Source of the DNA: Clostridiaceae bacterium
GTDB lineage: Bacteria > Bacillota > Clostridia > Lachnospirales > Lachnospiraceae
Length of the DNA stretch: 64,000 nucleotides
Assembly: GCA_009911065.1 (NCBI GenBank)
Contig: QXWR01000004.1
Span: 1 to 64,000 of the forward strand
Reading direction: 5' to 3'
Shown here piece after piece: positions 1 to 64,000 of this stretch. The translations under genes were made by a program, and so were the position numbers. The notes beneath the pieces were generated by a model. It did no database searches, was not told the origin of the DNA, and saw only the letters and a program-made list of their open reading frames with translations. Position 1 is the stretch's first letter; the number at the start of each line of letters is the position of its first letter.

Positions 1-1
1 T

Positions 2-91
2 GTCAGGAAAATGAGAAAGTTTGAGACAGTGGATGAGGTTAAATCTGTGACAGCTCATGAAGTTATTAACATGAATACCAGGGGAGAATAA
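2..91 (+). CDS. 3' end of a truncated ORF, unknown
   Basis: An open frame enters from the window edge and stops at 89-91. An internal ATG lies at 11, so this could be either the tail of a larger gene or a 26-residue ORF. It ends 26 bases before the next start, in the same direction. No family is recognised. Confidence 0.3.
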   Translation, partial: VRKMRKFETVDEVKSVTAHEVINMNTRGE

Positions 92-117
92 GGCGATCAG
101 AGAGGAGGAGAACGCAG

Positions 118-537
118 ATGGCTAAAGGGACAGGAAAGGTGCGGGCCGGATTTTATGTTGAGAAGGAGATCCTTGAGATGGCGGACGGACTGCTGGCCGA
201 GGCCAACGTGCGCTCCCGGAATGAGTTTGTGACGGAGGCGCTGAAGTTCTACTGTGGCTATCTGAATTCCAGAAAGGCAGAAAACTATCTGCTGCAGTCC
301 CTGTCCTCCGTCCTGACCAGCACGGTACAGGATACGGAGAACCGCCTGGCCCGGATGGATTTCAAGATTGCGGTAGAGCTGTCCATGCTGGCGCACATGA
401 TCGCCTACCATTCGGAAAGCCGGATCGATGAAAGTATATTCCGGAAGCTCCATGCAAAGTGTGTGGAGGAGGTGAAACGTCTCAATGGTGCGGTGGAGCT
501 GGGTGACGCATACAAATATCAGAAACGTGAAAACTAA
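118..537 (+). CDS. Ribbon-helix-helix-like mobile-element protein
   Basis: 139 residues, ATG preceded by GAGGAGGAG. The first 45 residues have the look of a ribbon-helix-helix DNA-binding fold: a short basic strand (KVRAGFYVEKEI), a helix and then SRNEFVTEALKFY, as in plasmid MetJ/Arc-type accessory proteins. The rest is helical. It lies at the head of a run that includes a relaxase and a coupling ATPase, so a role as relaxosome accessory or plasmid-style regulator is an inference from place and fold. The exact family is not known to me. Confidence 0.55.
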   Translation: MAKGTGKVRAGFYVEKEILEMADGLLAEANVRSRNEFVTEALKFYCGYLNSRKAENYLLQSLSSVLTSTVQDTENRLARMDFKIAVELSMLAHMIAYHSESRIDESIFRKLHAKCVEEVKRLNGAVELGDAYKYQKREN

Positions 538-612
538 AAGGAAATAATTTTATTGGTTTTGTATATGGACTGTCAGAGCAGTTCCGTTTATGTTGGTTGG
601 AAAAGGAGTGAA

Positions 613-903
613 ATGAAAATGGACAGAGAAGAGATCTATGAGATGATGATCCGGGAGATGACAGAAACGGCAGTGCGGGAGCGTAATGAGCAGTTACCGG
701 AGGAGCAGGAACTGCAGGACAAGGTGGCCAGACTGAGTAAGGAGATGCAGGAGAAGATCAAAGACCTGCCGGAGGATGTGAAGAAAGCCATCACGGATTA
801 TGTGGAGGCGACGCTGCTGGCGGCGGATCACGACTGCCTGTATCTGTATGTGCAGGGAGCGAAGGACTGCGTGGCTCTGCTGAAGAAGATGGGGGTGCTG
901 TAA
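613..903 (+). CDS. Small acidic helical protein, unknown function
   Basis: An upstream ATG exists at 553, but AAAAGGAG at 601-608 places the start at 613, giving 96 residues. The protein is highly charged and helical (EEIYEMMIREM, then a QELQDKVARLSKEMQEKI-like coiled stretch). It follows the RHH-like gene in the same direction by 75 bases and probably shares its operon. Similar small proteins accompany mobilisation modules in Clostridia; no function can be assigned. Confidence 0.5.
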   Translation: MKMDREEIYEMMIREMTETAVRERNEQLPEEQELQDKVARLSKEMQEKIKDLPEDVKKAITDYVEATLLAADHDCLYLYVQGAKDCVALLKKMGVL

Positions 904-962
904 TAGGAAGCGGGAAGTATACTCTCTGGCCTCGCGATGATAATAAAATAAAAAAACAGGGA

Positions 963-991
963 ATGACTTTTCAGATGTTTCATGGTAGAAT
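963..991 (+). promoter_or_regulatory. Promoter of the PIN-domain gene
   Basis: ATGACT (963-968), a 17-base spacer and TAGAAT (986-991), followed by GGGAGG and the ATG at 1016. The same hexamers with the same spacing stand in front of the KAP-family gene at 1719-1747. Confidence 0.5.
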
Positions 992-1015
992 GAAATAAAA
1001 GACGGGAGGCATGCG

Positions 1016-1516
1016 ATGCGTAAATTGAAGGTTTATCTGGACACCTCAGTGGTCAGCTACCTATATCAACTGGATACACCGGAAAAAATGAAAGATACAC
1101 TGGAATTGTGGGAGCTATTCAGACAGGGACGCTATGAAGTGTACATCTCTGATATCGTGCTGAATGAGATCAGCGGGTGCATCCAGGAAAAGCTGGATAT
1201 CCTCCTTGGCTATCTGAAACAGATTCAGTACCATCTGTTCTACACGGATGAGGATACGGTGGAGCTGGCAGAGAAATTCATTGATTTTGGTATCCTGAAG
1301 AAAAAGAGCTTTGACGACTGCCGGCATATCGCTGCAGCGATCCTGGCCGGATGTGATATCATTACATCCTGGAACTTTAAACATATCGTAAATGTAAAGA
1401 CAGTGCGGGGAGTCAAGACCATCACGACATTGGAAGGATACAAGGATCTTCTGATTTATCCGCCCTCTGTGCTGTTGGAAGGAGATGATGAGGATGACGA
1501 AACCGATAGTGAGTAA
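1016..1516 (+). CDS. PIN-domain protein, probable VapC-like toxin
   Basis: 166 residues; of two possible ATGs the one at 1016 sits best behind GGGAGG (1004-1009). PIN features: an N-terminal YLDTSVVSYL strand with the first acidic residue, an acidic residue in ISDIVLNEI, and later DDCRHIAAAILAGCDIITSWN, which matches the acidic motif and the conserved T/S-W-N of PIN nucleases. Family knowledge: PIN toxins cleave RNA in a metal-dependent way. A small gene overlaps its end and begins inside the last codons, which is the usual toxin-antitoxin coupling, here with the toxin first. The acidic C-terminal tail (EGDDEDDETDSE) lies outside the domain and overlaps the next start. Confidence 0.75.
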   Translation: MRKLKVYLDTSVVSYLYQLDTPEKMKDTLELWELFRQGRYEVYISDIVLNEISGCIQEKLDILLGYLKQIQYHLFYTDEDTVELAEKFIDFGILKKKSFDDCRHIAAAILAGCDIITSWNFKHIVNVKTVRGVKTITTLEGYKDLLIYPPSVLLEGDDEDDETDSE

Positions 1517-1667
1517 GGATTTTAATCTGGAGGACATCCGGAAAATTCGGGAATATAATTCCCTGCGCCACGTCCAGATGACTCCCAGAGAGATCATAGA
1601 GGATACCCGGAAGGGTGCTGCAGTAATACTGGAGAGGCTGCGGCAGAGTGAAAAGGCAAGTGTATGA
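1494..1667 (+). CDS. Probable antitoxin partner of the PIN protein
   Basis: 57 residues. ATG codons at 1485, 1488 and 1494 are in frame; GGAAGGAG at 1477-1484 abuts the first, so 1494 (MTKPIVSKDF) is the better start. It overlaps the PIN gene by 23 bases in another frame. The protein is basic and helical (LEDIRKIREYNSLRHVQMTP), typical of short antitoxins that neutralise PIN toxins. The pairing is inferred from overlap, size and order; no named antitoxin family is recognised. Confidence 0.6.
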   Translation: MTKPIVSKDFNLEDIRKIREYNSLRHVQMTPREIIEDTRKGAAVILERLRQSEKASV

Positions 1668-1679
1668 CAGGATTTTGGA

Positions 1680-1706
1680 AAAGGCGGTCAGAGATGGCTG
1701 CCTTTT
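1680..1706 (+). terminator. Rho-independent terminator, first copy
   Basis: AAAGGCGGTCA, GAGA loop and TGGCTGCCTTT form an 11-bp stem with two G-U pairs and are followed by TTTT. It closes the toxin-antitoxin unit. A copy with a single base change lies at 3707-3735, on the far side of the KAP-family gene. Confidence 0.75.
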
Positions 1707-1718
1707 GTGTAAAAGAAA

Positions 1719-1747
1719 ATGACTCTACAGAAAGTTTGTGATAGAAT
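1719..1747 (+). promoter_or_regulatory. Promoter of the KAP-family NTPase gene
   Basis: ATGACT (1719-1724), 17 bases, TAGAAT (1742-1747). The bases around it (AATGACTCTACAGA) match the PIN promoter (AATGACTTTTCAGA) closely, suggesting a shared origin or shared control of the two units. Confidence 0.5.
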
Positions 1748-1828
1748 AGAATGCAGTGGAAGAACGGGTAGGCTAATTAGGTTCTTGGAAATAGATTTCT
1801 GCTATTTTAAAATGAGGAGAATATTGTG

Positions 1829-3673
1829 ATGAAGGCAGTTGAATTAAACAGTTATATAAAACGTTATCTTGAAGAGGATAAGACGAACACTGCTATAATG
1901 TTGACAGGGGACTGGGGGTCAGGAAAGACATATTACATTGAGAAGGTTCTTGTTCCATTTTTACAAAGAGAAAAAAAGAATCATATCCCATTCTTAAAAA
2001 GTGGAAAAGAGAATAGATGTGTTGTTATTTCATTATATGGTCTTGAGGAACTTTCGGATATAAGTAAAAGCATTTACATGGAATTAAGGATGAAGATATT
2101 AGATAAAGATTCAGAAGCGGCGTCAGCCGGGAAACTTATAGCGAAAACAGTGGCTAAAGGTATAGCGGGGAGGCTTGGGATTGACGTAAATATGTCTGAG
2201 GAAGATTTAAAGAAAATGTATTCGTCCATTGATGTAAGTGATAAATTACTTGTTTTTGAGGATTTAGAGAGAAGCAATATAGAAATAACAAAATTATTAG
2301 GATATGTGAATAATCTTGTGGAAAGGGATGGTGTCAAGGTACTTCTTGTTGCGAATGAAAATGAGATATTAGGCAAGTCATCTGAATCATTTAACTTCGA
2401 TTTTACAAAATTGTTTTCTGAAAATCCGAAGAGTGATGATGTGGAAAGTAATAAAAAATGTATTCCAGAAGATGTACAGAAGTATTTGAGAATAAAAGAA
2501 AAGACGATTAGTGATACTATTAGTTTTGAAAGTGATTACTGTGAAGCTATAAAAAATATAGTAAATATTTTTAATAATGAAATATTGAAGGAAATTATAG
2601 TCGAAGATAAAGATGGGATTGAAAAACTTGCTTCGATGGTAAAAGGGCAATGCAATAAAAATTATCGCACATTTATCTTTGCAACACAAAAAACCGTTGA
2701 CATATATGAAAAACTGGAAGGAAGTTTTGATAAAGATTTTTTGAAATGTATTTATTTCGGAATTATTTCTTTTGCGGCTAAAATTAAGGCTGAAGAGTTT
2801 CCGGCATGGGAGGGCACAGAATACCTTTCAACAATTTTAGGAACGAATTGGGATCCACTATTTAGATTTTGTTATGACTACATAGGATGGCAGAAACTTG
2901 ATGTAACAAGCATCAAAGATGCAGAAGAAGCGTACCATAAAATGAAATTGTATGATACACATGCTGATAGAAGTGATGTTGACTTACAAAAGATATATAG
3001 CTATCATGAACGGACGGAGAAGGAAGTGACAACGGTTTTAGAAACTATACAGGAACGATTGAAAGATCCGGAGGACATAGGATTTTATAGTTATGGAAAA
3101 CTGGCAGCATATCTCGTGATGTTGAAACATATTATTGGATTTGACTATACGCAATGTAAGCAATATATGGTTGAAAACCTCAAAGGAAAAGGAGAGGATA
3201 TAGATTCAGATATATTGTTTTTGCCAATGTATGATTTTGAGGCAGGGGAAAAAGAGGAATTTGACAATTTCGTCAAAGAGTTATCTGATTCTATGAATAT
3301 CAAGAGCGAACACGATAATTTTTCCTATAATCCAGATGATATAGCGGATTTATTGAATCGTGTTATAAAAGAGAAAAATAAAATCAACGGAAATCATGTA
3401 TTCCTTAGCAGGTTTAATATTGCTCAGATTGTAGAAATGCTTTTTCATGCTTCTTCAAAACAAATCAGTGATTTTCGTGATATATTATTTGCAATATATA
3501 GACATGCAAATAAGGCAGAATTTATTGAGACTGATATAATGGCAATGAGGGAACTTTTGAGGTTGGTGCAAGGAAGAGTGGATTCCCAAAATCATGATAT
3601 GGATAAAATTCAAGTAAAACAGTTGCAGTGGCTTTGCGGTAACTTAAATACATTTATTTCACAGATGTCATAA
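1829..3673 (+). CDS. KAP-like P-loop NTPase, accessory cargo
   Basis: About 614 residues, behind GAGGAG at 1814-1819 (a GTG at 1826 is the alternative start). Walker A is GDWGSGKT at residues 27-34 and Walker B is LLVFEDLER near residue 140, followed by a VLLVANENEI sensor-type strand. This layout is that of KAP/STAND-related P-loop NTPases, several of which take part in phage defence; that role is not shown here. No membrane segment is evident; the C-terminal two thirds are helical and unrecognised. The gene is clearly richer in A+T than its neighbours, has its own promoter, and is bracketed by two near-identical terminators, all signs of a later insertion between the toxin-antitoxin pair and the relaxase. 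Confidence 0.7.
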   Translation: MKAVELNSYIKRYLEEDKTNTAIMLTGDWGSGKTYYIEKVLVPFLQREKKNHIPFLKSGKENRCVVISLYGLEELSDISKSIYMELRMKILDKDSEAASAGKLIAKTVAKGIAGRLGIDVNMSEEDLKKMYSSIDVSDKLLVFEDLERSNIEITKLLGYVNNLVERDGVKVLLVANENEILGKSSESFNFDFTKLFSENPKSDDVESNKKCIPEDVQKYLRIKEKTISDTISFESDYCEAIKNIVNIFNNEILKEIIVEDKDGIEKLASMVKGQCNKNYRTFIFATQKTVDIYEKLEGSFDKDFLKCIYFGIISFAAKIKAEEFPAWEGTEYLSTILGTNWDPLFRFCYDYIGWQKLDVTSIKDAEEAYHKMKLYDTHADRSDVDLQKIYSYHERTEKEVTTVLETIQERLKDPEDIGFYSYGKLAAYLVMLKHIIGFDYTQCKQYMVENLKGKGEDIDSDILFLPMYDFEAGEKEEFDNFVKELSDSMNIKSEHDNFSYNPDDIADLLNRVIKEKNKINGNHVFLSRFNIAQIVEMLFHASSKQISDFRDILFAIYRHANKAEFIETDIMAMRELLRLVQGRVDSQNHDMDKIQVKQLQWLCGNLNTFISQMS

Positions 3674-3706
3674 GCAGAGAGTATATAAATACATATGGAA
3701 CAAAGT

Positions 3707-3735
3707 AAAGGCGGTCAGAAATGGCTGCCTTTTTA
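3707..3735 (+). terminator. Rho-independent terminator, second copy
   Basis: AAAGGCGGTCA, GAAA loop, TGGCTGCCTTT, then TTTT. It is identical to the hairpin at 1680-1706 except for one loop base. It ends the KAP-family gene just upstream of the relaxase. Confidence 0.75.
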
Positions 3736-3755
3736 TTTATGAAAGGAAATAGTCT

Positions 3756-6674
3756 ATGGCAAAACTAATCTTCACCAGCCGCTACATCCGTGACGCTCCA
3801 CCGGAACATCTGCAGAACTATGTGCGCTACATCAGTACTCGTGAAGGTGTGGAGAAGGTGGATGAGAGCAAAAAGAATCTTCCGGTTACCTTTGCACAGA
3901 AAGAGCTGATCCGGCAGCTCCTGAAAGACATGCCGGAGTCCAGAGACATGCTGGAGTATGAAGTCTACCGCCAGCATTCCACTATCGGCAATGCCTCCGA
4001 ATTCATCACCCAGGCACTGGAGCGGAACCTGGACATGGCAGTGATGAAAGAAAACTATGTGAATTACCTGGCAAACCGTCCCCGTGTGGAACGGCTCGGT
4101 GAGCACGGCCTGTTCACGGATGCGGGAAAGTCGGTGATCCTTGCAGAGGTGCAGAAAGAAGTGTCAGAACACAAAGGCCCTGTCTGGACCCATGTGGTCA
4201 GCCTGCGCCGGGAGGATGCCGCGAGGCTTGGATATGATTCTGCCAGAGAGTGGATGACACTCCTGCGTTCCAAACGTGCCATGCTCTGTAAGTACATGAA
4301 GATCGACAGTGAGGATTTGAGATGGTATGCGGCTTTCCACAATGAAGGGCATCATCCCCATGTACATCTGATGGTCTACTCGGCAAAGGACAATGACGGA
4401 TACCTGACCAAAGCTGGTATCGAAGCCATGCGCTCAGAACTGGCACATGATATCTTCCGCCAGGACTTTGCACAGATCTACGAAGGGCAGGATCTGGCGC
4501 GAAACAGCCTGAAGGAGAAAGCGGCAGAGCGGATGTGCCTGCTTACAGAGGAGATGATACAGGGTGTATGTGAGAACCCGGCCATCGGGGAGAAGCTGCA
4601 ACTGCTTTCCGAGCGACTGAAAAATACCAGAGGAAAAAAGGTATATGGTTATCTGAAAGCGGATGTGAAACGTCTGGTGGATCAGATTGTAGATGAACTG
4701 GCAAAGGACCCAACGATAGCGGAAGCCTACCGGGCATGGGGTGAATGGCAAAATCAGATCCTGATGACCTATTCCTCAAAGGCTCCGCCACTTCCGCTGC
4801 TGTCCGGTCAGAAACAATTGAAGAGCATCAAGAACATGGTGATTGCCGAAGCATTGAAGCTGGGTGATCGCCATTTTTTGTGTGAAACTTCCATGCAGGG
4901 GAATGACCACACCCGGATCCGTCTGGATGAACTGGAAGAAGAAACAATTTCGGATGAGGGGGAGGAAGAGGAAGCAGCTTCTGCAGTCACGGAAGACAGG
5001 ATCATTGTGCCAAATGCAGAAGATCTTCTGCCGGAACCGGAAATGCCGTTTTACGAAGAAGGAGAGAATAGGTCTGCAAAAGCAGAATGGAACAAGCGGT
5101 ACAAACTGGCCCGCAGCTATCTGTACGGAAGTGAAAGGATCCCGCAGGATTTTGCGGAAGCCATGGGTCTGTTTGCGCTGGAAGCAGATTCAGGGAATGG
5201 GCTTGCCATGTATGACCTGGGACGGATGTGGGCAGACGGCCTTGGGGTGGAGGCGGATCCGGATACGGCACAGGAATGGTACCGCAAAGCGCTGGCAGCC
5301 TTTTTGTCTGCGGAAAAGGATCTGCCGGAGAGAAAAAAGACGTACCTCCAGTATCGGATCGGAAAAATGTATCTCGCCGGTCTCGGCTGTACACAGGACA
5401 ACGAAACAGCTGCGGTCTGGCTGAGACAGGCCGCAGAAAAACAGCACAAATATGCCCAGTATACCCTTGCCGGTCTGTATGCCAGAGGCCAGGGTATGGA
5501 AAAGGACTTGGAGCATGCATTTACTCTGTATCAGGCATCTGCCGCACAGGATAATCCCTATGCCAGTTATGAACTGGGGAAGATGTTCCGGAGCGGGACA
5601 GGGACGGAAAAGTCAGCAGCACAGGCGGAAGTTCATTTTCAGAATGCATTTTCCGGTTTTCTGGTTCTGGAGAAACAGAGCCATGATGACAAACTGCAGT
5701 ACCGTCTGGGACAGATGCTGCATCAGGGCACCGGTACAGAAAAAGATGAGGAAGAGGCTGTCCGGTACTGGCAGCTGTCCGCAAAGCTGGGAAATGTGAA
5801 TGCCCAGTATGCCCTGGGAAAGTTCTGGCTGGATACCGGAACCGGAGATATCCGTCAAGCTGTGGAATGGCTGGAAAAGGCGGCAGATGCAGGAAATGTT
5901 TCTGCCCAGTATGCATTGGCGAAGATCTATCTGGAAGGCCGGCTGGGGAAGAGGGATACCGAAAAAGCGGTGGAACTGTTGCAGAAAGCGGCGGAACAAG
6001 GGAACGGGTATGCAGCATACCGCCTTGGAAGGCTGTACCTGGAAGGCGGCGATGTAGCGAAGGATGCGGAGAAAGCTGTCCACTGGCTTACCGAAGCAGC
6101 TGATCAGGATCTGCCATTTGCTCAGTACACACTGGGGTGTCTGTATCTGAAGGGGGAAGAGATATCCAAAGATATGGAAAAAGCAGTCATGCTATTGCAG
6201 CAGTCGGCTCTTCAGGGAAATGAGTACGCCCAGTACCGCCTGGGGAGTGTGTACCTTTTGGGGGAGGATGTACCGCAGGATCTGGAAGAAGCCGTGAGTT
6301 GGCTGAAGATGTCAGCTGACAAAGGAAACCAGTACGCCCAGTATGCTCTTGGAAAGTTCTATCTGTGCGGCCAGCCGGGGATGCCCCGTGATAAGGAAAA
6401 GGCAGTCCCCCTGCTGGAAGCATCCGCAGCCCAGGGAAATATCTATGCACAGTTTTTGTTGGAGCATATGGATTCCTTCCAGGATCCGGATCTGGTGCTG
6501 GCAGCAACCAGACTGATGCACCATCTGTCCAGAATCTTTCAGGAGGATTACCGGAGGGCATCGGGAGGCTCCGGTATGGGGCATATGGACAGAAAGCGGA
6601 AACGGAAACTGCAGGAGAAGCGGATGGCACAGGGGCATAAGAAGGATGACCATGAGCCGCAGCAGACCATGTAA
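3756..6674 (+). CDS. MobP3-type relaxase with Sel1 repeat tail
   Basis: 972 residues. The N-terminal part (about 1-330) resembles the MobP3/MobL relaxases of clostridial elements: KLIFTSRYIRD start, WTHVVSLRREDA, and the metal-binding histidine cluster NEGHHPHVHLMVYS near residue 196. Such enzymes nick and covalently hold DNA at oriT during transfer. From about residue 440 to 905 there is a long array of Sel1-type TPR repeats, roughly ten to twelve units of the kind AQYALGKFYLxG with DxEKAVxWLxKAA. These normally mediate protein-protein contacts. The C-terminus is basic (RKRKRKLQEKR). It is followed 17 bases later by the TOPRIM gene in the same direction, and together with the downstream VirD4 protein marks a transfer module. 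Confidence 0.85.
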   Translation: MAKLIFTSRYIRDAPPEHLQNYVRYISTREGVEKVDESKKNLPVTFAQKELIRQLLKDMPESRDMLEYEVYRQHSTIGNASEFITQALERNLDMAVMKENYVNYLANRPRVERLGEHGLFTDAGKSVILAEVQKEVSEHKGPVWTHVVSLRREDAARLGYDSAREWMTLLRSKRAMLCKYMKIDSEDLRWYAAFHNEGHHPHVHLMVYSAKDNDGYLTKAGIEAMRSELAHDIFRQDFAQIYEGQDLARNSLKEKAAERMCLLTEEMIQGVCENPAIGEKLQLLSERLKNTRGKKVYGYLKADVKRLVDQIVDELAKDPTIAEAYRAWGEWQNQILMTYSSKAPPLPLLSGQKQLKSIKNMVIAEALKLGDRHFLCETSMQGNDHTRIRLDELEEETISDEGEEEEAASAVTEDRIIVPNAEDLLPEPEMPFYEEGENRSAKAEWNKRYKLARSYLYGSERIPQDFAEAMGLFALEADSGNGLAMYDLGRMWADGLGVEADPDTAQEWYRKALAAFLSAEKDLPERKKTYLQYRIGKMYLAGLGCTQDNETAAVWLRQAAEKQHKYAQYTLAGLYARGQGMEKDLEHAFTLYQASAAQDNPYASYELGKMFRSGTGTEKSAAQAEVHFQNAFSGFLVLEKQSHDDKLQYRLGQMLHQGTGTEKDEEEAVRYWQLSAKLGNVNAQYALGKFWLDTGTGDIRQAVEWLEKAADAGNVSAQYALAKIYLEGRLGKRDTEKAVELLQKAAEQGNGYAAYRLGRLYLEGGDVAKDAEKAVHWLTEAADQDLPFAQYTLGCLYLKGEEISKDMEKAVMLLQQSALQGNEYAQYRLGSVYLLGEDVPQDLEEAVSWLKMSADKGNQYAQYALGKFYLCGQPGMPRDKEKAVPLLEASAAQGNIYAQFLLEHMDSFQDPDLVLAATRLMHHLSRIFQEDYRRASGGSGMGHMDRKRKRKLQEKRMAQGHKKDDHEPQQTM

Positions 6675-6691
6675 GAACAGGAGGCGAACAG

Positions 6692-7675
6692 ATGGGATAT
6701 GTATATTTTACGGAGGAACAGAAGGAACGCGCCAATACGGTGGATCTGAAAGATTTCCTGGAGCGCCAGGGAGAGAGGCTTCTGCGCTCCGGGCCGGAGT
6801 GGAGGATGTCCAGTGACCACAGCATCACCATCCGGGGGAACCGCTGGTATGACCATGGATCCGGTGGAAAGGGCGGGGCAGCCATTGACTTTGTCATCTA
6901 CTACTACGGGAAATCCTTTCCGGATGCAGTGAGCATGCTCCTGGGAGGGGAACAGGGAGAGATCTATCGACAGAGCAAAAAGCAGGAGGAGATCCCAAGA
7001 GGTCCCTTTACCCTGCCTGCCGCCAATGAAAATATGATACGGGTGTTCGCCTATCTGCTAAAGAGCCGGATGTTGGACTATGGGGTGGTGTGTGCCTTTG
7101 CGGAAAAGAAGCTGATCTATGAAAGCCTGGAGCCGTCCAGGGATGGAAGCAGGCAGTACCACAACGCTATTTTTGTAGGGTATGACCCGGAAGGGAAAGC
7201 CAGGCATGCACACAAGAAAGGAATCTACACAGTCGGGAAAAGCTACCGGGGAAATCTGGAAAGCAGCGATCCCCGGTACAGCTTCCACTGGAACGGGAAA
7301 AGCAGCGAAATCTATGTGTTCGAGGCTCCCATCGACATGCTCTCTTATATCTCCCTGAACAAAGCCGACTGGAAAAACCACAGCTATATCTCCCTGTGCG
7401 GTGTAGGCTCCCAGGCATTGTTCCAGACACTGAAAGACCATCCGGCCTTAACGAAGATCTATCTGTGCCTGGATCACGATGAAGCGGGGATGGAAGCGGC
7501 GGCACGGATACAGGAAAAACTGACGGAAGCCGGATATCCGGACACGGAACTATATTTATCCCATTGGAAAGACTGGAATGAGGATCTCAAGGCGGCACAT
7601 GGCATGGAAGCTGTTCCGGCAGAGGAAAAGCCGCCTCCAGAGTTGGTGGAGGAAAAGATGTTGCAGATGGCCTGA
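6692..7675 (+). CDS. DUF3991/TOPRIM-domain protein, primase-like
   Basis: 327 residues behind AGGAGGC. The N-terminal 90 residues resemble the CHC2/DUF3991 fold (NRWYDHGSGGKGGAAIDFV, the usual GG-x-A-x-D-F run near a primase zinc-finger core). A TOPRIM core follows with EAPIDMLSY and YLCLDHDEAGMEAA near residue 260, giving the acidic metal-binding residues. Proteins of this type are common next to MobP relaxases and are thought to act in DNA replication or priming during transfer. It lacks a polymerase or helicase domain, so a full replicative primase is unlikely. Confidence 0.8.
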   Translation: MGYVYFTEEQKERANTVDLKDFLERQGERLLRSGPEWRMSSDHSITIRGNRWYDHGSGGKGGAAIDFVIYYYGKSFPDAVSMLLGGEQGEIYRQSKKQEEIPRGPFTLPAANENMIRVFAYLLKSRMLDYGVVCAFAEKKLIYESLEPSRDGSRQYHNAIFVGYDPEGKARHAHKKGIYTVGKSYRGNLESSDPRYSFHWNGKSSEIYVFEAPIDMLSYISLNKADWKNHSYISLCGVGSQALFQTLKDHPALTKIYLCLDHDEAGMEAAARIQEKLTEAGYPDTELYLSHWKDWNEDLKAAHGMEAVPAEEKPPPELVEEKMLQMA

Positions 7676-7843
7676 TTGTTTTTCCCGCCAAGCCTTTGTC
7701 GAAAACGACAGTTTCTCCTGATTCTAAACGGTGATGGGGAGTTGACTGGTCAGTCAGGTGCAGGGGCGTGGTATTTACTCTGAAATGCCGTCCACATAAC
7801 AAAATCGTGCTTGTTGTCAGAGTTTGTAGAGAGGAGAGTAAAC

Positions 7844-9664
7844 ATGCAGACGACACAGATCATAATTCTGGTGTGTGGGGGGCTGGGGATGTTCGCCTTG
7901 TTAGGACTGGTCACGTTCCTGTCCAGCCACTATAACCTGGACGGGATCAAATCCAAAACAGTCGGGGACGGCCAGTATGGGACGGCCCGCTTTGCCACGG
8001 ATAGGGAGAACAAAAAAACCTATACCCATGTCCCATACGAGCCGAAGCTGTGGAGGCAGGGGAAGAACCTGCCGGAAACCCAGGGCATCGTGGTGGGAGG
8101 AAAGTTCTCCCATGGCGGCATCACTGCCCTGATCGATTCCGGCGACATCCATCTTCTGATGATCGGTGCTGCCGGTGTAGGGAAAACGGCAAATTTTCTC
8201 TATCCCTGTATCGAGTATGCCTGTGCCAGCGGTATGAGTTTTCTCTGTACGGATACCAAAGGGGATCTGTTCCGGAACTATGCGGGGATTGCAGAAAAAT
8301 ACTATGGCTACAAAATATCCATCCTGGATCTTAGAAACCCCACACGCTCTGACGGGGACAATATCCTGGGGATGGTGAACAAATACATGGATCTGTGGCT
8401 GGAGGATCCGGAGAACCTGGTATACAAGGCCAAAGCAGAAAAGTATGCCAAGATTACAGCCAAGACCATCATCAGCTCCGGGGCAGATTCCTCCAGTTAC
8501 GGGCAGAACGCATTTTTCTATGACGCAGCGGAAGGACTCCTGACCAGTGTGCTTCTGCTGATCGCGGAATACTGTCCAAAGGAGCAGAGGCACATTGTCA
8601 GCGTGTTCAAGCTCATCCAGGATTTACTGGCTCCCTCACCGGTAAAAGGAAAGAACCAGTTCCAGTTGCTGATGCAGAAGCTGCCTCCGGAGCATAAGGC
8701 CCGATGGTTTGCCGGGGCTGCCTTAAATACCGCAGACCAGGCCATGGCCTCTGTGCTTTCCACGGCCATGTCCAGACTGAACGCATTTCTGGATTCAGAG
8801 ATGGAGCAGATCCTGTGCTTTGACGGTTCCATGGACACGGAGACTTTTTGTAATTCCAAGTCAGCCATCTTTATCGTACTGCCAGAGGAGGACAACACGA
8901 AATACTTTATGGTCAGCCTGTTTTTACAGCAGATCTACCGGGAGATGCTGTCTATCGCAGATGAACATGGCGGGAAGCTACCTAACCGTGTGGTGATTTT
9001 CGGTGATGAGATCGGGACCATCCCCAAGATCGAGTCCCTGGAGATGCTGTTCTCCGCAGGCCGTTCCCGGCGTATCAGCATGGTGCCCATCATCCAGTCC
9101 TTTGCCCAGTTGCAGAAGAACTATGGGAAAGAGGGCAGTGAGATCATTATCGACAACTGTCAGGATATCCTGTTCGGAGGGTTCGCGCCAAACTCTGAAA
9201 GTGCCGAGGTGCTGTCAAAGGCCCTGGGAAATAAGACAGTGTTGTCCGGCTCCATCAGCAGGGGAAAAAATGACCCCAGTCAGAGCCTGCAGATGATCCA
9301 GCGTCCCCTTATGACTCCGGATGAATTGAAATCTTTGCCGAAAGGGCATTTCATCCTGGCTAAAACAGGGTGCCATCCCATGCGGACAGAGCTGCGGCTG
9401 TTCTTTAAGTGGGGGATCGAATTTGAAGAAGGGTATGTGGCAGAGCAGCATGCGGCAAGGATTGTTTCTTATGCGGACCGGCTGACACTGGAGCAGGAGA
9501 TCCTGCGCAGGCAGATGGATGATGACATGGAAGGGTTTGAAGAGCCGCCAGAGCCGTCTGGACCGCCTGTAAGCGGCGGTATGGGACAGAGCCAGGTAAC
9601 GGAGCATACCGTCCCGTTACAGCCCCACAGACCCGGCTCCAGGCCGCCGCTACGGACAGATTGA
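7844..9664 (+). CDS. VirD4/TraG-type coupling ATPase
   Basis: 606 residues. A TTG at 7811 extends the frame, but GAGGAGAG at 7831-7838 sets the ATG at 7844. An N-terminal hydrophobic helix (IIILVCGGLGMFALLGLVTF) anchors it in the membrane. Walker A GAAGVGKT lies near residue 107 and Walker B VVIFGDEIGTI near residue 383, with the PIIQSFAQLQKNYG motif typical of type IV coupling proteins. It would bring the relaxosome to the secretion channel. No VirB-like channel genes are visible in the window, so the element may be mobilisable or may have lost that part. The tail is Pro/Gly-rich. Confidence 0.88.
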   Translation: MQTTQIIILVCGGLGMFALLGLVTFLSSHYNLDGIKSKTVGDGQYGTARFATDRENKKTYTHVPYEPKLWRQGKNLPETQGIVVGGKFSHGGITALIDSGDIHLLMIGAAGVGKTANFLYPCIEYACASGMSFLCTDTKGDLFRNYAGIAEKYYGYKISILDLRNPTRSDGDNILGMVNKYMDLWLEDPENLVYKAKAEKYAKITAKTIISSGADSSSYGQNAFFYDAAEGLLTSVLLLIAEYCPKEQRHIVSVFKLIQDLLAPSPVKGKNQFQLLMQKLPPEHKARWFAGAALNTADQAMASVLSTAMSRLNAFLDSEMEQILCFDGSMDTETFCNSKSAIFIVLPEEDNTKYFMVSLFLQQIYREMLSIADEHGGKLPNRVVIFGDEIGTIPKIESLEMLFSAGRSRRISMVPIIQSFAQLQKNYGKEGSEIIIDNCQDILFGGFAPNSESAEVLSKALGNKTVLSGSISRGKNDPSQSLQMIQRPLMTPDELKSLPKGHFILAKTGCHPMRTELRLFFKWGIEFEEGYVAEQHAARIVSYADRLTLEQEILRRQMDDDMEGFEEPPEPSGPPVSGGMGQSQVTEHTVPLQPHRPGSRPPLRTD

Positions 9665-9677
9665 AGAAGGAGGAGAT

Positions 9678-9932
9678 ATGGGATACTTTCAAACGATTTA
9701 TTCATCCGGCCTGCCGCACCGGGCGATCACAGTCTATATGTATCTGCATGACCGGGCAGACCGGGACAAAAGCTGCTGGCCTGCCATTCCTACCATGGCC
9801 AGGGAACTGGGGATGTCCCGCAGCACCATAAAACGTGCCCTGAATGATCTGGTCGATGCAGGATATTTGAAAAAGGATTGCCGATACCGGGAGAATGGCA
9901 GCTATACGTCTAACCTCTATACCCTTCTTTAA
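9678..9932 (+). CDS. Winged-helix DNA-binding protein
   Basis: 84 residues, ATG behind AAGGAGGAG and 13 bases after the coupling ATPase stop. The centre is a classic replication-protein style winged helix: WPAIPTMARELGMSRSTIKRALNDLVDAGYLKK, with the recognition helix at SRSTIKRAL. Short proteins of this kind end many clostridial transfer operons, presumably as regulators. The exact target is unknown. Confidence 0.7.
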   Translation: MGYFQTIYSSGLPHRAITVYMYLHDRADRDKSCWPAIPTMARELGMSRSTIKRALNDLVDAGYLKKDCRYRENGSYTSNLYTLL

Positions 9933-9993
9933 AAATGTGAGTTTCCGCCAGGGGGAGAGTCTGCTTTTTTACAGGTGAACCCAGGAGGGGTTC

Positions 9994-10074
9994 ATGATGG
10001 ACCGGCCAGAAGGTCTTACTTTAACAAAGACTTATGGACAGAGAAAAAATAAAGGAATCAGTTCCTGGATATAG
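9994..10074 (+). CDS. Possible 26-residue peptide
   Basis: AGGAGGGG at 9983-9990 stands in good position before ATG 9994 (a second ATG follows at 9997). The ORF encodes a basic 26-residue peptide ending in GISSWI. It sits in the 280-bp gap between the winged-helix gene and a divergent regulator. The ribosome site is the main support; no homology is recognised. Confidence 0.3.
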   Translation: MMDRPEGLTLTKTYGQRKNKGISSWI

Positions 10075-10213
10075 GAGAGGGGCCAAATGGGATAGAAGAA
10101 GGGAGGGAGAGATGGAAATCAGCGTAATTGTTTAAGAGATCAAGATAATAGGTGAGGGAGGGGGAATGTGTGTTTCTAAAAAACAGGCAGCATCGATATC
10201 CTCGATACCCCTG

Positions 10214-10531
10214 TTATTTTCCGCCCATTTTCATCCGTTCAATAAAGCCAATCAGCAGCCGGATGTCTTCATCCGACATAGAATAAATGTGTGTAATAGC
10301 TTCCTGCTGTGTCAGGGTGGTTGCCTGCTCCACGTTGAAAAATTCCATGGGAGTCACGCCCAGATATTCACAGATATACAGGAACTCACCCATGGATGGC
10401 AGTGCCCTGCCGGATGTGATGCTGCGGATATAGCTGGTGCTGTGGCCCAGATCCAGGCTCATCTTTCGTTCAGAAATCTGTTTTTCCTGACGGAGACCGG
10501 AAATACGGTCCCGGATAAACTGTTCGTCCAT
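10214..10531 (-). CDS. XRE-family regulator
   Basis: 105 residues. The HTH is at residues 14-65: SGLRQEKQISERKMSLDLGHSTSYIRSITSGRALPSM, then EYLGVTPMEFF, the usual Cro/C1 layout. The C-terminal 40 residues (SDEDIRLLIGFIERM) are helical and probably dimerise. It is divergent from the Spo0A-C-like gene, and the 140 bp between them carry repeated AGCGATTATAA-type boxes, which are the likely operators for auto- and cross-regulation. Confidence 0.8.
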   Translation of the reverse strand: MDEQFIRDRISGLRQEKQISERKMSLDLGHSTSYIRSITSGRALPSMGEFLYICEYLGVTPMEFFNVEQATTLTQQEAITHIYSMSDEDIRLLIGFIERMKMGGK

Positions 10532-10582
10532 TTTGATATCCTCCCTATGTGTTAATCTTAATCCCTGTATATGGTGAAAACG

Positions 10583-10650
10583 AGCGATTATAACGCTTGT
10601 TTTGGTTGAAAAAGATAATCGCTTATAATCAAAATAAACAGGCGATTATA
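10583..10650. promoter_or_regulatory. Repeated operator boxes in divergent promoter
   Basis: Three related boxes lie between the divergent genes: AGCGATTATAACGCT (10583-10597, palindromic AGCG/CGCT), the inverted form AATCGCTTATAATC (from 10617) and GGCGATTATA (10641-10650). Their arrangement suits binding of a dimeric XRE regulator. Confidence 0.5.
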
Positions 10651-10674
10651 GTTTATACAATGAAGGAGAGTTCA

Positions 10675-10902
10675 ATGAGCATGCGGAAGATATACCGGGA
10701 GTTGGCAAAGAAACATGGAGCCAGTGCGAAAGAAGTCCAGCAGGAGATGCAGGCGGCATTGACAGAAGCGTACACAGATCCTCTGAACAACAATGAGATC
10801 ACAAAAGCGTACCAGAACAGGGTGCCTCGTCAGGGAGCGATCCCTACTCCGGAGGAAGCGGTGCGCTATCTGGCAGGGAAAGTGAAGAAGAACAGGGCAT
10901 GA
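10675..10902 (+). CDS. Spo0A C-terminal-domain-like small protein
   Basis: 75 residues; ATG 10675 follows AAGGAGAG. The sequence MRKIYRELAKKHGASAKEVQQEM followed by ALTEAYTDP and later TPEEAVRYLAGKV resembles the C-terminal DNA-binding part of Spo0A (the YPDIAKKFNTT.., ..AIEVAW.., ..SEFIAMVADKL pattern), without receiver domain. Proteins of this type are found in mobile elements of Lachnospiraceae. A DNA-binding role is inferred. Confidence 0.55.
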   Translation: MSMRKIYRELAKKHGASAKEVQQEMQAALTEAYTDPLNNNEITKAYQNRVPRQGAIPTPEEAVRYLAGKVKKNRA

Positions 10903-10950
10903 ACTGTGCCGGGAATACTGACAAAAAATATAAATAAAAAGCAACAGAGA

Positions 10951-10990
10951 AAAGAACCATTTCCCAAAAGAAAGCGGGAAATGGTTCTTT
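10951..10990. terminator. Bidirectional terminator
   Basis: AAAGAACCATTTCCC (10951-10965) and its exact complement GGGAAATGGTTCTTT (10976-10990) form a perfect 15-bp stem with a 10-base loop. Placed between two convergent genes, it can serve both strands. Confidence 0.85.
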
Positions 10991-10992
10991 GT

Positions 10993-11313
10993 TCATTCCT
11001 GCAGCATGGCCTTGGCAGCATTAAGAAGGATATGGATATCCCGGTCAGAACAAGCTTCCAGCATATGGGTAAGCTGTGTCCGCTCAGACCCTTCCGATGG
11101 CTGTTCAGGATAAAAAATACGGTCTTCAGAAATGTGCAGGCTATGGATCAGCCGATAGACAGTAGGGAGTTTCGGGATACGGCCTTCGTTTTCAATGGCG
11201 ATAAGGTAACGGCAGCTGATTCCGGCCCGTTCGGCCAGTGCTTCCTGTGTCAGGCCGCAGTCCATCCGTGCGTTTTTGATTGCCAGTCCAAAATGTACAT
11301 GTTTATCTTCCAC
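10993..11313 (-). CDS. XRE-family regulator
   Basis: 106 residues. The HTH is at residues 9-62: GLAIKNARMDCGLTQEALAERAG then CRYLIAIENEGRIPKLPTVYRLIHSLHI, a standard Cro/C1 domain. The remainder (TQLTHMLEACSDRDIHILLNAAKAML) mirrors the layout of the other XRE protein at 10214-10531, including a C-terminal SDEDIRLL/SDRDIHIL-like segment, so the two belong to one protein type. It has no linked target that can be named. Confidence 0.8.
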   Translation of the reverse strand: MEDKHVHFGLAIKNARMDCGLTQEALAERAGISCRYLIAIENEGRIPKLPTVYRLIHSLHISEDRIFYPEQPSEGSERTQLTHMLEACSDRDIHILLNAAKAMLQE

Positions 11314-11661
11314 TATTTGTTCATCTCCCAGTAAGATTGTACTAATGAGAGGTGAAAAGCGGAATGAACTAATATTTCAGGTTAAACATGAACAAAGAGG
11401 GATTTTGAGAGATAAGCACTACAGAAGAAAACATGCACAGGATAATCTCGAATGAGAAGAATGCAGGGGGAGAAAGTAATTTGTATCAACAATTTTTCAA
11501 TAATTGTTCATCAACTGTACAGATTCTTTGGATTGTTTCTTGCATTTTGTATGATAATTATTATACTGTAACTCATAAAATAATCAACATGCTGTTCAAA
11601 ACTATTAGCTGAGTGAAGTGTTTAGTGTGGGGCAGTGAGTATAATGGTAGGAGAAAAAGAA
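11314..11661 (+). promoter_or_regulatory. Intergenic region with promoter of the CooC cluster
   Basis: A promoter can be read as TTGCAT (11540-11545), 16 bases, TATACT (11562-11567). The -10 overlaps an AT-rich palindrome (GTATGATAATTATTATAC) and a second inverted repeat (AACAATTTTTCAATAATTGTT) lies about 45 bases upstream, so operator control is likely. No coding region is seen. Confidence 0.4.
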
Positions 11662-11856
11662 ATGAGTGTGTTCGCAGATTGCCAGGATGAAAGAAACAAG
11701 AAGGAGATCATGGAAATTTGTTGCCCGGAATGTCAGGAGGAAGACGGGCTAGAAGTGTTTTTGAAAGATGGTGTTACCGTGGGGGAAAGTATCTGCAATT
11801 CGTGCGGATATGCAATACCAGAAGGAGTACATCTGGAACAGTTTTTGAAAGGATAG
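11662..11856 (+). CDS. Small zinc-ribbon-like protein
   Basis: 64 residues; AGGAG at 11649-11653 supports ATG 11662 over ATG 11644. It has two Cys pairs, CCPEC and CNSCG, spaced like a zinc ribbon, and an acidic remainder. It precedes a CooC-type ATPase by 10 bases in the same direction and is probably co-expressed. No family name can be given; a metal-binding helper role is inference. Confidence 0.5.
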   Translation: MSVFADCQDERNKKEIMEICCPECQEEDGLEVFLKDGVTVGESICNSCGYAIPEGVHLEQFLKG

Positions 11857-11866
11857 GGAATTGCAT

Positions 11867-12628
11867 ATGAAGATCGCTGTAACAGGAAAAGGCGGTGTGG
11901 GAAAAACCTCTTTTGCGGCAACGCTGGCAAGAATTTATGCAGAAGACGGAAGAAAAGTGCTGGCTGCAGATGCGGATCCGGATGCAAATCTGGGAGCGGC
12001 TTTGGGATTTCCGGAAGAGGTTGTTGAATCCATTATTCCGATTTCCAAAATGAGAAAAATGATTGAGGAACGAACGGGAGCGGACAAAGACAATACTTTT
12101 TATGTGCTCAATCCCAAAGTCAGTGACATTCCGGATCAATACGGAATGCTGTATCATGGTGTCAGGCTTTTGCTTCTGGGAACAGTAGATACGGCCGGCA
12201 ACGGTTGTGTATGCCCTGAAAATGTAATATTAAAGCGGATAATCAGTAATCTGGTGCTGCATCGGGAGGACGTGGTGATTCTTGATATGGAGGCTGGACT
12301 GGAACATCTGGCTCGCGGGACAACCTCTGGTATGGATCAGTTTATCGTAGTGATCGAACCCGGCTCCAGAAGTATTCAGACTTATCGGAATGTGAAGCGG
12401 CTGGTCCATGACCTGGGAGTGCGTCAGGTAAGAGTAGTCGCCAGCAAGGTAAGAGATGAACAGGATGAAATATTTATCCGGGAAAGGATACCGGATGAGG
12501 ATTTTCTTGGCTTCATTCATTATAATCCGGATATTATAAAAGCAGACCGTATGGGGGTCTCTCCTTATGACTGCAGCGAAAAACTGGTACAGGAAGTAAA
12601 AGAGATCATAAAACAGATGGAGGCATAA
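11867..12628 (+). CDS. CooC-type nickel-insertion ATPase
   Basis: 253 residues; the TTG at 11861 only adds two codons, and ATG 11867 gives the canonical MKIAVTGKGGVGKTSFAATL start. It is a MinD/SIMIBI NTPase with the deviant P-loop GKGGVGKT, ADADPDANLG, and the CxC motif (NGCVCPEN, near residue 113) by which CooC binds metal across the dimer. DMEAGLEHLARGT is also typical of CooC/AcsF. The known role is nickel insertion into CO dehydrogenase or acetyl-CoA synthase, but no such enzyme lies in the window. It is followed by a DUF3786 gene and another CooC homologue. Confidence 0.82.
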   Translation: MKIAVTGKGGVGKTSFAATLARIYAEDGRKVLAADADPDANLGAALGFPEEVVESIIPISKMRKMIEERTGADKDNTFYVLNPKVSDIPDQYGMLYHGVRLLLLGTVDTAGNGCVCPENVILKRIISNLVLHREDVVILDMEAGLEHLARGTTSGMDQFIVVIEPGSRSIQTYRNVKRLVHDLGVRQVRVVASKVRDEQDEIFIRERIPDEDFLGFIHYNPDIIKADRMGVSPYDCSEKLVQEVKEIIKQMEA

Positions 12629-12630
12629 GG

Positions 12631-13332
12631 ATGGCAGATGGAGAGAAGTTTGTACTGGAAGAATGCAAGGGGAAAATAGAATACGCAAAAAATAATATGG
12701 AACGAGTGCCATATGAATTCTATATTGAGAAATATCAGCAGGCTGACCCGGTTAGTATAAGTACAAGGTTAGGGATTGCCTACAATCTTGCGAAGCAGGA
12801 ATTTACACTTATGTTCATGGGGAATATTTATTACATCACATACCCAGATTTTGTAATAAGGCATGAAAATTCAGCGACAGGGTCGAGTATATATTATCCT
12901 TTGGAAGAAGATATACATACAAAAATATTAGTTTTAAGATATTTATTAAATGCCAGTATATTTCCTCATAATGGAGATTTTCGCTCTTTTCGGGAACTTC
13001 CATCAGGGGAGCTGTATATGCGTCAATTTCAAGGGAGATGCATTTTTAGACTGAATCATAAATATGGAAACAGACTGGGGAAGTTTGGAGAAATTATGGA
13101 TTGCCTGGGAGCGACTTTGGTGCATTTAGGGGATATAGGTTACGAGTTGGAGCTGTTTGAGGAATTGTACCTCAGGTTTCTTTTTTGGAAAGGAGATGAA
13201 GAATTCCCGGCGTCTTCACAGATCTTATTTTCAAGTAATTTTCCGGCTGCATTTGACACATATGATTTGGCTGAAACAGGAGAAATCTGTATCAATATAT
13301 TTTGTGCAATAGAAAGAAGCTTATATCAGTAG
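12631..13332 (+). CDS. DUF3786-type protein
   Basis: 233 residues, starting 3 bases after the CooC stop, so translation is probably coupled. The central part (YYPLEEDIHTKILVLRYL, then FRSFRELPSGELYMRQF and LGDIGYELELF) fits DUF3786, a family found near corrinoid/Fe-S and CODH-type genes in anaerobes. The typical ending with hydrophobic strand and DYDLAETGEICIN-like segment is present. Biochemical function is unknown. Its place between two CooC ATPases argues for a shared metalloenzyme maturation task. Confidence 0.65.
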   Translation: MADGEKFVLEECKGKIEYAKNNMERVPYEFYIEKYQQADPVSISTRLGIAYNLAKQEFTLMFMGNIYYITYPDFVIRHENSATGSSIYYPLEEDIHTKILVLRYLLNASIFPHNGDFRSFRELPSGELYMRQFQGRCIFRLNHKYGNRLGKFGEIMDCLGATLVHLGDIGYELELFEELYLRFLFWKGDEEFPASSQILFSSNFPAAFDTYDLAETGEICINIFCAIERSLYQ

Positions 13333-13340
13333 GAGGTAAA

Positions 13341-14098
13341 ATGAAAGTAGCAGTATGTGGAAAAGGCGGAAGCGGTAAAAGTACAATCACAACTTTGCTG
13401 GCAAAAGAACTTGCAAAAAGAAAAAGAAAAGTTCTTGTTATTGATTCGGATGAATCCAATTATGGATTAAGCAGGCAGTTGGGTGTAGAACTGCCTATGG
13501 ATTTTACAGCCTATTTCGGTGGAAAACAGAAGGCATTGCAGGATATGATGTTGTCTGATTTTACACATCAGTTTTTTAATGGAACCTGGATGATTCAGGA
13601 TATACCGGAGGGTTATTATTCGGAAAAGGATGGCATAAAGCTGATGGCAAGCGGCAAAATTCATACAGCAAATGAAGGATGTGCCTGCACAATGGGGAAT
13701 GTGCTCACTCAGTTTATTGAACACTTGATTCTTGCAAAGGATGAATATGCGCTGATCGACATGGAGGCCGGTATTGAGCATTTTGGACGGGGAATTGATA
13801 ATAGCGTGGATCTGATTCTTATGGTGGTGGAACCCTCCTATGAATCTTTGGCACTGACAGAGAAAGTTTCGGAACTGGGGCAGAGTATTGGCAAACCGGT
13901 TTATCTGGTATTTAATAAAGTTGATGAAGAAAACTGGGAATGGATGCGGGAGAATGCTTATGAGGGGGGGGGGCAGAGCTTATATGTGAAATGCCTGCGG
14001 AAAAAAGCATTTCTGCTTCAGGACTTAAGGGAAGGGAACTTTCAAACGGTTATTCAGCAATTATCAGGCTTGCCGTGTTTTTGGAAGGAAAACAATAG
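13341..14098 (+). CDS. Second CooC-type ATPase, frameshifted at a G10 tract
   Basis: ATG 13341 lies behind AGGAGG. The first ~207 residues are a clear CooC homologue: GKGGSGKST P-loop, IDSDESNYGL, CxC motif in EGCACTMGN, DMEAGIEHFGRGID, and LVFNKVDEENW. At 13964-13973 there are ten consecutive G. After it the frame leaves the family and runs on as nonsense to 14348, across a terminator and into the convergent AraC gene. Adding one or removing two G restores a plausible CooC ending (ELICEMPAEKSISASGLKG) with a stop at 14096-14098, just before the terminator. This is therefore a broken or slippage-switched gene, or a sequencing error in a homopolymer. Confidence 0.75.
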
Positions 14099-14134
14099 AA
14101 GGGGAAAGAGCATATTTCCCCTTCCCCTTCTATT
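14094..14134. terminator. Bidirectional terminator between convergent genes
   Basis: AATAGAAGGGG (14094-14104) pairs with CCCCTTCTATT (14124-14134); an alternative inner stem is GGGGAAA/TTTCCCC. It overlaps the restored stop of the CooC homologue and the end of the AraC gene. Confidence 0.6.
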
Positions 14135-15041
14135 CCGTATGGCGTTTTCGATATTCTTTTGGCAAAGAATGAAAAAATGTCTTAAATGCTGTGGTAAACC
14201 TGCTTTGGCTGTCATAACCAACAGCTTTTGCAATTTCTGCAATACTCATCTCAGATTCCCGCAGCATTTTGGCAGCCTGTTCCATACGGTGTTCTTTGAT
14301 GTGGGCGGCAATCGAGGTTCCGTAAATGGACTTGAAAGCGGTTTTTAAAGTGGTTGGGTTGATCAGATATTTTCTGGATAGTTCTTCTATCGTGATTCGC
14401 TGCTCCATATGCAGGGTCAGTTGGTCGTGGATTTCCCGGATAATGCGAATCTGCTCAGTTTTATATTCGGATAACCGCTGGCTGGAGGTAAGTTCTGTTT
14501 TGCCAAGATAAAGAAGCAGTTCCATAGTCTTTATTTTCTGATAAGACAGTTTCAATTCTTCTGGTTGGTTGAAAAATGCAGAAAAAATACTTTCTGTCTG
14601 TTCATTTCCGGCAAGAAAAACAGGAGAGTCATTCCTGCAAAATTTTTCTGGTAATATAGTTTCAAAGATATTGCTGCCTTTTAACAGTTCAGGCGAATGA
14701 ACAGAAACTTCCTGTAAATCAATATAGATGGAAAGCCCCTGGTATATACCGTTTGGAAAGGTAAGCACAGAATCCGTACAGGCTTTCATGGTATGCAGGG
14801 AGAAATCTCCCGGATTCAGATAAATGCGGTTTCCGTTTTTCATCTCCCACATAATCTGTCCGGCTTTGCAATAGTTGATTTGAATGATGTGTGGCATAGC
14901 TTTATGGTGTACGGAAAAAGAATCAGACGAAAATGTCATATAGCATAATTCTATACCAGGATAAAGCGGAATAGCTGTGCTTGCAGGCTTTTGCTGAAAA
15001 CTCTCCATATCATTTTTTATTCGTATCAGTTCATCATTCAT
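14130..15041 (-). CDS. AraC-family transcriptional regulator
   Basis: About 303 residues if started at the ATG that begins MNDELIRIKND; an in-frame extension of 16 residues upstream overlaps the ArsR gene. The N-terminal part is an AraC cupin-like sensor region (GQIMWEMKNGNRIYLNPGDFSL). The C-terminal ~100 residues are the double HTH: ITIEELSRKYLINPTTLKTAFKSIYG and MSIAEIAKAVGYDSQSRFTTAFKTFF. It follows an ArsR gene by 10 bases on the same strand, so the two are probably co-transcribed, facing away from the metal transport genes. The ligand is unknown. Confidence 0.85.
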   Translation of the reverse strand: MNDELIRIKNDMESFQQKPASTAIPLYPGIELCYMTFSSDSFSVHHKAMPHIIQINYCKAGQIMWEMKNGNRIYLNPGDFSLHTMKACTDSVLTFPNGIYQGLSIYIDLQEVSVHSPELLKGSNIFETILPEKFCRNDSPVFLAGNEQTESIFSAFFNQPEELKLSYQKIKTMELLLYLGKTELTSSQRLSEYKTEQIRIIREIHDQLTLHMEQRITIEELSRKYLINPTTLKTAFKSIYGTSIAAHIKEHRMEQAAKMLRESEMSIAEIAKAVGYDSQSRFTTAFKTFFHSLPKEYRKRHTE

Positions 15042-15051
15042 AGAGCGGCCC

Positions 15052-15420
15052 TCACAATTCAGGGCAGGTGATTTCCATAACCTGCTCAATCATCTGGTGC
15101 AGCAGGCGTCCCTGCTCCGTATCTGCGGCACGGTAGTAAACTTCTTTTCCCTCACGGCGGCAGACAATCAGGCCGCTGTTCTTCAATGGCCGGAGGTGGT
15201 GTGACACAGCCGGGCTTGACATATCTAACATGGCAGAAATATTGAGGACGCATTCTTCCCTATGGCATAGAAGCCAGAAAATGCGGATTCTGGTGGTATC
15301 ACCAAGCTGCTTGAAAACTTCGGCTACCGTTTGAAAATAATCCACATGATTTAATTGTTTCTGTATCAGCTCCGTTTGCTGCCCATCTCCATGCTGGTGC
15401 GGTAATTTTGTAGGTTCCAT
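15052..15420 (-). CDS. ArsR/SmtB-family metal sensor
   Basis: 122 residues. The winged-helix core is LGDTTRIRIFWLLCHREECVLNISAMLDMSSPAVSHHLRPL, followed by the wing CRREGKEVYYRAAD. Cys residues in CHREECVLN sit where some family members bind metal, and the C-terminal helix has DTEQGRLLHQMIEQVMEITC. It is divergent from the HMA protein and P-type ATPase genes, and a 20-bp palindrome at 15544-15563 near their promoter is the likely operator. Family knowledge: metal binding releases the repressor. Which metal is bound cannot be decided. Confidence 0.85.
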   Translation of the reverse strand: MEPTKLPHQHGDGQQTELIQKQLNHVDYFQTVAEVFKQLGDTTRIRIFWLLCHREECVLNISAMLDMSSPAVSHHLRPLKNSGLIVCRREGKEVYYRAADTEQGRLLHQMIEQVMEITCPEL

Positions 15421-15503
15421 ATTGTTTTTCCTTTCTTTTTCGTTTGCATTTCGCCCAAATGGAAATACTTTTCGCCCATTTGGGAGGGAATGCCTGCGAG
15501 GTA

Positions 15504-15563
15504 TTGACGGTTGCCTTACTGTGTATTATACTGCAACCATGATGATTAAACAAGTGCTTAATC
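15504..15563 (+). promoter_or_regulatory. Promoter and ArsR-type operator of the metal efflux genes
   Basis: TTGACG (15504-15509), 17 bases and TATACT (15527-15532) form a good promoter. GATTAAACAAGTGCTTAATC (15544-15563) follows near the +10 region and is an imperfect palindrome of the kind bound by ArsR/SmtB repressors. Confidence 0.65.
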
Positions 15564-15595
15564 ACTGAATTTAAAATAACGAGGAGGACTTTACA

Positions 15596-15814
15596 ATGAA
15601 GAAAACTTACAAGATTGAGGTAGACTGTGCCAACTGTGCAAATCTGATGGAGGATGCAGCCCGCAAGACCGCCGGTGTTCAGAGCGCAACAGTCAATTTC
15701 ATGACGCAGAAGATGATCGTGGAATTCGACGAGGGCCAGGAGCCGAAAGACGTTATGAAGAACGTGCTGGATGCCTGCAAGAAAGTGGAGCCGGACTGCG
15801 AGATTTTCCTTTAA
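15596..15814 (+). CDS. HMA-domain metal chaperone
   Basis: 72 residues. A single heavy-metal-associated domain: the CANC metal site lies at residues 11-14 (EVDCANCANLME), followed by TAGVQSATVNFMTQKMIVEF, the usual beta-alpha-beta pattern of CopZ/ZntA N-terminal domains. The P-type ATPase downstream lacks its own N-terminal HMA domain, so this free-standing domain probably replaces it or delivers metal to it. A strong terminator follows, suggesting that the chaperone is made in excess over the pump. Confidence 0.85.
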   Translation: MKKTYKIEVDCANCANLMEDAARKTAGVQSATVNFMTQKMIVEFDEGQEPKDVMKNVLDACKKVEPDCEIFL

Positions 15815-15834
15815 GCGGTAGCTGCCAGTGACGG

Positions 15835-15880
15835 AATGACACCCTTAAAATGCACCGCTGCAATTTAAGGGTGTCATTTT
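15835..15880 (+). terminator. Terminator between chaperone and pump genes
   Basis: AATGACACCCTTAAA (15835-15849) and its exact complement (15864-15878) form a 15-bp stem with a 14-base loop, followed by TTTT. Read-through may set the level of the pump. Confidence 0.85.
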
Positions 15881-15929
15881 CACCAGTAACAATTAAATAA
15901 TTAAGCATATTTTGAAAGGAGTTTTTACT

Positions 15930-17945
15930 ATGCAGGAATTAGTGATAAGCATACTGCTTACGGTCGTTATCATAATGGCTGCGGCACTTCTTATTTTTGT
16001 TGGCAGCCGCAAAGACGGTATGACAAAAAAGCAAAGGGTTATGATGGTTCGGATTTTAATCAGCGCCGGAATCTTACTGGCACTCCAGTTTATTTCCGCG
16101 GAGATGTTTGATGCGGTTGACGGATATTTATTCCCGACCGCAGGAAGATGGCTTCGTTTTGTGTGCTATCTGATTGATTATCTGATTATCGGATATGACA
16201 TTCTGAAGAAAGCCGCAAAGGGCATTAAAAACCGTCAGGTATTTGACGAGAGTTTTCTCATGGCAGTGGCTACGATTGGTGCAATGGCGTTGGCTATTTA
16301 TGAGAATGGCGAGTATCTGGAAGCCATTGCCGTTATGCTGTTTTATCAGATTGGTGAGTGGTTCCAGGGCTATGCGGTTGGTAAGAGCCGCCGCAATATC
16401 AGCAACCTGATGGATATTCGCCCCGATTATGCCAATGTAGAGAAAAACGGGAAATTGGAGCAGGTAGACCCGGACGAAGTAGGGATTGGCAGTGTGATTG
16501 TTGTACAGCCGGGAGAAAAAGTGCCGATTGACGGCAATGTAGTTGAGGGCGCTTCCAGTCTGAATACCAGCGCATTAACCGGGGAAAGTCTGCCCAGGGA
16601 GGCAAAGGTCGGTGATGAAGTAATCAGCGGATGTATCAGTATGACCGGTGTGTTGAAAATACAGACAACAAAAGAGTTTGGGGAATCCACCGTTTCAAAG
16701 ATTTTGGATTTGGTGGAAAATGCAAGTTCCCGCAAATCCAAATCAGAGGATTTTATCTCGAAGTTTGCAAGAATCTATACCCCGGCTGTCTGCTATGCGG
16801 CGTTAGCACTGGCATTCCTCCCCCCTATTGTCCGTATGCTTTTTATGGGACTGTCAGCAGATTGGGGAGTATGGATTTACCGGGCGTTGACATTCCTTGT
16901 CATTAGCTGCCCTTGTGCGCTTGTAATCAGTATTCCTTTAAGTTTCTTTGCGGGAATCGGCGGAGCAAGCAAGGAGGGCGTATTGGTAAAAGGTTCTAAC
17001 TATCTGGAAATCCTCTCTCAGACCAAGTATGTTGTTTTTGACAAAACCGGAACTATGACAAAAGGCGTTTTTGAAGTAAACGGGATTCACCATTCTACCA
17101 TTGAGAACGAGAAACTGCTGGAGTATGCTGCTTTTGCAGAAAGCGCTTCTTCCCACCCCATCAGCAAGAGCTTGCAGCGGGCATATGGGAAAGAAATTGA
17201 CAGAAGCCGTGTATCAGATATACAGGAAATCAGCGGAAATGGCGTAACTGCAAAGGTAGACGGCATAGAGGTTGCAGCCGGAAATGACAAACTGATGAAA
17301 CACCTGAACATTCCTTATCAGGACTGCCATCAGACCGGAACGATTATTCACATGGCAATCAACGGGAAATATGCAGGGCATATTGTGATTTCCGATATTA
17401 TCAAACCTCATTCCAAGGCGGCGATTGCGGAATTAAAGAAAGCAGGCGTTGATAAGACGGTCATGCTGACGGGCGATGCAAAAAAAGTGGCAAATCAGGT
17501 TGCTTCCTCTCTTGGGATTGACGAGGTTTACAGCGAACTTCTGCCAGCAGATAAGGTTGAAAAAGTGGAAGAACTTTTGCGGGTGAAACTGGGCAAGGCA
17601 AAGCTGGCATTTGTGGGTGACGGTATCAATGACGCCCCTGTTCTTTCCAGAGCGGATATTGGTATCGCTATGGGGGCAATGGGTTCCGATGCGGCAATCG
17701 AAGCGGCGGATATTGTGTTGATGGATGATGATCCGATTAAGATTGCAAAAGCAATCAAAATTTCAAGAAAATGTCTGCGGATTGTTTATCAGAATATTAC
17801 AATGGCGCTTGTTGTAAAATTCGCCTGCCTTGCATTAGGGGCTGTGGGAATTGCAAATATGTATCTGGCGATTTTCGCAGATGTGGGCGTTATGATTCTT
17901 GCGGTGCTAAATGCAATCCGTTGTCTGTTTGTGAAAAAGCTGTAA
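15930..17945 (+). CDS. P1B-type heavy-metal exporting ATPase (Zn/Cd/Pb type)
   Basis: 671 residues; ATG 15930 behind AAAGGAG (an upstream in-frame start at 15912 is less likely). Membrane helices are followed by the actuator TGES loop near residue 217, the metal-site helix with SCPCALVISIP near 327, phosphorylation motif DKTGTMT near 370, HP-type SSHPIS, and GDGINDAPVLS near 562. The CPC motif places it in the P1B group; with SMTB/ArsR control and a CxxC chaperone the ZntA/CadA branch is most likely. The N-terminal HMA domain is missing and is supplied as a separate gene. Substrate is inferred, not proven. Confidence 0.88.
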   Translation: MQELVISILLTVVIIMAAALLIFVGSRKDGMTKKQRVMMVRILISAGILLALQFISAEMFDAVDGYLFPTAGRWLRFVCYLIDYLIIGYDILKKAAKGIKNRQVFDESFLMAVATIGAMALAIYENGEYLEAIAVMLFYQIGEWFQGYAVGKSRRNISNLMDIRPDYANVEKNGKLEQVDPDEVGIGSVIVVQPGEKVPIDGNVVEGASSLNTSALTGESLPREAKVGDEVISGCISMTGVLKIQTTKEFGESTVSKILDLVENASSRKSKSEDFISKFARIYTPAVCYAALALAFLPPIVRMLFMGLSADWGVWIYRALTFLVISCPCALVISIPLSFFAGIGGASKEGVLVKGSNYLEILSQTKYVVFDKTGTMTKGVFEVNGIHHSTIENEKLLEYAAFAESASSHPISKSLQRAYGKEIDRSRVSDIQEISGNGVTAKVDGIEVAAGNDKLMKHLNIPYQDCHQTGTIIHMAINGKYAGHIVISDIIKPHSKAAIAELKKAGVDKTVMLTGDAKKVANQVASSLGIDEVYSELLPADKVEKVEELLRVKLGKAKLAFVGDGINDAPVLSRADIGIAMGAMGSDAAIEAADIVLMDDDPIKIAKAIKISRKCLRIVYQNITMALVVKFACLALGAVGIANMYLAIFADVGVMILAVLNAIRCLFVKKL

Positions 17946-17961
17946 GAAAGGAGGGGTTCCT

Positions 17962-18282
17962 TTGGCGGAATATCAGGACAGTCAATGTTATGTCGGGTTG
18001 AAAGAAAGCGATCTGTACATTTTAACAGAATTTTTTAAGGTGCTGGGGAACCCTACCCGTATTCGCATCCTGCTTCTTTTAATGGAGCAGGATGCGAATG
18101 TCAGTGACCTGGCAGAACAGCTTGGAATGACCCAGTCTGCGGTGTCACACCAGTTGAATTTGCTGAAATCAAATAAACTGGTAAGGCGGCGCAGGGACGG
18201 AAAAATGATATTTTATGCTTTAGTGGACGAACATGTGCAGATGGTTATTGAAAAAGGGACAGAGCATATTCGTGGGCGGTGA
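17962..18282 (+). CDS. ArsR-family regulator
   Basis: 106 residues starting at TTG 17962 behind AAAGGAGG. The core is FFKVLGNPTRIRILLLLMEQDANVSDLAEQLGMTQSAVSHQLNLL with the wing RRRRDGKMIFYALVDEHV. It lies 16 bases after the P-type ATPase and 18 bases before feoB in the same direction, so it is probably part of one metal-responsive operon. It shares the short C-terminal HVQMVIEKG helix of CzrA/SmtB-type sensors, where acidic and His residues can bind metal. This is the second ArsR protein of the block. Confidence 0.85.
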   Translation: MAEYQDSQCYVGLKESDLYILTEFFKVLGNPTRIRILLLLMEQDANVSDLAEQLGMTQSAVSHQLNLLKSNKLVRRRRDGKMIFYALVDEHVQMVIEKGTEHIRGR

Positions 18283-18300
18283 AAATGAGGTGACGATAAA

Positions 18301-20682
18301 ATGACAATGGATGAATTAAAACCAAAACAGAGCGCCTATATCCGTTCCGTAGGCGGAGTGGGCGCACTCAGGCATCATTTACTGGATATGGGGCTTACCC
18401 CGAAAACGGAGGTTACGCTTCAAAAAATTGCGCCGATGGGTGATCCGGTGCAGATTGAGTTAAGAGGTTATGAATTGACTTTACGGCTTGATGAAGCACA
18501 AAAAATCACAGTGGAAAAGGTTCATACCAAAGCGGAAAAAATGCATGGCACACAAAGGATAGCAGCAATAGAGCATCCGGGAGTCGGTGAACTTGGCAGG
18601 GCAAAAAACTATCATGTCCATGATGCGGCAAATGAGATACCTGAAAGGGCAAAGATTACTTTCGCACTGGTGGGAAATCAGAATTGCGGGAAAACTACTC
18701 TATTTAACCAGCTTACGGGAGCGAATCAGCATGTGGGGAACTTTCCCGGTGTGACGGTTGACCGTAAAGACGGTACAATCCGCAAGCATTCAGAAGCAGT
18801 TGTAACGGATTTACCGGGGATTTACTCCCTTTCCCCCTATTCCAGTGAAGAAATTGTAACAAGAGATTTTCTGATGGATACGCACCCGGACGGAATCATC
18901 AATATTGTTGACGCTACCAATATGGAGAGGAACCTTTACCTTACCATGCAGCTCATGGAGCTTGGTATTCCGATGGTGCTGGCGCTCAATATGATGGATG
19001 AAGTCCGGGCAAACGGCGGTTCTATCCGGGTAAATGAACTGGAAGAAATTCTTGGTATTCCGGTAGTGCCGATTTCTACGGCAAAGAATGAGGGTATTGA
19101 GGAACTGATTGACCATGCAATCCATGTGGCAAGGCATAGGGAAAGTCCCGGCCGGGTTGATTTTTGTCCGGCAAGCAGTGATGAACATGATCCCGTAGGT
19201 GCAGTACACCGGTGTATTCATGCGGCAGTACATATATTGGAGCCGGAGGCAAAGAAAAAAGGGATGCCGGTGCGCTTTGCCGTTACAAAGATGGTGGAAA
19301 ATGACCGCCTGATGAAAGAGAAACTTTCCATTTCATCTGAAAAGGCTGACATATTTGAACATCTGTTATCTGTTTTGGAAACGGAAACGGGGCTTGACCG
19401 AGAAGCTGCTCTTGCAAACATGAGATTTTCGTTTATTGAAGCCTTATGTGCGAAAACTGTAGTCCGCCCCCATGAAAGCAGGGAACATAAACGAAGTATG
19501 GCGATAGACCGGATTTTAACGGGAAAGTATACAGCGATTCCCTGTTTCATTGGGATTATGGCACTTGTTTTTGTTATGACATTCAGCTTTATTGGTGCGG
19601 CATTGTCCGATCTGATGGGTATGGGAATTGATACGGTGATTGCCCTGCTTGATGGGCTGCTTGGAAAAGCGCAGGTGAATCCGGTAGTTCACTCCCTTGT
19701 GATTGACGGTGTTTGCAGCGGTGTGGGAAGTGTACTTAGTTTACTGCCAACGATTGTGACTATGTTTTTCTTCCTCTCCATTTTGGAGGATACCGGATAT
19801 ATCGCAAGAGTGGCTTTTGTTATGGACAGGCTACTCCGCAAGATTGGTCTTTCAGGGAGAAGCATTGTGCCTATGCTGATTGGATTTGGCTGTTCGGTTC
19901 CTGCGATTATGGCAACCAGAACACTATCCAGTGAACGGGATCATAAAATGACGATTCTGTTGGTTCCGTTTATGAGCTGTACCGCAAAGCTGCCGATTTA
20001 CACTCTGATGATTAGTGCGTTTTTTCCGAGAAAGTATCAGGCGCTTATTATGGTTGGACTGTATGCGTTGGGGATTGTATGCGGTATCTTATATGCGCTG
20101 CTTTTAAAAGGGACAAAATATAAAGGCTCACCGGTTCCTTTTGTGATGGAACTTCCAAACTATCGGTTTCCGTCTGCAAAAAGTGTGTGGCAGCTTATCA
20201 TAGAAAAGGCGAAGGGATTTGCAAAAAAGGCATTTACCATTATTTTTGTGGCTTCCCTTGTTATTTGGTTTTTACAGACTTTTGATATAAGGCTGAATGT
20301 GGCGGCTTCTGCGGAGGAAAGTCTGCTGGCATTATTGGGTGGGATGTTTGCTCCTTTATTTGCACCGCTTGGCTTTGGGGATTGGAGAGTTTCTACCGCA
20401 CTGATTACCGGATTTACTGCCAAAGAAAGCGTTGTATCTACGCTGACGGTTTTATTGGGCGGAAATGTATCTTTGCTTGGAACGCTGTTCACTCCTTTTA
20501 CTGCTTTTGTATTTCTCGTATTTACTTTGCTTTATACGCTATGTGTTGCGGCGGTTGCGACCGTGAAACGGGAAATGGGCGGGGTTAAGGCTGCTGCTGG
20601 AACTGTAATCATTCAATGCGCAATCGCGTGGATTGTGGCATTTGTCGTACATAGTATTGGGGTTGCTGTCGGGCTTGTATAG
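18301..20682 (+). CDS. feoB: FeoA-FeoB fusion, ferrous iron transporter
   Basis: 793 residues. Residues 1-80 are a FeoA-like SH3 domain (MDELKPKQSAYIRSVGG, then PVQIELRGYELTLRLDEA); FeoA is usually a separate protein, so this is a fusion. The FeoB G domain follows: P-loop GNQNCGKTTLFN near 126, G2 VGNFPGVTVD, G3 DLPGIYSLSPYS, G4 NMMD. The membrane part shows the two Gate regions, including GFGCSVPAIMATRTL and FMSCTAKLPIY. It imports Fe2+ using GTP hydrolysis. It follows an ArsR gene closely and is followed 9 bases later by the FeoB-associated Cys-rich protein. Confidence 0.93.
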   Translation: MTMDELKPKQSAYIRSVGGVGALRHHLLDMGLTPKTEVTLQKIAPMGDPVQIELRGYELTLRLDEAQKITVEKVHTKAEKMHGTQRIAAIEHPGVGELGRAKNYHVHDAANEIPERAKITFALVGNQNCGKTTLFNQLTGANQHVGNFPGVTVDRKDGTIRKHSEAVVTDLPGIYSLSPYSSEEIVTRDFLMDTHPDGIINIVDATNMERNLYLTMQLMELGIPMVLALNMMDEVRANGGSIRVNELEEILGIPVVPISTAKNEGIEELIDHAIHVARHRESPGRVDFCPASSDEHDPVGAVHRCIHAAVHILEPEAKKKGMPVRFAVTKMVENDRLMKEKLSISSEKADIFEHLLSVLETETGLDREAALANMRFSFIEALCAKTVVRPHESREHKRSMAIDRILTGKYTAIPCFIGIMALVFVMTFSFIGAALSDLMGMGIDTVIALLDGLLGKAQVNPVVHSLVIDGVCSGVGSVLSLLPTIVTMFFFLSILEDTGYIARVAFVMDRLLRKIGLSGRSIVPMLIGFGCSVPAIMATRTLSSERDHKMTILLVPFMSCTAKLPIYTLMISAFFPRKYQALIMVGLYALGIVCGILYALLLKGTKYKGSPVPFVMELPNYRFPSAKSVWQLIIEKAKGFAKKAFTIIFVASLVIWFLQTFDIRLNVAASAEESLLALLGGMFAPLFAPLGFGDWRVSTALITGFTAKESVVSTLTVLLGGNVSLLGTLFTPFTAFVFLVFTLLYTLCVAAVATVKREMGGVKAAAGTVIIQCAIAWIVAFVVHSIGVAVGLV

Positions 20683-20691
20683 GAGGATTTG

Positions 20692-20835
20692 ATGATGAAT
20701 TTGGCAAGTATTGTGGTACTTTGCATTGTAGTCGGCCTGTTGATATTATCCATTGCTTATTCCCGGAAAAAAGGGATAAACGGATGTAATGGAAATTGCG
20801 TTGGATGTGGTGTTCATTGTACAGATAAAAAATAA
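20692..20835 (+). CDS. FeoB-associated Cys-rich membrane protein
   Basis: 47 residues (ATGs at 20692 and 20695 are both possible behind AGGAGG at 20681-20686). One membrane helix (IVVLCIVVGLLILSIAY) is followed by a short basic stretch and a Cys-rich end, CNGNCVGCGVHC. This is the layout of the small protein that follows feoB in many Firmicutes and is thought to assist FeoB or bind iron. Confidence 0.85.
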   Translation: MMNLASIVVLCIVVGLLILSIAYSRKKGINGCNGNCVGCGVHCTDKK

Positions 20836-20843
20836 ATGGATAA

Positions 20844-20886
20844 ATGGAAATACCTCTTGTATACGTTCATTCGGAGGTATTTCCAT
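20844..20886. terminator. Bidirectional terminator after the feo genes
   Basis: ATGGAAATACCTC (20844-20856) pairs exactly with GAGGTATTTCCAT (20874-20886). It separates the feo operon from the convergent Rrf2 gene. Confidence 0.75.
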
Positions 20887-20898
20887 ATGCCTTTTGTA

Positions 20899-21333
20899 TC
20901 AGCAATCTGTCTGGCCTGCTTTTTTTCGGTACAACCCGATAATATCCTGTAAAGAAATACCAGACATATGGGTTTCGGTTCCTCTCTGTATTTCGTTATA
21001 GTACTCCTGCAGGGCCAGTTGGATGTTGATCCCTACCCCGCATTCCGGATTGGTGTGGGTGTCCAGATGAAGAAGTGGTTTATTTCCCTCAACAGCCTTA
21101 TAAATATCCAAAAGCGTAATCTCCTCTGCGGGTTTTGCCAGGGAAGGCTTTGCATGGCCGTTTACGCTGGACATCAATCCTGCCTTTTTCAATTTCATCA
21201 TGATCTGCCGGACAAAGGCCGGATTTGTCTGTATACTGTCAGCGATTACAGCGCTGCTTAGGTCATACTCCTGATGGATTGCAATAAAAGCCATGATATG
21301 CACAGCGTCACTTAACTTCGTAGAATATTTCAT
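20899..21333 (-). CDS. Rrf2-family transcriptional regulator
   Basis: 144 residues. The start MKYSTKLSDAVHIMAFIA and helix-turn-helix SSAVIADSIQTNPAFVRQIMMKLKKAGLM are typical of Rrf2 proteins; KPAEEITLLDIYKAVEG is the conserved segment after the wing. Only one Cys (PECGVG) lies where IscR/NsrR carry three, so an iron-sulfur cluster of the standard kind is unlikely and the protein is closer to the YwnA/CymR-like branch. It is divergent from the sirtuin operon, and two copies of a 21-bp palindrome in the shared promoter region are its likely binding sites. Confidence 0.85.
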   Translation of the reverse strand: MKYSTKLSDAVHIMAFIAIHQEYDLSSAVIADSIQTNPAFVRQIMMKLKKAGLMSSVNGHAKPSLAKPAEEITLLDIYKAVEGNKPLLHLDTHTNPECGVGINIQLALQEYYNEIQRGTETHMSGISLQDIIGLYRKKAGQTDC

Positions 21334-21348
21334 GGGAAAACTCCTTTA

Positions 21349-21432
21349 CTGTAAATTTAATTATAACAGCCACTTGACTTGTCATGCGTCTGGTGCTATA
21401 CTAAAAACAAGCTGTTATTTATATAATAACAG
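21349..21432 (+). promoter_or_regulatory. Promoter of the sirtuin operon with two Rrf2-type operators
   Basis: TTGACT (21374-21379), 17 bases, TATACT (21397-21402). Two 21-bp boxes of one pattern flank it: CTGTAAATTTAATTATAACAG (first 20 bases quoted as CTGTAAATTTAATTATAACA) at 21349-21369 and CTGTTATT-N5-AATAACAG at 21412-21432, the second a perfect 8-bp inverted repeat just after the start point. The position predicts repression by the divergent Rrf2 protein and autoregulation. Confidence 0.7.
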
Positions 21433-21482
21433 TAAATAAAACGAAAGTCAATAAAAAGAGCAGAAAGGAAAAGAAAGCCAAC

Positions 21483-22370
21483 ATGAATCGAGAGTATGAT
21501 AGAAAAGCAGATATCCTACTTGAACAGATTGAGAGAGCAGATGCCGTCTGTGTAGGGGCGGCTGCGGGGATGTCCGTTGCCACAGGCTATGATATGGCGT
21601 ATCACAGCGATAAACATTTTAAGAAATATTTTGGGGAATTTGAAAAAAAGTACGGATTTCAGGGGAGCTTTAACGGATATTATTACCCATACCCGACCAG
21701 TGAAGAACGCTGGGCATTTCTGGCGACCTCCATCCATGCAAATCTGGAGCTTCCGGACGGCCCTGCCTATGAAAATCTGTTTGAACTTCTGAAAGGAAAG
21801 AATTATTTTGTGGTGACAACCAATCAGGACACCTTATTTAGCAGACGCTTTCCGGAAGAAAGAGTCAGTACCATTCAGGGAGATTTCAGATGGCTTCAGT
21901 GTGTGCGTCCCTGTCATGACGAGCTGTTTGAAAGTAAAAGTATGATTGAGGAGATGTATGCAAATATAAAGGACTGCCGGATTCCTACAGAATTGATTCC
22001 GCACTGTCCGAAATGTGGAAGGGAACTGGAGCCGTGGGTTCGGGGCTACACGTTTCTGCAAGGCAGAAAATATAAAGAGGAATATGAAAAGTGGAATCAT
22101 TTTCTGATGGAAAATAAACATAAAAAAATACTTTTTCTGGAACTTGGGGTGGGGCGCATGACACCCATGTTCATTCAGCAGCCCTTTTGGAATATGACAT
22201 ACTCCCTGCCACAAGCCTATTACATTACGATCAACCCAAAAGATGCACTGCTTCCAGATGAGTTAGAAGGAAAAGGAACTGCGATAAAAGAGGATATTGC
22301 GGTGGTTCTGCAAAGAGCAGTTGAAAAAACAGCGGGCAGCACGCTTTGCGAACCGCCCTTATGTGAATAA
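21483..22370 (+). CDS. Class M-like sirtuin, first of three
   Basis: 295 residues. NAD-binding Rossmann start VCVGAAAGMSVATGYDM, then a KYFGEFEKKYGFQGSF segment typical of SirTM (class M) enzymes rather than CobB. The catalytic Asn is in VVTTNQDTLF near residue 113, and where CobB has His this protein has Gln (TIQGDF), as reported for class M sirtuins. Zinc-ligand Cys are CVRPCH and CPKCG. LFLELGVGRMTPMFI and YYITINPKD complete the fold. Known class M members act as ADP-ribosyltransferases on lipoyl-carrier proteins next to a macrodomain; neither partner is linked here. It heads an Rrf2-controlled operon. Confidence 0.82.
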   Translation: MNREYDRKADILLEQIERADAVCVGAAAGMSVATGYDMAYHSDKHFKKYFGEFEKKYGFQGSFNGYYYPYPTSEERWAFLATSIHANLELPDGPAYENLFELLKGKNYFVVTTNQDTLFSRRFPEERVSTIQGDFRWLQCVRPCHDELFESKSMIEEMYANIKDCRIPTELIPHCPKCGRELEPWVRGYTFLQGRKYKEEYEKWNHFLMENKHKKILFLELGVGRMTPMFIQQPFWNMTYSLPQAYYITINPKDALLPDELEGKGTAIKEDIAVVLQRAVEKTAGSTLCEPPLCE

Positions 22371-22383
22371 AAAAGTATGGTGC

Positions 22384-22424
22384 AAAGAATAAAGAATAAA
22401 GAATAAAGAATAAAGAATAAAGAA
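22384..22424 (+). repeat. Five tandem AAAGAAT heptamers
   Basis: Five perfect AAAGAAT units (22384-22418) and a partial sixth lie between the first and second sirtuin genes. An ATG at 22377 stands in the same frame as the second sirtuin but meets TAA at 22404 inside the array. With two units instead of five, the frame would run open from that ATG through MVQRIKNKENLELLAEKI into the protein. Unit number therefore decides whether the natural N-terminus can be translated. Confidence 0.9.
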
Positions 22425-22436
22425 AATCTGGAACTC

Positions 22437-23288
22437 TTGGCAGAAAAAATCCGTCAGGTAGATGCAGTTGTGATTGGAGGTGGTTCCGGGCTTTCCAGTG
22501 CAGCAGGCTATAATCACTACCATTGGATGCCTTATCTGGAAGGACAGTTGCAGGATTTTAAAGAAGCATATGGCTTTCAATCTCCCTTTGCAGGATTTTA
22601 TTATTGCTATTCTTCACCAGAACAACAGTGGGCTTTTTACGCACGCTATATACAAAGCCTGTGGGATGCTCCAACGGGGCAGACCTATTATGACTTGGCG
22701 GAAATTGTAAGTGGAAAAGAAGTATTTGTATTAACAACCAATGTGGATATGCAGTTTGAACGGGTATTTCCCCAAAATTCTATTTGCAGTTATCAGGGGA
22801 ATGTGGGCTATTTTCAATGCAGCCAGCCCTGCCATGACCGGATTTATCCGAATGAGAACATCATCCGGGAGATGTGTGAAAATATGCTGGGAATGCGGAT
22901 ACCTTCGGAACTGCTTCCAAGATGCCGGGAATGTGGACGGATCATGGTTCCGTGGGTAAGAGATGATACGTTTCTGGAGGGGCGGGACTGGAAAGATGGT
23001 GTAATACGCTACGAATCTTTTCTGAAACAATGTCTGACAAAAGAAAAGGCAAAAAGAGTTTTGCTACTGGAATTAGGGGTAGGAGAAATGACGCCCGGTA
23101 TTATTAAATTGCCCTTTTGGGAAATGGCATATAAAAACAAAGGTGCTTTTTATGTCTGTATGAATCAGGAAGATTCTTCTTCCCCAGAGCATTTGAAAAA
23201 CAAAAGCCTGTATATAAATGGCGACTTATCGAAAACCTTACGGGATTTAAAACAGATTATGAAAGGAAAGGCAGGGACAGGAAAGTGA
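22437..23288 (+). CDS. Class M-like sirtuin, second of three
   Basis: 283 residues from a TTG at 22437, which has no clear ribosome site; the frame is open back to 22407, directly inside the heptamer array. VVIGGGSGLSSAAGYNH, LTTNVDMQFERVF with the catalytic Asn, SYQGNVGYFQC with Gln in place of His, Cys ligands CSQPCH and CRECG, and LLLELGVGEMTPGII show a complete class M-type sirtuin. Of the three copies this is the closest to the SirTM pattern as I recall it. The natural start is probably the ATG at 22377, now cut off by a stop produced by the repeats. Its end overlaps the third copy. Confidence 0.8.
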   Translation: MAEKIRQVDAVVIGGGSGLSSAAGYNHYHWMPYLEGQLQDFKEAYGFQSPFAGFYYCYSSPEQQWAFYARYIQSLWDAPTGQTYYDLAEIVSGKEVFVLTTNVDMQFERVFPQNSICSYQGNVGYFQCSQPCHDRIYPNENIIREMCENMLGMRIPSELLPRCRECGRIMVPWVRDDTFLEGRDWKDGVIRYESFLKQCLTKEKAKRVLLLELGVGEMTPGIIKLPFWEMAYKNKGAFYVCMNQEDSSSPEHLKNKSLYINGDLSKTLRDLKQIMKGKAGTGK

Positions 23289-24124
23289 ATGTATATCAGA
23301 AAATAAAGCAAATCATCAGTGAAGCGGACGGGGTGTTGATCGGGGCCAGCAACGGATTATCCATAGCAGAGGGGTATCATTTATTTGCGGATGATGCGTG
23401 GTTTCGTGAAAGAATGGGTGATTTCAGAGAAAAATATGGTATTTACTGTATTTTGCAGGGAATGGCTGTTTCCTATTCTTCCGAGGAAGAAAGATGGGCA
23501 TATTTCAGCCGGATCATCAAAGAAAAGTGTTTACAGGATGAACCGACGCAGATTATGAAGGATATGTATGAACTTGTAAAAGAAAAGGATTATTTTGTTG
23601 TTACGTCCAATGGGGAGGATCACTTTATCCCGGCAGGTTTCGAGGAAGAACGTGTATTTGAAATGGAAGGCAAGCTGACAGAAATGCGTTGCACAAAGGG
23701 CTGCTGTGATGAAGTCTATCCAGACAGGGAGGCAGTTCTTCGCATGGCAGAGGCGGAAACAGATGGCAGAGTGCCGGAAAGGCTTTTGCCCAGATGCCCA
23801 AAATGCGGCGGGAGTATGGAAGTAAATTATGGGGAGTACTCCTCTTTTCAGGGGAAAAAGAACTGGCAGGAAAAAGCTGCCCGCTATCAGGGATTTGTAA
23901 ATCGTATGCGTGGAAAAAAACTTGTCATTTTAGAGTTTGGTGTTGGCTGGCGCAATCAGATGATAAAAATGCCATTTATGCAGCTTACGGCAGCAGAACC
24001 TCATGCAAAGTATATTACTTTCAACAAAGGTGAGATTTACATTCCTGACGGGATACAGGGAAAGTCCATTGGTGTGGATCAGGATATTGCAGCGGCGTTG
24101 CGTGAAATCGTGAAAGTGGGGTAA
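23285..24124 (+). CDS. Diverged class M-like sirtuin, third of three
   Basis: 279 residues from GTG 23285, overlapping the preceding stop by 4 bases (GTGA). The fold is preserved: GVLIGASNGLSIAEGYHLF, RMGDFREKYGIY, zinc Cys CTKGCC and CPKCGG, LVILEFGVGWRNQMI. The active site differs: TTNxD is TSNGED and the Gln/His position is Glu (FEMEGKL). It may be a regulatory, non-catalytic member of a sirtuin complex, or use another chemistry. The nicotinamidase fusion begins 5 bases later. Confidence 0.75.
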   Translation: MNVYQKIKQIISEADGVLIGASNGLSIAEGYHLFADDAWFRERMGDFREKYGIYCILQGMAVSYSSEEERWAYFSRIIKEKCLQDEPTQIMKDMYELVKEKDYFVVTSNGEDHFIPAGFEEERVFEMEGKLTEMRCTKGCCDEVYPDREAVLRMAEAETDGRVPERLLPRCPKCGGSMEVNYGEYSSFQGKKNWQEKAARYQGFVNRMRGKKLVILEFGVGWRNQMIKMPFMQLTAAEPHAKYITFNKGEIYIPDGIQGKSIGVDQDIAAALREIVKVG

Positions 24125-24128
24125 GGCT

Positions 24129-25241
24129 ATGCAGGAAAAATGGATGGAGGGATTACCGGAATGGAAACGGATAAAACCTGTATTTGATAAGTGGAATGAT
24201 ATTCTGGAAAATCAGGTTACGTTTACATTGGAGGACAGTGAAAAGCACACAGGCGCACATTGCAGGCGTGTAATGCTCTATTCACTGATAATCGCACAGC
24301 GTCAGGGACTGTCAGAAAAGGATAAGGATGCGTTGGGGGCTGCTGCTGCGTTCCATGATTCCAGAAGGCTGGATGACTGGCTGGATGTTGGGCATGGGCA
24401 GAGGGCAGCGGATGCGTATGCCGACTACTGTAAAAATCATGGTTTCGAGTACGATAGGAGAACGTATGCCGTCATAGCGTATCATGACTGTTCCGATGAA
24501 GCTGGAAAAAAAGCAATCACAGATAAAAATTTGGAGCATGGATTATTGCTGTATGAGATTTTCAAGGATACGGATGCACTGGACAGATTCCGTCTGGCCG
24601 CTAATGGACTGGATATAAAATATTTACGGACAGAGGAAGCAAAAGGACTAATGGCTTTTGCAAAGAATTTAATCGGCCAGATGCAGAGGATAAAACCTGT
24701 GGACAGTCCTGACCGCTATTTAATTGTTGTAGATATGCAGAATGATTTTATTACAGGGGCGCTTGGAACGAAAGAGGCGGAATACATGGTAAATGCTGCT
24801 GCAAAAAAAGCCAGAGAATATCCCGGTCATGTGTTTTTTTCAATGGATACCCATACAGAAGATTATCTTTCTACTCAGGAAGGAAAGCTGTTGCCGATAA
24901 AGCATTGTGTAGCTGGCACAAAAGGATGGCAGTTAGTACAGGAGCTGGCAAAGGTGCAGGTGGAACGAAACGGAGCAGTATATTATAAGTCAACATTCGC
25001 ATCGCAGCGACTTGCGGAGGATTTGAGGGAAATCCACAAGGAGCAGTCCATAAAGGAAATTGAACTGATTGGGCTTTGTACAGATGTATGCGTGGTTTCT
25101 AACGCTCTCTTATTAAAGGCATATATGCCAGAAGTGCCGATTTATGTGGATGCATCCTGCTGTGCGGGAATTACACCGGATAAACACAGGGCGGCATTGC
25201 AGACAATGGAGAGCTGCCATATCATGCAACGAAAAGTATGA
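24129..25241 (+). CDS. HD-domain and nicotinamidase fusion protein
   Basis: 370 residues. Residues about 35-180 are an HD-type phosphohydrolase: HTGAHCRRVMLYSLIIAQ, AAAFHDSRR with the HD pair, and VIAYHD. Residues about 195-370 are an isochorismatase-fold nicotinamidase: LIVVDMQNDFITGAL with the catalytic Asp, the CVAGTKGWQL loop, and LCTDVCVVSNALLLKAY with the nucleophilic Cys. Nicotinamidase turns nicotinamide, the by-product of sirtuin reactions, into nicotinate for NAD resynthesis. The gene follows three sirtuins almost without gap, so a linked NAD cycle is a strong inference. The role of the HD part is unknown; a nucleotide substrate is plausible. The two-domain combination is unusual as far as I know. 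Confidence 0.85.
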   Translation: MQEKWMEGLPEWKRIKPVFDKWNDILENQVTFTLEDSEKHTGAHCRRVMLYSLIIAQRQGLSEKDKDALGAAAAFHDSRRLDDWLDVGHGQRAADAYADYCKNHGFEYDRRTYAVIAYHDCSDEAGKKAITDKNLEHGLLLYEIFKDTDALDRFRLAANGLDIKYLRTEEAKGLMAFAKNLIGQMQRIKPVDSPDRYLIVVDMQNDFITGALGTKEAEYMVNAAAKKAREYPGHVFFSMDTHTEDYLSTQEGKLLPIKHCVAGTKGWQLVQELAKVQVERNGAVYYKSTFASQRLAEDLREIHKEQSIKEIELIGLCTDVCVVSNALLLKAYMPEVPIYVDASCCAGITPDKHRAALQTMESCHIMQRKV

Positions 25242-25367
25242 CTGGTATTAAAGACTGTTTTATGAAAATAGAGAATAAGGAATACTTCTTGGGCTTTGTT
25301 CTGACCTGGTTGGATGGAAGGGTGAGGTCTGAAAATCGAGACTTCCAGAGATGTGCTAAAAGGATGA

Positions 25368-25533
25368 CTAGTACTCCGTACTGAAAACCCTTATGCAAAT
25401 ATTTCGGGCTATTTTCCCGATTGCACAAGTTCAGAATACTCAGCGTAGCCCGCTACGCCTCCGTTTCTGAACTTGCACATTCAAAAAAACATCCTCGAAA
25501 ATTTGCACAGGAACTTCAAGTACGGAGTACTAG
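25368..25533. repeat. 166-bp foldback (nested palindrome) element
   Basis: CTAGTACTCCGTACT (25368-25382) pairs perfectly with 25519-25533; TGCACAAGTTCAGAA (25422-25436) pairs with 25465-25479; and GCGTAGC/GCTACGC (25443-25458) form the tip with a 2-base loop. All pairs share one centre at 25450.5. This could be a MITE-like mobile repeat or encode a long hairpin RNA. It directly follows the nicotinamidase gene. Confidence 0.8.
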
Positions 25534-25601
25534 GAAGTATATGGAAAAATAGTTTGAAAAAATATTTAAACTTTTTAGAGAGAAGGTGGTAGCTTGGGAA
25601 A

Positions 25602-25997
25602 ATGATAATCGTAACCTTTTCCGACCCGGAAGAACAGGTTGTAGAAAAAATCAAGGCAGTATTGGTGGAAGACCATGAAATAGAGTGTATCTCCATCGTA
25701 GACGGAAAAGAAATGACATTTGGCGATGTGGAGATACGGACAAAGCAGCGGAAAGTCTTTTTCAAAGGAAAAGAGGTGGAATTGACTCCAAGAGAGTTTG
25801 ATGTCCTGTATACACTTGCCTATTATCATGACCAGGTGCTGACTACCAGACAGATTTATAAGGCAATCACTGGGGAAGATGTCATGGGCGATTATCATGG
25901 TATTGAGAGCAGTGTATACTCCATAAGAAAGAAGCTGGGGCGTAATGTTATCCAGAATATCCGTGGATATGGATATCAATTAAAAAAAGAGACATAA
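25602..25997 (+). CDS. OmpR/PhoB-type winged-helix protein without receiver domain
   Basis: 131 residues. The C-terminal ~95 residues are a Trans_reg_C domain: FGDVEIRTKQRKVFFKGKEVELTPREFDVLYTL, then GIESSVYSIRKKLG and IQNIRGYGYQL. The 35 residues before it are too short for a receiver domain and resemble only the end of a linker (SDPEEQVVEKIKAVLVEDHEIECI). Such proteins regulate without phosphorylation in many mobile elements of Clostridia. It is followed by a 600-bp region with several terminators. Confidence 0.8.
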   Translation: MIIVTFSDPEEQVVEKIKAVLVEDHEIECISIVDGKEMTFGDVEIRTKQRKVFFKGKEVELTPREFDVLYTLAYYHDQVLTTRQIYKAITGEDVMGDYHGIESSVYSIRKKLGRNVIQNIRGYGYQLKKET

Positions 25998-26596
25998 ACA
26001 ATAGCCAGAAACGAACGGATTGGTATGAAGTTGTTTCTGGCGTTTTTTATATATTTTTAAGAAAATCGAGAGAAAAATGAATTTACGCTGAAAGTGCATT
26101 GAAATACATTTGATAAAATAAGAGTAGCTTTAAAAACTGATATTTGATGAAAATTGGGGATATCCCGTCAAAGAAAAAAACGGTGCTTTGACGGGTACAT
26201 CAGTACGCCGGTTGACATTCTTTTACTCCCTTCTGGCTCTGTTTTAGAGTCAGGGGGATTTTATATTTGCAAAAAGAATATGTGAATGCTGCTACCCATG
26301 ATAGACAGCACTTGAGTTCCAATATAAATGCCTGTGGTGGCTGGTTAAAAAAATCATCAGCCATATACAGGCATTTTTCGTGCTGTATAGTGAACTATTA
26401 GAGCGGGATAAACAGGAACAAATCATAAGAACCAGACTGAATGATTTAGTTTCTTTATGTCTCTGTTACTTTCCCATATATATCGAAAAGCTGTCAGTGA
26501 TAGCTTTTTTGTCTGATGGACGGATCATGAGGTGCCGGTCACCGCCGGGCTTGTTTTTCATTTTTTTGAAATTTAAAGAAAATGGAGGACAGGCTT
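25998..26596 (+). other. Non-coding stretch with three hairpins
   Basis: Three stem-loops: CCCGTCAAAG/CTTTGACGGG (26164-26195, no T tract); a terminator CTGGCTC/GAGTCAG with flanking CCC/GGGG and AT-rich tail (26228-26263); and AAATGCCTGT/ACAGGCATTT (26326-26376) followed by T, with a second stem (GGCTG/CAGCC) inside. No convincing gene is seen. A GTG-like ORF overlapping 26380-26709 is out of frame with the sigma-like gene and lacks a ribosome site. Confidence 0.5.
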
Positions 26597-27055
26597 ATGG
26601 CAAAGCCAGGCAGACTGCCGGATTTCCGGAAGATGTACCCGGAAGCCAGCGAAGAAGTGATCGAAGTGTTAAGAGAAACCGAGAGAAAAATGCAGTATCA
26701 GGAGTATGACCTGAAGGCGGAGCAGACCATCATTGACCAGGAAACACAGCAGATCCGGTTCATACCAAGCCGGGAGGATTCCTATGAACGGCTTGTGGAG
26801 CATGAGGTGCAGTTTCTGGCAGATGGAGAGGATACAGAGGCGCAGGTGATCCGGAAACTCCAGTGTGAAATGTTGTATAAAGCCCTTTCCTGCCTTTCGG
26901 AAGAGGAGGAAAGGTTGATCCGTCTTCTGTTTTTTGAAGAGTGTACGGAACGGGAAGTAGCAGAATCTATGGGGATCTATCATAATGCGGTCCATAAGCA
27001 AAAAACGCGTATTCTTCAGAAACTGAAAAATATTTTAAAAAAATTTCAAATTTAG
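26597..27055 (+). CDS. Sigma-70-like factor of a mobile element
   Basis: 152 residues; GGAGG at 26584-26588 supports ATG 26597. The C-terminal part is a sigma region 4: LYKALSCLSEEEERLIRLLFFEECTEREVAESMGIYHNAVHKQKTRILQKL, an HTH with the recognition helix YHNAVHKQK. No region 2 is present; the N-terminal half is charged. Proteins of this type occur in Tn1549/Tn916-related conjugative elements of gut Clostridia. It precedes a 640-bp non-coding region and a MazF gene that share the higher GC of the element. Confidence 0.75.
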   Translation: MAKPGRLPDFRKMYPEASEEVIEVLRETERKMQYQEYDLKAEQTIIDQETQQIRFIPSREDSYERLVEHEVQFLADGEDTEAQVIRKLQCEMLYKALSCLSEEEERLIRLLFFEECTEREVAESMGIYHNAVHKQKTRILQKLKNILKKFQI

Positions 27056-27059
27056 GGTG

Positions 27060-27640
27060 TGCAGAAAGCGTTGCCAACGTGGAAATAAGTGAGGGGATAT
27101 AGATTCCTTTCTCTGTTCTTTGAAAAACACCGCCCCAGGCGGTCATATCCAGCAGTTACAATACGTTAGCTGTACAGCGTGAAAGCGCAAAGCGGCGAAG
27201 GAGGACACGCCACGACCACCTGCAGGCAGTCAGAGTGCTTGTCAACAAGATAGCATCAAAGGTGCCGAGCGATACATGTCTGTCCTGAAAATGCTCCATG
27301 GCCGGAGCATTCCGCAATGATCTGTATAGCCTATAATGATACTTCCGTCCAGTCACAGCCCCTTTTAAGAGAGGGAACCGCAATGAGGGCGGCGGCCAGA
27401 GATCCTGGCCGGGGTTAGAGTCCCATGACGGTTCGCTAAAACCGGTTGTAGCTGACTGCCCAGGCTCCGGGAAGTAGTGTCGAATGGGAGCAGATGAAAC
27501 TTAAAAATGAAAAACAGGCACGATTTTTCATGGAATAAAGGTGATAAGTTCTTAGAACAGGTGACCTGCGCACACATCGGTGTGCGTCCATGTAATATCA
27601 TAGGGCGGCGGTCCATGGCTTTTGGTCCGCCGCTTTTATA
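27060..27640 (+). ncRNA. Candidate large structured RNA, class unknown
   Basis: About 580 bases without a supported gene, GC-richer than non-coding DNA nearby. Many short stems can be read: ACCGCC/GGCGGT, AATGCTCC-ATGGCC-GGAGCATT, GGCCAG-AGATC-CTGGCC, TGAAAAA/TTTTTCA, GTTCTTAGAAC, GCACAC-ATCG-GTGTGC, and a terminator at 27605-27637. GNRA-rich single-stranded segments lie between them. Candidate explanations are a large ornate RNA of the kind found in mobile elements, a long leader of the MazF operon, or decayed coding DNA. None can be proven from reading alone. Confidence 0.35.
27605..27637 (+). terminator. Terminator before the MazF gene
   Basis: GCGGCGG (27605-27611) pairs with CCGCCGC (27627-27633), extended inward by a further CC/GG after one mismatch, and is followed by TTTT. 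It closes the putative structured RNA. Confidence 0.6.
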
Positions 27641-27698
27641 AGGAAAAGCCGGGAAATATTGTTTAGTTCTTTTAAAGCAGAAGGAAAGGAAGATAAAA

Positions 27699-28133
27699 AT
27701 GGCAGGAAGAAAAGTCCGGCGCGGAGAGATCTACTATGCCGATCTGAGGCCAGTGGTGGGCAGCGAACAGGGCGGCATCCGGCCAGTGGTGATCCTGCAG
27801 AACAATATAGGGAACCAGTTCAGCCCGACTACCATAGCGGCGGCGATCACCAGCCGGGATGAGAAGCACAAACTCCCAACCCATATCTGGATAGGCGGGC
27901 AGTTTTATGGTCTGCATCAGAATTCCATGATACTGCTGGAGCAGGTCCGGACACTGGACCGGAGAAGGCTGCGTGATTACATAGGCTGTCTGGATAAAGA
28001 GACCATGCAGGCAGTGGATAGGGGGCTGACTGTTAGCCTGGGGATGAAGCATCTCCAGAGGGAGGAAAAGAAGGCGGACAGCCGGAATCCGGGACGGACA
28101 GGAGTGAGAAAACAGGCCGGGAGAGGAGAGTGA
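27699..28133 (+). CDS. MazF/PemK-family endoribonuclease
   Basis: 144 residues; AAGGAAAGG stands before ATG 27699. The MazF barrel signature is complete: RRGEIYYADLRPVVGSEQGG, RPVVILQNN, TTIAAAITSR, and the later LEQVRTLDRRRL with Arg and the LGCLDKETM-like end. MazF enzymes cleave mRNA. No antitoxin gene is seen immediately upstream; MazF homologues without partner are common in these elements. The C-terminal 25 residues are basic and specific to this copy. The resolvase-like gene starts 4 bases later. Confidence 0.88.
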   Translation: MAGRKVRRGEIYYADLRPVVGSEQGGIRPVVILQNNIGNQFSPTTIAAAITSRDEKHKLPTHIWIGGQFYGLHQNSMILLEQVRTLDRRRLRDYIGCLDKETMQAVDRGLTVSLGMKHLQREEKKADSRNPGRTGVRKQAGRGE

Positions 28134-28136
28134 GAG

Positions 28137-28505
28137 ATGGAAAACAGAAAGAAAAAAGCGTGGATCTACACCCATATCGACGCGCCGGAGGACAGCCATG
28201 GTGCCTTAAAGAAGCAGTATGAACAGCTGAATACTTATGGAGAACAGCTTCGGACAGAGATCGCGGGCAGCTCCAGTGATACAGGCGGCACGGCAGGATT
28301 AAAAAGGCCGGGACTGGACCTGTTCCTGGAGGAAAAGGAGAGTAGGGGGATCGAAATACTCCTGGTCCTGGATTCATCCAGGATCTCCCGTGATGAAAAA
28401 CTGTGCAGGGAATTCCTTCGCCAGATGGCGCAAAGCGGGATCGAGGTATGTTCCCCGCTGGAGGGGATACTCTCGGCCAATCTGCGGAAGACCGCCGGAT
28501 TATGA
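28137..28505 (+). CDS. Degenerate serine-recombinase catalytic domain protein
   Basis: 122 residues, starting 4 bases after the MazF gene. It follows the resolvase N-terminal plan: AWIYTHIDAPED, LKKQYEQLNTYGEQL, SSDTGGTAGLKRPGLDLFLEE, ILLVLDSSRISRDEKLCREFL. In active enzymes the first strand ends in R-V-S with the nucleophilic Ser; here the same place reads THIDAPED without Ser or Arg, though SSRISRD retains the later Arg-type motif. It also lacks the DNA-binding C-terminal part. A non-catalytic accessory or regulatory role is more likely than recombination. Confidence 0.65.
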   Translation: MENRKKKAWIYTHIDAPEDSHGALKKQYEQLNTYGEQLRTEIAGSSSDTGGTAGLKRPGLDLFLEEKESRGIEILLVLDSSRISRDEKLCREFLRQMAQSGIEVCSPLEGILSANLRKTAGL

Positions 28506-28561
28506 GGTGTACGAATGGATTATAATGTAAAAACACGGATAATTGCCGAGAAAGGCCAAGT

Positions 28562-28912
28562 ATGGATAAGACAGAATTTGAACGCTGGCAGACCGTGACC
28601 GGCAGCAGCCGGCACAGATGGGTAGAGGATACCGTTACCCGACTGAATGGCCGGGGAGCATTGTATTATACGGGCGGTGAATCAGGCGCTTTCATGAGGA
28701 TAACCGCAGAAGGGAACCTGACGGTGGGTACTTATGAAGGGGCATTCCCCCATATTGGGGAAGCATGCTTTATCAATAAGGCAGAGCATAAATTTAAGGA
28801 TTTCAATGAAGGATTCCAGTATGCCTGTCAGTTAGGGGGTATAAAGTTCCTGTCGGATCTGTTTTCTGCGAATGAAGTCCCCCAGGAACCGATCCAGGGG
28901 ATGAGCCTGTAA
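28562..28912 (+). CDS. Mobile-element hypothetical protein
   Basis: 116 residues; starts in the same direction 56 bases after the resolvase-like gene. Two halves can be distinguished: a DKTEFERWQTV helix and a beta-rich centre (GALYYTGGESGAFMRITAEGNLTVGTYEGAF) followed by FKDFNEGFQYACQLGG. Proteins like this are familiar from Tn1549-type elements but have no function known to me. Confidence 0.5.
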   Translation: MDKTEFERWQTVTGSSRHRWVEDTVTRLNGRGALYYTGGESGAFMRITAEGNLTVGTYEGAFPHIGEACFINKAEHKFKDFNEGFQYACQLGGIKFLSDLFSANEVPQEPIQGMSL

Positions 28913-29055
28913 AGCAGACAGAAAGACAAAATTTGTCAGTATTGCTTCATTTTGCAGGGATAAGTTTGTTGGGTATTCCGCTCGGAAAGTAATAGATATA
29001 ATCGGGGTGTCACGGTATACTGTGTATAGCGTCAGAGAGAAAGGAGGAGAAGCAG

Positions 29056-29145
29056 TTGAAACGATATTCGGTAGAAACCGCCGTGGAAGCAGCCGGAACG
29101 GGAAAAGGAAGCGGAAAGGTAAAATGTATGTTTATAAGGCGTTGA
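29056..29145 (+). pseudogene. 5' fragment of a mobile-element gene
   Basis: A TTG at 29056 behind AAAGGAGG opens MKRYSVETAVEAAGTGKGSG and stops after 29 codons, at the point where the next promoter begins. The strong ribosome site in front of a very short ORF suggests that the element's next gene was truncated here, which marks the right end of the second mobile-element remnant. Confidence 0.35.
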
Positions 29146-29148
29146 AAT

Positions 29149-29214
29149 TTCACGCCCAAAATGGAGTAGTTCGCACCCTTGCAATTAGTAATAAGGTACA
29201 AATGACGATATAAT
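29149..29214 (+). promoter_or_regulatory. LytTR-type double binding site and promoter of the two-component genes
   Basis: TTCACGCC (29149) and TTCGCACC (29170) are direct repeats exactly 21 bases apart, the spacing expected for LytTR-domain regulators. TATAAT lies at 29209-29214, 39 bases after the second repeat. The same architecture is found at 31445-31510. Confidence 0.75.
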
Positions 29215-29271
29215 AAAAGAAACAGATTTGAATTTTATATTTTTTAGGTTATGAAAGGAAGTCGGGATTTT

Positions 29272-29994
29272 ATGAGGATTGCAGTTTGTGATGATGACCA
29301 GGCAATCCGGGAAGAGATTTCCCGGCTGATACAAAAGCAGGTGTCGGAAGCGGATATTGTGGAGTATCAGTCAGGAGAAGAGTTGATAAATGGGAAAGGA
29401 AACTTTGACATTTATTTCCTCGATATTGAAATGGATAAAGTGTCCGGCATGGATATAGCAAGGCTCATTAGGGGACAAGAAGACAACGGCAGGCAAAGGA
29501 GCATTATTATTTTTGTGACAGGGTATCGGGAATATATGGAAGCGGCGTTTGATGTAAATGCGTTCCATTATCTGATAAAGCCCATTGACGCAGAAAAGTT
29601 TTCAGAGGTTTTCAGTCGGGCATGGAAAGAAGTGTCTGTTTCCTGTGAACAGACAAAAAAATATATCATGGTAAAAAGTTCTGGGATGCAGCAGAAATTG
29701 TTTTTAAAAGATATTTACTATATAGAAAGCGGAAATAAGAAAGTTATTTTTCATACAACGAATGGGACACTGGAAGTTTACGGGAAAATGGAAGAATTGG
29801 AAAATGGGTTAGGGAAAACTTTTTACCGCTGCCATAGGTGCTATCTTGTAAACATGGAAAAAATCTCTGCTTACAGTGCGGATAACATACAGGTCACAAA
29901 CGGGGATAACCTGCTCCTTGCAAGGAAGAAATATTCTGATTTCATCAAAACTTATATGCGGTATGTAAAAAATGGAGGGATTGTTAATGTATGA
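29272..29994 (+). CDS. LytTR response regulator, AgrA-like
   Basis: About 240 residues; GAAAGGAAG at 29254-29262 places the start at ATG 29272 (an ATG at 29251 lies upstream). Receiver domain: RIAVCDDDQAIREEI, phosphorylation Asp in FDIYFLDIEMDKVSGMD, FVTGYREYMEAAF and the KPI Lys. From about residue 145 a LytTR DNA-binding domain: LFLKDIYYIESGNKKVIFHT, FYRCHRCYLVNMEKI. It overlaps the kinase gene by 8 bases and has a double LytTR-type site in front of it, so autoregulation is likely. Confidence 0.9.
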   Translation: MRIAVCDDDQAIREEISRLIQKQVSEADIVEYQSGEELINGKGNFDIYFLDIEMDKVSGMDIARLIRGQEDNGRQRSIIIFVTGYREYMEAAFDVNAFHYLIKPIDAEKFSEVFSRAWKEVSVSCEQTKKYIMVKSSGMQQKLFLKDIYYIESGNKKVIFHTTNGTLEVYGKMEELENGLGKTFYRCHRCYLVNMEKISAYSADNIQVTNGDNLLLARKKYSDFIKTYMRYVKNGGIVNV

Positions 29995-31429
29995 TAGGTT
30001 GCTTCCAGTATCGATCTATTTCGTTGATAGTATATTAAGTGGGATTTATTCTCAGGGCTTCTTAAAAGAAAAGTACGGGAAAAAGGCAGTTTTGGCAGTA
30101 TGGGGAGCAGCTTTTTTTCTCATTCAGATTGCAGTATATGAAATACTGGACAATAAATTTCCGATTAGTGAAGTTGTGGGGATAATCGTAAATGTCTGCG
30201 TTCTGCTATTTATGCAATTTTTTCTCTTTGAGAAAGATATGCAAAAACAGGTTTTTGTTGCCTTTAGCTTCTTAGCAGGAAAAGAAATTGTGAAATATAT
30301 TGTCAGCGTACTTAGTGTTGTAGTTGCTGAATTGTGGAATGATTTTTTTGACTTTCTGATTTCAAAAGGAATGTTAAATACGGCAAACATACTTTATATT
30401 TGGGCAAATATTTCTGTCGCAGTAATAGCGGTCATATGTACACTTCTTTATGCTCTGCTTCTATATGTATATTTGTTTTTGATAGATAATAAATTTGTAA
30501 GAAAAGATTATCTGTTGCAGATCCATGAAAATATTTTTCTGGTTTTGCCTTGTCTTGCTGCCTTGTGTATTTCTGTAACAATTAAAATGATGATTGTATC
30601 GGTTGGAATCGGAATGACTGTGATTATTTATGACACTGTCCCTGCAACAAAATTCTGGATACCTGTTATCTGTGTTATGCTGCTATCGACTATTATTGCA
30701 AGCGTTATATTATTTCAGAAATTGGTACAGTACAATGAGGAAACCGGGAAACGTGCCATACTGGAAAATCAAGTACGGCAAATGCAGAAAGAAATTGTAG
30801 AAATACAGGACATATATACGGATATGAGAGGGCTTCGGCATGATATGAGAAGCCATATAGCCAATATTTCCTTACTTGTTAAAAATGTAGCGGGTTCTGT
30901 AAATGAAGAATTGGAAAGCTATATCGGAAAAATGGAGGAAACCGTCAGCAAATTAGATTTTACTTATCAGACAGGAAATCCGATCACGGATATTATTATC
31001 CACCAAAAAGGACAGGAAGCAGAGAAAAAACAGATACAGTTTAAGGTTGATTTTGCCTATCCCCCCAATCTTTTGATAGATATTTATGATATTGCGATTA
31101 TTTTGAATAATGCACTGGAAAACGCCATAGAAGCCTCCCGTAAAACAGAGGGCAGTAAACAGATAAAGTTACATTCTTATGTGAAAGGCAGCCTGTTCTT
31201 TATAGAGGTTGAAAATGATTTTTCAAAGGATATTATCATAGAGAAAGAAAGCGGTCTGCCTGTCAGCAGCAAGGAAATTGGAAAGCTGCACGGGATTGGA
31301 ATATCCAATATCCAAAGGTGTGCAAAGAAATATAAAGGCGATATTGATATTGAAATTTCTGATACAGATGGTAGAAAAAAATTCAGTCTTACAGTAATGA
31401 TGAATGGAAAGCCTGCGGTGGCAATCTGA
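29987..31429 (+). CDS. AgrC-like sensor histidine kinase (GHKL)
   Basis: About 480 residues; GGAGG at 29973-29977 precedes ATG 29987. Six or so membrane helices fill residues 1-235. The dimerisation and phosphoacceptor part has GLRHDMRSHIANISLL (His in LRHD), and the GHKL ATPase shows IILNNALENAIEAS (N box) and GIGISNIQRCAKKYKGD (G box). This architecture senses peptides in Agr-type systems, but no AgrD/AgrB genes are seen nearby. It forms one operon with the LytTR regulator. Confidence 0.88.
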   Translation: MYDRLLPVSIYFVDSILSGIYSQGFLKEKYGKKAVLAVWGAAFFLIQIAVYEILDNKFPISEVVGIIVNVCVLLFMQFFLFEKDMQKQVFVAFSFLAGKEIVKYIVSVLSVVVAELWNDFFDFLISKGMLNTANILYIWANISVAVIAVICTLLYALLLYVYLFLIDNKFVRKDYLLQIHENIFLVLPCLAALCISVTIKMMIVSVGIGMTVIIYDTVPATKFWIPVICVMLLSTIIASVILFQKLVQYNEETGKRAILENQVRQMQKEIVEIQDIYTDMRGLRHDMRSHIANISLLVKNVAGSVNEELESYIGKMEETVSKLDFTYQTGNPITDIIIHQKGQEAEKKQIQFKVDFAYPPNLLIDIYDIAIILNNALENAIEASRKTEGSKQIKLHSYVKGSLFFIEVENDFSKDIIIEKESGLPVSSKEIGKLHGIGISNIQRCAKKYKGDIDIEISDTDGRKKFSLTVMMNGKPAVAI

Positions 31430-31444
31430 TACTACACTGGAAAT

Positions 31445-31510
31445 TTCGCGCCCAAAATGGAGCAGTTCACGCCAAACCTATGAAAAAATTGTTTTGATTG
31501 GCGATAAACT
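31445..31510 (+). promoter_or_regulatory. LytTR-type double binding site and promoter of the DUF6033-type gene
   Basis: TTCGCGCC (31445) and TTCACGCC (31466) lie 21 bases apart, joined by CAAAATGGAGCAG, nearly identical to the site at 29149. TAAACT at 31505-31510 is again 39 bases from the second repeat. This predicts direct control of the next gene by the adjacent response regulator. Confidence 0.75.
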
Positions 31511-31555
31511 ATGTAGAAACCATTTTTAATGACAGAGAAAGGAAAGGTGTTTTAG

Positions 31556-32284
31556 ATGGCAATGGAGATTACAAACAATTATAGCAACTATGTCACAAAC
31601 TATGTTGATAAAGCTAAACGAGCAGACAGCAAGGAAGAAACAAAGATAAAGATAAATAATAAGGACAAAATACAGAAATATTACGAAAAATTGTGCAAAA
31701 AATTTCCTCAGATAAATTTTAATACGAATGGAGGTGTATTACCGAGCAACAGCAGTAAAGTTACTGTAAATCTTTCTTATGACTGTTTAAAGAAAATGGC
31801 AAATGATCCAGAATTTGCAAAAGAAATAGAATGGAACTTATCGGGAGAAGCAGCGGCAAATTCAATGGTTTACGGGTGGGCACAAAGAGATGGTGTCGTA
31901 CTTGGAGGAAGAACCGTTACATATGATGCTAATGGTAACAGACAATCATCTTGTGGCGGTATGAGAACAGCAAATGCAGGAGATAGCAATACGAATAAAA
32001 TGCAGAAAAAGTATAAGACTGAGGAAGAACGCTGGTTAAAAGCCAGAAAGAAACATGAGGAAAAAGAAAAAATAGCTAAAAAGCAGGCAGAGAAAAAGGC
32101 CGAAGAAAAGAGAGTGGCTGAGAGGCGAGCAAAGAATAAAGAAGTCGAAGAAGTAAGGACAGAAACAGGAGAATATACCGTAAGTGCTACGGGTACGGAT
32201 ATAAAAGCTGTTACGGAGAAAGTTATATCTGCTTCTTTGGGTACACCTGCGCCGATAGGGGCAAGTTTTGATATGAAGGTGTAA
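31556..32284 (+). CDS. DUF6033-like protein, LytTR-regulated
   Basis: 242 residues behind GAAAGGAAAGG. The N-terminus (EITNNYSNYVTNYVDKAKR) is polar, with no signal peptide. The middle contains NTNGGVLPSNSSKVTVNLSYDCLKKMANDPEFAKEIEWNL, which resembles a DUF6033-type domain. A long Lys/Glu helix (residues about 155-200) is a coiled coil. Related genes are common in Lachnospiraceae next to LytTR regulators; their role, possibly as exported or cell-cell proteins, is not known. The promoter carries the two-component site described above. Confidence 0.55.
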   Translation: MAMEITNNYSNYVTNYVDKAKRADSKEETKIKINNKDKIQKYYEKLCKKFPQINFNTNGGVLPSNSSKVTVNLSYDCLKKMANDPEFAKEIEWNLSGEAAANSMVYGWAQRDGVVLGGRTVTYDANGNRQSSCGGMRTANAGDSNTNKMQKKYKTEEERWLKARKKHEEKEKIAKKQAEKKAEEKRVAERRAKNKEVEEVRTETGEYTVSATGTDIKAVTEKVISASLGTPAPIGASFDMKV

Positions 32285-32361
32285 ATATTATATTTATCTT
32301 ATCTTGCAGAGGTACTTAAACAGGTGCTTCTGTGGATTGCCGGACTTATCATAGGGGCATG

Positions 32362-32389
32362 GGCGGTTCTGAATGACAAAAGAACCGCC
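32362..32389 (+). terminator. Hairpin after first DUF6033-like gene
   Basis: GGCGGTTCT (32362-32370) pairs with AGAACCGCC (32381-32389). The surrounding ~65 bases (GGACTTATCATA...CCGTAA) recur after the next gene at 33113-33175, so the unit was duplicated. A GTG at 32324 opens a 25-codon ORF with a membrane-like helix (VLLWIAGLIIGAWAVL) across this block; the second copy of the block does not preserve it. Confidence 0.55.
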
Positions 32390-32421
32390 GTAAAATATTG
32401 ATAACAATGGAGGATTAAAAA

Positions 32422-33096
32422 ATGGCTATTAGCGGAATAGGACAGAATTATTATCAGAACAATGTGGAAACAAAGAGAAACACAAAAAATGTGAATGGTA
32501 CGGAAAAGTTCGCATTGAAGAAAACAGAAAGTACAAGGGAATTATCGGAAGCGGAAGAAATGGAGATTTTTAAGAAAGAGTTTTATGAAGATCTTTCCCA
32601 AATAACCAATCATAGAACCGTAAGTAATGCGGCTGTCAACATTTCAGAAGCAGCATTTAAGGCTATGAAAGATGACCCTCAATACAGAGAAAAAATTCTT
32701 TCGTTGATTCAAAGAGATTGGGGCGATTCTTATGGACCACGGAATTGTTCTGTTTTGATAACGGTTGGTGCGACTTTGAATGAGTATAGAGGGGATTCAT
32801 GGCCTGTGGGCTATGATTCTAAATTTGATGTACGCTCACAAAATAGTTTTTATAAAAGAACAAGTGAAAAGAAAGATAATCAGAAAGAGCTTCTGGAAGA
32901 ATACCTTGAAAAACGGGCGCAGGTAAAAAAACAGCAGCAGGAAATGTTGAATGAGAAGATTGCGGAGCAGGAACAGGAAAGAAGCCGACTTTTACAGTCA
33001 TGGAACAATGAAAGGCTGCTGTCGAAAGCGTCTATTGCTTATGAAGCAAATGTTTTGACGGAGATTGTAGCAGATAATGTTTCTCTGCTTGGCTGA
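32422..33096 (+). CDS. DUF6033-like protein, second copy
   Basis: 224 residues behind AATGGAGG. It starts MAISGIGQNYYQNNV and has a central NAAVNISEAAFKAMKDDPQYREKILSLI that aligns with the VTVNLSYDCLKKMANDPEFAKEI part of the preceding gene; both end in a charged coiled coil (EEYLEKRAQVKKQQQEML). The two are diverged paralogues followed by the same hairpin block. Function unknown; co-regulation through the upstream LytTR site is likely if transcription passes the first hairpin. Confidence 0.55.
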   Translation: MAISGIGQNYYQNNVETKRNTKNVNGTEKFALKKTESTRELSEAEEMEIFKKEFYEDLSQITNHRTVSNAAVNISEAAFKAMKDDPQYREKILSLIQRDWGDSYGPRNCSVLITVGATLNEYRGDSWPVGYDSKFDVRSQNSFYKRTSEKKDNQKELLEEYLEKRAQVKKQQQEMLNEKIAEQEQERSRLLQSWNNERLLSKASIAYEANVLTEIVADNVSLLG

Positions 33097-33112
33097 TAAG
33101 GGCATTTTGCCT

Positions 33113-33175
33113 GGACTTATCATAAGGGGGCAAAGGCGGTTCTGAATGACAGAAGAACCGCCGTAATAATACTGA
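33113..33175 (+). repeat. Second copy of the hairpin block
   Basis: GGACTTATCATA, then GGCGGTTCT (33135-33143) paired with AGAACCGCC (33154-33162) and CCGTAATAATACTGATAACA. It repeats the block after the previous paralogue with few changes. Confidence 0.65.
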
Positions 33176-33239
33176 TAACATTTTTCTATTCAACTTCTCT
33201 GTGATAGATTGCGGTGTGCTGATTGCTTGTGTAATCGGC

Positions 33240-33285
33240 AATACTGTGTGAAACGGATGCCCGGATACGCTTCACACAGTATTTT
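33240..33285. terminator. Terminator hairpin
   Basis: AATACTGTGTGAA (33240-33252) pairs perfectly with TTCACACAGTATT (33271-33283), followed by TT. It separates the DUF6033-like genes from the convergent genes. Confidence 0.65.
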
Positions 33286-33356
33286 CCAGTGTTTGTACAC
33301 ATAAGAGTGCTTTCATTCAGCTTCTGACTGAACACAAGATACTGGCTTCCTGTATT

Positions 33357-33576
33357 TTACCAGAAAGAATCCCCAAATTTGGCAATTCGTTCATGTTGGT
33401 AAACCTTCGTGTATTCTACAAATTCCGGGACCTTTTTACCGCTGCCGGTTTTTTCAGATTCTCTGTCCAGATAGTTTTTTCCTTCTTCGCCTCCGTCATT
33501 TGATATGTGGGTTGGCGATTCTGTACTTGTTCGGCGTAGGCTCCCTGGTAAGATTTTGTCCATCAACCACTATCAT
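33357..33576 (-). pseudogene. Frameshifted remnant ORF
   Basis: A frame from ATG 33576 (MIVVDGQNLTREP) stops at ATCAAATGA, while the next frame continues directly with NDGGEEGKNYLDRESEK to GDSFW at 33357. The two parts read as one ~73-residue protein with a single shift. It follows the 34105-33608 gene on the same strand. The family is not recognised. Confidence 0.4.
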
Positions 33577-33607
33577 AATATCGCTTCTTTTTTTAGAAAA
33601 GTTCTGT

Positions 33608-34105
33608 TTAGGTATATACATCGAAATGCCCACTGGATTCTTCGTCCAAAATACTGGTATCGAACGGTTTTCCATATGTCCAGCTTGGATCATGCTTTAA
33701 AATAATGGATTTAAGCCTTTCCGCTTCATCATTTACAACCTGCTCCAGCGTCCAGGTGGCGGGAAGTCGCTGCTTTCCGGGTAATGTTTTCGTGTAATTT
33801 TTAATCAGGTTTGCCCTGTCATTGATATGTTCAGGACTTCCGTCTGTCATTCCGTACCGTTTTACAAAATCTTCCCTGACCATGCTTCTAAGCTGATCCG
33901 CTACATCTTTATCAACGGGAATGATTTTCTGCCATTCAGACGGAGAGCGGTTTGTAATGTCCATCCATGGATCTTCATATGGATTGATATGTCCCGGCGG
34001 CGGGGCGGAACCGTTGGGCAGTAAGGAAGTATTTTTCCTTGCCTGGGCATTCCAATTTTCTACATATCGTTTTGCGATGGCTGTCGCTGTCATTGACACA
34101 TTCAT
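33608..34105 (-). CDS. Hypothetical protein of the LytTR-adjacent cluster
   Basis: 165 residues; a strong site AAAGGAGGGATATTGA precedes the ATG. The protein starts MNVSMTATAIAKRYVENWN, has a Pro/Gly-rich segment (SAPPPGHINPYEDPWM) and a helical end with PATWTLEQVVNDEAERL and SWTYGKPFDTSILDEE. It resembles, in style, the small unknown proteins that accompany DUF6033-like genes in Lachnospiraceae. No domain can be named. An upstream short ORF (34217-33975) overlaps it in another frame and contains its ribosome site. Confidence 0.55.
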   Translation of the reverse strand: MNVSMTATAIAKRYVENWNAQARKNTSLLPNGSAPPPGHINPYEDPWMDITNRSPSEWQKIIPVDKDVADQLRSMVREDFVKRYGMTDGSPEHINDRANLIKNYTKTLPGKQRLPATWTLEQVVNDEAERLKSIILKHDPSWTYGKPFDTSILDEESSGHFDVYT

Positions 34106-34304
34106 TCAATATCCCTCCTTTGTTGTTTCTTCCTTGTGGAAACGGTACGCGCCGCTGTGCGTCACTGTAGTCAATCTTCGTATTTAAGTAAGCTGCATTG
34201 TCAAAATTCACCTCCATATTTTATTTTTTAAGGAATGGGGGTTGGATGTAAAGGAGATTACAAGTGCTGGGACAACAAAGGCGATACCATAAGAAAATTC
34301 AAAA

Positions 34305-34874
34305 TCACGTTACATGGGAGTCAATAGTTTTGTCTGAATACTTATTAACCCTTACGGATGTGCCGGTCACAGAAACTCCCATCATGTTTCCAGAAAAGGT
34401 CATAAGTTCATAGGAAATTCCGATAATAGCATTTCCACCTAAATCGGTTGAATTTTTGACCATAATTTTCAAAACCGCTTGTTTTGCGGCTCGCAGTTTT
34501 TCCGAATACTCAGATGCTTCCGTACCAAAAAAATCTGAGATGGAAGCACCTACATCAGATAAATATCCGGTTCCCATTACTGTTTCACCTGTGACAATGC
34601 CCAAGTATTCAGTTATGCGAAATCCCTCGAAAGAGAACCCCGTTGTAAGCATATGGTTCTTGAATCTTTCAGAATATATGCGTTGTTCTTCCAGAGATTT
34701 TTGTGCAAGTTTTTGTTTGTGCTGCTGGATTGCAAGATCGGCCTCGGCCTTTATTTGGGCCTGTTCAATTTTAAAGGCTTCTTCTGATTCTGAAATAGAG
34801 CATCCACAAGAAAAACACATACCACATGGGAACATTTCACTTGTCAGTTCCCCACCGCATTTTATACATTTCAT
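34305..34874 (-). CDS. YbjQ-like domain protein with N-terminal zinc ribbon
   Basis: 189 residues. Residues 1-30 contain CIKCGG and CGMCFSCGCS, a zinc-ribbon-like Cys set. A charged helix (QHKQKLAQKSLEEQR) is followed by the YbjQ/DUF74 fold: MLTTGFSFEGFRITEYLGIVTGETVMGTGY, then KLRAAKQAVLKIMVKNSTDLGGNAIIGISYEL and MMGVSVTGTSVRV. YbjQ proteins form pentamers and were proposed to bind metals; no firm function is known. It stands alone on its strand. Confidence 0.78.
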   Translation of the reverse strand: MKCIKCGGELTSEMFPCGMCFSCGCSISESEEAFKIEQAQIKAEADLAIQQHKQKLAQKSLEEQRIYSERFKNHMLTTGFSFEGFRITEYLGIVTGETVMGTGYLSDVGASISDFFGTEASEYSEKLRAAKQAVLKIMVKNSTDLGGNAIIGISYELMTFSGNMMGVSVTGTSVRVNKYSDKTIDSHVT

Positions 34875-34878
34875 ATAG

Positions 34879-35376
34879 TTACCTTCCTATATATGAGTTC
34901 TGCAATACGTTTTCCAAACATAAATAACTTTCTTTGGTACAATTATACTCTACAAAATGAAGCAAAGCAATAACAAAAGCGATATGTTTCAGAAAGCAGC
35001 AAAAAGTTGTTGATAAAATGAAGCGCATATAGGCTCTGCTGATGTCCGTTGGCAGGTTGATTGTGGCGTTGTTTGTCTTTCTCGACAGAGATAGGAATAA
35101 CAAAGGAAAAAACATTCGGTCAACGTTCCACTACGCCTCCCTCATTCGGGCCAAATTTCCTACAAACGGTGACGCGCATCTGACGGAAAGCAATTTTCAG
35201 ACACGCTCTATCAAACGGAGTAGGCGTCTTTCGCTGAGAGGTAGGCTTTGAGGAATATTACAATAATAAAACAAAAAATTCTCTGTCAGACGCAATATCA
35301 AAGGAAAATAGCGGAATATTATTTGAAATGATCCCAATTAATACATCATAACCTTGAAGTGGGAAAACATATAAAA
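34879..35376. other. Gap without supported gene
   Basis: About 500 bases. An ORF at 35042-35251 (+) is arginine-rich, has no ribosome site and resembles no family; the region may hold remnants of a transposon or a recombined gene end. Nothing else can be supported. Confidence 0.3.
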
Positions 35377-36681
35377 TCAACATTCTAATTTGAGATATAA
35401 TACAATGCCAACGAAGGCAACAAAACATTCCGTAATTAGAAGAGACAGCCATACCCCCGTCATTTTTAATAAAAAAGAAAGGAAAAACACCATAGGGATT
35501 ATAACGAAAAAACCTCTTGACAGTGAAACAATTTGTGCAGGAAGGGCTTTTTCTATTGATGTAAAATATGAGGATATGATTATATTAAATCCCACAAATG
35601 GAATAGCAGTAAAATACAATTTTAACCCAATTTCTGCGATCTGTTGCAACTGTATATCTTGTTCACGGTTAAATATGCTGACGATTGGATTGGAAAATAA
35701 TAAAAAAATCAAATAAATGCCACATGATAGAATCAACATTGTTTTTAAGGCATATTTCAAGATTTGTTTTTGACTATCACGCTCACCATATCCATATGTT
35801 CTGCTTAAAATTGGCTGTGTTCCCTGGGCTATTCCTGTATAAATTGAAATAACCACAAGTGATAAATTTGCAACCACACCATAAGCAGCTACACCGATAT
35901 TTCCTTGCAGGTGTAGAATAATAGCATTAAAAGCTATTATTACAATTCCAGAAGCTATTTCTGTGATGAAAGACGGAATACCTAAAGAAATGATATTTCC
36001 GATCAATCGAAAGGACAGATTTATTCGTACGAAATGAAACTGATTTTGCTTTCCAAGCCAATGCCTAGATAAAACAATTAAACTGATAATGGGTGATAAA
36101 CCTGTTGCGAATACGGCACCAAATATTCCCATATTAAGGGGAAAAATAAATATGTAATCTAAAATTATGTTTGAGAAACTTCCCGTCAGCATACCAATCA
36201 TAGATAATTTAGGATTTCCGTCATTTCTGACAAAGCAGATCATTGTGTCATTCGTCATAAATACCGGAGCAAAAAGTAAAATAACCTGTAAATATGTTTT
36301 TGTCATAGGAAAAACGTCTTTTTCAGCTCCTAAAAGTTTTGTCAGTTCGTCAGAAAAGAACATGCCTGTCAACATGAAAATAACAGCCAATATGGACATG
36401 ATATATATTGTGTTAGAAAAAGATTTATCCGCATTTTTATATTCTTTTAGCCCTCGGTAAATGGAATATTTTGTTGCACCTCCCATTCCGAACATCAGAC
36501 CGCTTCCATGAATAAAGCTATAAATAGGAATGGCTAAGTTAAGCGCAGTCAGGCCATTTGCACCCAAACCATTTGAAATAAAAAAGGTATCAGCAAGTAT
36601 GTAACACGATAAGCCAATCATGCCACATATATTCAGTATTACATATTGAAAAAATTCTCTTAAAAGTGCTTCTCTTTTCAT
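35377..36681 (-). CDS. MATE-family multidrug exporter
   Basis: About 434 residues; AAGGAG followed by ATGTCTATG favours the ATG at 36681. It is a 12-helix protein of the MATE group: GLSCYILADTFFISNGLGANGLTALNLAIPIYSF (first repeat), FMTNDTMICFVRNDGNPKLSMIGMLTG, and GIAQGTQPILSRTYGYGE (second repeat), as in MepA/DinF-like exporters. It would expel cationic compounds using Na+ or H+. The leader carries a strong terminator hairpin between promoter and ribosome site, so expression is probably controlled by attenuation. Confidence 0.9.
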   Translation of the reverse strand: MKREALLREFFQYVILNICGMIGLSCYILADTFFISNGLGANGLTALNLAIPIYSFIHGSGLMFGMGGATKYSIYRGLKEYKNADKSFSNTIYIMSILAVIFMLTGMFFSDELTKLLGAEKDVFPMTKTYLQVILLFAPVFMTNDTMICFVRNDGNPKLSMIGMLTGSFSNIILDYIFIFPLNMGIFGAVFATGLSPIISLIVLSRHWLGKQNQFHFVRINLSFRLIGNIISLGIPSFITEIASGIVIIAFNAIILHLQGNIGVAAYGVVANLSLVVISIYTGIAQGTQPILSRTYGYGERDSQKQILKYALKTMLILSCGIYLIFLLFSNPIVSIFNREQDIQLQQIAEIGLKLYFTAIPFVGFNIIISSYFTSIEKALPAQIVSLSRGFFVIIPMVFFLSFLLKMTGVWLSLLITECFVAFVGIVLYLKLEC

Positions 36682-36706
36682 AGACATCTCCTTAAAAAAC
36701 AAAAAG

Positions 36707-36753
36707 CGTCAGAACTTTCTATCTTCTATGACCTAACGATAGAAAGTCTGACG
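36707..36753 (-). promoter_or_regulatory. Attenuator in the leader of the MATE gene
   Basis: On the minus strand CGTCAGACTTTCTATC pairs with GATAGAAAGTTCTGACG (one bulge), followed by CTTTTTGTTTTTT and directly by AAGGAG and the ATG. A further stem CTCTTT/AAAGAG lies upstream. A terminator inside the leader implies ligand-, drug- or ribosome-dependent read-through. No known riboswitch class is recognised. Confidence 0.7.
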
Positions 36754-36906
36754 TAAAATCTCTTTACCCGGTGGCAAAAGAGCAACGTTGTTTCTAATAT
36801 AGTACTATATATTAAAACAGCCTAAAAAGCAATACTTAAAATAGAATGGCTTTATTCATTTGATGAGTTCTAGCTTTTGGACGGATCTTCACGGTGCCTG
36901 CTTTTT

Positions 36907-37318
36907 TTACATGGCAAGTCCGCATTCAAATGCAAGAACCATATACTTTTCTGCATTGGTCAGACCATAAGATATTAAGTCTCTGATTTCCCATGTTTCA
37001 GAACTGAGGTTATCCGCTCCATATAAAAATTGAATAAAAGGAATGTGTCTGTATTTTGAAACAGCCAACATAGAAGCACATTCCATTTCTACGGTAAGAC
37101 AACCCTCTTGTCGGCGTTCCCCAATGGCGGAGAGTGTTTCCCTATAAATGGCATCGGAAGTCCATGTTTTGCCTTTTATATAGGAATAGCCACAATTTGT
37201 TAATACAGTTTCTAATATTTGTATGGAATGTGCGTCTGCTTCGATTTCCGGTGAGGGTGCTATATAATGATAGCTTGTACCTTCATCACGGTATTTGAAT
37301 AGCGTTTTTTGAGGTATT
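36907..37318 (-). pseudogene. C-terminal part of a split nucleoside phosphorylase
   Basis: The frame reads KYRDEGTSYHYIAPSPEIEA, KGKTWTSDAIYRE, RRQEGCLTVEMECASMLAVS and ends ECGLAM at 36907. These are the phosphate/ribose- and base-site segments of PNP/uridine phosphorylase. It has no start and a stop (TAG) just upstream of the homology. The missing N-terminal part lies 4.7 kb away at 42006-42331 in the same orientation, so an insertion split the gene. Confidence 0.8.
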
Positions 37319-37566
37319 TTCTATGCTTTTTATTGTGGAAAACAGCGTAAAGTCGTTGTTTTGTGTGACGTATTTCTATTTGCATGATTTCTTGGCACCG
37401 TTTTGGTACCAAAATACTTTTCTTCTTATCCACCCTTATTACATGGTGATAGCACCATGTCTAAAACACCATCAAGGAAAAGCCAAGAAAGTAATTATCT
37501 ACTATTCGCTTGCTTATCCAAACAAACGCACTTATCACTTCATGAAGTTCAATTACAAAATATAAT

Positions 37567-38943
37567 CTATTTTACTTTTCTCCAAGCAGATGCCGGACCA
37601 AATTTTCCGGGAACACGTTCTAACAAACCTGCCTTTTTCAACCTTTTAAATACGTTTTTCATCATATTCTCTGATTTTATACCTGTTAAATTTCTCCCTT
37701 CTTTATTCTTAATCTCTTCATGTGTTTCTAAATAATCCATAACCATTTCTTCTGGGGAAGCCAACTTCTCATGTTTGATAACTACCAAAACAGAACTCTC
37801 ATTTTCTATTATATAAGGCTCCTTTAATCGTAAACGTTTCATAGCTTTAAAAGCTGTATTTAACCCCTCACCAACATCTTTATTGGGTGCTTCTGGAAAC
37901 TTATTGATAATACGTACTAATTTAGGATTTCGAGCTGATTGTGCATCAAGTATATTTTTTACTGTAACAGAACCCGGCAATTTCCCTGGACTCTCAATCT
38001 CTACTCTATTATCATAAATTCTTATTTGTATATCTGTTGCAATACTATAATCTCTATGTAATACCGCATTTGTTATAATTTCATGCAATGTTTCCTCTGG
38101 ATATTCAACATTCTCAAATTTCTTATCCAATTTACGTATTGATTCTATTATTTCTTTTGATTTAGCTATTGCTGCATATATTTGATTATAGGCACTACCC
38201 TCAACTGTTAGTGGAGTTCCATCAAGATAATCTCTATCAGCTTGTTCAGAAGTTTTATATCTATATATTTTAATCGCAGATCTTTTGGGTAATACAATTT
38301 GCGGTTCATCCATAAACAATAAACTTCCTGCAACAGTCAAATGTCCTTCTTTATATAACCTCTGTTTCTGCAACCACTTTTCTTTATCAATATTTGGAAC
38401 AACATTGTCTGAAAATAATTGAAATGCTTCTGAATCCTCTACATCATCAATGCTTGATTCTCTAACTAATTCATTTTCAAATTGTATTATACCCTTATCC
38501 AGTTTTAATCTATCCAATTTTTCTTGCGTATCCATCGGCAGTTTTTGAGCATTTTTTCTAACATAAGCTATTTTATTTGTTGCATAAATAATATCATTTG
38601 TTTTTAATATTGTAATTTGCATTACATAAGTTTTAAGCACAGGGTGTTGCAAATAACATACTGAATAGTAATTTGACAAAGGAGCTAAACTTTCCAACAT
38701 TTGTATAACGGAATTGGCTTCCTCTACATTAGTAAATCCATTCCATTGTCTACACCCTGTTCTTGTATCTTCATCTATACCAACATAAATATCACCGCCG
38801 CTTGCATTAGCAAATGCAGAAATACTCTCTGATAGTTTTGCCGGTTTTATCTTTTTTGATTTTATATCATTGAAATAATTCTCCTGTACGTTAACTAATT
38901 CTGGCAATTTCTTTTCACTTACTATAGTTTCTTCATATTGCAT
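37567..38943 (-). CDS. AlbA_2/Schlafen-type protein with ATPase-like domain
   Basis: 458 residues. Residues 1-130 are an AlbA_2 (divergent AAA-4/Schlafen) domain: SISAFANASGGDIYVGIDED and YVRKNAQKLPMDTQE. The middle has a GHKL-like ATPase segment, EETLHEIITNAVLHRDYSIATDIQIRIYDNRVEIESPG (N box and following strand) and DVGEGLNTAFKAM. A C-terminal winged helix closes it. Such proteins act as regulators or in defence; no function can be fixed. It lies inside the DNA that splits the phosphorylase gene, with an XRE gene directly upstream on the same strand. Confidence 0.8.
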   Translation of the reverse strand: MQYEETIVSEKKLPELVNVQENYFNDIKSKKIKPAKLSESISAFANASGGDIYVGIDEDTRTGCRQWNGFTNVEEANSVIQMLESLAPLSNYYSVCYLQHPVLKTYVMQITILKTNDIIYATNKIAYVRKNAQKLPMDTQEKLDRLKLDKGIIQFENELVRESSIDDVEDSEAFQLFSDNVVPNIDKEKWLQKQRLYKEGHLTVAGSLLFMDEPQIVLPKRSAIKIYRYKTSEQADRDYLDGTPLTVEGSAYNQIYAAIAKSKEIIESIRKLDKKFENVEYPEETLHEIITNAVLHRDYSIATDIQIRIYDNRVEIESPGKLPGSVTVKNILDAQSARNPKLVRIINKFPEAPNKDVGEGLNTAFKAMKRLRLKEPYIIENESSVLVVIKHEKLASPEEMVMDYLETHEEIKNKEGRNLTGIKSENMMKNVFKRLKKAGLLERVPGKFGPASAWRKVK

Positions 38944-39025
38944 AACATTTTTACCCCATTTCCTTTATAATTTGCATGTTATTAACATCATCTTTTACAA
39001 CATTCAAAATGAAAAATTGCAATTA

Positions 39026-39238
39026 CTAAATCACTTTCCCCGTATCCCTCAAAGTAAACGTAGCGTCAAAATCGCAGTCCAGCAACTCCGCTATCTTTCT
39101 CAATTCCTTTTCTGAAAAGTTATCATCTCTCAATTTATTGCTCAAATTATTTCCACTATATCCAAGCATTTGTGCCAAGTCCTTAATCTTCATGTTTCTT
39201 TCAATCAGAAGAATACGGATTTTAGAAGCCATAGCCAT
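39026..39238 (-). CDS. Small XRE/Cro-type HTH protein
   Basis: 70 residues, nearly only the HTH: KIRILLIERNMKIKDLAQMLGYSGNNLSNKLRDDNFSEKELRKIAELLDCDFD. It sits 83 bases upstream of the AlbA_2 gene on the same strand and is divergent from the small genes at 39465 and 39804, so it probably controls the island's divergent promoter. Confidence 0.75.
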   Translation of the reverse strand: MAMASKIRILLIERNMKIKDLAQMLGYSGNNLSNKLRDDNFSEKELRKIAELLDCDFDATFTLRDTGKVI

Positions 39239-39464
39239 ACAATCACCTCGTTATGCTTTTTCAAAGATTATACATGAATAAATGTGAAAAATCAAAGTGT
39301 CATGTGTTTTTGAACTTATTTGTTATCTTGTGCTATTGACTTTTCACATTTTTATATGCATAATCTCATTTATAAGTGTGATACTTTAATTATATTTGTG
39401 ATTTAAGTGAGGTGATGCCCGATTATTAAATTTCTATAAACTGCAACTATATTATGCAAAGGCG

Positions 39465-39788
39465 GTGATACTCAATTTTAGAAATCGAAAAAATCTTTCC
39501 CACTACATAAGACGGGAATATGAAAAATTGGAATTACAAGACAAGCAACGGAGCTTTATTGAAATTTTCCGCTTTCTTATGATGTCAAATGACACAGACT
39601 TTCAGAATTTTTATTCTAAGAGAAACCTAAATGACCGGGAATTTTATTCTATTGTGGATTCCCTCTATCAGCTAAATAATCTTTGCATGTTAGCAGAATT
39701 TGTTTCATATAACAAACCGCTGCTCTTATATAAATTACAAAAGATAGGGAACTGGCATGGTCATATTGATTTTACTGAACCTTGCTGA
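39465..39788 (+). CDS. Hypothetical protein
   Basis: 107 residues, start uncertain (an AAAGGCGG site lies upstream). The protein is helical and basic (RNRKNLSHYIRREYEKLELQDKQ), with IEIFRFLMMSNDTDFQNFYSKRNLNDREFYSIVDSLYQLNNL. It lies 16 bases before the SymE-like gene, so the two are probably co-transcribed. It may be a toxin partner or a host-specific regulator, but there is no sequence evidence for either. Confidence 0.45.
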   Translation: MILNFRNRKNLSHYIRREYEKLELQDKQRSFIEIFRFLMMSNDTDFQNFYSKRNLNDREFYSIVDSLYQLNNLCMLAEFVSYNKPLLLYKLQKIGNWHGHIDFTEPC

Positions 39789-39803
39789 TTAGGGCATGAT
39801 ACC

Positions 39804-40049
39804 ATGCTTGCCAGAATATTTACTATCCTGCAACACTTCAATTTGAGTACAAATTTCTCATACGAAACGCACCCTATTCCTACCCGAAATTTGAAAGCAC
39901 AAGAGGCTTCTGGCTATCAGACCTCTATACCTAAAATTTCATTACAGGGAAAGTGGGTAGAAGATTTTGGCTTTCCTATCGGCTCTCATATCTACGTTGA
40001 ATGTTTTCAAAACAAACTCGTTATTTTTAACACCGAAAAGCTTAAGTAA
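39804..40049 (+). CDS. SymE-like protein
   Basis: 81 residues. The last 50 residues fit SymE_toxin: YQTSIPKISLQGKWVEDFGFPIGSHIYVECFQNKLVI, the AbrB-like barrel with the conserved L-x-GKWLxxxGF-like run. SymE is a toxin derived from an AbrB-type fold that is controlled by an antisense RNA in E. coli; antisense transcription here is not visible. The N-terminal 30 residues are not conserved and the real start could be a later codon. Confidence 0.7.
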   Translation: MLARIFTILQHFNLSTNFSYETHPIPTRNLKAQEASGYQTSIPKISLQGKWVEDFGFPIGSHIYVECFQNKLVIFNTEKLK

Positions 40050-40113
40050 CTGGCTCGAAACACGAATAATGACAAATTTCAATATCGGCTGTAGGTTCAA
40101 CGTAAAAACTGCC

Positions 40114-40144
40114 GGGGAATGACTTTCTATCACTGTCATTCTCC
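40114..40144. terminator. Terminator after the SymE-like gene
   Basis: GGGGAATGAC (40114-40123) pairs with GTCATTCTCC (40135-40144), one G-U pair. It lies between convergent SymE-like and RepA-fragment genes. Confidence 0.6.
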
Positions 40145-40149
40145 AGCAA

Positions 40150-40385
40150 TCTTTTATCTCTCCAGCGCCCTCTCTATCTGCTGTTTCCTCACAGGGAAGT
40201 GCTTCGCCTTTTGTGAGAAGTGCCGCAAGGTGTAAAATAAGAGTGGTCTTTCCCTCTCTCGGATCGCCTTGCACAATAGTCAGCTTTCCAAAAGGAATGT
40301 AAGAATACCACAGCCAATTTACTTCTCTTACTTCTACATCTTCCATGTTGATTAAACGATAATTTTTTTCTCTTTTTTCTTCCAT
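40150..40385 (-). pseudogene. Truncated RepA-like AAA ATPase
   Basis: The N-terminal 75 residues read like plasmid RepA/AAA_25 proteins: DVEVREVNWLWYSYIPFGKL, Walker A VQGDPREGKTTLILHL and AALLTKGEALP. Homology ends after EETADREG, before Walker B, and the frame then runs into sequence antisense to the SymE-like gene. The fragment shows that a plasmid-like or integrated element was rearranged here. Confidence 0.65.
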
Positions 40386-40594
40386 TTGCGTCCTCTACTG
40401 AAATAATTTGATTGAGTTTCAGCAGAGCCTTTGTTATACTATATTTGTGAGATATAAATACAATAGGCTCTGCCTTTGTAGTGAAATGTCCTTGTCAATC
40501 GACAGGGGCGTTTTCATTTCTTACAGCGTTTAACATATCTGCCACTTTCTTTTGTTGATTTTTTTCTATTCTGATAGATTTAGACCGTAAGGGA

Positions 40595-40813
40595 TTGCAA
40601 ATAAAAGGAAACACTACCTATTCACAAGAAGATAATCAACTAACTGCGCATTTGACATTAGATATACCCAATGCACAGATTGCAACCTTTATTCCCGACT
40701 GGAACAAAGTAAATCAAGCATTAATTTCCGGTAAAATGGACAAAGAAGAATATGATATGTGGCTAGAAGATACTTTGAAATTATTTAATGTGCCAATTGA
40801 CGAATACATCTAA
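40595..40813 (+). CDS. Hypothetical protein, probably 5' truncated
   Basis: 72 residues from a TTG without ribosome site; the frame is open further upstream (ILIDLDRKG), which suggests that the true beginning is lost. The readable part is acidic: TYSQEDNQLTAHLTLDIPNAQIATFIPDW and a helical end. It is followed 53 bases later by the PemK-type gene and may be a remnant antitoxin or unrelated. Not recognised. Confidence 0.4.
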   Translation: MQIKGNTTYSQEDNQLTAHLTLDIPNAQIATFIPDWNKVNQALISGKMDKEEYDMWLEDTLKLFNVPIDEYI

Positions 40814-40866
40814 TTGATATATACTCAATCTAATATTCTTTTGCTAAAAATACAAAGAAGATTTAC

Positions 40867-41493
40867 ATGAATATTGACCTTACGAAAATCCAACAGTATC
40901 TTGAATGGCTCAAAAACAAACTATACCTAAACGCTATTGCTCCGTCTGCTAAAAATCGTATTGTATATAGAGGACAAGTATACCGTTGTAACTTAGGCGT
41001 TGGCATTGGTAGCGAAGAATGCAAAGAACGACCATATGTAGTTCTCCAGTATAATTCAGCTAACAGAACATCACCCAATACACTGGTTGCACCTATAACG
41101 CATACCACCTCTACACTTCCTATTGTTGTGCCGATTGTGGAGAAAAAAGATTTCTCCGGAAAACTCATACTTGATGGAAATGTTCTTCTAGGAAATATTA
41201 CCTGTGTAAGGAAAGCAAGACTTAGCGATTATATTACTGACCTTTCTGCTGATGAAATGAAAGCTGTTGACAAAGCTATTTCTTTATCGCTTGGCATAAA
41301 TCACCATTATCAGACATTGCAAAATATGTATGACGATAAACTACAATACATTGAAAAGCTGAAAAACAATCGCACCTTACTACAAACCGATTTGGATTCA
41401 AAGCAACAACAACTTGATAAATTTCAAGAATTGCTTGATACCTACCATTTTTCAGATATTCAAAATTTAGCAGATTTTTTAGAAAAATCTTAA
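40867..41493 (+). CDS. PemK/MazF-family protein with C-terminal coiled coil
   Basis: 208 residues. Residues about 35-145 are a PemK/MazF fold: IVYRGQVYRCNLGVGIGSEECKERPYVVLQ, NTLVAPITHTTSTLPI, LGNITCVRKARLSDYI. A long C-terminal coiled coil follows (YIEKLKNNRTLLQTDLDSKQQQLDKFQELLD), absent from short MazF toxins. The N-terminal 35 residues are helical. No classical antitoxin is seen; the C-terminal helix may take part in self-control. Three hairpins with one conserved loop lie directly downstream. Confidence 0.8.
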   Translation: MNIDLTKIQQYLEWLKNKLYLNAIAPSAKNRIVYRGQVYRCNLGVGIGSEECKERPYVVLQYNSANRTSPNTLVAPITHTTSTLPIVVPIVEKKDFSGKLILDGNVLLGNITCVRKARLSDYITDLSADEMKAVDKAISLSLGINHHYQTLQNMYDDKLQYIEKLKNNRTLLQTDLDSKQQQLDKFQELLDTYHFSDIQNLADFLEKS

Positions 41494-41546
41494 AAAGAAA
41501 TGTAGACAAATTTGGATTTTCATGCTAGTATAAGGGTACAAGAAAA

Positions 41547-41725
41547 GTGTTCACGAGTGGAACGCTAGTATAGTATTTCAAACAAGGGAACTACGAGCGG
41601 GTTCCCTTTATTTTTATCTATACATAATTTTTCTTCTTCAACATAAAATACTATTACAATTCTTCTTTGGACGTGTGCCAAAGGATTTATTGTAATTAAG
41701 CAAAGGGAGTCACGAGCGGACTCCC
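41547..41725 (+). ncRNA. Three hairpins with a conserved ACGAGYG loop
   Basis: Stem GTGTTC/GAACGC with loop ACGAGTG (41547-41565); GGGAAC/GTTCCC with loop TACGAGCGG (41586-41606, then TTTATTTTT); GGGAGT/ACTCCC with loop CACGAGCGG (41705-41725, then TATTATT). The stems change in both arms while the loop is held, a covariation pattern inside one locus. It could be a protein-binding RNA, for instance linked to the PemK gene upstream, or repeated specialised terminators. Confidence 0.5.
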
Positions 41726-42005
41726 TATTATTAATTTATTTTTAGAGCCATTTTAGAGAAACAAGACATGTTCAATGAAATATTGGCAAGTGGTTTTTCC
41801 TTTTGTTCACTATTATTTTTAGGCATTAAGAAACCGTAACCCTTTGATTTCTCAAAGGATTGCGATGCTTATTTTACTTATTTGGCTCTAATCACAAGAT
41901 TACTCAATGATTATAGCAACCCTACCAGAACCTACTGTACGTCCACCTCACGGGACAGCGGAAACAGGGATAATAATGTGTCTTTTATCATATTATCATT
42001 CAATA

Positions 42006-42331
42006 CTCAGCAAGAGCCAAATAAAACAAACTTTTTAGCTCCCATAGCAAGGATTTTTTCAAAACATGCAACACAAGCAGGTGCGCCTACCATAGAACGG
42101 TAAAAAGCAATCTCAGTATTCTTGTAATTGATTTGATAGACCCGTAATGTGCCATTTGCAGAGTAGAGTTCTGCTATTTTTTCTACATTATCCAAAGAAG
42201 AAAACTTTTGAATGATGTTGTCCGAAAATGTGGAAACACAAATTTCCGGGAAATGTTCTATTTTTTTGGTGGTGTCGGACGGATTGAATAAAGTTAATTC
42301 TGAGATCTCTGTTCTTTAAAATATCTTCCAT
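42006..42331 (-). pseudogene. N-terminal part of the split nucleoside phosphorylase
   Basis: Minus-strand reading gives ELTLFNPSDTTKKIEHFPEI, SDNIIQKFSSLDNVEKIAEL, NYKNTEIAFYRSMVGAPACV and EKILAMGAKKFVLFGSC, where a stop (TGA) follows at the break point. This is the phosphate-binding N-terminal half of a PNP/uridine phosphorylase-type enzyme. The probable start ATG (42331, MEDILKNRD) is one frame off, indicating a further small frameshift near 42295. The C-terminal half is at 36907-37318. Confidence 0.78.
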
Positions 42332-42450
42332 AAGTCTTTTGACAAATCATGAAAAAATTTGTTATATTAAATGGGGGATTTCCATGATACCAAGGCGGAG
42401 ATGGCTTATGATACAGATAGATCGGAAAGATAAGGAGATTGCGAGAGAAC

Positions 42451-42726
42451 GTGAACTATATCCTACTTAATTGGTTCCACAATTTGGACGATGAACCTTA
42501 TAAATTATATTCGGAGATTGATGATCAACGGTATGAAGTGAGAAAAATTGAACTATATAAAAATGGTACAATGTCTATATGTGATGAAAAAATGACCCAT
42601 TCTCAAAATGAATTAGCAGATGTGGCATTTCCAGAAGATCTTGATGAAATAAATCAGGATAGACAATTCTTTGCACAATATATAAGTAAAGAGGAATTTG
42701 AAAGCTTATGGAATAATACGAAATAA
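42451..42726 (+). CDS. DUF6881-like protein
   Basis: About 91 residues from GTG 42451 (a TTG at 42439 lies directly on the AAGGAG site). NYILLNWFHNLDDEPYKLYSEIDDQRYEVRKIELYKNG and PEDLDEINQDRQFFAQYISKEEFESLW match a small family (DUF6881) often found alone or as an immunity-like partner. The role is unknown. It lies in a row of short orphan genes. Confidence 0.65.
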   Translation: MNYILLNWFHNLDDEPYKLYSEIDDQRYEVRKIELYKNGTMSICDEKMTHSQNELADVAFPEDLDEINQDRQFFAQYISKEEFESLWNNTK

Positions 42727-42878
42727 GATTCAATGAAAATTCAAATGCTTTAGCTACTAAAAGTCTAGGATTTGATCTAAATAACACATATTTGAATTGT
42801 ACGAAAAGCAGACGGATACTGTAGGAATTGCTGGAAGTGTGCCAATGTTGCATAGAAAGAGGTTAGGAGGAAAGAGTA

Positions 42879-43157
42879 GTGGATAAATTTCAATTTAAGA
42901 GTAATTTGCTCCAGGCTTTAAATGAAGAATATGAAACTCCTGAAAATGTAAGATTTATGATTACCACTGACCAAGAAACCGATAAAAAACATAACTCAAA
43001 AGATGATTTTATGAGACTAACTGTATTTCATGGGAATAATATAAATGGAAGATTATTTGATATTGAACAAATGAAAACCAGCTTAAGATTTCGTAAACCC
43101 AGTGAGATAAAGCATAAAGAAACAGGGCATCCTCCTTTTATTGTTAGTAAAGAATAG
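42879..43157 (+). CDS. Hypothetical small protein
   Basis: 92 residues from GTG 42879 behind TTAGGAGG. The protein is charged, with NVRFMITTDQETDKKHNSKDD and MKTSLRFRKPSEIKHKETG. No family is recognised and there is no membrane segment. The good ribosome site is the main argument for a real gene. Confidence 0.45.
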   Translation: MDKFQFKSNLLQALNEEYETPENVRFMITTDQETDKKHNSKDDFMRLTVFHGNNINGRLFDIEQMKTSLRFRKPSEIKHKETGHPPFIVSKE

Positions 43158-43377
43158 GATTATTTGTGAAGGATAAAGTTTATGGATTTCCCTCTATTTT
43201 ATTTCATATGCTGTTTTCCTTCTTGTGAAACATACATTATCCGTTTATACTTACCATGAAAATAATCCGGTGATATATAATGATTTTAGCGGAAAGGACA
43301 GTGATTATAATATTGCCGCAAAGAAAAATGAAGAGAGAATGTGACAGAGAAAGAAGAAAATGGAAAGAGAGGGTGCT

Positions 43378-43539
43378 ATGAAAAAAGCAGCTTTGGTGTT
43401 AAGTATTCTATTAATTATTTTAACTTTTATTGGTGCAGGATATGTTTTATATAACAGAGGGAGGGTAAATGCAGGGTATGCGGCTATTCCATTGGTATTT
43501 GCTCTTGCCAGTATCGCCTTTTATCGAAACAGAAAATAA
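43378..43539 (+). CDS. Small two-helix membrane protein
   Basis: 53 residues from ATG 43378 behind GAGAGGG. Two hydrophobic segments, ALVLSILLIILTFIGAGYVL and AGYAAIPLVFALASIAFY, are joined by a short basic loop (YNRGRVN), giving an N-in/C-in hairpin. No family is recognised. The 5' neighbour (43227-43341) reads as a short ORF tail without clear identity. Confidence 0.5.
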   Translation: MKKAALVLSILLIILTFIGAGYVLYNRGRVNAGYAAIPLVFALASIAFYRNRK

Positions 43540-43669
43540 TAACTCCCATTTGCAGAGACTGGGGGGAGCGTTTTAGCTATTTCATTCGACACAGCATAAT
43601 GATAAATGTCCACATCCATAATCTTTGATTTTTCAGTTAGGCAAATGGGAAGTTATTATATTCTGTCGT

Positions 43670-44002
43670 TTATCCTTTCAAGTTTTTCAGAGCTTCGGGA
43701 TTATTTGAGATAACCATTCCAACAAGCTGACATTTTTCTAAATCTGGACAGTCACCACATGTCGTTATGTTCTTTTTCAGACCACACTGGCGAATACCAC
43801 AAAGACTATCACAAAATACCGTTTTTATTCCATCAACACGGCAGCCTTGACAGTTGATGTGTTCAGGCAGAATGGGAGCATGATTTAACTCAGCCCATAA
43901 TTTTGCGGTTTTTTCACGTAGCGTCTGGTCGTCATTGATGGTCGCAAGGTATGCGTCGCACTTTTCACAGTCCAGCCCGCAATATGCAATTTTATCTTTC
44001 AT
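43670..44002 (-). CDS. DUF3795-type Cys-rich protein
   Basis: 110 residues. The pattern YCGLDCEKCDAYLAT, then INCQGCRVDG, CDSLCGIRQC and CGDCPDLEKC fits DUF3795, a family of small Cys-rich (zinc or iron-sulfur) proteins of anaerobes without known activity. Eleven or more Cys are kept in the expected spacing, so the gene is intact. It stands 56 bases downstream of the glycosylase gene on the same strand. Confidence 0.8.
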   Translation of the reverse strand: MKDKIAYCGLDCEKCDAYLATINDDQTLREKTAKLWAELNHAPILPEHINCQGCRVDGIKTVFCDSLCGIRQCGLKKNITTCGDCPDLEKCQLVGMVISNNPEALKNLKG

Positions 44003-44057
44003 AGCTATGTACCTCCTAAAATTTTTATCCCTATAAATTCGTATGTTTATAGGAAGT

Positions 44058-44651
44058 TTACTTGATTATTTCTAACATCGCTTTAATATCCTCAGTTGCC
44101 ATTGCTGCCTTTGACTTTTCGATTAAAATGTTTCCTCCTGTCATAATGTAGGATGGCATTACTCGAATACCCTCATAATAAAATTCTTTATTTCGCAATT
44201 TATAGGTGGAAATGGCAGGGATAACATTTTTCTTTGTTGCTTTTTTTGTAATCATATTAAATGCTTTCTTTGCAACATCACCCATAAGCATAATAACCTT
44301 TAGATTGGGAAATAAAGAAAGTTCTGTCTGTAAATAAGGTAAACTGTTTTCGATATTGCTTTTGTCAATCGCATATTCTGATTTTGGGGTTTTTACAGCA
44401 TTTGTGATATAGATACCTTTTTGTAATATATCTTGTATAGAAGAAACCTTTGTTCCTGCTCCTTGAAAAAGAGGAATGGTTGTTTTCAGATAATCAGCGT
44501 CAGGGATACCATAAAAATCCTGTAAAGGGTCAGAGGGAACCACTTCATTTATCATAATTGCCTTAATCGTAAGTGGATCTATATCAATGTTATTTAGATA
44601 GACGCCCTTTGCTATATCTATGGTTGCTTCAAGTTTTTTTTTTATATTCAT
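44058..44651 (-). CDS. Uracil-DNA glycosylase-superfamily protein
   Basis: About 197 residues if started at MNIKKKLEAT; upstream ATGs add 4 or 13 residues. AIMINEVVPSDPLQDFYG corresponds to the first UDG motif (with N/E where family members hold water), YITNAVKTPKS to the following strand, NLKVIMLMGDVAKKAFN to the LGxxAxxA strand, and VMPSYIMTGGN to the C-terminal motif. The active-site residues differ from family-1 UDG, so substrate or even catalysis is uncertain. Its presence next to a DNA methylase may indicate DNA modification or repair functions in this accessory segment. Confidence 0.7.
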   Translation of the reverse strand: MNIKKKLEATIDIAKGVYLNNIDIDPLTIKAIMINEVVPSDPLQDFYGIPDADYLKTTIPLFQGAGTKVSSIQDILQKGIYITNAVKTPKSEYAIDKSNIENSLPYLQTELSLFPNLKVIMLMGDVAKKAFNMITKKATKKNVIPAISTYKLRNKEFYYEGIRVMPSYIMTGGNILIEKSKAAMATEDIKAMLEIIK

Positions 44652-44860
44652 GTTTTTCACCATTCCTTTCCAAGTCACAAATACTTTCACCCTTATTATA
44701 ATATAATAACCATGACAACGTGTGTCAAGATTTAATTGTATGTTGTATTTTTGTTAATGAATAGATTTTTGTAGATTTGTTGAAGTACTTGATATGGTAA
44801 CTTGAGCATGATACAATTTCCTTAAGATATAACTTAAGATTTTCAAAGAGGAGTTTATTT

Positions 44861-46429
44861 ATGAAAGACTTATTTTGTTCTTATTATACAAATTCAAAAG
44901 ATATTACTTCCTATATGGTGGAAAAACTCCATATTGTTGAGAAGGATCGGATACTTGAGCCATCTGCCGGTGAAGGCATTTTCATAGATAAAGTTTTAGA
45001 AAAAAATAGAATGGTACAAATCGACGCTTTGGATATAAATCGGGAAGCCATTGCTGTTTTAAAGAAAAAATATGAGAACAATGATGCGGTAGTTGTAAGA
45101 GAAACGGATACACTTTTGGATGAGCAGTTAGACGCTTATAGTTGTTCTCCATTATGGTTAAAGGAATTAAATCCATTGTATGAAAGGCAAAGGGATTTGA
45201 TTGGTGATGCAGGAGGACATTACTCAAAAATCATTGGAAATCCTCCATATGGCGCATGGCAAGATTATGAAAAAAGGAATATTCTTAAACATAAATTTGC
45301 CGGCCATTATGTTAAGGAGACGTATTCTTTGTTCTTGTTAAGATGTCTTTCTGTTTTAAAATCCCATGGTATTTTATCCTTTATTATTCCAGATACATAC
45401 CTATTTTTAAATGTGTATTCACGGTTAAGAGAAATACTTTTTACAAACACGAAAATTGATGAAATCTTAATTTTTCCTTCCAAATTCTTTCCAGGAGTTC
45501 GTTTTAGATATTCAAATCTCTCAATTATTACTCTTGCAAGATGGGAAAAAAAGGAAGCTGTAAACCATGTGTTTAGGGTGGTACAAGGATTTCATTCGCC
45601 AAGTGAAATTGGGATGTTGTTAGAGAAAAATAATACATTTCCAAAACATTTGCAAGTATATCATTTTAAACAAAAAGATATTCTCAATCATGAGCAATGC
45701 AGAATAATTTTAGCAGACAAAAAGACTCTATCGTTACTATCGAAGCCTTCCAAAAAACTTGGTGATGTGGCGGATGTTGTAACTGGTTTCTATACGGGTG
45801 ATAACTTGAGGTTTATTCGAACTGCCAGCAAAGATGTGAAAGGTGCAAAAAATTATAAGGTTGTTGAACAAGATAAAGTGTTTCACTGCACATCCTTGTA
45901 TGGTATTTCCAATGTTCAAGAAGGATATATACCCTACATTAAAAGTGCATCCCAAAGACGTTATGTCAGACAAAAGGATGAATGGTTTGTAAGGTGGGAT
46001 ATGAAAACCATTGAGTTTTACAATAGCAATAAGAAATCAAGATTTCAAAATTCATCCTTTTACTTTAACACGGGTATTGGTATTCCTATGGTGAAATCCA
46101 GAAGAATCCATGCTTTTTTGATGAGCAATCATGTCTTTGATCAATCAATCGTAGGGATTTTCCCTAAAGATACGGCTAAACTTTATTATCTGTTGGCACT
46201 TATGAATTCGGATGTCATAAATCATTTGATTTATGCTGTAAATCCTTCTGCTAACAACTCGGCAAATTATATAAAGGGATTGCCATACATAGAACCGGAT
46301 GAAAACGTATTTATACAGATTAATAATAAGGTTCAAGAACTGATTGACCTGGAAAAGGTGGAGAATTATGAGAAAGCAGATGATTTACATAAGGAACTGA
46401 ATGGGATGATTGAGCAGATATATTTCTAA
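44861..46429 (+). CDS. Adenine-specific DNA methyltransferase (Eco57I/TaqI-like)
   Basis: 522 residues behind AAAGAGGAG. SAM-binding motif I is ILEPSAGEGIFIDKVL near residue 32, an ALDIN acidic end lies near 58, and the catalytic motif IV is IIGNPPYGAW near residue 126. FIIPDTYLFLN is the usual next segment. The C-terminal third (YIKSASQRRYVRQKDEWF, GIPMVKSRRIHAFL, LYYLLALMNSDVINHLI) is a TaqI-C-like target-recognition region. No restriction partner is adjacent, so it may be a solitary methylase or a remnant of a restriction system. Confidence 0.85.
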   Translation: MKDLFCSYYTNSKDITSYMVEKLHIVEKDRILEPSAGEGIFIDKVLEKNRMVQIDALDINREAIAVLKKKYENNDAVVVRETDTLLDEQLDAYSCSPLWLKELNPLYERQRDLIGDAGGHYSKIIGNPPYGAWQDYEKRNILKHKFAGHYVKETYSLFLLRCLSVLKSHGILSFIIPDTYLFLNVYSRLREILFTNTKIDEILIFPSKFFPGVRFRYSNLSIITLARWEKKEAVNHVFRVVQGFHSPSEIGMLLEKNNTFPKHLQVYHFKQKDILNHEQCRIILADKKTLSLLSKPSKKLGDVADVVTGFYTGDNLRFIRTASKDVKGAKNYKVVEQDKVFHCTSLYGISNVQEGYIPYIKSASQRRYVRQKDEWFVRWDMKTIEFYNSNKKSRFQNSSFYFNTGIGIPMVKSRRIHAFLMSNHVFDQSIVGIFPKDTAKLYYLLALMNSDVINHLIYAVNPSANNSANYIKGLPYIEPDENVFIQINNKVQELIDLEKVENYEKADDLHKELNGMIEQIYF

Positions 46430-46566
46430 ACAATGAAACGATAACTTGGTTGGAATGAAGCGTGAAGGCTGGTTGGTATCATGTCCTGATTTTTGTGGTA
46501 AATAGAGAGGGAAAGTGGTATAATAATGTTTTAAATCGGAAGGTTTTGAATGGAGGTATTTTGGAA

Positions 46567-47487
46567 ATGGAACAAAAGGACAAAATCCGATACGCAAAAC
46601 GAGCATTGGATGGTATTGCATTAGGGGATTGCTTTGGGCAGACTTTTTTCGTGTCTGAGGAGATTGCCCGCCAAAGAATAAAAGACAGGGAAATTTTGAA
46701 TGAGCCATGGTCTTTTACGGATGATACAGTGATGGCCATAGGAATTTATCAAATTCTAAAAAAATACGAGAAAATTGATCAGGATGAATTAGCCAAGGTC
46801 TTTGCAGAAAATTATAAGTTAGACTGGCATAGGGGATATGGAGGAACCGCACATTCCATTTTGCGAAGTATTGGAGAAGGGAAAGATTGGCGGAAAGCTG
46901 CTTCGGAAGCCTTTGATGGGATGGGTTCTATGGGAAATGGCGGTGCAATGCGTGCTGCTCCCATAGGCGCTTATTTTGCAGATGATATGGATAAAGTTTT
47001 ACATTATGCCAGGGCATCTGCAGAAGTCACACATGCACACATAGAGGGAATCATAGGTGCAATGGCAGTTGCTGCAGCATCCGCATTGCTTTTGAATAAA
47101 AAGCTGGGGCGCTATTTTGGAGAGGGAGATGTTTTTTTGCGTGATGTTGCAGATAAACTGCCAGAAAGTGACACAAAATACAAAATATTGTCTGGAGTTC
47201 CAATCAAAAAGGAAAGTGATATAGATTTTGTAGTTTCTGTACTTGGAAATGGAATCATGCTGACCGCACAAGATACCGTTCCCTTTTGCCTTTGGTGTGC
47301 AGCCTATTATTACTTTTCTGTTGAGGAAGCATTATGGATGGCAGTTTCAGCTTTGGGAGACAGGGATACCATATGCGCTATTGTGGGTGGGATGGTTTCT
47401 CTTTATGCAGACGAACTTCCTCAGAAATGGTTACAGTATATGGAGCATCCGGAAGATTCCCAGTTTTTTAATTGGAAAGAAAAATAA
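46567..47487 (+). CDS. ADP-ribosylglycohydrolase family protein
   Basis: About 306 residues; GGAGG at 46553 supports ATG 46567, while an in-frame ATG at 46462 lacks support. DraG-type features: RALDGIALGDCFGQTF, the metal-binding SFTDDTVMAIGIYQIL, HRGYGGTAHSIL, MGSMGNGGAMRAAPIGAYF, and ALGDRDTICAIVGGMV with the second Asp pair. These enzymes remove ADP-ribose from proteins or cleave related substrates. It lies 780 bp upstream of an Arr-type ADP-ribosyltransferase; whether they act on the same chemistry is unknown. Confidence 0.88.
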   Translation: MEQKDKIRYAKRALDGIALGDCFGQTFFVSEEIARQRIKDREILNEPWSFTDDTVMAIGIYQILKKYEKIDQDELAKVFAENYKLDWHRGYGGTAHSILRSIGEGKDWRKAASEAFDGMGSMGNGGAMRAAPIGAYFADDMDKVLHYARASAEVTHAHIEGIIGAMAVAAASALLLNKKLGRYFGEGDVFLRDVADKLPESDTKYKILSGVPIKKESDIDFVVSVLGNGIMLTAQDTVPFCLWCAAYYYFSVEEALWMAVSALGDRDTICAIVGGMVSLYADELPQKWLQYMEHPEDSQFFNWKEK

Positions 47488-47550
47488 AATTGTATGATAA
47501 TTTATTGACTGTGGATTAAATAAATCAAAGAGAAAGGGGCAATAGAGAGG

Positions 47551-48144
47551 ATGAATCCATATTTTTTACAAAACGATTTAAAATGGACAAGAAAGCCCAA
47601 ACAGGCAGTTATTACGGGTGATACTGTAGAAATTATTACTGAAGCTGGCACAGATTTATGGCAGCGTACTTATTATGGTTTCAGAAATGATAATGCACCT
47701 GTATTGCAAATGACAACAAAAGAAAAGTTCTTTTCATTTGTTGTGAAAACGAAATTTGAGAGCAAATGTCGTTTTGACCAGTGTGGAGTTTGTATGTATC
47801 TGGACAGCGAGAACTGGCTCAAGGCATCAATTGAATATGAAAATCATGAATATCAAAGACTTGGAAGTGTTGTCACAAACCTCGGATACTCCGATTGGGC
47901 AACAACCGATGTTTCTGCTGACATAAAAACAATGTGGTATCGTTTCAGCCGTAGAGAAAGCGATTATTGTATGGAGTGCAGCCTGGACGGAAGGGTCTAT
48001 AAGCAAATGCGGATTTGTCATATGTGGGAAGGTGCAGATGAAATTGCCTTTGGTATTTATGCATGCAGTCCAGAACAGTCCTCTTTTAAGGCTGTATTTA
48101 GCAATATGGAATTGATGGAATGTCAATGGAAAGAGCATAAATAG
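47551..48144 (+). CDS. DUF1349-type concanavalin-like protein
   Basis: 197 residues. A beta-rich protein of the DUF1349 (YesU-like) group: TGDTVEIITEAGTDLWQRTYYGFRNDNAPVLQM, QCGVCMYLDSENWLKASIEY, GYSDWATTDV and EIAFGIYACSP. No signal peptide, so it is probably cytoplasmic. Function is not defined for the family; sugar binding is inferred from the fold. Confidence 0.8.
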   Translation: MNPYFLQNDLKWTRKPKQAVITGDTVEIITEAGTDLWQRTYYGFRNDNAPVLQMTTKEKFFSFVVKTKFESKCRFDQCGVCMYLDSENWLKASIEYENHEYQRLGSVVTNLGYSDWATTDVSADIKTMWYRFSRRESDYCMECSLDGRVYKQMRICHMWEGADEIAFGIYACSPEQSSFKAVFSNMELMECQWKEHK

Positions 48145-48269
48145 ATGTGAAAAAGTGCTTATCGTTCTTCTTTCAATTCTATTATAGAACAAAATCAATG
48201 ATGGTTAAAGTCTTGATATGAGAAGTTTTTTTTAATATAATATGGCCTGTGGTTGAAAGGAGATTTTGA

Positions 48270-48680
48270 ATGAATGAAAAGATAACATTTAGTCCAGGTT
48301 CTTTTTTTCATGGGACGAAGGCAGATTTGAAAACAGGAGATTTTTTGATGAAGGGGTTTTTATCCAATTATGCAGACAAGACGGCAAAGTATGTCTATTT
48401 TGCAGGTACGTTGGATGCGGCGATATGGGGTGCGGAATTAGCGGTTGGGGAGGGGAGGCAGAGAATCTATGTTGTGGAACCTACAGGTGAGTTTGAAGAC
48501 GACCCCAACGTGACAGACAAAAAGTTCCCTGGCAATCCCACAAAATCTTATCGTACACAGTCGCCTTTAAAGATTGTTGGCGAGGTGGTTGGCTGGAACG
48601 GGCACTCGCCGGAGGTGCTGCAGAATATGAGAGATAACCTGGAACGGTTAAACCGTATGGGGATAGGGGCAATCGAATAG
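48270..48680 (+). CDS. arr: Rifampin ADP-ribosyltransferase (Arr-like)
   Basis: 136 residues, the normal length of Arr enzymes, with ATG behind GAAAGGAG. FFHGTKADLKTGDFL, YVYFAGTLDAAIWGAELA, RIYVVEPTGEFEDDPNVTDKKFPGNPTKSYRTQSPLKIVGEV are the conserved Arr segments, including the NAD-contacting H-G-T and the F-x-D-D-P-N region. Arr transfers ADP-ribose from NAD to rifampin and inactivates it. Many environmental and gut bacteria carry chromosomal copies; actual resistance must be measured. Confidence 0.9.
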   Translation: MNEKITFSPGSFFHGTKADLKTGDFLMKGFLSNYADKTAKYVYFAGTLDAAIWGAELAVGEGRQRIYVVEPTGEFEDDPNVTDKKFPGNPTKSYRTQSPLKIVGEVVGWNGHSPEVLQNMRDNLERLNRMGIGAIE

Positions 48681-48795
48681 TTTTTTCATTTTTGGAGTGT
48701 ATTTGCAGGTTGGAACGGCAACTTCTTCCTTCCTGCAAAATGTACCGGAATGAATGCAACGAAGCCTAAAATATTACTTTCCAACAGGAAATTAA

Positions 48796-49329
48796 TTATT
48801 TGTCAACATTCAATTTTGCATATATATAAGTATCTTTCCAAATTGGTTTTTCATTTTCATCTTTCCAAAAGTAGACATTTTGTATTAAGTGCGCTTCTCT
48901 TTGGAAGCCAAGAACTTCAAGCAATTTCCATGAGTTTCTATTATTAGGGTCACATTCTGCATATATTCGATGGATTCCATCGGAAAATGCTTGCTGAATT
49001 AAAGCTGTACAGCTTTCTGCGGCATATCCGTTTCCCCAATAATTCTTATTGAATATATAACCCATTTCCAATGATTCAAACTCTCTTTTACCCATATAAA
49101 TATTGCCTATCATTTTATGGGAGCTTTTTAATTCAATGGCAATCATTTCATCTGTACTTATACGCCATTTAAGATTTTCTTTTGTTTCATCAAGAGACAT
49201 TGGCTTATATGGTTCAAATTCAACAACCTTTTTGTCTGATAAATATTCAAATAAGTCATGCAAATCTTCCACTTTATATCTTCGTAAAATCAATCGCTCT
49301 GTTTCTGTCAGGATTGTGTTGCTTTTCAT
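48796..49329 (-). CDS. GNAT-family N-acetyltransferase
   Basis: About 177 residues, started at the ATG after AAAGGAGTACTAT (49329); the frame extends 22 residues upstream without a site. TETERLILRRYKVEDL is the usual RimJ/RimL-type beginning, ESLEMGYIFNKNYWGNGYAAESCTALI contains the acetyl-CoA site (Q/RxxGxG/A variant NxxGNGYA), and RIYAECDPNNRNSWKLLEVLGFQRE is the conserved C-terminal part. Similar proteins acetylate ribosomal N-termini or small molecules; substrate unknown. Confidence 0.88.
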   Translation of the reverse strand: MKSNTILTETERLILRRYKVEDLHDLFEYLSDKKVVEFEPYKPMSLDETKENLKWRISTDEMIAIELKSSHKMIGNIYMGKREFESLEMGYIFNKNYWGNGYAAESCTALIQQAFSDGIHRIYAECDPNNRNSWKLLEVLGFQREAHLIQNVYFWKDENEKPIWKDTYIYAKLNVDK

Positions 49330-49912
49330 ATAGTACTCCTTTCTGTTTGGAAAAATCCCATTTGTTAATGGTTTAATTATGTTATTTTCGACCAATTCAC
49401 AGGAAATCGTTTATTAAGGCATATCTGGCAACTCCATGTGGAAATCAAGATAATATATAAAATTTCAAGGAACAATATAATTCAGAAATAAAATTGTTGT
49501 TTCTTAACTTATGTTATTATTTTATCACAAACGTACACATGATTCCACTAAAATAAGAATTTGATTTTCCATATGGTTAATAGATGTGGGTCATACTAGT
49601 ACTGCTTTATTCACTGGAATTTCCGCAAGGCAGTACTAGCTTTTGTCCGGCATGGCGGGACAAGAAGATGTCTCTATGAATCAGGTTTTAATGAGTGGTA
49701 AAATCAGAAAAATCTTGCGTCTTGTTTTTATCCATGCTACAATATTTTAAAGATGTTGGGGTCAAAAGTTCAAAAATCCTCTTACAAGCAAGCTTGCATC
49801 GGATTTTAGACCTTTTGACCCTGGTATCATTTAAAGAAAATTATGGCTTGGAAAACGCAAGAGCATTTTAGGAAAAGGTAAAGTCCATCTTGGAAATTGA
49901 ATAGGAGGAGTT
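49330..49912. other. Non-coding stretch with two strong hairpins
   Basis: CTAGTACTGC (49596-49605) pairs with GCAGTACTAG (49630-49639), followed by CTTTT: a terminator. GGGTCAAAAG (49759-49768) pairs with CTTTTGACCC (49812-49821) around a longer imperfect stem (AATCC/GGATT) and AAGCAAGCTTGC: probably a structured leader or remnant repeat. No gene is seen. Confidence 0.45.
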
Positions 49913-50500
49913 ATGATTTCAGAAGAGTTTCGTGCGGCAGTTTCAGATAATAATCGTTTACGTGCAAGAGTTTTGCTGAAAGATTCTTTATTGTCAGACC
50001 CTACATTTAAACAATTTGATGAAATGTTATCTTACGTCAAAGATAAAATTCCAGATATTATGCTTCCTTTTGATGGGAAAAATTTAGAAAAGGATTCTTT
50101 AAAATGGAATAGAGAACTTATGAATTTGGAACTGGTTAAGCTGGTCAGCAATTTTTCCTGTGAAAGAGTGGACCATCTTAAAGCGGTTATTTCGAAAGTG
50201 ATAGTGGGAGAGATTCCAAAAAAAACTATGGAAAAAACAGAACAAAGTTCTGAAAATTCTCAAAATTGTAAAAAATCCGGTAATTCTACTTTCAAACCTT
50301 CTGAAATGGTATTGGCAGAGGTAAAGAAACGACATCATACACGGGCAATGAGCAAAATGACAAAAGCAGCTTCAGAAGTTTCTGAAATATTGCAGAATAC
50401 TCAGAAAAGGGGAAAGAAATGGCGGATGGATGATGTGGAAAAAATGGAACGTGCAGCAAAGATGATTTTGGAAGCAGCAAGGGAATTGCAGACATTGTAG
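49913..50500 (+). CDS. Hypothetical helical protein
   Basis: 195 residues, ATG behind AGGAGG. The N-terminal half (SEEFRAAVSDNNRLRARVLLKDSLLSDPTFKQFDEML) is helical; a polar linker (EKTEQSSENSQNCKKSGN) separates it from a basic C-terminal half (RHHTRAMSKMTKAASEVSEIL, WRMDDVEKMERAAKMILEAA). No family or motif is recognised. A protein-interaction or nucleic-acid role is possible. Confidence 0.55.
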   Translation: MISEEFRAAVSDNNRLRARVLLKDSLLSDPTFKQFDEMLSYVKDKIPDIMLPFDGKNLEKDSLKWNRELMNLELVKLVSNFSCERVDHLKAVISKVIVGEIPKKTMEKTEQSSENSQNCKKSGNSTFKPSEMVLAEVKKRHHTRAMSKMTKAASEVSEILQNTQKRGKKWRMDDVEKMERAAKMILEAARELQTL

Positions 50501-50670
50501 GAATCTGTAAGGATAGAATTTTAAGATTCAAATATATCTTAGAGAGTGTTTTAAAATTCCTTTCTGTCAAATGTGCTTTTCACATTGTGGGAGATTTTAA
50601 ATAAATGAAGGGAGAGCAGTAGGTTATGTTGACTGAATTTTCTTAATGTCTAATATTGACAAATTTCCCC

Positions 50671-50699
50671 TTTTCAATTTCGGCAAAATCCGCTATAAT
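50671..50699 (+). promoter_or_regulatory. Promoter of the small toxin-like gene
   Basis: TTTTCA (50671-50676), 17 bases, TATAAT (50694-50699). The transcript would have a leader of about 120 bases with CACACCT/AGGTGTG and CCTTTGG/CCAAAGG pairs that can mask the AAAGGAAGGAGG ribosome site. Confidence 0.55.
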
Positions 50700-50824
50700 A
50701 GAGAAATCAGAGGCAGACGAGCAAGCACTCCTTAGCTTGGAATCTTGCACACCTTTGGGACAGGCTTAAGAAACTTGGGCTTGTGCCACAGGTGTGTAAA
50801 CACCAAAGGAAGGAGGATTGGTCT

Positions 50825-50998
50825 ATGATTTTCCTTGAAATCCTTAGCTATATTGTGAGTATCTTGGCAGGCATGGTAACATTAGCCAAAGAGTGTAAAT
50901 CTTACATACAGCGTCAAAAAGGACGGACAGAAAAAGACCCATCAGCTAGCTTGGCGGCAACTGATGGGTCAAAAGACGATTGTTTAGACAATCGTTAA
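50825..50998 (+). CDS. TxpA/Fst-like small membrane toxin (type I TA)
   Basis: 57 residues from ATG 50825 behind AAAGGAAGGAGG; an in-frame extension to 50783 is unlikely. One membrane helix, FLEILSYIVSILAGMVTLA, is followed by a polar basic segment (KECKSYIQRQKGRTEKD) and a hydrophilic end, the plan of small type I toxins and holin-like peptides. The coding region for the tail contains a perfect hairpin that works as terminator on the other strand, where a good promoter produces an antisense RNA. The family assignment rests on this architecture rather than on direct homology. Confidence 0.65.
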   Translation: MIFLEILSYIVSILAGMVTLAKECKSYIQRQKGRTEKDPSASLAATDGSKDDCLDNR

Positions 50999-51040
50999 GT
51001 AGTCCCAAAGGGGTGGCAGCAACATCGCCACCCTTTTATG
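50931..51040 (-). ncRNA. Antisense RNA to the small toxin gene
   Basis: On the minus strand: -35 TTGACT (51069-51074), 17 bases, -10 TATGAT (51046-51051), start near 51039. It ends at GACCCATCAG/CTGATGGGTC (50970-50936) followed by TTTTT, a perfect 10-bp terminator inside the toxin gene. The roughly 110-base RNA would pair with the 3' end of the toxin mRNA, as RatA does with TxpA. Confidence 0.65.
51011..51038 (+). terminator. Terminator of the small toxin gene
   Basis: GGGTGGC (51011-51017) and GCCACCC (51027-51033) with a 9-base loop, followed by TTTTAT. It lies within the first bases of the antisense RNA, so both transcripts overlap. Confidence 0.75.
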
Positions 51041-51092
51041 TTTTTATCATAACATGATGAAAAACGAAAGTCAACCAAAATCGAAATAGTTT

Positions 51093-51752
51093 TTATTGGA
51101 ACGTAATTTCGATACCCGGATTATGAGAACCTCCGCTTAAATCCCCTCCTGCTAAAAAGCGGGTTACTATAGCGTCTTTTACTTTCACATCTGTATTCTC
51201 ATTGACATAATCTGCTATTTCATAACAAACTTGGTTTGTCATATCCAACATTCTTTTTTCATCCTCTTTTGTTGAAAAACTTTTTGTTCTGCACACTAAA
51301 TAGGTTGTATTACCACTTAAATGGCCATAGTCTAATTTTTCTTGTAATATTGCAAACAATTCTGTTCTTATTTCTTGATATAAAGAGTCATCAATATAAG
51401 GATTGGCCTCTGGTGAATAGTACTTTCCTTCCATTATGTATCGAGGCATTCCATTGTTTAATACAAGTTTTAACGTTTCAACATTCTTAGTCTGTACTAC
51501 ACCGTCAACTGTCCAAGCGCCGCTTTCGTTTACTGTATAATTGTCTGGTGTCGTAGCAGAAATTAAACAATAACCATTTTCATTGAAGTAGTAGCACTCT
51601 GCAATACCATCCTTATTAGGGTCAAGCCATTCCCATTGATTAATTGGATATGTATTATCGTCTTTTTGATAGCGCCATCTTCTTTGGGGGAGAAAATCAA
51701 AAGGCAAAGTGGCAGATTCCTTCCTCTCACACCTTGCCAAAACACGGTTCAC
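51093..51752 (-). CDS. Cell-wall-binding repeat-like protein, N-terminus doubtful
   Basis: 219 residues. NQWEWLDPNKDGIAECYYFNENGYCL and VNESGAWTVDGVVQTK resemble choline-binding/cell-wall-binding repeats, which anchor exported proteins. The next 130 residues are mixed and end GGSHNPGIEITFQ; they are unrecognised. A signal peptide is missing: the present start (MNRVLARCERKES) is preceded by a short ORF in another frame (MNKKIEKHSTFKSAETLKEV) and the other frames contain hydrophobic stretches, so the 5' part may be frameshifted or replaced. Confidence 0.5.
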   Translation of the reverse strand: MNRVLARCERKESATLPFDFLPQRRWRYQKDDNTYPINQWEWLDPNKDGIAECYYFNENGYCLISATTPDNYTVNESGAWTVDGVVQTKNVETLKLVLNNGMPRYIMEGKYYSPEANPYIDDSLYQEIRTELFAILQEKLDYGHLSGNTTYLVCRTKSFSTKEDEKRMLDMTNQVCYEIADYVNENTDVKVKDAIVTRFLAGGDLSGGSHNPGIEITFQ

Positions 51753-51854
51753 ACCTCTTTGAGTGTTTCCGCACTTTTAAAGGTGCTATGCTTTTCAATT
51801 TTCTTATTCATATTCAAGATTTATCTTCCTAATATTAAATTTCAAAACACAAAA

Positions 51855-51882
51855 AAACATCTGCCAAATGACAGATGTTTTT
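51855..51882 (-). terminator. Terminator of the tRNA unit
   Basis: AAACATCTG (51855-51863) pairs with CAGATGTTT (51872-51880); on the minus strand it is followed by seven T. It ends the tRNA-Ala/tRNA-Met transcript. Confidence 0.7.
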
Positions 51883-51884
51883 AG

Positions 51885-51958
51885 TAGCGGAAGGGAGATT
51901 TGAACTCTCGACACCACGGGTATGAACCGTGTGCTCTAGCCAACTGAGCTATTCCGCC
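51885..51958 (-). tRNA. tRNA-Met (CAT)
   Basis: 74 bases on the minus strand: acceptor GGCGGAA/TTCCGCT, D arm AGCTCAGTTGGCTAGAGC, anticodon arm CACGG-TTCATAC-CCGTG with CAT, T arm with GTTCAAATC. No CCA is encoded. It is an elongator-like Met tRNA by its acceptor pairs; the initiator form would have a mismatched first pair. Confidence 0.9.
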
Positions 51959-51962
51959 ACAA

Positions 51963-52035
<73 letters not shown>

Positions 52036-52393
52036 ATGTCAGGTACGAAAAGCATTATAGCACAGATTTTTGGATTTGTGAACCATATTTTTTCTTTTCT
52101 AATAATCACACAATATATTTCCTGAAATATCGGGTAGATATATGCAAAATATACAAAAATCTACATGAAAAAAGTTATATCACAAGATAAATCCTTTCTT
52201 ACGAGAAGAATAACATTATTTTCTGTTTGATGTAAAAAAATATAATTTGCTTATTTGACAAAATCGGTGTAAAATATGAAAATAGCTGATTTTGAATGTT
52301 TTTGAGGATTGGGGGAGTACAAAGTATGGGGTAATCCGGTATCAAAGACATCATTGTAAAAAGAGGTACAAATTTTAAGAAAGGATATAAACC
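52036..52393. other. AT-rich upstream region of luxS
   Basis: 358 bases between the tRNA pair and luxS. TTGACA occurs at 52255-52260 but no ideally spaced -10 follows. The last 100 bases end in AAGAAAGGA, the ribosome site of luxS. No gene or strong hairpin is seen. Confidence 0.3.
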
Positions 52394-52876
52394 ATGGAGA
52401 AAATAACAAGTTTTACCATCAATCATTTAAAACTGCTTCCTGGGATTTATGTGTCGCGGAAGGATAAGGCAGGAGAGGCCGTGGTCACTACGTTTGACAT
52501 TCGTATGACACAGCCGAATTATGAACCAGTTATGAATACGGCAGAAGTTCATACGATAGAACATTTAGGAGCAACTTATTTGCGCAATCATAAGGATTAT
52601 GCAGATCATGTGCTGTATTTTGGACCTATGGGATGCAGAACGGGTTTTTATCTGCTGCTTGCAGGCGACTATGAGTCAAAGGACATTGTACCTTTAATGG
52701 TGGATTTGTTTACTTTTATAAGAGATTTTCAGGGGGAGGTGCCAGGTGCATCTGCCAGGGATTGCGGAAATTATCTGGACATGAATCTGCCTATGGCAAA
52801 ATATCTGGCAGGACATTTCCTTCAGGAAACGCTGTTTGAAATGGATGAGAAGAGGCTGAATTATCCGGAGGATTAA
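52394..52876 (+). CDS. luxS: S-ribosylhomocysteine lyase
   Basis: 160 residues, complete. The zinc site HTIEHLG lies near residue 53 and a catalytic/zinc Cys in ARDCGNY near residue 124; VTTFDIRMTQPN, YFGPMGCRTGFYL and CGNYLDMNLPMAKYLA are further signatures. LuxS cleaves S-ribosylhomocysteine to homocysteine and DPD, the precursor of AI-2. It is the first gene of the core block behind the tRNAs. Confidence 0.95.
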   Translation: MEKITSFTINHLKLLPGIYVSRKDKAGEAVVTTFDIRMTQPNYEPVMNTAEVHTIEHLGATYLRNHKDYADHVLYFGPMGCRTGFYLLLAGDYESKDIVPLMVDLFTFIRDFQGEVPGASARDCGNYLDMNLPMAKYLAGHFLQETLFEMDEKRLNYPED

Positions 52877-52891
52877 GGAGGAAATGACAGA

Positions 52892-53413
52892 ATGCATGAT
52901 GATGTTTATCAGATGTATCTGGAAGAAATAAAGCGGATTCCTCCCTGTACGGCTAAGGAGGAGGAAATGCTTTTAGGGCTTGCAAAAAGCGGGGACAAGG
53001 CGGCGCGGGAGAGACTTCTGGAGGGGATGCTTCATTATGTGGTAAAGCTGGCAGGTGGATTCAGAAACCAGGGACTGCCAGCAGGAGATTTGGTTCAGGA
53101 GGCCAACATGGCACTTTTACTGGCGCTGGATCAATATGAAAGCGGGAATTTTCGGGAACAGGTAAAGGATCTGGTAGAAGAAAATCTAAATGCAGCCATT
53201 GAGATGCAGAAAAAGGAAAAACAGACAGAGGAAGAGATGGTTGCCCGGGTAAATGTGCTGAAGGATATTTCCGGAATGATGGCAGAGGAGCTGGGCCGGG
53301 AGGCCACGGTGGAAGAGCTGGCAGAGAAAATGAAGATGACAGTGGATGAGATTAAGGCGATCATGAAGCTGACTTTAGATGCCATGAGTGTCAGCCCAGA
53401 TGCTGAGATTTAA
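52892..53413 (+). CDS. Sigma-70-like protein, RpoD N-terminal part
   Basis: 173 residues behind GGAGG, 15 bases after luxS. VYQMYLEEIKRIPPCTAKEEEMLLGLAKSGDKAARERLLEGMLHYVVKLAGGFRNQGLPAGDLVQEANMALLLAL corresponds to sigma region 1.2 plus the start of region 2; the last 60 residues contain a region-3-like element (SGMMAEELGREATVEELAEKMKMTVDEIKAIMKL). The promoter-melting part of region 2 and region 4 are missing. It may be a regulator derived from a sigma factor. Frame and length are intact. Confidence 0.75.
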   Translation: MHDDVYQMYLEEIKRIPPCTAKEEEMLLGLAKSGDKAARERLLEGMLHYVVKLAGGFRNQGLPAGDLVQEANMALLLALDQYESGNFREQVKDLVEENLNAAIEMQKKEKQTEEEMVARVNVLKDISGMMAEELGREATVEELAEKMKMTVDEIKAIMKLTLDAMSVSPDAEI

Positions 53414-53434
53414 ACCAAGAGAGGGGAAAAGATC

Positions 53435-54238
53435 ATGTTTCCATATAAGTTTGGATTTATCGGGGCCGGTAATATGGGATTTGCCATTATGAAAGGTTTG
53501 GTTCAGTCTTTTCAGCCGGAAGACATTATTTTTTATGAAAAAAATGAACAGAGGGCAGAAGATGTAGCGGCTGCGATTGGGGCCAAAAAGGCAGACAGTG
53601 GTTTTGCCTGTGCGGATTCTTCCTGGTTTGTAGTTCTGGCGGTAAAGCCGCAGCAACTGGGGGCAGCTGTAAAAGAAATCCGTAATGGAATTACTGGAAA
53701 ACAGGTTTTGATTTCCATTGCTCCGGGAGTGACCATGGAAGATTTAAAGGAATATTTTGGACAAGACTGCCGGGTGGTTCGGGCTATGCCTAATACACCT
53801 GCACTGGTTGGGGAAGGTATGACCGGGGTTTGTTATGACCCGGAACGATTCTCAAAAGAGGAGCAGGAGTGCATCAAAGATTTTTTTGGATCCTTTGGGA
53901 AAATGGTATTGGTGGATGAGAAACTTATCAATGCAGTGGTATGTGTCAGCGGCAGTTCCCCTGCTTATGTGTATCTTTTTTTGGAGGCTCTGGCAGACAG
54001 CGGGGTAAAGTATGGGCTTCCGCGGAAGATGGCGTATGAGATGGCTGCCCAGGCAGTGCTTGGAAGCGCTAAGATGCTTCTGGAAACCGGACAGCATCCA
54101 GGCGCTTTGAAGGATCAGGTCTGTTCACCTGGAGGAACCACGATTGAGGCAGTAGCTGCTTTGGAGGAAAACGGATTTCGCAATGCAGTGATGAAGGGCT
54201 GTGACGCTTGTTATGCAAAGTGTGAGAATATCCGATAG
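53435..54238 (+). CDS. proC: Pyrroline-5-carboxylate reductase
   Basis: 267 residues behind AGAGGGG. Rossmann start FGFIGAGNMGFAIMKG, VVLAVKPQQL, ISIAPGVTMEDL, RAMPNTPALVGEGMTG, and the signature VCVSGSSPAYVYLFLEALADSGVKYGLPR in the C-terminal helical domain, followed by DQVCSPGGTTIEAV. It reduces pyrroline-5-carboxylate to proline with NAD(P)H. Complete and of normal length. Confidence 0.95.
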   Translation: MFPYKFGFIGAGNMGFAIMKGLVQSFQPEDIIFYEKNEQRAEDVAAAIGAKKADSGFACADSSWFVVLAVKPQQLGAAVKEIRNGITGKQVLISIAPGVTMEDLKEYFGQDCRVVRAMPNTPALVGEGMTGVCYDPERFSKEEQECIKDFFGSFGKMVLVDEKLINAVVCVSGSSPAYVYLFLEALADSGVKYGLPRKMAYEMAAQAVLGSAKMLLETGQHPGALKDQVCSPGGTTIEAVAALEENGFRNAVMKGCDACYAKCENIR

Positions 54239-54256
54239 AAGAAGATAGCATGAAAG

Positions 54257-54318
54257 ATCAAAACAACGAAAGAAAGAACAAACAAAAATCAAAACGACGA
54301 AAGAGGGAACAAACAAAA
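54257..54318 (+). repeat. Two copies of a 31-bp purine-rich repeat
   Basis: ATCAAAACAACGAAAGAAAG... (54257 on) recurs 31 bases later as ATCAAAACGACGAAAGAGGG..., both ending in GAACAAACAAAA. It fills the gap between proC and the NUDIX gene. Confidence 0.7.
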
Positions 54319-54338
54319 CAGGAAAGGTTGGGATAACG

Positions 54339-54902
54339 ATGGAAACCGGGGATTTAAAGAAGAGGGCTGCAATACAGCCTGTAATTCGGCTGAACCGTAA
54401 ACTGAAATTTACAGGAACTATTTTAAAGATCTACGAGGACACTGTGATAGCCAATGGCCATGAGGCTCATTGGGATTTTATTCATCACGACGGGGCTGCG
54501 GCTGTGGTGCCGGTTACAGCGGAGGGGAAGATTCTCATGGTACGCCAGTTTCGCAATGCCCTGGACCGGGAGACTTTAGAGATTCCAGCAGGCAAGCTGG
54601 ATGATCCCAAAGAGCCAAAGATTGAATGCGCTTACCGGGAGCTGGAGGAGGAAACCGGTTTTCGGTGCGATAAGCTGGAATATCTGATGAGTCTTAATAC
54701 TACCGTGGCTTTTTGCGATGAAGCCATTGACATATTTGTGGCCAGAAATCTGATTCCTTCTCATCAGCATTTAGATGAAGATGAAGAAATCTATGTGGAA
54801 GAATGGTCTGTGGAGGATTTACAAAAGCTGATTTATTCCGGAAAAATGACAGATGCTAAGACCGTGGCTGCAATTATGGCCTATGCTCAAAAATATTGCT
54901 AG
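54339..54902 (+). CDS. nudF: NUDIX hydrolase, ADP-ribose pyrophosphatase type
   Basis: 187 residues. The Nudix box is complete: AGKLDDPKEPKIECAYRELEEETGF (GX..REUxEExGU, with an insertion). AAVVPVTAEGKILMVRQFR and TLEIPAGKL upstream of it are typical of ADP-ribose pyrophosphatases of the NudF branch, which split ADP-ribose to AMP and ribose-5-phosphate. The order NUDIX, SpoIIM-like, xerD agrees with that of other spore-forming Firmicutes. Confidence 0.88.
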   Translation: METGDLKKRAAIQPVIRLNRKLKFTGTILKIYEDTVIANGHEAHWDFIHHDGAAAVVPVTAEGKILMVRQFRNALDRETLEIPAGKLDDPKEPKIECAYRELEEETGFRCDKLEYLMSLNTTVAFCDEAIDIFVARNLIPSHQHLDEDEEIYVEEWSVEDLQKLIYSGKMTDAKTVAAIMAYAQKYC

Positions 54903-55004
54903 ATTTTAATTTTCGCTTCACTTAGACAGAAGCACAAGTACAAAAAACAAAATGTCATAGGACGGTTTGTCTTTGCGTAGACTGATAAAAAACGGTAGTC
55001 AAAT

Positions 55005-55535
55005 ATGAGAAGGAAAAATCAGGGGATTTATCTGCTGTTTTGGATCAGCGCAGGGATAGTTTTAGCCACGATTGGCGCCAATCGGGTATTTGCTTCCGGG
55101 TTGGTGGACTATCGTTTGCTTTATCAGTATTTACTGGAAGGTTGGCAGAGCATGGCTGCAAGAGACTGGAAGTGTGTACTTCGGGTGTTGTCAGTACGTT
55201 TTTTTCAGACAGCTGTGGTGGAGCTGATTTGCAGGAGCCGCCTTCACCGGATTTTGCTCCCGCTGCTTCTTGTATGGGCTGGCTGCAGCCTTGGCTTTGC
55301 TTTGGTTCTTATGACCTGGTATCAGGGTGTTTTTGGACTGGTTGTCTTTCTTGTGTCGAATTTTCCCCATCAGTTGTTTTATGGGACCGCATGGGGAATT
55401 TTGATTTTTAAATGTCTGTCTGGATATGAGGTGCGCAGACGAATGTTTTGGGGGGCTGTGGCAGCTTTTTTGCTGTTTGGAATTTTGGCGGAGGTCCATG
55501 TAAATGGACGTTTGATTTCTTTTTTATTTTCATAA
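55005..55535 (+). CDS. SpoIIM-like membrane protein
   Basis: 176 residues with about five membrane helices: LLFWISAGIVLATIGA, FFQTAVVELI, ILLPLLLVWAGCSLGFALVLM, GVFGLVVFLVSNFPHQLFY, MFWGAVAAFLLFGILAEV. The helix order, the central region and the place between a NUDIX gene and xerD correspond to spoIIM, a part of the engulfment machinery (with SpoIID and SpoIIP). Sequence identity to the Bacillus protein is low by eye, so the assignment leans on context. Confidence 0.65.
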   Translation: MRRKNQGIYLLFWISAGIVLATIGANRVFASGLVDYRLLYQYLLEGWQSMAARDWKCVLRVLSVRFFQTAVVELICRSRLHRILLPLLLVWAGCSLGFALVLMTWYQGVFGLVVFLVSNFPHQLFYGTAWGILIFKCLSGYEVRRRMFWGAVAAFLLFGILAEVHVNGRLISFLFS

Positions 55536-55788
55536 TGGCAGGATATATACATATTTTCTTATTTTTGTGCTCAATAAGCCAAATCCCATGTTTGTATGAG
55601 CAATTGGCGGATGCTGGAAGGTATTTGTGTAAAATCACAAATGTGGGTCAAGTTAAGAGTTTGCAGTAGGGTAGTTGGCTTTGAAAATGACAAAATGAGA
55701 AGATGGAACAAATTGGATTTCTTAAAAAACAGGATATCATATAGGGAATGGATAGGTTAAAAAATATCGAAAAAAGGGGGATCGGGAT

Positions 55789-56646
55789 ATGTTGACAGAA
55801 ATAGACGGATTCATACATTACTTGGAAAATGTGAAAGAAGCATCAAAAAATACAGTGCTTTCTTACAGGCGTGATTTGGAACAGATGGCAGAATATATGG
55901 AGAAACAGGGGATTACAGATCTTGCCAGAGTGACTCGTACCAGTCTTAACTCTTATTTTTTATATTTAGAATCCCAGGGGAAAGCAGCGTCAACCATATC
56001 CCGGATTACAGCGTCAGTAAAAGCGTTTTTTCATTATCAGGTAAAAGAGGAAAAACTTCGGAAGGACCCTTCGGAGCTTTTGAAGGCGCCTAGAGTAGAG
56101 AAAAAAGCACCAGCTATTTTAACGGTGGAAGAAGTGGAGCGTTTTTTAAATCAGCCCAAGGGAGAGAATCCCAAGGAGCTTAGGGACAAGGCTATGTTGG
56201 AGCTTTTGTATGCAACCGGCATTCGGGTGTCAGAACTGATCGGCCTTCAGATGGGAGATTTGAATCTTCAGGTTGGATATATTACTTGCAGAGACGGTCA
56301 GAAAGAGAGAGCAGTTCCATTTGGAAAGGCAGCGAAACATGCTTTGAAGAACTATCTGGATCAGGCCAGAAGTTTTCTGGTACAGGGGGAAGATTCTTCC
56401 TGGCTTTTTACCAACTGTAAAGGAATGCCTATGTCTCGTCAGGGATTTTGGAAGATTGTAAAGCATTATGGGGAGATGGCTGGGATTCACACGGATATTA
56501 CTCCTCATGTGCTGCGTCATTCGTTTGCGGTCCATCTGATTCGGGGAGGAGCAGATTTACAGGCTGTAAGCACTTTAATGGGCCATGCAGGAATAGCCTC
56601 AACACAGATGTACAAAGACTATCTTTTACAGGAAACGCCGTGTTAG
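55789..56646 (+). CDS. xerD: Tyrosine recombinase XerD
   Basis: 285 residues. SAM-like N-terminal domain (IDGFIHYLENVKEASKNTVLSYRRDLEQM), then the catalytic domain with Arg in YATGIRVSELIGL, HVLRHSFAVHLIRGGADLQAV (HxxR) and the Tyr in GHAGIASTQMYKDY. Length and order (SpoIIM-like gene upstream) identify the chromosomal dimer-resolution enzyme, rather than an element integrase. The stop is followed immediately by topB. Confidence 0.9.
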   Translation: MLTEIDGFIHYLENVKEASKNTVLSYRRDLEQMAEYMEKQGITDLARVTRTSLNSYFLYLESQGKAASTISRITASVKAFFHYQVKEEKLRKDPSELLKAPRVEKKAPAILTVEEVERFLNQPKGENPKELRDKAMLELLYATGIRVSELIGLQMGDLNLQVGYITCRDGQKERAVPFGKAAKHALKNYLDQARSFLVQGEDSSWLFTNCKGMPMSRQGFWKIVKHYGEMAGIHTDITPHVLRHSFAVHLIRGGADLQAVSTLMGHAGIASTQMYKDYLLQETPC

Positions 56647-56695
56647 AGCGTGTTTGAAAATTTCGACACGTTTTAGAAGGGAAATTTTTATTTAT

Positions 56696-58795
56696 ATGGG
56701 AAAAATGTTATACATAGCCGAAAAACCAAGCGTTGCCCAGCAGTTTGCAGCGGCGCTGAAGATTTCAGGAAAGAGAGCAGACGGATACATTGAGTCTGCG
56801 GATACCATTGTGACCTGGTGCGTGGGGCATCTGATTACAATGAGTTATCCTGAGGCTTATGATCCGGGGCTGAAAAGGTGGAGTCTTCACACCCTGCCTT
56901 TTTTGCCAAAGGAATTTAAGTACCAGGTAATTGAAAATGTATCAAAACAGTTTAAGACTGTGAAAACTTTGCTGAACCGACCAGATGTGGACCAGATTTA
57001 TATTTGTACCGACTCTGGACGGGAAGGAGAGTATATTTATCGTCTGGTAGACCAGATGGCTAAGGTAAAAGGGAAAACCCGCAAAAGAGTGTGGATCGAT
57101 TCACAGACAGAAGAAGAAATTCTTCGGGGAATCCAGAATGCAAAAGACTGGAAAGATTATGACAATTTGGCGGCTTCTGCTTATTTAAGAGCAAAAGAGG
57201 ATTATCTTATGGGAATTAATTTTTCCCGTCTTCTGACGCTAAAATATGGACCAGCCATCTCCTCTTATATGAAGACAGAGCGGACGGTATTGTCTGTAGG
57301 GCGGGTGATGACCTGCGTGTTGGGAATGGTGGTGCGGAGAGAGCGGGAAATCCGCCAGTTTGTGAAAACGCCATTTTACCGGCTGGTAGGTGATTTTGAA
57401 TCTGGCGGACTGCATTTTGAGGGAGAATGGAGAAGCGCAGAAGGGTCTCGCTATTTTCAGTCCCCATATCTTTATAAGGACAATGGCTTTAAGGAACGAA
57501 AGTATCCAGAAGAGCTGATTGAGATTTTAAAGAAGAATCAACCATTGATGGCAGTTCTTTTAAAGATTGAAAAGAAAAAGGAGACCAAGAATCCGCCGCT
57601 TCTCTACAATCTGGCAGAACTTCAGAATGATTGTTCCAAAATGTTTAAAATCAGTCCGGATCAGACCTTGCAGATTGTACAGGAATTGTATGAGAAAAAA
57701 CTGGTGACGTATCCCAGGACAGATGCTCGTGTGTTATCTACGGCAGCAGCAAAGGAGATTCATAAAAACATCGGCGGTTTACAAAATTATTCGCCCGTAA
57801 AGAATTTTGCAGCAGAAATTTTGACAAAGGGCGCCTACAAAAATCTTGCAAAAACCAGGTATGTGAATGATAAACAGATTACAGATCACTATGCGATTGT
57901 GCCTACGGGTCAGGGATTTGGGGCGATGAAAAGCCTTTCTCTCTTGGCTGTAAAGGTGTATGAACTGATTACAAGACGTTTTTTGAGTATTTTTTATCCT
58001 GCAGCCATTTATCAGAAGTATACCCTTGAGATGGAGGTAGACCGGGAACACTTTTTTGCCGGATTCCGGGTGTTGAAGGATTTGGGATATTTGAAGGTGG
58101 CGCAGGTGGAAGGGGCCAAAAAGGCAGCAGATTCAGAAACAAAGCCAGGAGAAGGGAAGGAATCCAAAAAATCTGAGGAGAGTCAGGAGAAAGAGGATTC
58201 TGAGATGAACCGTAAAAATCAGGAAAATCCTGCGTTTATAGCCATGTTGGAGACCTTGAAAAAGGGAATGAAGCTTCCAGTCGGGGATTTGACGATCAAA
58301 GAAGGGGAGACTTCCCCGCCAAAGCGTTATTCTTCTGGTTCCATGATTCTTGCGATGGAGAATGCAGGACAGTTGATTGAGGACGAAGAGTTGCGTGCTC
58401 AGATTAAGGGAAGCGGAATCGGTACCAGCGCTACCCGCGCGGAGATTTTGAAAAAGCTTGTAAACATTCAATATTTGGCTTTAAACGGAAAGACCCAGGT
58501 GATTACTCCCACCCTTTTGGGGGAGCTGGTGTTTGATGTGGTCAATGCTTCCATCCGCCAACTTCTCAACCCGGAATTGACCGCCAGCTGGGAGAAAGGA
58601 CTGACCTATGTGGCAGAAGGAACCATTACCCCGGAAGAGTATATGAAAAAGCTGGAACATTTTGTGGCTGGCCGGACATACGGCGTTCTGAAATTGAATA
58701 ATGAGCATCAGCTTCGGGAATATTTTGAAACAGCAGGAAAGAACTATCAAAAACAGGCAGCAAAGGCAGGAGGAAAGAGTGGGAAAACTCGATGA
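56696..58795 (+). CDS. topB: DNA topoisomerase III
   Basis: 699 residues; AAGGGAAA at 56678-56685 supports ATG 56696. TOPRIM start MLYIAEKPSVAQQFAAAL, DSGREGEYIYRLV, AKEDYLMGINFSRLL, and the active-site Tyr in KKLVTYPRTDARVLS near residue 340. A charged, low-complexity insertion (SETKPGEGKESKKSEESQEKED) interrupts the later domain near residue 480. GSGIGTSATRAEILKKL and the C-terminal part without zinc fingers agree with bacterial TopB. It decatenates and relaxes single-stranded crossover DNA. Confidence 0.92.
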   Translation: MGKMLYIAEKPSVAQQFAAALKISGKRADGYIESADTIVTWCVGHLITMSYPEAYDPGLKRWSLHTLPFLPKEFKYQVIENVSKQFKTVKTLLNRPDVDQIYICTDSGREGEYIYRLVDQMAKVKGKTRKRVWIDSQTEEEILRGIQNAKDWKDYDNLAASAYLRAKEDYLMGINFSRLLTLKYGPAISSYMKTERTVLSVGRVMTCVLGMVVRREREIRQFVKTPFYRLVGDFESGGLHFEGEWRSAEGSRYFQSPYLYKDNGFKERKYPEELIEILKKNQPLMAVLLKIEKKKETKNPPLLYNLAELQNDCSKMFKISPDQTLQIVQELYEKKLVTYPRTDARVLSTAAAKEIHKNIGGLQNYSPVKNFAAEILTKGAYKNLAKTRYVNDKQITDHYAIVPTGQGFGAMKSLSLLAVKVYELITRRFLSIFYPAAIYQKYTLEMEVDREHFFAGFRVLKDLGYLKVAQVEGAKKAADSETKPGEGKESKKSEESQEKEDSEMNRKNQENPAFIAMLETLKKGMKLPVGDLTIKEGETSPPKRYSSGSMILAMENAGQLIEDEELRAQIKGSGIGTSATRAEILKKLVNIQYLALNGKTQVITPTLLGELVFDVVNASIRQLLNPELTASWEKGLTYVAEGTITPEEYMKKLEHFVAGRTYGVLKLNNEHQLREYFETAGKNYQKQAAKAGGKSGKTR

Positions 58796-58839
58796 AGTTT
58801 TCCCGATCTATTTATGCCTTGGAAAGGAATAATAAAAAT

Positions 58840-59511
58840 ATGAAAAAAAATGAGATGAAAATTACCGAATTGTACAGTTTGGAGCACACTATGGCCAGAG
58901 CTTTGCTGGAAAAGTATGAGTATCCCTGGGAGGCATTGGAGCATATTGGGGAGTTTGTAAAAGAATTAGGGGCGTCTTTGTCAAATAAGGAGTATGTAAA
59001 TCCGGCAGAAGGAATCTGGATTCATAAATCTGCTAAGGTGGCTCCAACAGCTGGAATTATTGGTCCAGTTATTATTGGACCGGAGGCAGAGATTCGCCAT
59101 TGTGCCTTTATCCGAGGCAAAGTGTTGATCGGTGCAGGTGCTGTGGTGGGAAATTCCACAGAGCTGAAAAATGTGATTCTTTTTGATAAGGTTCAGGTTC
59201 CCCATTATAATTATGTGGGAGATTCAATTTTGGGATATAAGGCTCATATGGGTGCTGGATCGATTACGTCCAATGTGAAATCTGACAAACAGCTGGTGAA
59301 AGTCCACGGAGAAGACGGAGATATTGAAACCGGCATGAAAAAGTTTGGTGCAATGATTGGAGATGAGGTGGAAGTGGGATGTGGGTCTGTGCTGAATCCG
59401 GGAACGGTGATTGGAAAGGGCAGTAACATTTATCCTTTGTCCAGTGTCCGGGTTTGTGTGGATGCAAATTCCATTTATAAAAAAGAGGGAGAGGTTGCAG
59501 AAAAGAGGTAG
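58840..59511 (+). CDS. Left-handed beta-helix acyltransferase-like protein
   Basis: About 223 residues, started at ATG 58840 after AAAGGA; an earlier in-frame ATG (58792) overlaps topB. From about residue 60 the chain shows hexapeptide repeats: WIHKSAKVAPTAGIIGPVIIGPEAEIRHCAFIRGKVLIGAGAVVGNSTELKN, and after a loop VPHYNYVGDSILGYKAHMGAGSITSNVKSD, which matches the GlmU/UDP-GlcNAc acetyltransferase C-terminal region. The uridylyl domain of GlmU is absent. It probably transfers an acyl group to a sugar nucleotide; the substrate is unknown. Confidence 0.8.
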   Translation: MKKNEMKITELYSLEHTMARALLEKYEYPWEALEHIGEFVKELGASLSNKEYVNPAEGIWIHKSAKVAPTAGIIGPVIIGPEAEIRHCAFIRGKVLIGAGAVVGNSTELKNVILFDKVQVPHYNYVGDSILGYKAHMGAGSITSNVKSDKQLVKVHGEDGDIETGMKKFGAMIGDEVEVGCGSVLNPGTVIGKGSNIYPLSSVRVCVDANSIYKKEGEVAEKR

Positions 59512-59572
59512 AAAAGAGATCTCATAAATGGGATTTTGGCCAGATGAAGTATTCTATTGTATGCTTCGTATG

Positions 59573-59621
59573 CTTCGGAAAGAGCAGGGAACTTTTGAAG
59601 TTTCTCTTTCCGAAGTTTTTT
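59573..59621 (+). terminator. Terminator between the acyltransferase and upp genes
   Basis: CTTCGGAAAGAG (59573-59584) and CTCTTTCCGAAG (59604-59615) form a perfect 12-bp stem followed by TTTTTT. It serves the plus-strand gene and may also stop the convergent upp transcript. Confidence 0.88.
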
Positions 59622-59663
59622 GTAATGGTGTATACCGTGTACTGGGGCAGCGCTCTGTGGCTG

Positions 59664-60293
59664 TTAGCGGGTTCCGAATATGCGGTCGCCAGCATCCCCA
59701 AGGCCCGGACAGATATAGGCATTCTCGTTCAGGCACCGATCCAGATGGCCAATATAAAGCTGAATATCTGGATGGGCTTTCATAAGCCGTTCCACGCCTT
59801 CCGGTGCAGCGATGATGCACATAAATTTAATATTCTTCCCGCCGTGTTTTTTGATAAAATCAACGGCTGCCACTGCGGAACCGCCTGTAGCCAGCATTGG
59901 GTCTGTGGCAACAATGGTCCGAAGCTCAATGGGGGTAGGAAGTTTACAGTAATACTCATGAGGTTCATGGGTCTCTTCATCCCGGTACAAGCCAATATGG
60001 CCCACTTTGGCGCTGGGAACCAGAGCAAGGATTCCATTGACCATACCCAGTCCAGCGCGGAGAATGGGAACAACGGCAAGCTTTTTGCCGGCAATCATAG
60101 GAGTCATACATTTTTCAATGGGAGTTTCTACCGGAACATCTTCCAGGGGAAGATCGCGGAGCGCTTCATAGCCCATTAACATGGCAATCTCTTCAATCAG
60201 AGAACGAAATTCATTGGTACCAGTGCGCTGGTCTCGGAGAATTGAGATCTTGTGCTGAATGAGGGGGTGTTTGATAATGATCACATTTTCCAT
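59664..60293 (-). CDS. upp: Uracil phosphoribosyltransferase
   Basis: 209 residues from the ATG at 60293 (GAAAGGATGACGATT precedes it). The family pattern is complete: [74 protein letters not shown], the PRPP loop [17 protein letters not shown], and [14 protein letters not shown]. It makes UMP from uracil and PRPP in pyrimidine salvage. Confidence 0.95.
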
Positions 60294-60744
60294 AATCGTC
60301 ATCCTTTCTTGTCAGTGGACAGGAATTATTCCTTTGTCATATTGTGTCATCTTGTCTGGTCCTATTATACATGGTTCTGGCGGGATTGTCATTTGATTTT
60401 TTTAGAAAAATAAAAGAAGAACAGAGAGAAGTATTTGGGAAAACAAGGGATTTTGAAAAAATGGGGAAAAAAGGGAGGAGCCGACAACTACTGCGATAGC
60501 TGCCGGCGATTATGAAAAAAATTTTATCTGAATGTCATTGGTTGATGATGTTATTATACGTTGGATATATGAAGGAAGTTTAGCATAAATGTAGATGTTC
60601 TGTGAACAATTGTAAACAAAGAATGAACGGAAATTGGAAGTAAATGGGAGAAGAGTTACATTTTTGGAATTTTTAGGAACATGATATAAAATATGTAATG
60701 ATTGTTGTTGTGACAATAAAATTGACAGAAAGAGGGCAGGAGCA
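60294..60744. other. Intergenic region between upp and the DUF2164 gene
   Basis: No gene is seen. A hairpin at 60480-60508 (GCCG-A-CA / TG-C-CGGC with CTA/TAG inside) lies in the middle; on the minus strand it is followed by CTCCTCCCTTTTTT, so it may be a weak terminator. The last 45 bases before ATG 60745 include AGAGGGCAGGAG, the ribosome site. Confidence 0.35.
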
Positions 60745-61008
60745 ATGAAAAAAAGAGAGCGTTTACCACAGATTCCACTAACCGATTCACAGAAAGCGAA
60801 GCTTAACCAGGAGATAAAGGCGTTTTATCTGGACCAGCGGGGAGAAGAGATTGGGATGATTGAACAGATGCAGTTATTAGAACTGTTTCAGGAAAGGATG
60901 GCGCCGATTATTTACAATAAGGCTTTGGAAGATGCAAAAAGGTGGTTCATGCAGATGATGGATAATTTAGATTCGGATTATTATTCATTATATAAAAATG
61001 AGTCTTGA
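60745..61008 (+). CDS. DUF2164-type small protein
   Basis: 87 residues. ERLPQIPLTDSQKAKLNQEIKAFYLDQRGEEIGMIEQMQLLELFQERM and IYNKALEDAKRWFMQMMDNLDSDYYSLY agree with DUF2164, a helical family of unknown role in Firmicutes and Proteobacteria. It stands alone and is followed by a strong terminator. Confidence 0.75.
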   Translation: MKKRERLPQIPLTDSQKAKLNQEIKAFYLDQRGEEIGMIEQMQLLELFQERMAPIIYNKALEDAKRWFMQMMDNLDSDYYSLYKNES

Positions 61009-61023
61009 AAAATTCATGGTTCG

Positions 61024-61091
61024 ATGCCATTCCGTTAAAAGGCGCAGATTGTTTTAACGCTTTAACAGGAATGGCATTGGTTTTTTATTTT
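61024..61091 (+). terminator. Terminator after the DUF2164 gene
   Basis: ATGCCATTCC (61024-61033) pairs with GGAATGGCAT (61068-61077) and CGTTAAAA with TTTTAACG inside; a T-rich tail follows. Confidence 0.8.
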
Positions 61092-61140
61092 CGCGAGCTA
61101 TACGGGTTAAATACTCCACAGCTTGTAGCGGAGCATTTGA

Positions 61141-63534
61141 CTACCCTGGTGTGTGTTCTTTCATAAGAAGAACCTGGTTTTCTACCCGTTTTTGTATTTG
61201 AGCGAAAAAGGATTCTGGTTCCAGGACTTTTATTACTGGCCCAAAAGAGAGAACCTGAATCAAAAGCTCGGTTTCCCACCGTTTGTCATAGTAGATGGTG
61301 CAGCGATAGGAGCCGGATTTGTTCAGCCTCTCTACTTTTTTCTGATAACAGGAAAAGTGAAGCATGGTCCGTTCCAGAGCGTTTCGCTCAGTAGTGATTT
61401 CCAGTACCAATGGATTGTTACAGAGAGAATGGTCTAAAAGTTGGTCTACATCAACCGAGGGAAAGGGGATGGGATCAGCTTTGTGTATGGATAAAATTCG
61501 GGCTACATTTAATACGTCTATGCGTTTTCGACCTTTTTGGCTGGCGGTTATGCCATAAAGGCGAAATTTACCGTCTCTTTGCCCATATTCCAGACGGCAT
61601 GGGAACCAAGGACGGGTTAGTATGTTGCCTTTTCGTGAAAGATAGGACACGGATAAGGTGCAATGTGTGGTGATTGCCTCTAAGATGGTGTGCATATGTT
61701 CTCGGTACATGACAGAGGAAAAGGGGTCATGATCTCCGTATTGATCAAAAAGGCAAAAGTCGGATGTGCGGTAGAGAGGAGGAATATTGGAAAGTAATTC
61801 TTCCAGTTCTTTTAACTGCATATCCGTGAAAAACAATGGAAACCGGGAGTCGGACATTAACCCTTTTATCCAGGATTTTTGAAGACCAGTAAGGGGTCTG
61901 GGGAAAAGGGGATTTTTTAAAACAGAGGAGTAAAGGTCAGAGGCTGGGGGATTTTGACTGAAAAAGGGCCAATCTCCCTGAATCAGCCGGGGAACAATAG
62001 CTAGAACGCTTTCGTCATAGCCATGTTCCCGTGCCAGCTCCTCTATCTGGCGACGGGTGAGCGGGTGCTGGGCAGCTTCCTCAAGAATCTGTGCCACTAC
62101 CTGATAATAACAGGTATAAAGCTCTGAAAACAAGGAAAAATCAGGCGGAGTAGAGGGTTTTTGCTTCCCAACCGGTTCTTTTAAAGGGATGGTTTGATCT
62201 TTGGGAGGATTCCAGTTACATTGAAAATTATCTTTGGTGAGGGATGGATGGATATTGCCCTTGGGAAATGGGGTATTGGGGATTGTTTGTAACAATGGAT
62301 TTTTACAGTAAAAGGACTCCATCCGTCTCATATCGTTTCGGAAACGTTTTTCCACTGCAGCGTTGGAACAGTAAAAAGAGCGGATTCTTCCAGTGAAGCT
62401 TTTTATCCAGGGAAGGATTTCCGTGGCATCTGCACAAAGACGGGTGTATTGGTACAGCCCTGGTTCCAATCGTTTTAAGCAGCCGCCCCGTCCTTCTCTT
62501 TCCAGGCGGTCAAGAATATAATTTTCTTCTGTCTCATTTAGAGAGATTTCTGCACATACGGTTTCCAGTTCGTTTTTTTTCTGGTTTTCAAAGGATACGC
62601 CCCAAACATGACGAAATCGATGGTGAAAAAAGTTCATGCAGGCATCGTATTGATGGTCTGTTTCCAGAAGCTTCACACTTTGTATGGAGTCAAGGCGGAA
62701 GGAGGAGAGACGGCGTGATTTTTCCTGCCAAACACACACATACCTTCGGCCGGTTTGGGTGCTGGTGAGAATTTTCAGTGGAAGGACCGTCAAAGTATTT
62801 GTGTGACGTCCCTTTGTGCTTTTTACCACAATCTGTATTTGATGTTTTTGCTCCATTGCCTGTAAAACAGGGAGGAGAATTTCATCTTCTAATGTGTGAA
62901 TCAGATAATCGTTTCGAAAACGGAAAAAATCATTTTTCTTGTTCCAATAGTCTAAAATGGTGCTTCCAATGAATCCAAAGGGAGCAGCGCCCTGAAAGAA
63001 GCTGACTGCCAGCCATAAGGCAGGGAACAGATTTGGATGAGTGGGGGAAAGGGGGCGGACTCTGGCATACAAGTATTGCTTTCCCTCTTTTTTATGTGTA
63101 ACCAGTCCTTCTTTTTGATATTGAGCCAGCTTGCGGCGGATGGTTTGGGTGTCAAAAAGCTGGTGGTATTGTTCCTGAAGCTGGTCTGCAATGACTTCCA
63201 GGCTTCTTGGCCTGCCGTCGGCAAGAAGGTCCGACAGAAAAAAGTGCAGGGAAATGTCATTGTCTGTAAAGGTTTTTGATTTCCAGGCATGGTACAGGGG
63301 ATTTACAGCCATGCGGCTGGAATCCAGGGTGAGAAATACGGACTTTTTATGGCCGTTTTGGTCTGTGCGTATGTAGTCAAAGAACCAGCTTTCTATGCGG
63401 CGGCGATGGTTGTCATAGGTTCTGGCGCTTTTTTCCCGGAAATCTTCCCGGGTCTTGAATCCATAAACATAGAAGTCCCGGACATAGGAGCGAATTTTTT
63501 CAAATCGTTGAATCAGTTCTTTGTATTCGGACAT
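61141..63534 (-). CDS. WYL-domain regulator, large form
   Basis: About 797 residues; AAAGGAAAAAACTC precedes ATG 63534, while an upstream ATG at 63591 lacks support. The first 60 residues are helical, then an HTH-like part (FLSDLLADGRPRSLEVIADQLQEQYHQLFDTQTIRRKLAQYQKEGLV) near residues 115-160. The centre is unusual and long. A WYL domain near residues 640-730 reads ILEAITTHCTLSVSYLSRKGN, then RPWFPCRLEYGQRDGKFRLYGITAS and RIDVLNVARILSI. WYL proteins regulate transcription, often in response to nucleic acids. It is about twice the usual length, with the first ~450 residues resembling a second degenerate copy of the module. Confidence 0.78.
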   Translation of the reverse strand: MSEYKELIQRFEKIRSYVRDFYVYGFKTREDFREKSARTYDNHRRRIESWFFDYIRTDQNGHKKSVFLTLDSSRMAVNPLYHAWKSKTFTDNDISLHFFLSDLLADGRPRSLEVIADQLQEQYHQLFDTQTIRRKLAQYQKEGLVTHKKEGKQYLYARVRPLSPTHPNLFPALWLAVSFFQGAAPFGFIGSTILDYWNKKNDFFRFRNDYLIHTLEDEILLPVLQAMEQKHQIQIVVKSTKGRHTNTLTVLPLKILTSTQTGRRYVCVWQEKSRRLSSFRLDSIQSVKLLETDHQYDACMNFFHHRFRHVWGVSFENQKKNELETVCAEISLNETEENYILDRLEREGRGGCLKRLEPGLYQYTRLCADATEILPWIKSFTGRIRSFYCSNAAVEKRFRNDMRRMESFYCKNPLLQTIPNTPFPKGNIHPSLTKDNFQCNWNPPKDQTIPLKEPVGKQKPSTPPDFSLFSELYTCYYQVVAQILEEAAQHPLTRRQIEELAREHGYDESVLAIVPRLIQGDWPFFSQNPPASDLYSSVLKNPLFPRPLTGLQKSWIKGLMSDSRFPLFFTDMQLKELEELLSNIPPLYRTSDFCLFDQYGDHDPFSSVMYREHMHTILEAITTHCTLSVSYLSRKGNILTRPWFPCRLEYGQRDGKFRLYGITASQKGRKRIDVLNVARILSIHKADPIPFPSVDVDQLLDHSLCNNPLVLEITTERNALERTMLHFSCYQKKVERLNKSGSYRCTIYYDKRWETELLIQVLSFGPVIKVLEPESFFAQIQKRVENQVLLMKEHTPG

Positions 63535-63645
63535 GAGTTTTTTCCTTTCATTAAAATTAGTATACAAAAAAGTTGCCATAAAAACAATCATAAACTGCGC
63601 AGTGTTTTTGAAATGAATATTTTTTTCTTATGTGATAGGATAATA

Positions 63646-63812
63646 ACACCGAAAAGGTGATGGTTCCGGCTAACAGTTGTGGCGTTTGAACCAGACGGTG
63701 CCGTTGCTTTGCAGTACGGTATGCCGCCGGAAGCATGGGTATGACGTTCCGTTTGGGACTGAAAATCGTCAAATGACTTGATTTACGTGGGTTCGAATCC
63801 CACCGGTGAAAA
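63646..63812 (+). ncRNA. Candidate structured RNA with a T-arm-like end
   Basis: CACCG (63646-63650) can pair with CGGTG (63803-63807), closing about 160 bases. Inside are GTGGG-TTCGAAT-CCCAC (63786-63802), the exact form of a tRNA T arm, and pairs such as CGGTGCCG/CGGTATGCCG. No complete tRNA cloverleaf or tmRNA ends can be built. A raiA-type RNA, which I recall as having tRNA-like features, is one possibility. The minus-strand ORF across it contains HRWDSNPR, the usual false translation of a T arm. Confidence 0.4.
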
Positions 63813-64000
63813 CCGTTGCTTAGTGGCCAAAAGCGATCAACAAACACCTTAAAAGTGTTCCATGAAGAGGAAGTATGGGGTCCGCCAGTATATCCGGTTT
63901 TCCTTATGGGAGAAGGATGTGCAGCAGAAAGCTTGCCTGTGCGATCAGCGCGTGGAAAAATCAGATTTTGTCCCATGACCTGGAAAAGGGTGGGTAATCT
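63813..64000. other. Unassigned end of window
   Basis: The last 188 bases show no supported gene on either strand. A partial frame could continue beyond the window edge. Confidence 0.25.

Follow-up and report, generated by a model that had tools for sequence, protein, structure and literature searches.

Paired LytTR-type repeats before a regulator operon and a DUF6033 gene in Lachnospiraceae: a predicted two-promoter switch with a sigma-28-type -10 element

Two matching repeat pairs around a two-component system

In a 64,000-nucleotide stretch of DNA from a Clostridiaceae bacterium of the Lachnospiraceae lineage (hereafter the window), the genes for a LytTR response regulator and its neighbouring sensor kinase lie between two pairs of short direct repeats. 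This arrangement raises the question of whether the regulator controls both its own operon and the gene behind the kinase, and which form of RNA polymerase would read the promoter at each site. The features concerned are as follows.

29149..29177, + strand: site 1, TTCACGCC-N13-TTCGCACC as a direct repeat ahead of the regulator operon (sequence; matching layout upstream of regulator relatives)
29206..29214, + strand: overlapping -10 elements of site 1, CGATA at 29206-29210 and TATAAT at 29209-29214 (sequence; kept in relatives)
29272..29994, + strand: LytTR response regulator, receiver plus LytTR domain (Pfam Response_reg 2e-16, LytTR 3.7e-18)
29987..31429, + strand: GHKL-type sensor histidine kinase (Pfam HATPase_c_5, 6.7e-20)
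31445..31473, + strand: site 2, direct repeat TTCGCGCC-N13-TTCACGCC between the kinase and cargo genes (sequence; also behind the kinase in close regulator relatives)
31500..31507, + strand: sigma-28-type -10 element GGCGATAA of site 2, preceded at 15 bases by TGAA, a weak -35 (sequence; kept in relatives)
31556..32284, + strand: cargo gene 1, DUF6033 (PF19498; Pfam 52.4 bits, cut-off 25)
32422..33096, + strand: cargo gene 2, with no Pfam family over cut-off and an 85% identical paralogue on contig C255

The locus has the features of a LytTR system, namely a receiver and a LytTR domain in one protein, an adjacent kinase gene, and paired direct repeats about two helical turns (21 bases) apart before its own operon. 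The regulator matches the structures of ComE (4cbv) and AgrA (3bs1). It should be noted that alternative upstream ATG codons are possible at 29251 for the regulator and at 29972 for the kinase.

A preliminary description of this DNA had reported TTCRCRCC repeats 21 bases apart before the regulator operon and the first DUF6033-like gene, and both pairs are present as claimed. The repeats occupy 29149-29156 (TTCACGCC) and 29170-29177 (TTCGCACC) at site 1, and 31445-31452 (TTCGCGCC) and 31466-31473 (TTCACGCC) at site 2, giving the same start-to-start spacing of 21 bases in both pairs, and the 13-base spacers of the two sites are near-identical (CAAAATGGAGYAG). A scan of the 5.37-Mb genome for TTCRCRCC-N13-TTCRCRCC returned two exact copies, only sites 1 and 2, against about 0.04 expected with equal base use, so that chance is a poor explanation for the match, as had been argued. 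With up to three mismatches the genome contained 261 matches versus 282 for the reversed control, and the window three versus 2.98 expected, and the loosened pair was rejected as a genome-wide search motif. Among the places in this genome with up to two mismatches (36 listed, 33 examined), CGATA stood at the right distance only at sites 1 and 2, which further supports the small regulon proposed earlier. A one-mismatch match on contig C202, which precedes a short lysine/glutamate-rich remnant with stops (judged by eye), lacks CGATA and was taken as a decayed site. As far as sequence can define it, the useful search motif is the repeat pair with CGATA at 36/37 bases, not the pair alone.

Recurrence of the two sites in relatives

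Allowing one mismatch, the pair was found in 11 of 299 genomes of the family, and the reversed control was found in none. Pairs lie directly before regulator relatives of 60-75% identity in genomes G045, G096, and G060, and before broken copies of the regulator gene in G029 and G251; a second pair follows the kinase in G045, G029, G251, and G096. In close relatives this second pair stands after the kinase and before a DUF6033/DUF3879-type or unnamed gene. Close regulator relatives thus have the pair at both of these positions, and sequence comparison gives good support to an autoregulatory switch with two promoters. The earlier claim that the neighbouring LytTR regulator has a small regulon is equally well supported, the pair preceding both regulator and cargo genes in other genera as well.

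We took 76 of 79 regulator loci, leaving out three that were cut off at a contig start (L144, L153, L163); one alignment of loci rests on 10 hand-picked rows. The best loosened pair was followed by CGATA at 35-37 bases in 44 of the 76, and for most of the other 32 the search yielded no good pair either. Site 2 was found in 31 of the 36 loci L132-L167, with a score that favours CGATA, and was not found in L139, L148, L156, L162, and L165. Of 30 loci of more distant regulator relatives, 19 exceed 37% identity and 11 fall below it; CGATA occurred in the 200 bases upstream in 16 of the former and 4 of the latter, so the architecture is mainly that of one clade. No second site was found in the distant clade, where a cargo-type gene often directly follows the kinase.

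One reading of site 2 is that it is a functionless copy of the regulator promoter, carried in with the insertion of cargo genes downstream of the kinase. The near-identical spacers in the window would fit such a copy; however, 27 non-redundant loci retain site 2, while the cargo genes behind it vary, and its -10 element is systematically unlike that of site 1, which makes this reading very improbable.

Different -10 elements at the two sites

The two sites had been described as identical in architecture, with -10 elements 39 bases from the second repeat. This is accurate for the repeats, but not for the promoters. At 39 bases from the start of the second repeat, site 1 has TATAAT, whereas site 2 has TAAACT, which is not conserved in relatives. 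What the sites have in common is CGATA at +36 (29206 and 31502); at site 1 it forms a CGATAT that overlaps TATAAT, and at site 2 it stands alone and is the element that relatives keep.

Comparison of loci whose best pair had at most three mismatches, after removal of near-identical ones (32 to 30 for site 1, 30 to 27 for site 2), separates two -10 classes. At site 2, CGATA lies 36/37 bases from the second repeat's start in 25 of 27 loci, and a perfect TATAAT occurs in one; five loci reach five of six TATAAT letters, mostly as GATAAT inside CGATAAT. At site 1, CGATA is at 36/37 bases in 23 of 30 loci (window included) and at 35 in one more, TATAAT is present at five of six letters or better in 29, including loci without CGATA, and CGATAT and TATAAT usually overlap.

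Site 1 thus carries a sigma-A -10 (TATAAT), and site 2 the sigma-28 -10 core CGATA(A/T), as CGATAA at 31502. Passages of PMC3720852 give TAAA / MCGATAa as the sigma-28 promoter of Lachnospiraceae and list ccgatat, gcgatat, and gcgataa among flagellin -10s. The CGATAA of site 2 is preceded by G, where the consensus has A or C. The three over-cut-off flagellin matches in this genome have CGATAT upstream with imperfect -35s. Judged by its letters, the conserved CGATA of site 2 is the published flagellar sigma-28 -10 of Lachnospiraceae. A sigma-28 -35 of TAAA at the proper distance is absent from both sites in the window, site 2 having TGAA at N15. Across loci, the best -35 match at N14-16 had three of the four TAAA letters in 21 of 25 site-2 and 7 of 24 site-1 promoters, and all four in none of either set.

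Both promoters could instead be sigma-A promoters of an ordinary AgrA/ComE-type autoregulated switch, with CGATA belonging to an atypical sigma-A -10 region that polymerase reads with the regulator bound. The persistence of TATAAT at site 1 even where CGATA is lost, the five site-2 loci at five of six letters and the one with a perfect TATAAT, and the suboptimal -35/-10 spacing reported for AgrA-activated promoters in passages of PMC4227749 are in keeping with such a switch. However, the strong bias of site 2 towards CGATA, the identity of this element with the published sigma-28 -10, and the frequency of TAAA-N15-GCCGATAT-like promoters at relatives of the cargo genes make this rather unlikely.

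The regulator might also be a repressor, whose boxes over the upstream promoter region hold flagellar-type genes off until a signal arrives. Where the boxes lie would suit an activator or a repressor alike, and the CGATA core is there without help from the box. However, a good -35 is missing at both promoters, and the fixed 36/37-base spacing between box and -10 fits polymerase contact better than simple blocking; we consider repression improbable.

Co-occurrence with FliA and a possible link to the flagellum

The genome of the window encodes FliA (219.6 bits; cut-off 189.6) and FlhA. Comparison of genomes shows that FliA and DUF6033 occur together: FliA was found in 44 of 45 DUF6033-bearing genomes versus 79 of 150 overall (p 5.6e-15, in a test that ignores kinship), and the sole exception has FlhA. 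Conversely, 44 of the 79 sampled FliA-bearing Lachnospiraceae-type genomes have the DUF6033 family. Sigma-28 promoters with at most one mismatch were present in 14 of 30 regions upstream of DUF6033 genes, one wrongly chosen ORF (L119) being counted as a miss, versus 27 of 831 control regions, which include some regulator and cargo genes. No good sigma-28 promoter was found at the other cargo or RNA-element loci of this genome (C130, C239, C250) or at the C255 genes.

FliA was also sought in 49 genomes with the regulator, representing 50 hand-chosen loci of the 79. At E 1e-45 it was present in 44 (43 over cut-off) and absent in five, four of which lacked FlhA too. All five genomes are MAGs, whose assemblies may lack genes that the organisms have. 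CGATA is nonetheless retained at L132, L142, L150, and L152, four of the five loci. At L159, the genome has FliA, yet site 2 has TATAAT and no CGATA. Site 1 is without CGATA in L173, L174, and L182, and FliA is present in the two of these that were tested (L173, L182).

Taken together, these comparisons favour the reading that the regulator probably activates its own operon by way of sigma-A and uses sigma-28 to switch a cargo gene of flagellar class, with the box replacing or reinforcing a weak -35. Sites 1 and 2 would be binding sites of the LytTR regulator encoded between them, with one LytTR domain per repeat. We infer that the bound regulator would activate its own operon at site 1, where TATAAT would serve sigma-A and the overlapping CGATAT perhaps sigma-28 as well. 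At site 2 it would turn on the cargo gene, whose -10, CGATAA, matches FliA/sigma-28 but not sigma-A. Because site 2 would need both regulator and FliA, the cargo would be made only with the kinase signal on and FliA free, that is, after the flagellar checkpoint.

Cargo proteins and an intercistronic RNA element

Genes behind site 2 often score to DUF6033 (PF19498) or DUF3879 (PF12995), as judged from Pfam searches with 10 hand-picked proteins. The predicted structure of the DUF6033 cargo protein had a mean pLDDT of 69 and no PDB match at E <=0.001, and its sequence gave nothing convincing against solved structures (best E 0.066). Our guess is that the cargo is a flagellum-associated or flagellum-exported protein. 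Co-evolution of the kinase sensor and the cargo as receptor and ligand was also considered and found no support (partial rank correlation 0.08, p 0.28, 17 loci).

A covarying two-hairpin RNA element sits between the cargo genes of such loci, and the window has two copies.

32333..32395, + strand: two-hairpin intercistronic RNA element, copy 1 (model R1, 70.1 bits; covariation), with the start codon of cargo gene 2 27 bases downstream
33104..33168, + strand: copy 2, after cargo gene 2 (model R1, 87 bits)

Both copies belong to the seed of model R1. None of 4227 Rfam models matched the element in window positions 28900-34400 at E up to 1, or in four loci with 10 copies (each at E<1e-6 to the element's model) at E up to 0.1.

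Comparison with known systems and significance

The locus resembles AgrA/AgrC and ComE/ComD in having a receiver-LytTR regulator, a GHKL kinase, and direct repeats in pairs that precede both an autoregulated operon and a target gene. It differs in that the target promoter has a sigma-28-type -10, the cargo is a DUF6033-type protein, and the regulator scores far below the AgrA equivalog cut-off of NCBIfam (48.7 versus 400 bits). A general family scan of ten window proteins recognised no peptide or peptide-processing gene. The CGATA(A/T) -10 is shared with the class III flagellar promoters read by sigma-28 (FliA/SigD) in Lachnospiraceae, as given in passages of PMC3720852, but here the TAAA -35 is absent, and a repeat pair of LytTR type stands at constant spacing instead.

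A further parallel is in Clostridioides difficile, where the LytTR regulator CdtR and SigD each raise tcdR transcription, placing one gene under the influence of a LytTR protein as well as of the sigma factor of the flagellum. In the passages of these reports (PMC4944984, PMC11139204), however, no LytTR site is identified before tcdR, sigD transcription is unchanged by CdtR, and no shared box-plus-CGATA promoter is described. In the titles, abstract starts, and passages of the open-access papers searched, a LytTR regulator at sigma-28 promoters was not found described. The names DUF6033 and DUF3879 were not found in those papers; the present comparison connects both families with FliA and with a putative LytTR switch.

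In its widest form, the reading is one that we put forward tentatively: a LytTR regulator may activate the sigma-28 holoenzyme by replacing the -35, such that production of a swapped-in class of DUF6033/DUF3879-type proteins, which the flagellum might export or bear on its surface, would require an external signal together with a completed hook, from operons carrying an undescribed structured intergenic RNA. If true, this would add direct two-component control of a late flagellar promoter, make the regulon readable from sequence by the two-part motif of repeat pair and CGATA, and connect the DUF6033 family, which has no assigned function, with the flagellum in a testable way.

Repeat pairs before the regulator and the cargo genes

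Exact TTCRCRCC pairs occur in the genome of the Clostridiaceae bacterium (5,365,699 bases, 284 contigs) at two places only, before the LytTR response regulator gene (site 1) and between the kinase gene and the first of the DUF6033/DUF3879-type or family-less genes that we denote as cargo (site 2). The preliminary description had proposed that two equally spaced pairs precede the regulator and the DUF6033 gene and are hardly due to chance, which is borne out by two pairs against an expectation of ~0.04 under equal base use. The features of the locus are as follows.

29149/29170, forward strand: site 1, TTCRCRCC pair, 21 bases start to start, before the regulator
29272-29994, forward strand: response regulator (receiver plus LytTR domain; Pfam scan)
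29987-31429, forward strand: GHKL-type histidine kinase (Pfam scan)
31445/31466, forward strand: site 2, TTCRCRCC pair, likewise 21 bases start to start, upstream of the first DUF6033 gene
31556-32284, forward strand: DUF6033 protein, cargo gene 1 (52.4 bits, cut-off 25)
32333-32395, forward strand: two-hairpin element of 65 bases, copy 1, between cargo genes
32422-33096, forward strand: cargo gene 2, without a Pfam family above its cut-off
33104-33168, forward strand: two-hairpin element, copy 2 (covariance model)
33608-34105, opposite strand: DUF3879 protein (domain scan)

The pair had also been put forward as a searchable motif. With three mismatches allowed, the genome scan was no richer than its reversed control (261 vs 282 matches), and the pair by itself is thus unusable as a genome-wide motif. 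A third place with one mismatch (C202:26011-26039, locus L003) lies before a decayed lysine/glutamate-rich remnant, has no CGATA, and seems to be a defunct copy of the cargo promoter.

Paired direct repeats are a familiar feature of LytTR regulators, with AgrA as the classic example (PMC4227749); the regulator studied here did not reach the NCBIfam cut-off for AgrA. A LytTR site with autoregulation is predicted with high confidence.

Just upstream of the regulator locus, a MazF-like toxin gene (27699-28133) precedes a short ORF of the resolvase N-terminal type (28137-28505), suggesting a mobile or remnant region. Further DUF6033 genes of the genome are on contigs C255 and C250. On C255, DUF6033 lies behind a different kinase and is accompanied by a DUF3879-like gene and a copy, 85% identical, of the gene at 32422-33096. 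On C250 (locus L039, ~6975-8341), ORFs that appear transposase-like by eye stand directly upstream of a DUF6033 and DUF3879-like pair, which they may have separated from its promoter.

Different -10 elements at the two sites

Pairs were picked by their repeats alone (up to 3 mismatches, near-duplicates removed) at loci among the matches listed, and CGATA distances were counted from the start of the second repeat. At site 1 (30 loci), TATAAT was matched in at least five of six positions in 29, and CGATA was present at 36/37 in 23 and at 35 in one more. At site 2 (27 loci), 25 had CGATA; TATAAT reached at least 5/6 in six and was perfect in one, L159, which lacks CGATA. Therefore, the earlier placement of a -10 element at +39 holds at site 1 and fails at site 2. 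Three loci labelled Oscillospiraceae (L158, L162, L167) had only TATAAT or TACAAT at site 1; their site 2 had CGATA in L167 and a degenerate CCGAATA in L158, and none was found for L162. TAGAA is retained downstream of the site-2 CGATA, at a distance that would fit a transcription start site.

Conservation among relatives

A pattern search of 299 family genomes (up to 1 mismatch) found 15 places in 11 genomes, compared with 0 for the reversed control. The pair lay directly before regulator relatives (60-75% identity) in G045, G096, and G060 and before broken regulator copies in G029 and G251, and a second pair followed the kinases in G045, G029, G251, and G096. The second copy in G060 had four mismatches to the repeat pattern and retained CGATA. 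No such regulator was found within the stretches fetched around the places in G152, G173, G200, and contig C146 of G029, and those in G036 and G143 lay before weaker regulator relatives but were oriented away from them. Pairs adjoining weaker relatives and pointing away were seen in locus L084 (5507-5535, reverse strand), where TATAAT follows and the pair is possibly a divergent target, and in L089 (7958-8007, forward strand), which has three repeats.

A scan of named genomes for regulator relatives, with the best 80 kept, gave at least 79 loci; those among the matches listed were labelled mostly Lachnospiraceae, with some Oscillospiraceae and Selenomonadaceae and one Clostridium. When the repeat was loosened to TTCRYRMC, CGATA followed the best upstream pair at 35-37 in 44 of 76 regulator loci among the matches listed. 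Close relatives retain TTCRCRCC, and distant ones drift to, e.g., TTCATTCC, TTCGTTAC, or TTCACAAC with unchanged spacing. By a score favouring CGATA, 31/36 close-clade loci (L132-L167, among the matches listed) had a site 2 behind the kinase. No site 2 was found in the distant regulator clade, where a DUF6033-type gene often directly follows the kinase.

A probable flagellar sigma factor at site 2

Reference promoters of this family have TAAA and MCGATAa as the sigma-28 -35 and -10 elements, TTtACA and cATAAT as the housekeeping ones, and ccgatat, tcgatat, acgatat, and gcgataa as flagellin -10s (PMC3720852). The genome encodes FlhA and the flagellar sigma factor FliA (219.6 bits, cut-off 189.6). 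Upstream of its three flagellin matches above the cut-off stands GCCGATAT or GACGATAT, and their -35s are imperfect; a fourth match, which is weak, has no such -10. Site 2 has TGAA 15 bases upstream of GGCGATAA, i.e., a weak -35. Among the matches listed, TAAA at N14-16 was found in none of 25 site-2 promoters, and three of its four letters in 21/25. The missing -35 contact is probably supplied by the repeat pair.

In 150 family genomes from 150 genera, 45 carried DUF6033 (44 of them above the DUF6033 cut-off) and 79 had a FliA match over the FliA cut-off. FliA occurred in 44 of the 45 DUF6033 genomes (Fisher p 5.6e-15, counting genomes as independent and ignoring relatedness), and the exception, G042, has FlhA. 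Regulator relatives with E below 1e-40 were confined to FliA genomes in this sample (21/21). Among 49 regulator-bearing genomes, 44 had FliA at E 1e-45; the five others, all MAGs, comprised four also lacking FlhA and one with it. TAAA-N14-16-GCCGATAW (up to one mismatch) preceded 14/30 DUF6033 genes (loci L102-L131, one with a wrongly picked ORF) vs 27/831 other upstream regions. We consider it rather likely that sigma-28 is part of the mechanism.

The nearest precedent found, as far as the consulted sections go, is Clostridioides difficile, where the LytTR regulator CdtR and SigD each raise tcdR; however, these sections identify no LytTR site before tcdR, and CdtR does not act via sigD (PMC4944984; PMC11139204). 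The open-access papers found on LytTR with SigD all concerned this species, and nothing related was found on LytTR with sigma28; PMC5026340, in the part seen, deals with FleQ and is off topic for LytTR at sigma-28 promoters.

Cargo proteins

Neither DUF6033 nor DUF3879 was found by name in the open-access literature searched. Of ten genes picked by hand from those placed first behind site 2 at other loci, one was DUF3879, five were DUF6033 (two above the cut-off), and four had no family. In most rows of ten aligned cargo proteins, the start (M-S/A-M-E-I-T-x-N-Y) and end (G-A-S-F-D-I-K-A) seemed on visual inspection to be more similar than the middle. Cargo divergence did not track regulator divergence (rank correlation 0.17 over 17 loci). 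Together, these features suggest a constant promoter with exchangeable cargo behind it. Cargo of differing length was often seen to share an N-terminal M-S/A-M-E-I-T-N-Y and a C-terminal F-D-I-K-A-like tail on either side of a variable middle, so that the ends resemble a common tag. The predicted model has an alpha/beta domain, a long helix, and loose ends, and matched no solved structure by sequence or model search. The predicted sigma factor and the co-occurrence with FliA make flagellar export of the cargo a guess, albeit a doubtful one.

An intercistronic RNA element

Run against 100 stretches, a covariance model of the two-hairpin element, built on 13 copies, gave 42 matches with E no higher than 0.05 (seeds included; e.g., loci L204, L208, L153, L155). 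The bacterium's own genome gave six matches, where C255, C130, C250, and C239 carry copies besides the window. At E up to 1e-5 it occurred in 8/150 family genomes, all eight with FliA (p 0.007). The 40 distinct matches held 94 alignment cells with both-side changes and pairing kept, vs 28.6 when shuffled and 3-37 with shifted partners; compensated changes affected 13/14 pairs in the alignment fitted to the structure, and 8/14 by RNAalifold on the seed alignment. Among 25 strong matches inspected, 23 start from 3 bases before to 69 after the stop of the preceding open frame; 17 end 13-53 bases upstream of the next ATG, three have followers further off, and five have none within 400 bases. Many of the flanking frames identified are of cargo type. 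Rfam had no match to the element in the stretches searched. The element may be a candidate for mRNA-level control, e.g., a CsrA site or attenuator.

Proposed mechanism

Most likely, the phosphorylated regulator would bind both repeats on the same DNA face, two turns apart, and contact the polymerase at a fixed distance. It would act with the housekeeping sigma-A at site 1, providing feedback on the switch itself, and with FliA at site 2. FliA is released only once the hook is complete, so that cargo production would require the signal and the checkpoint jointly.
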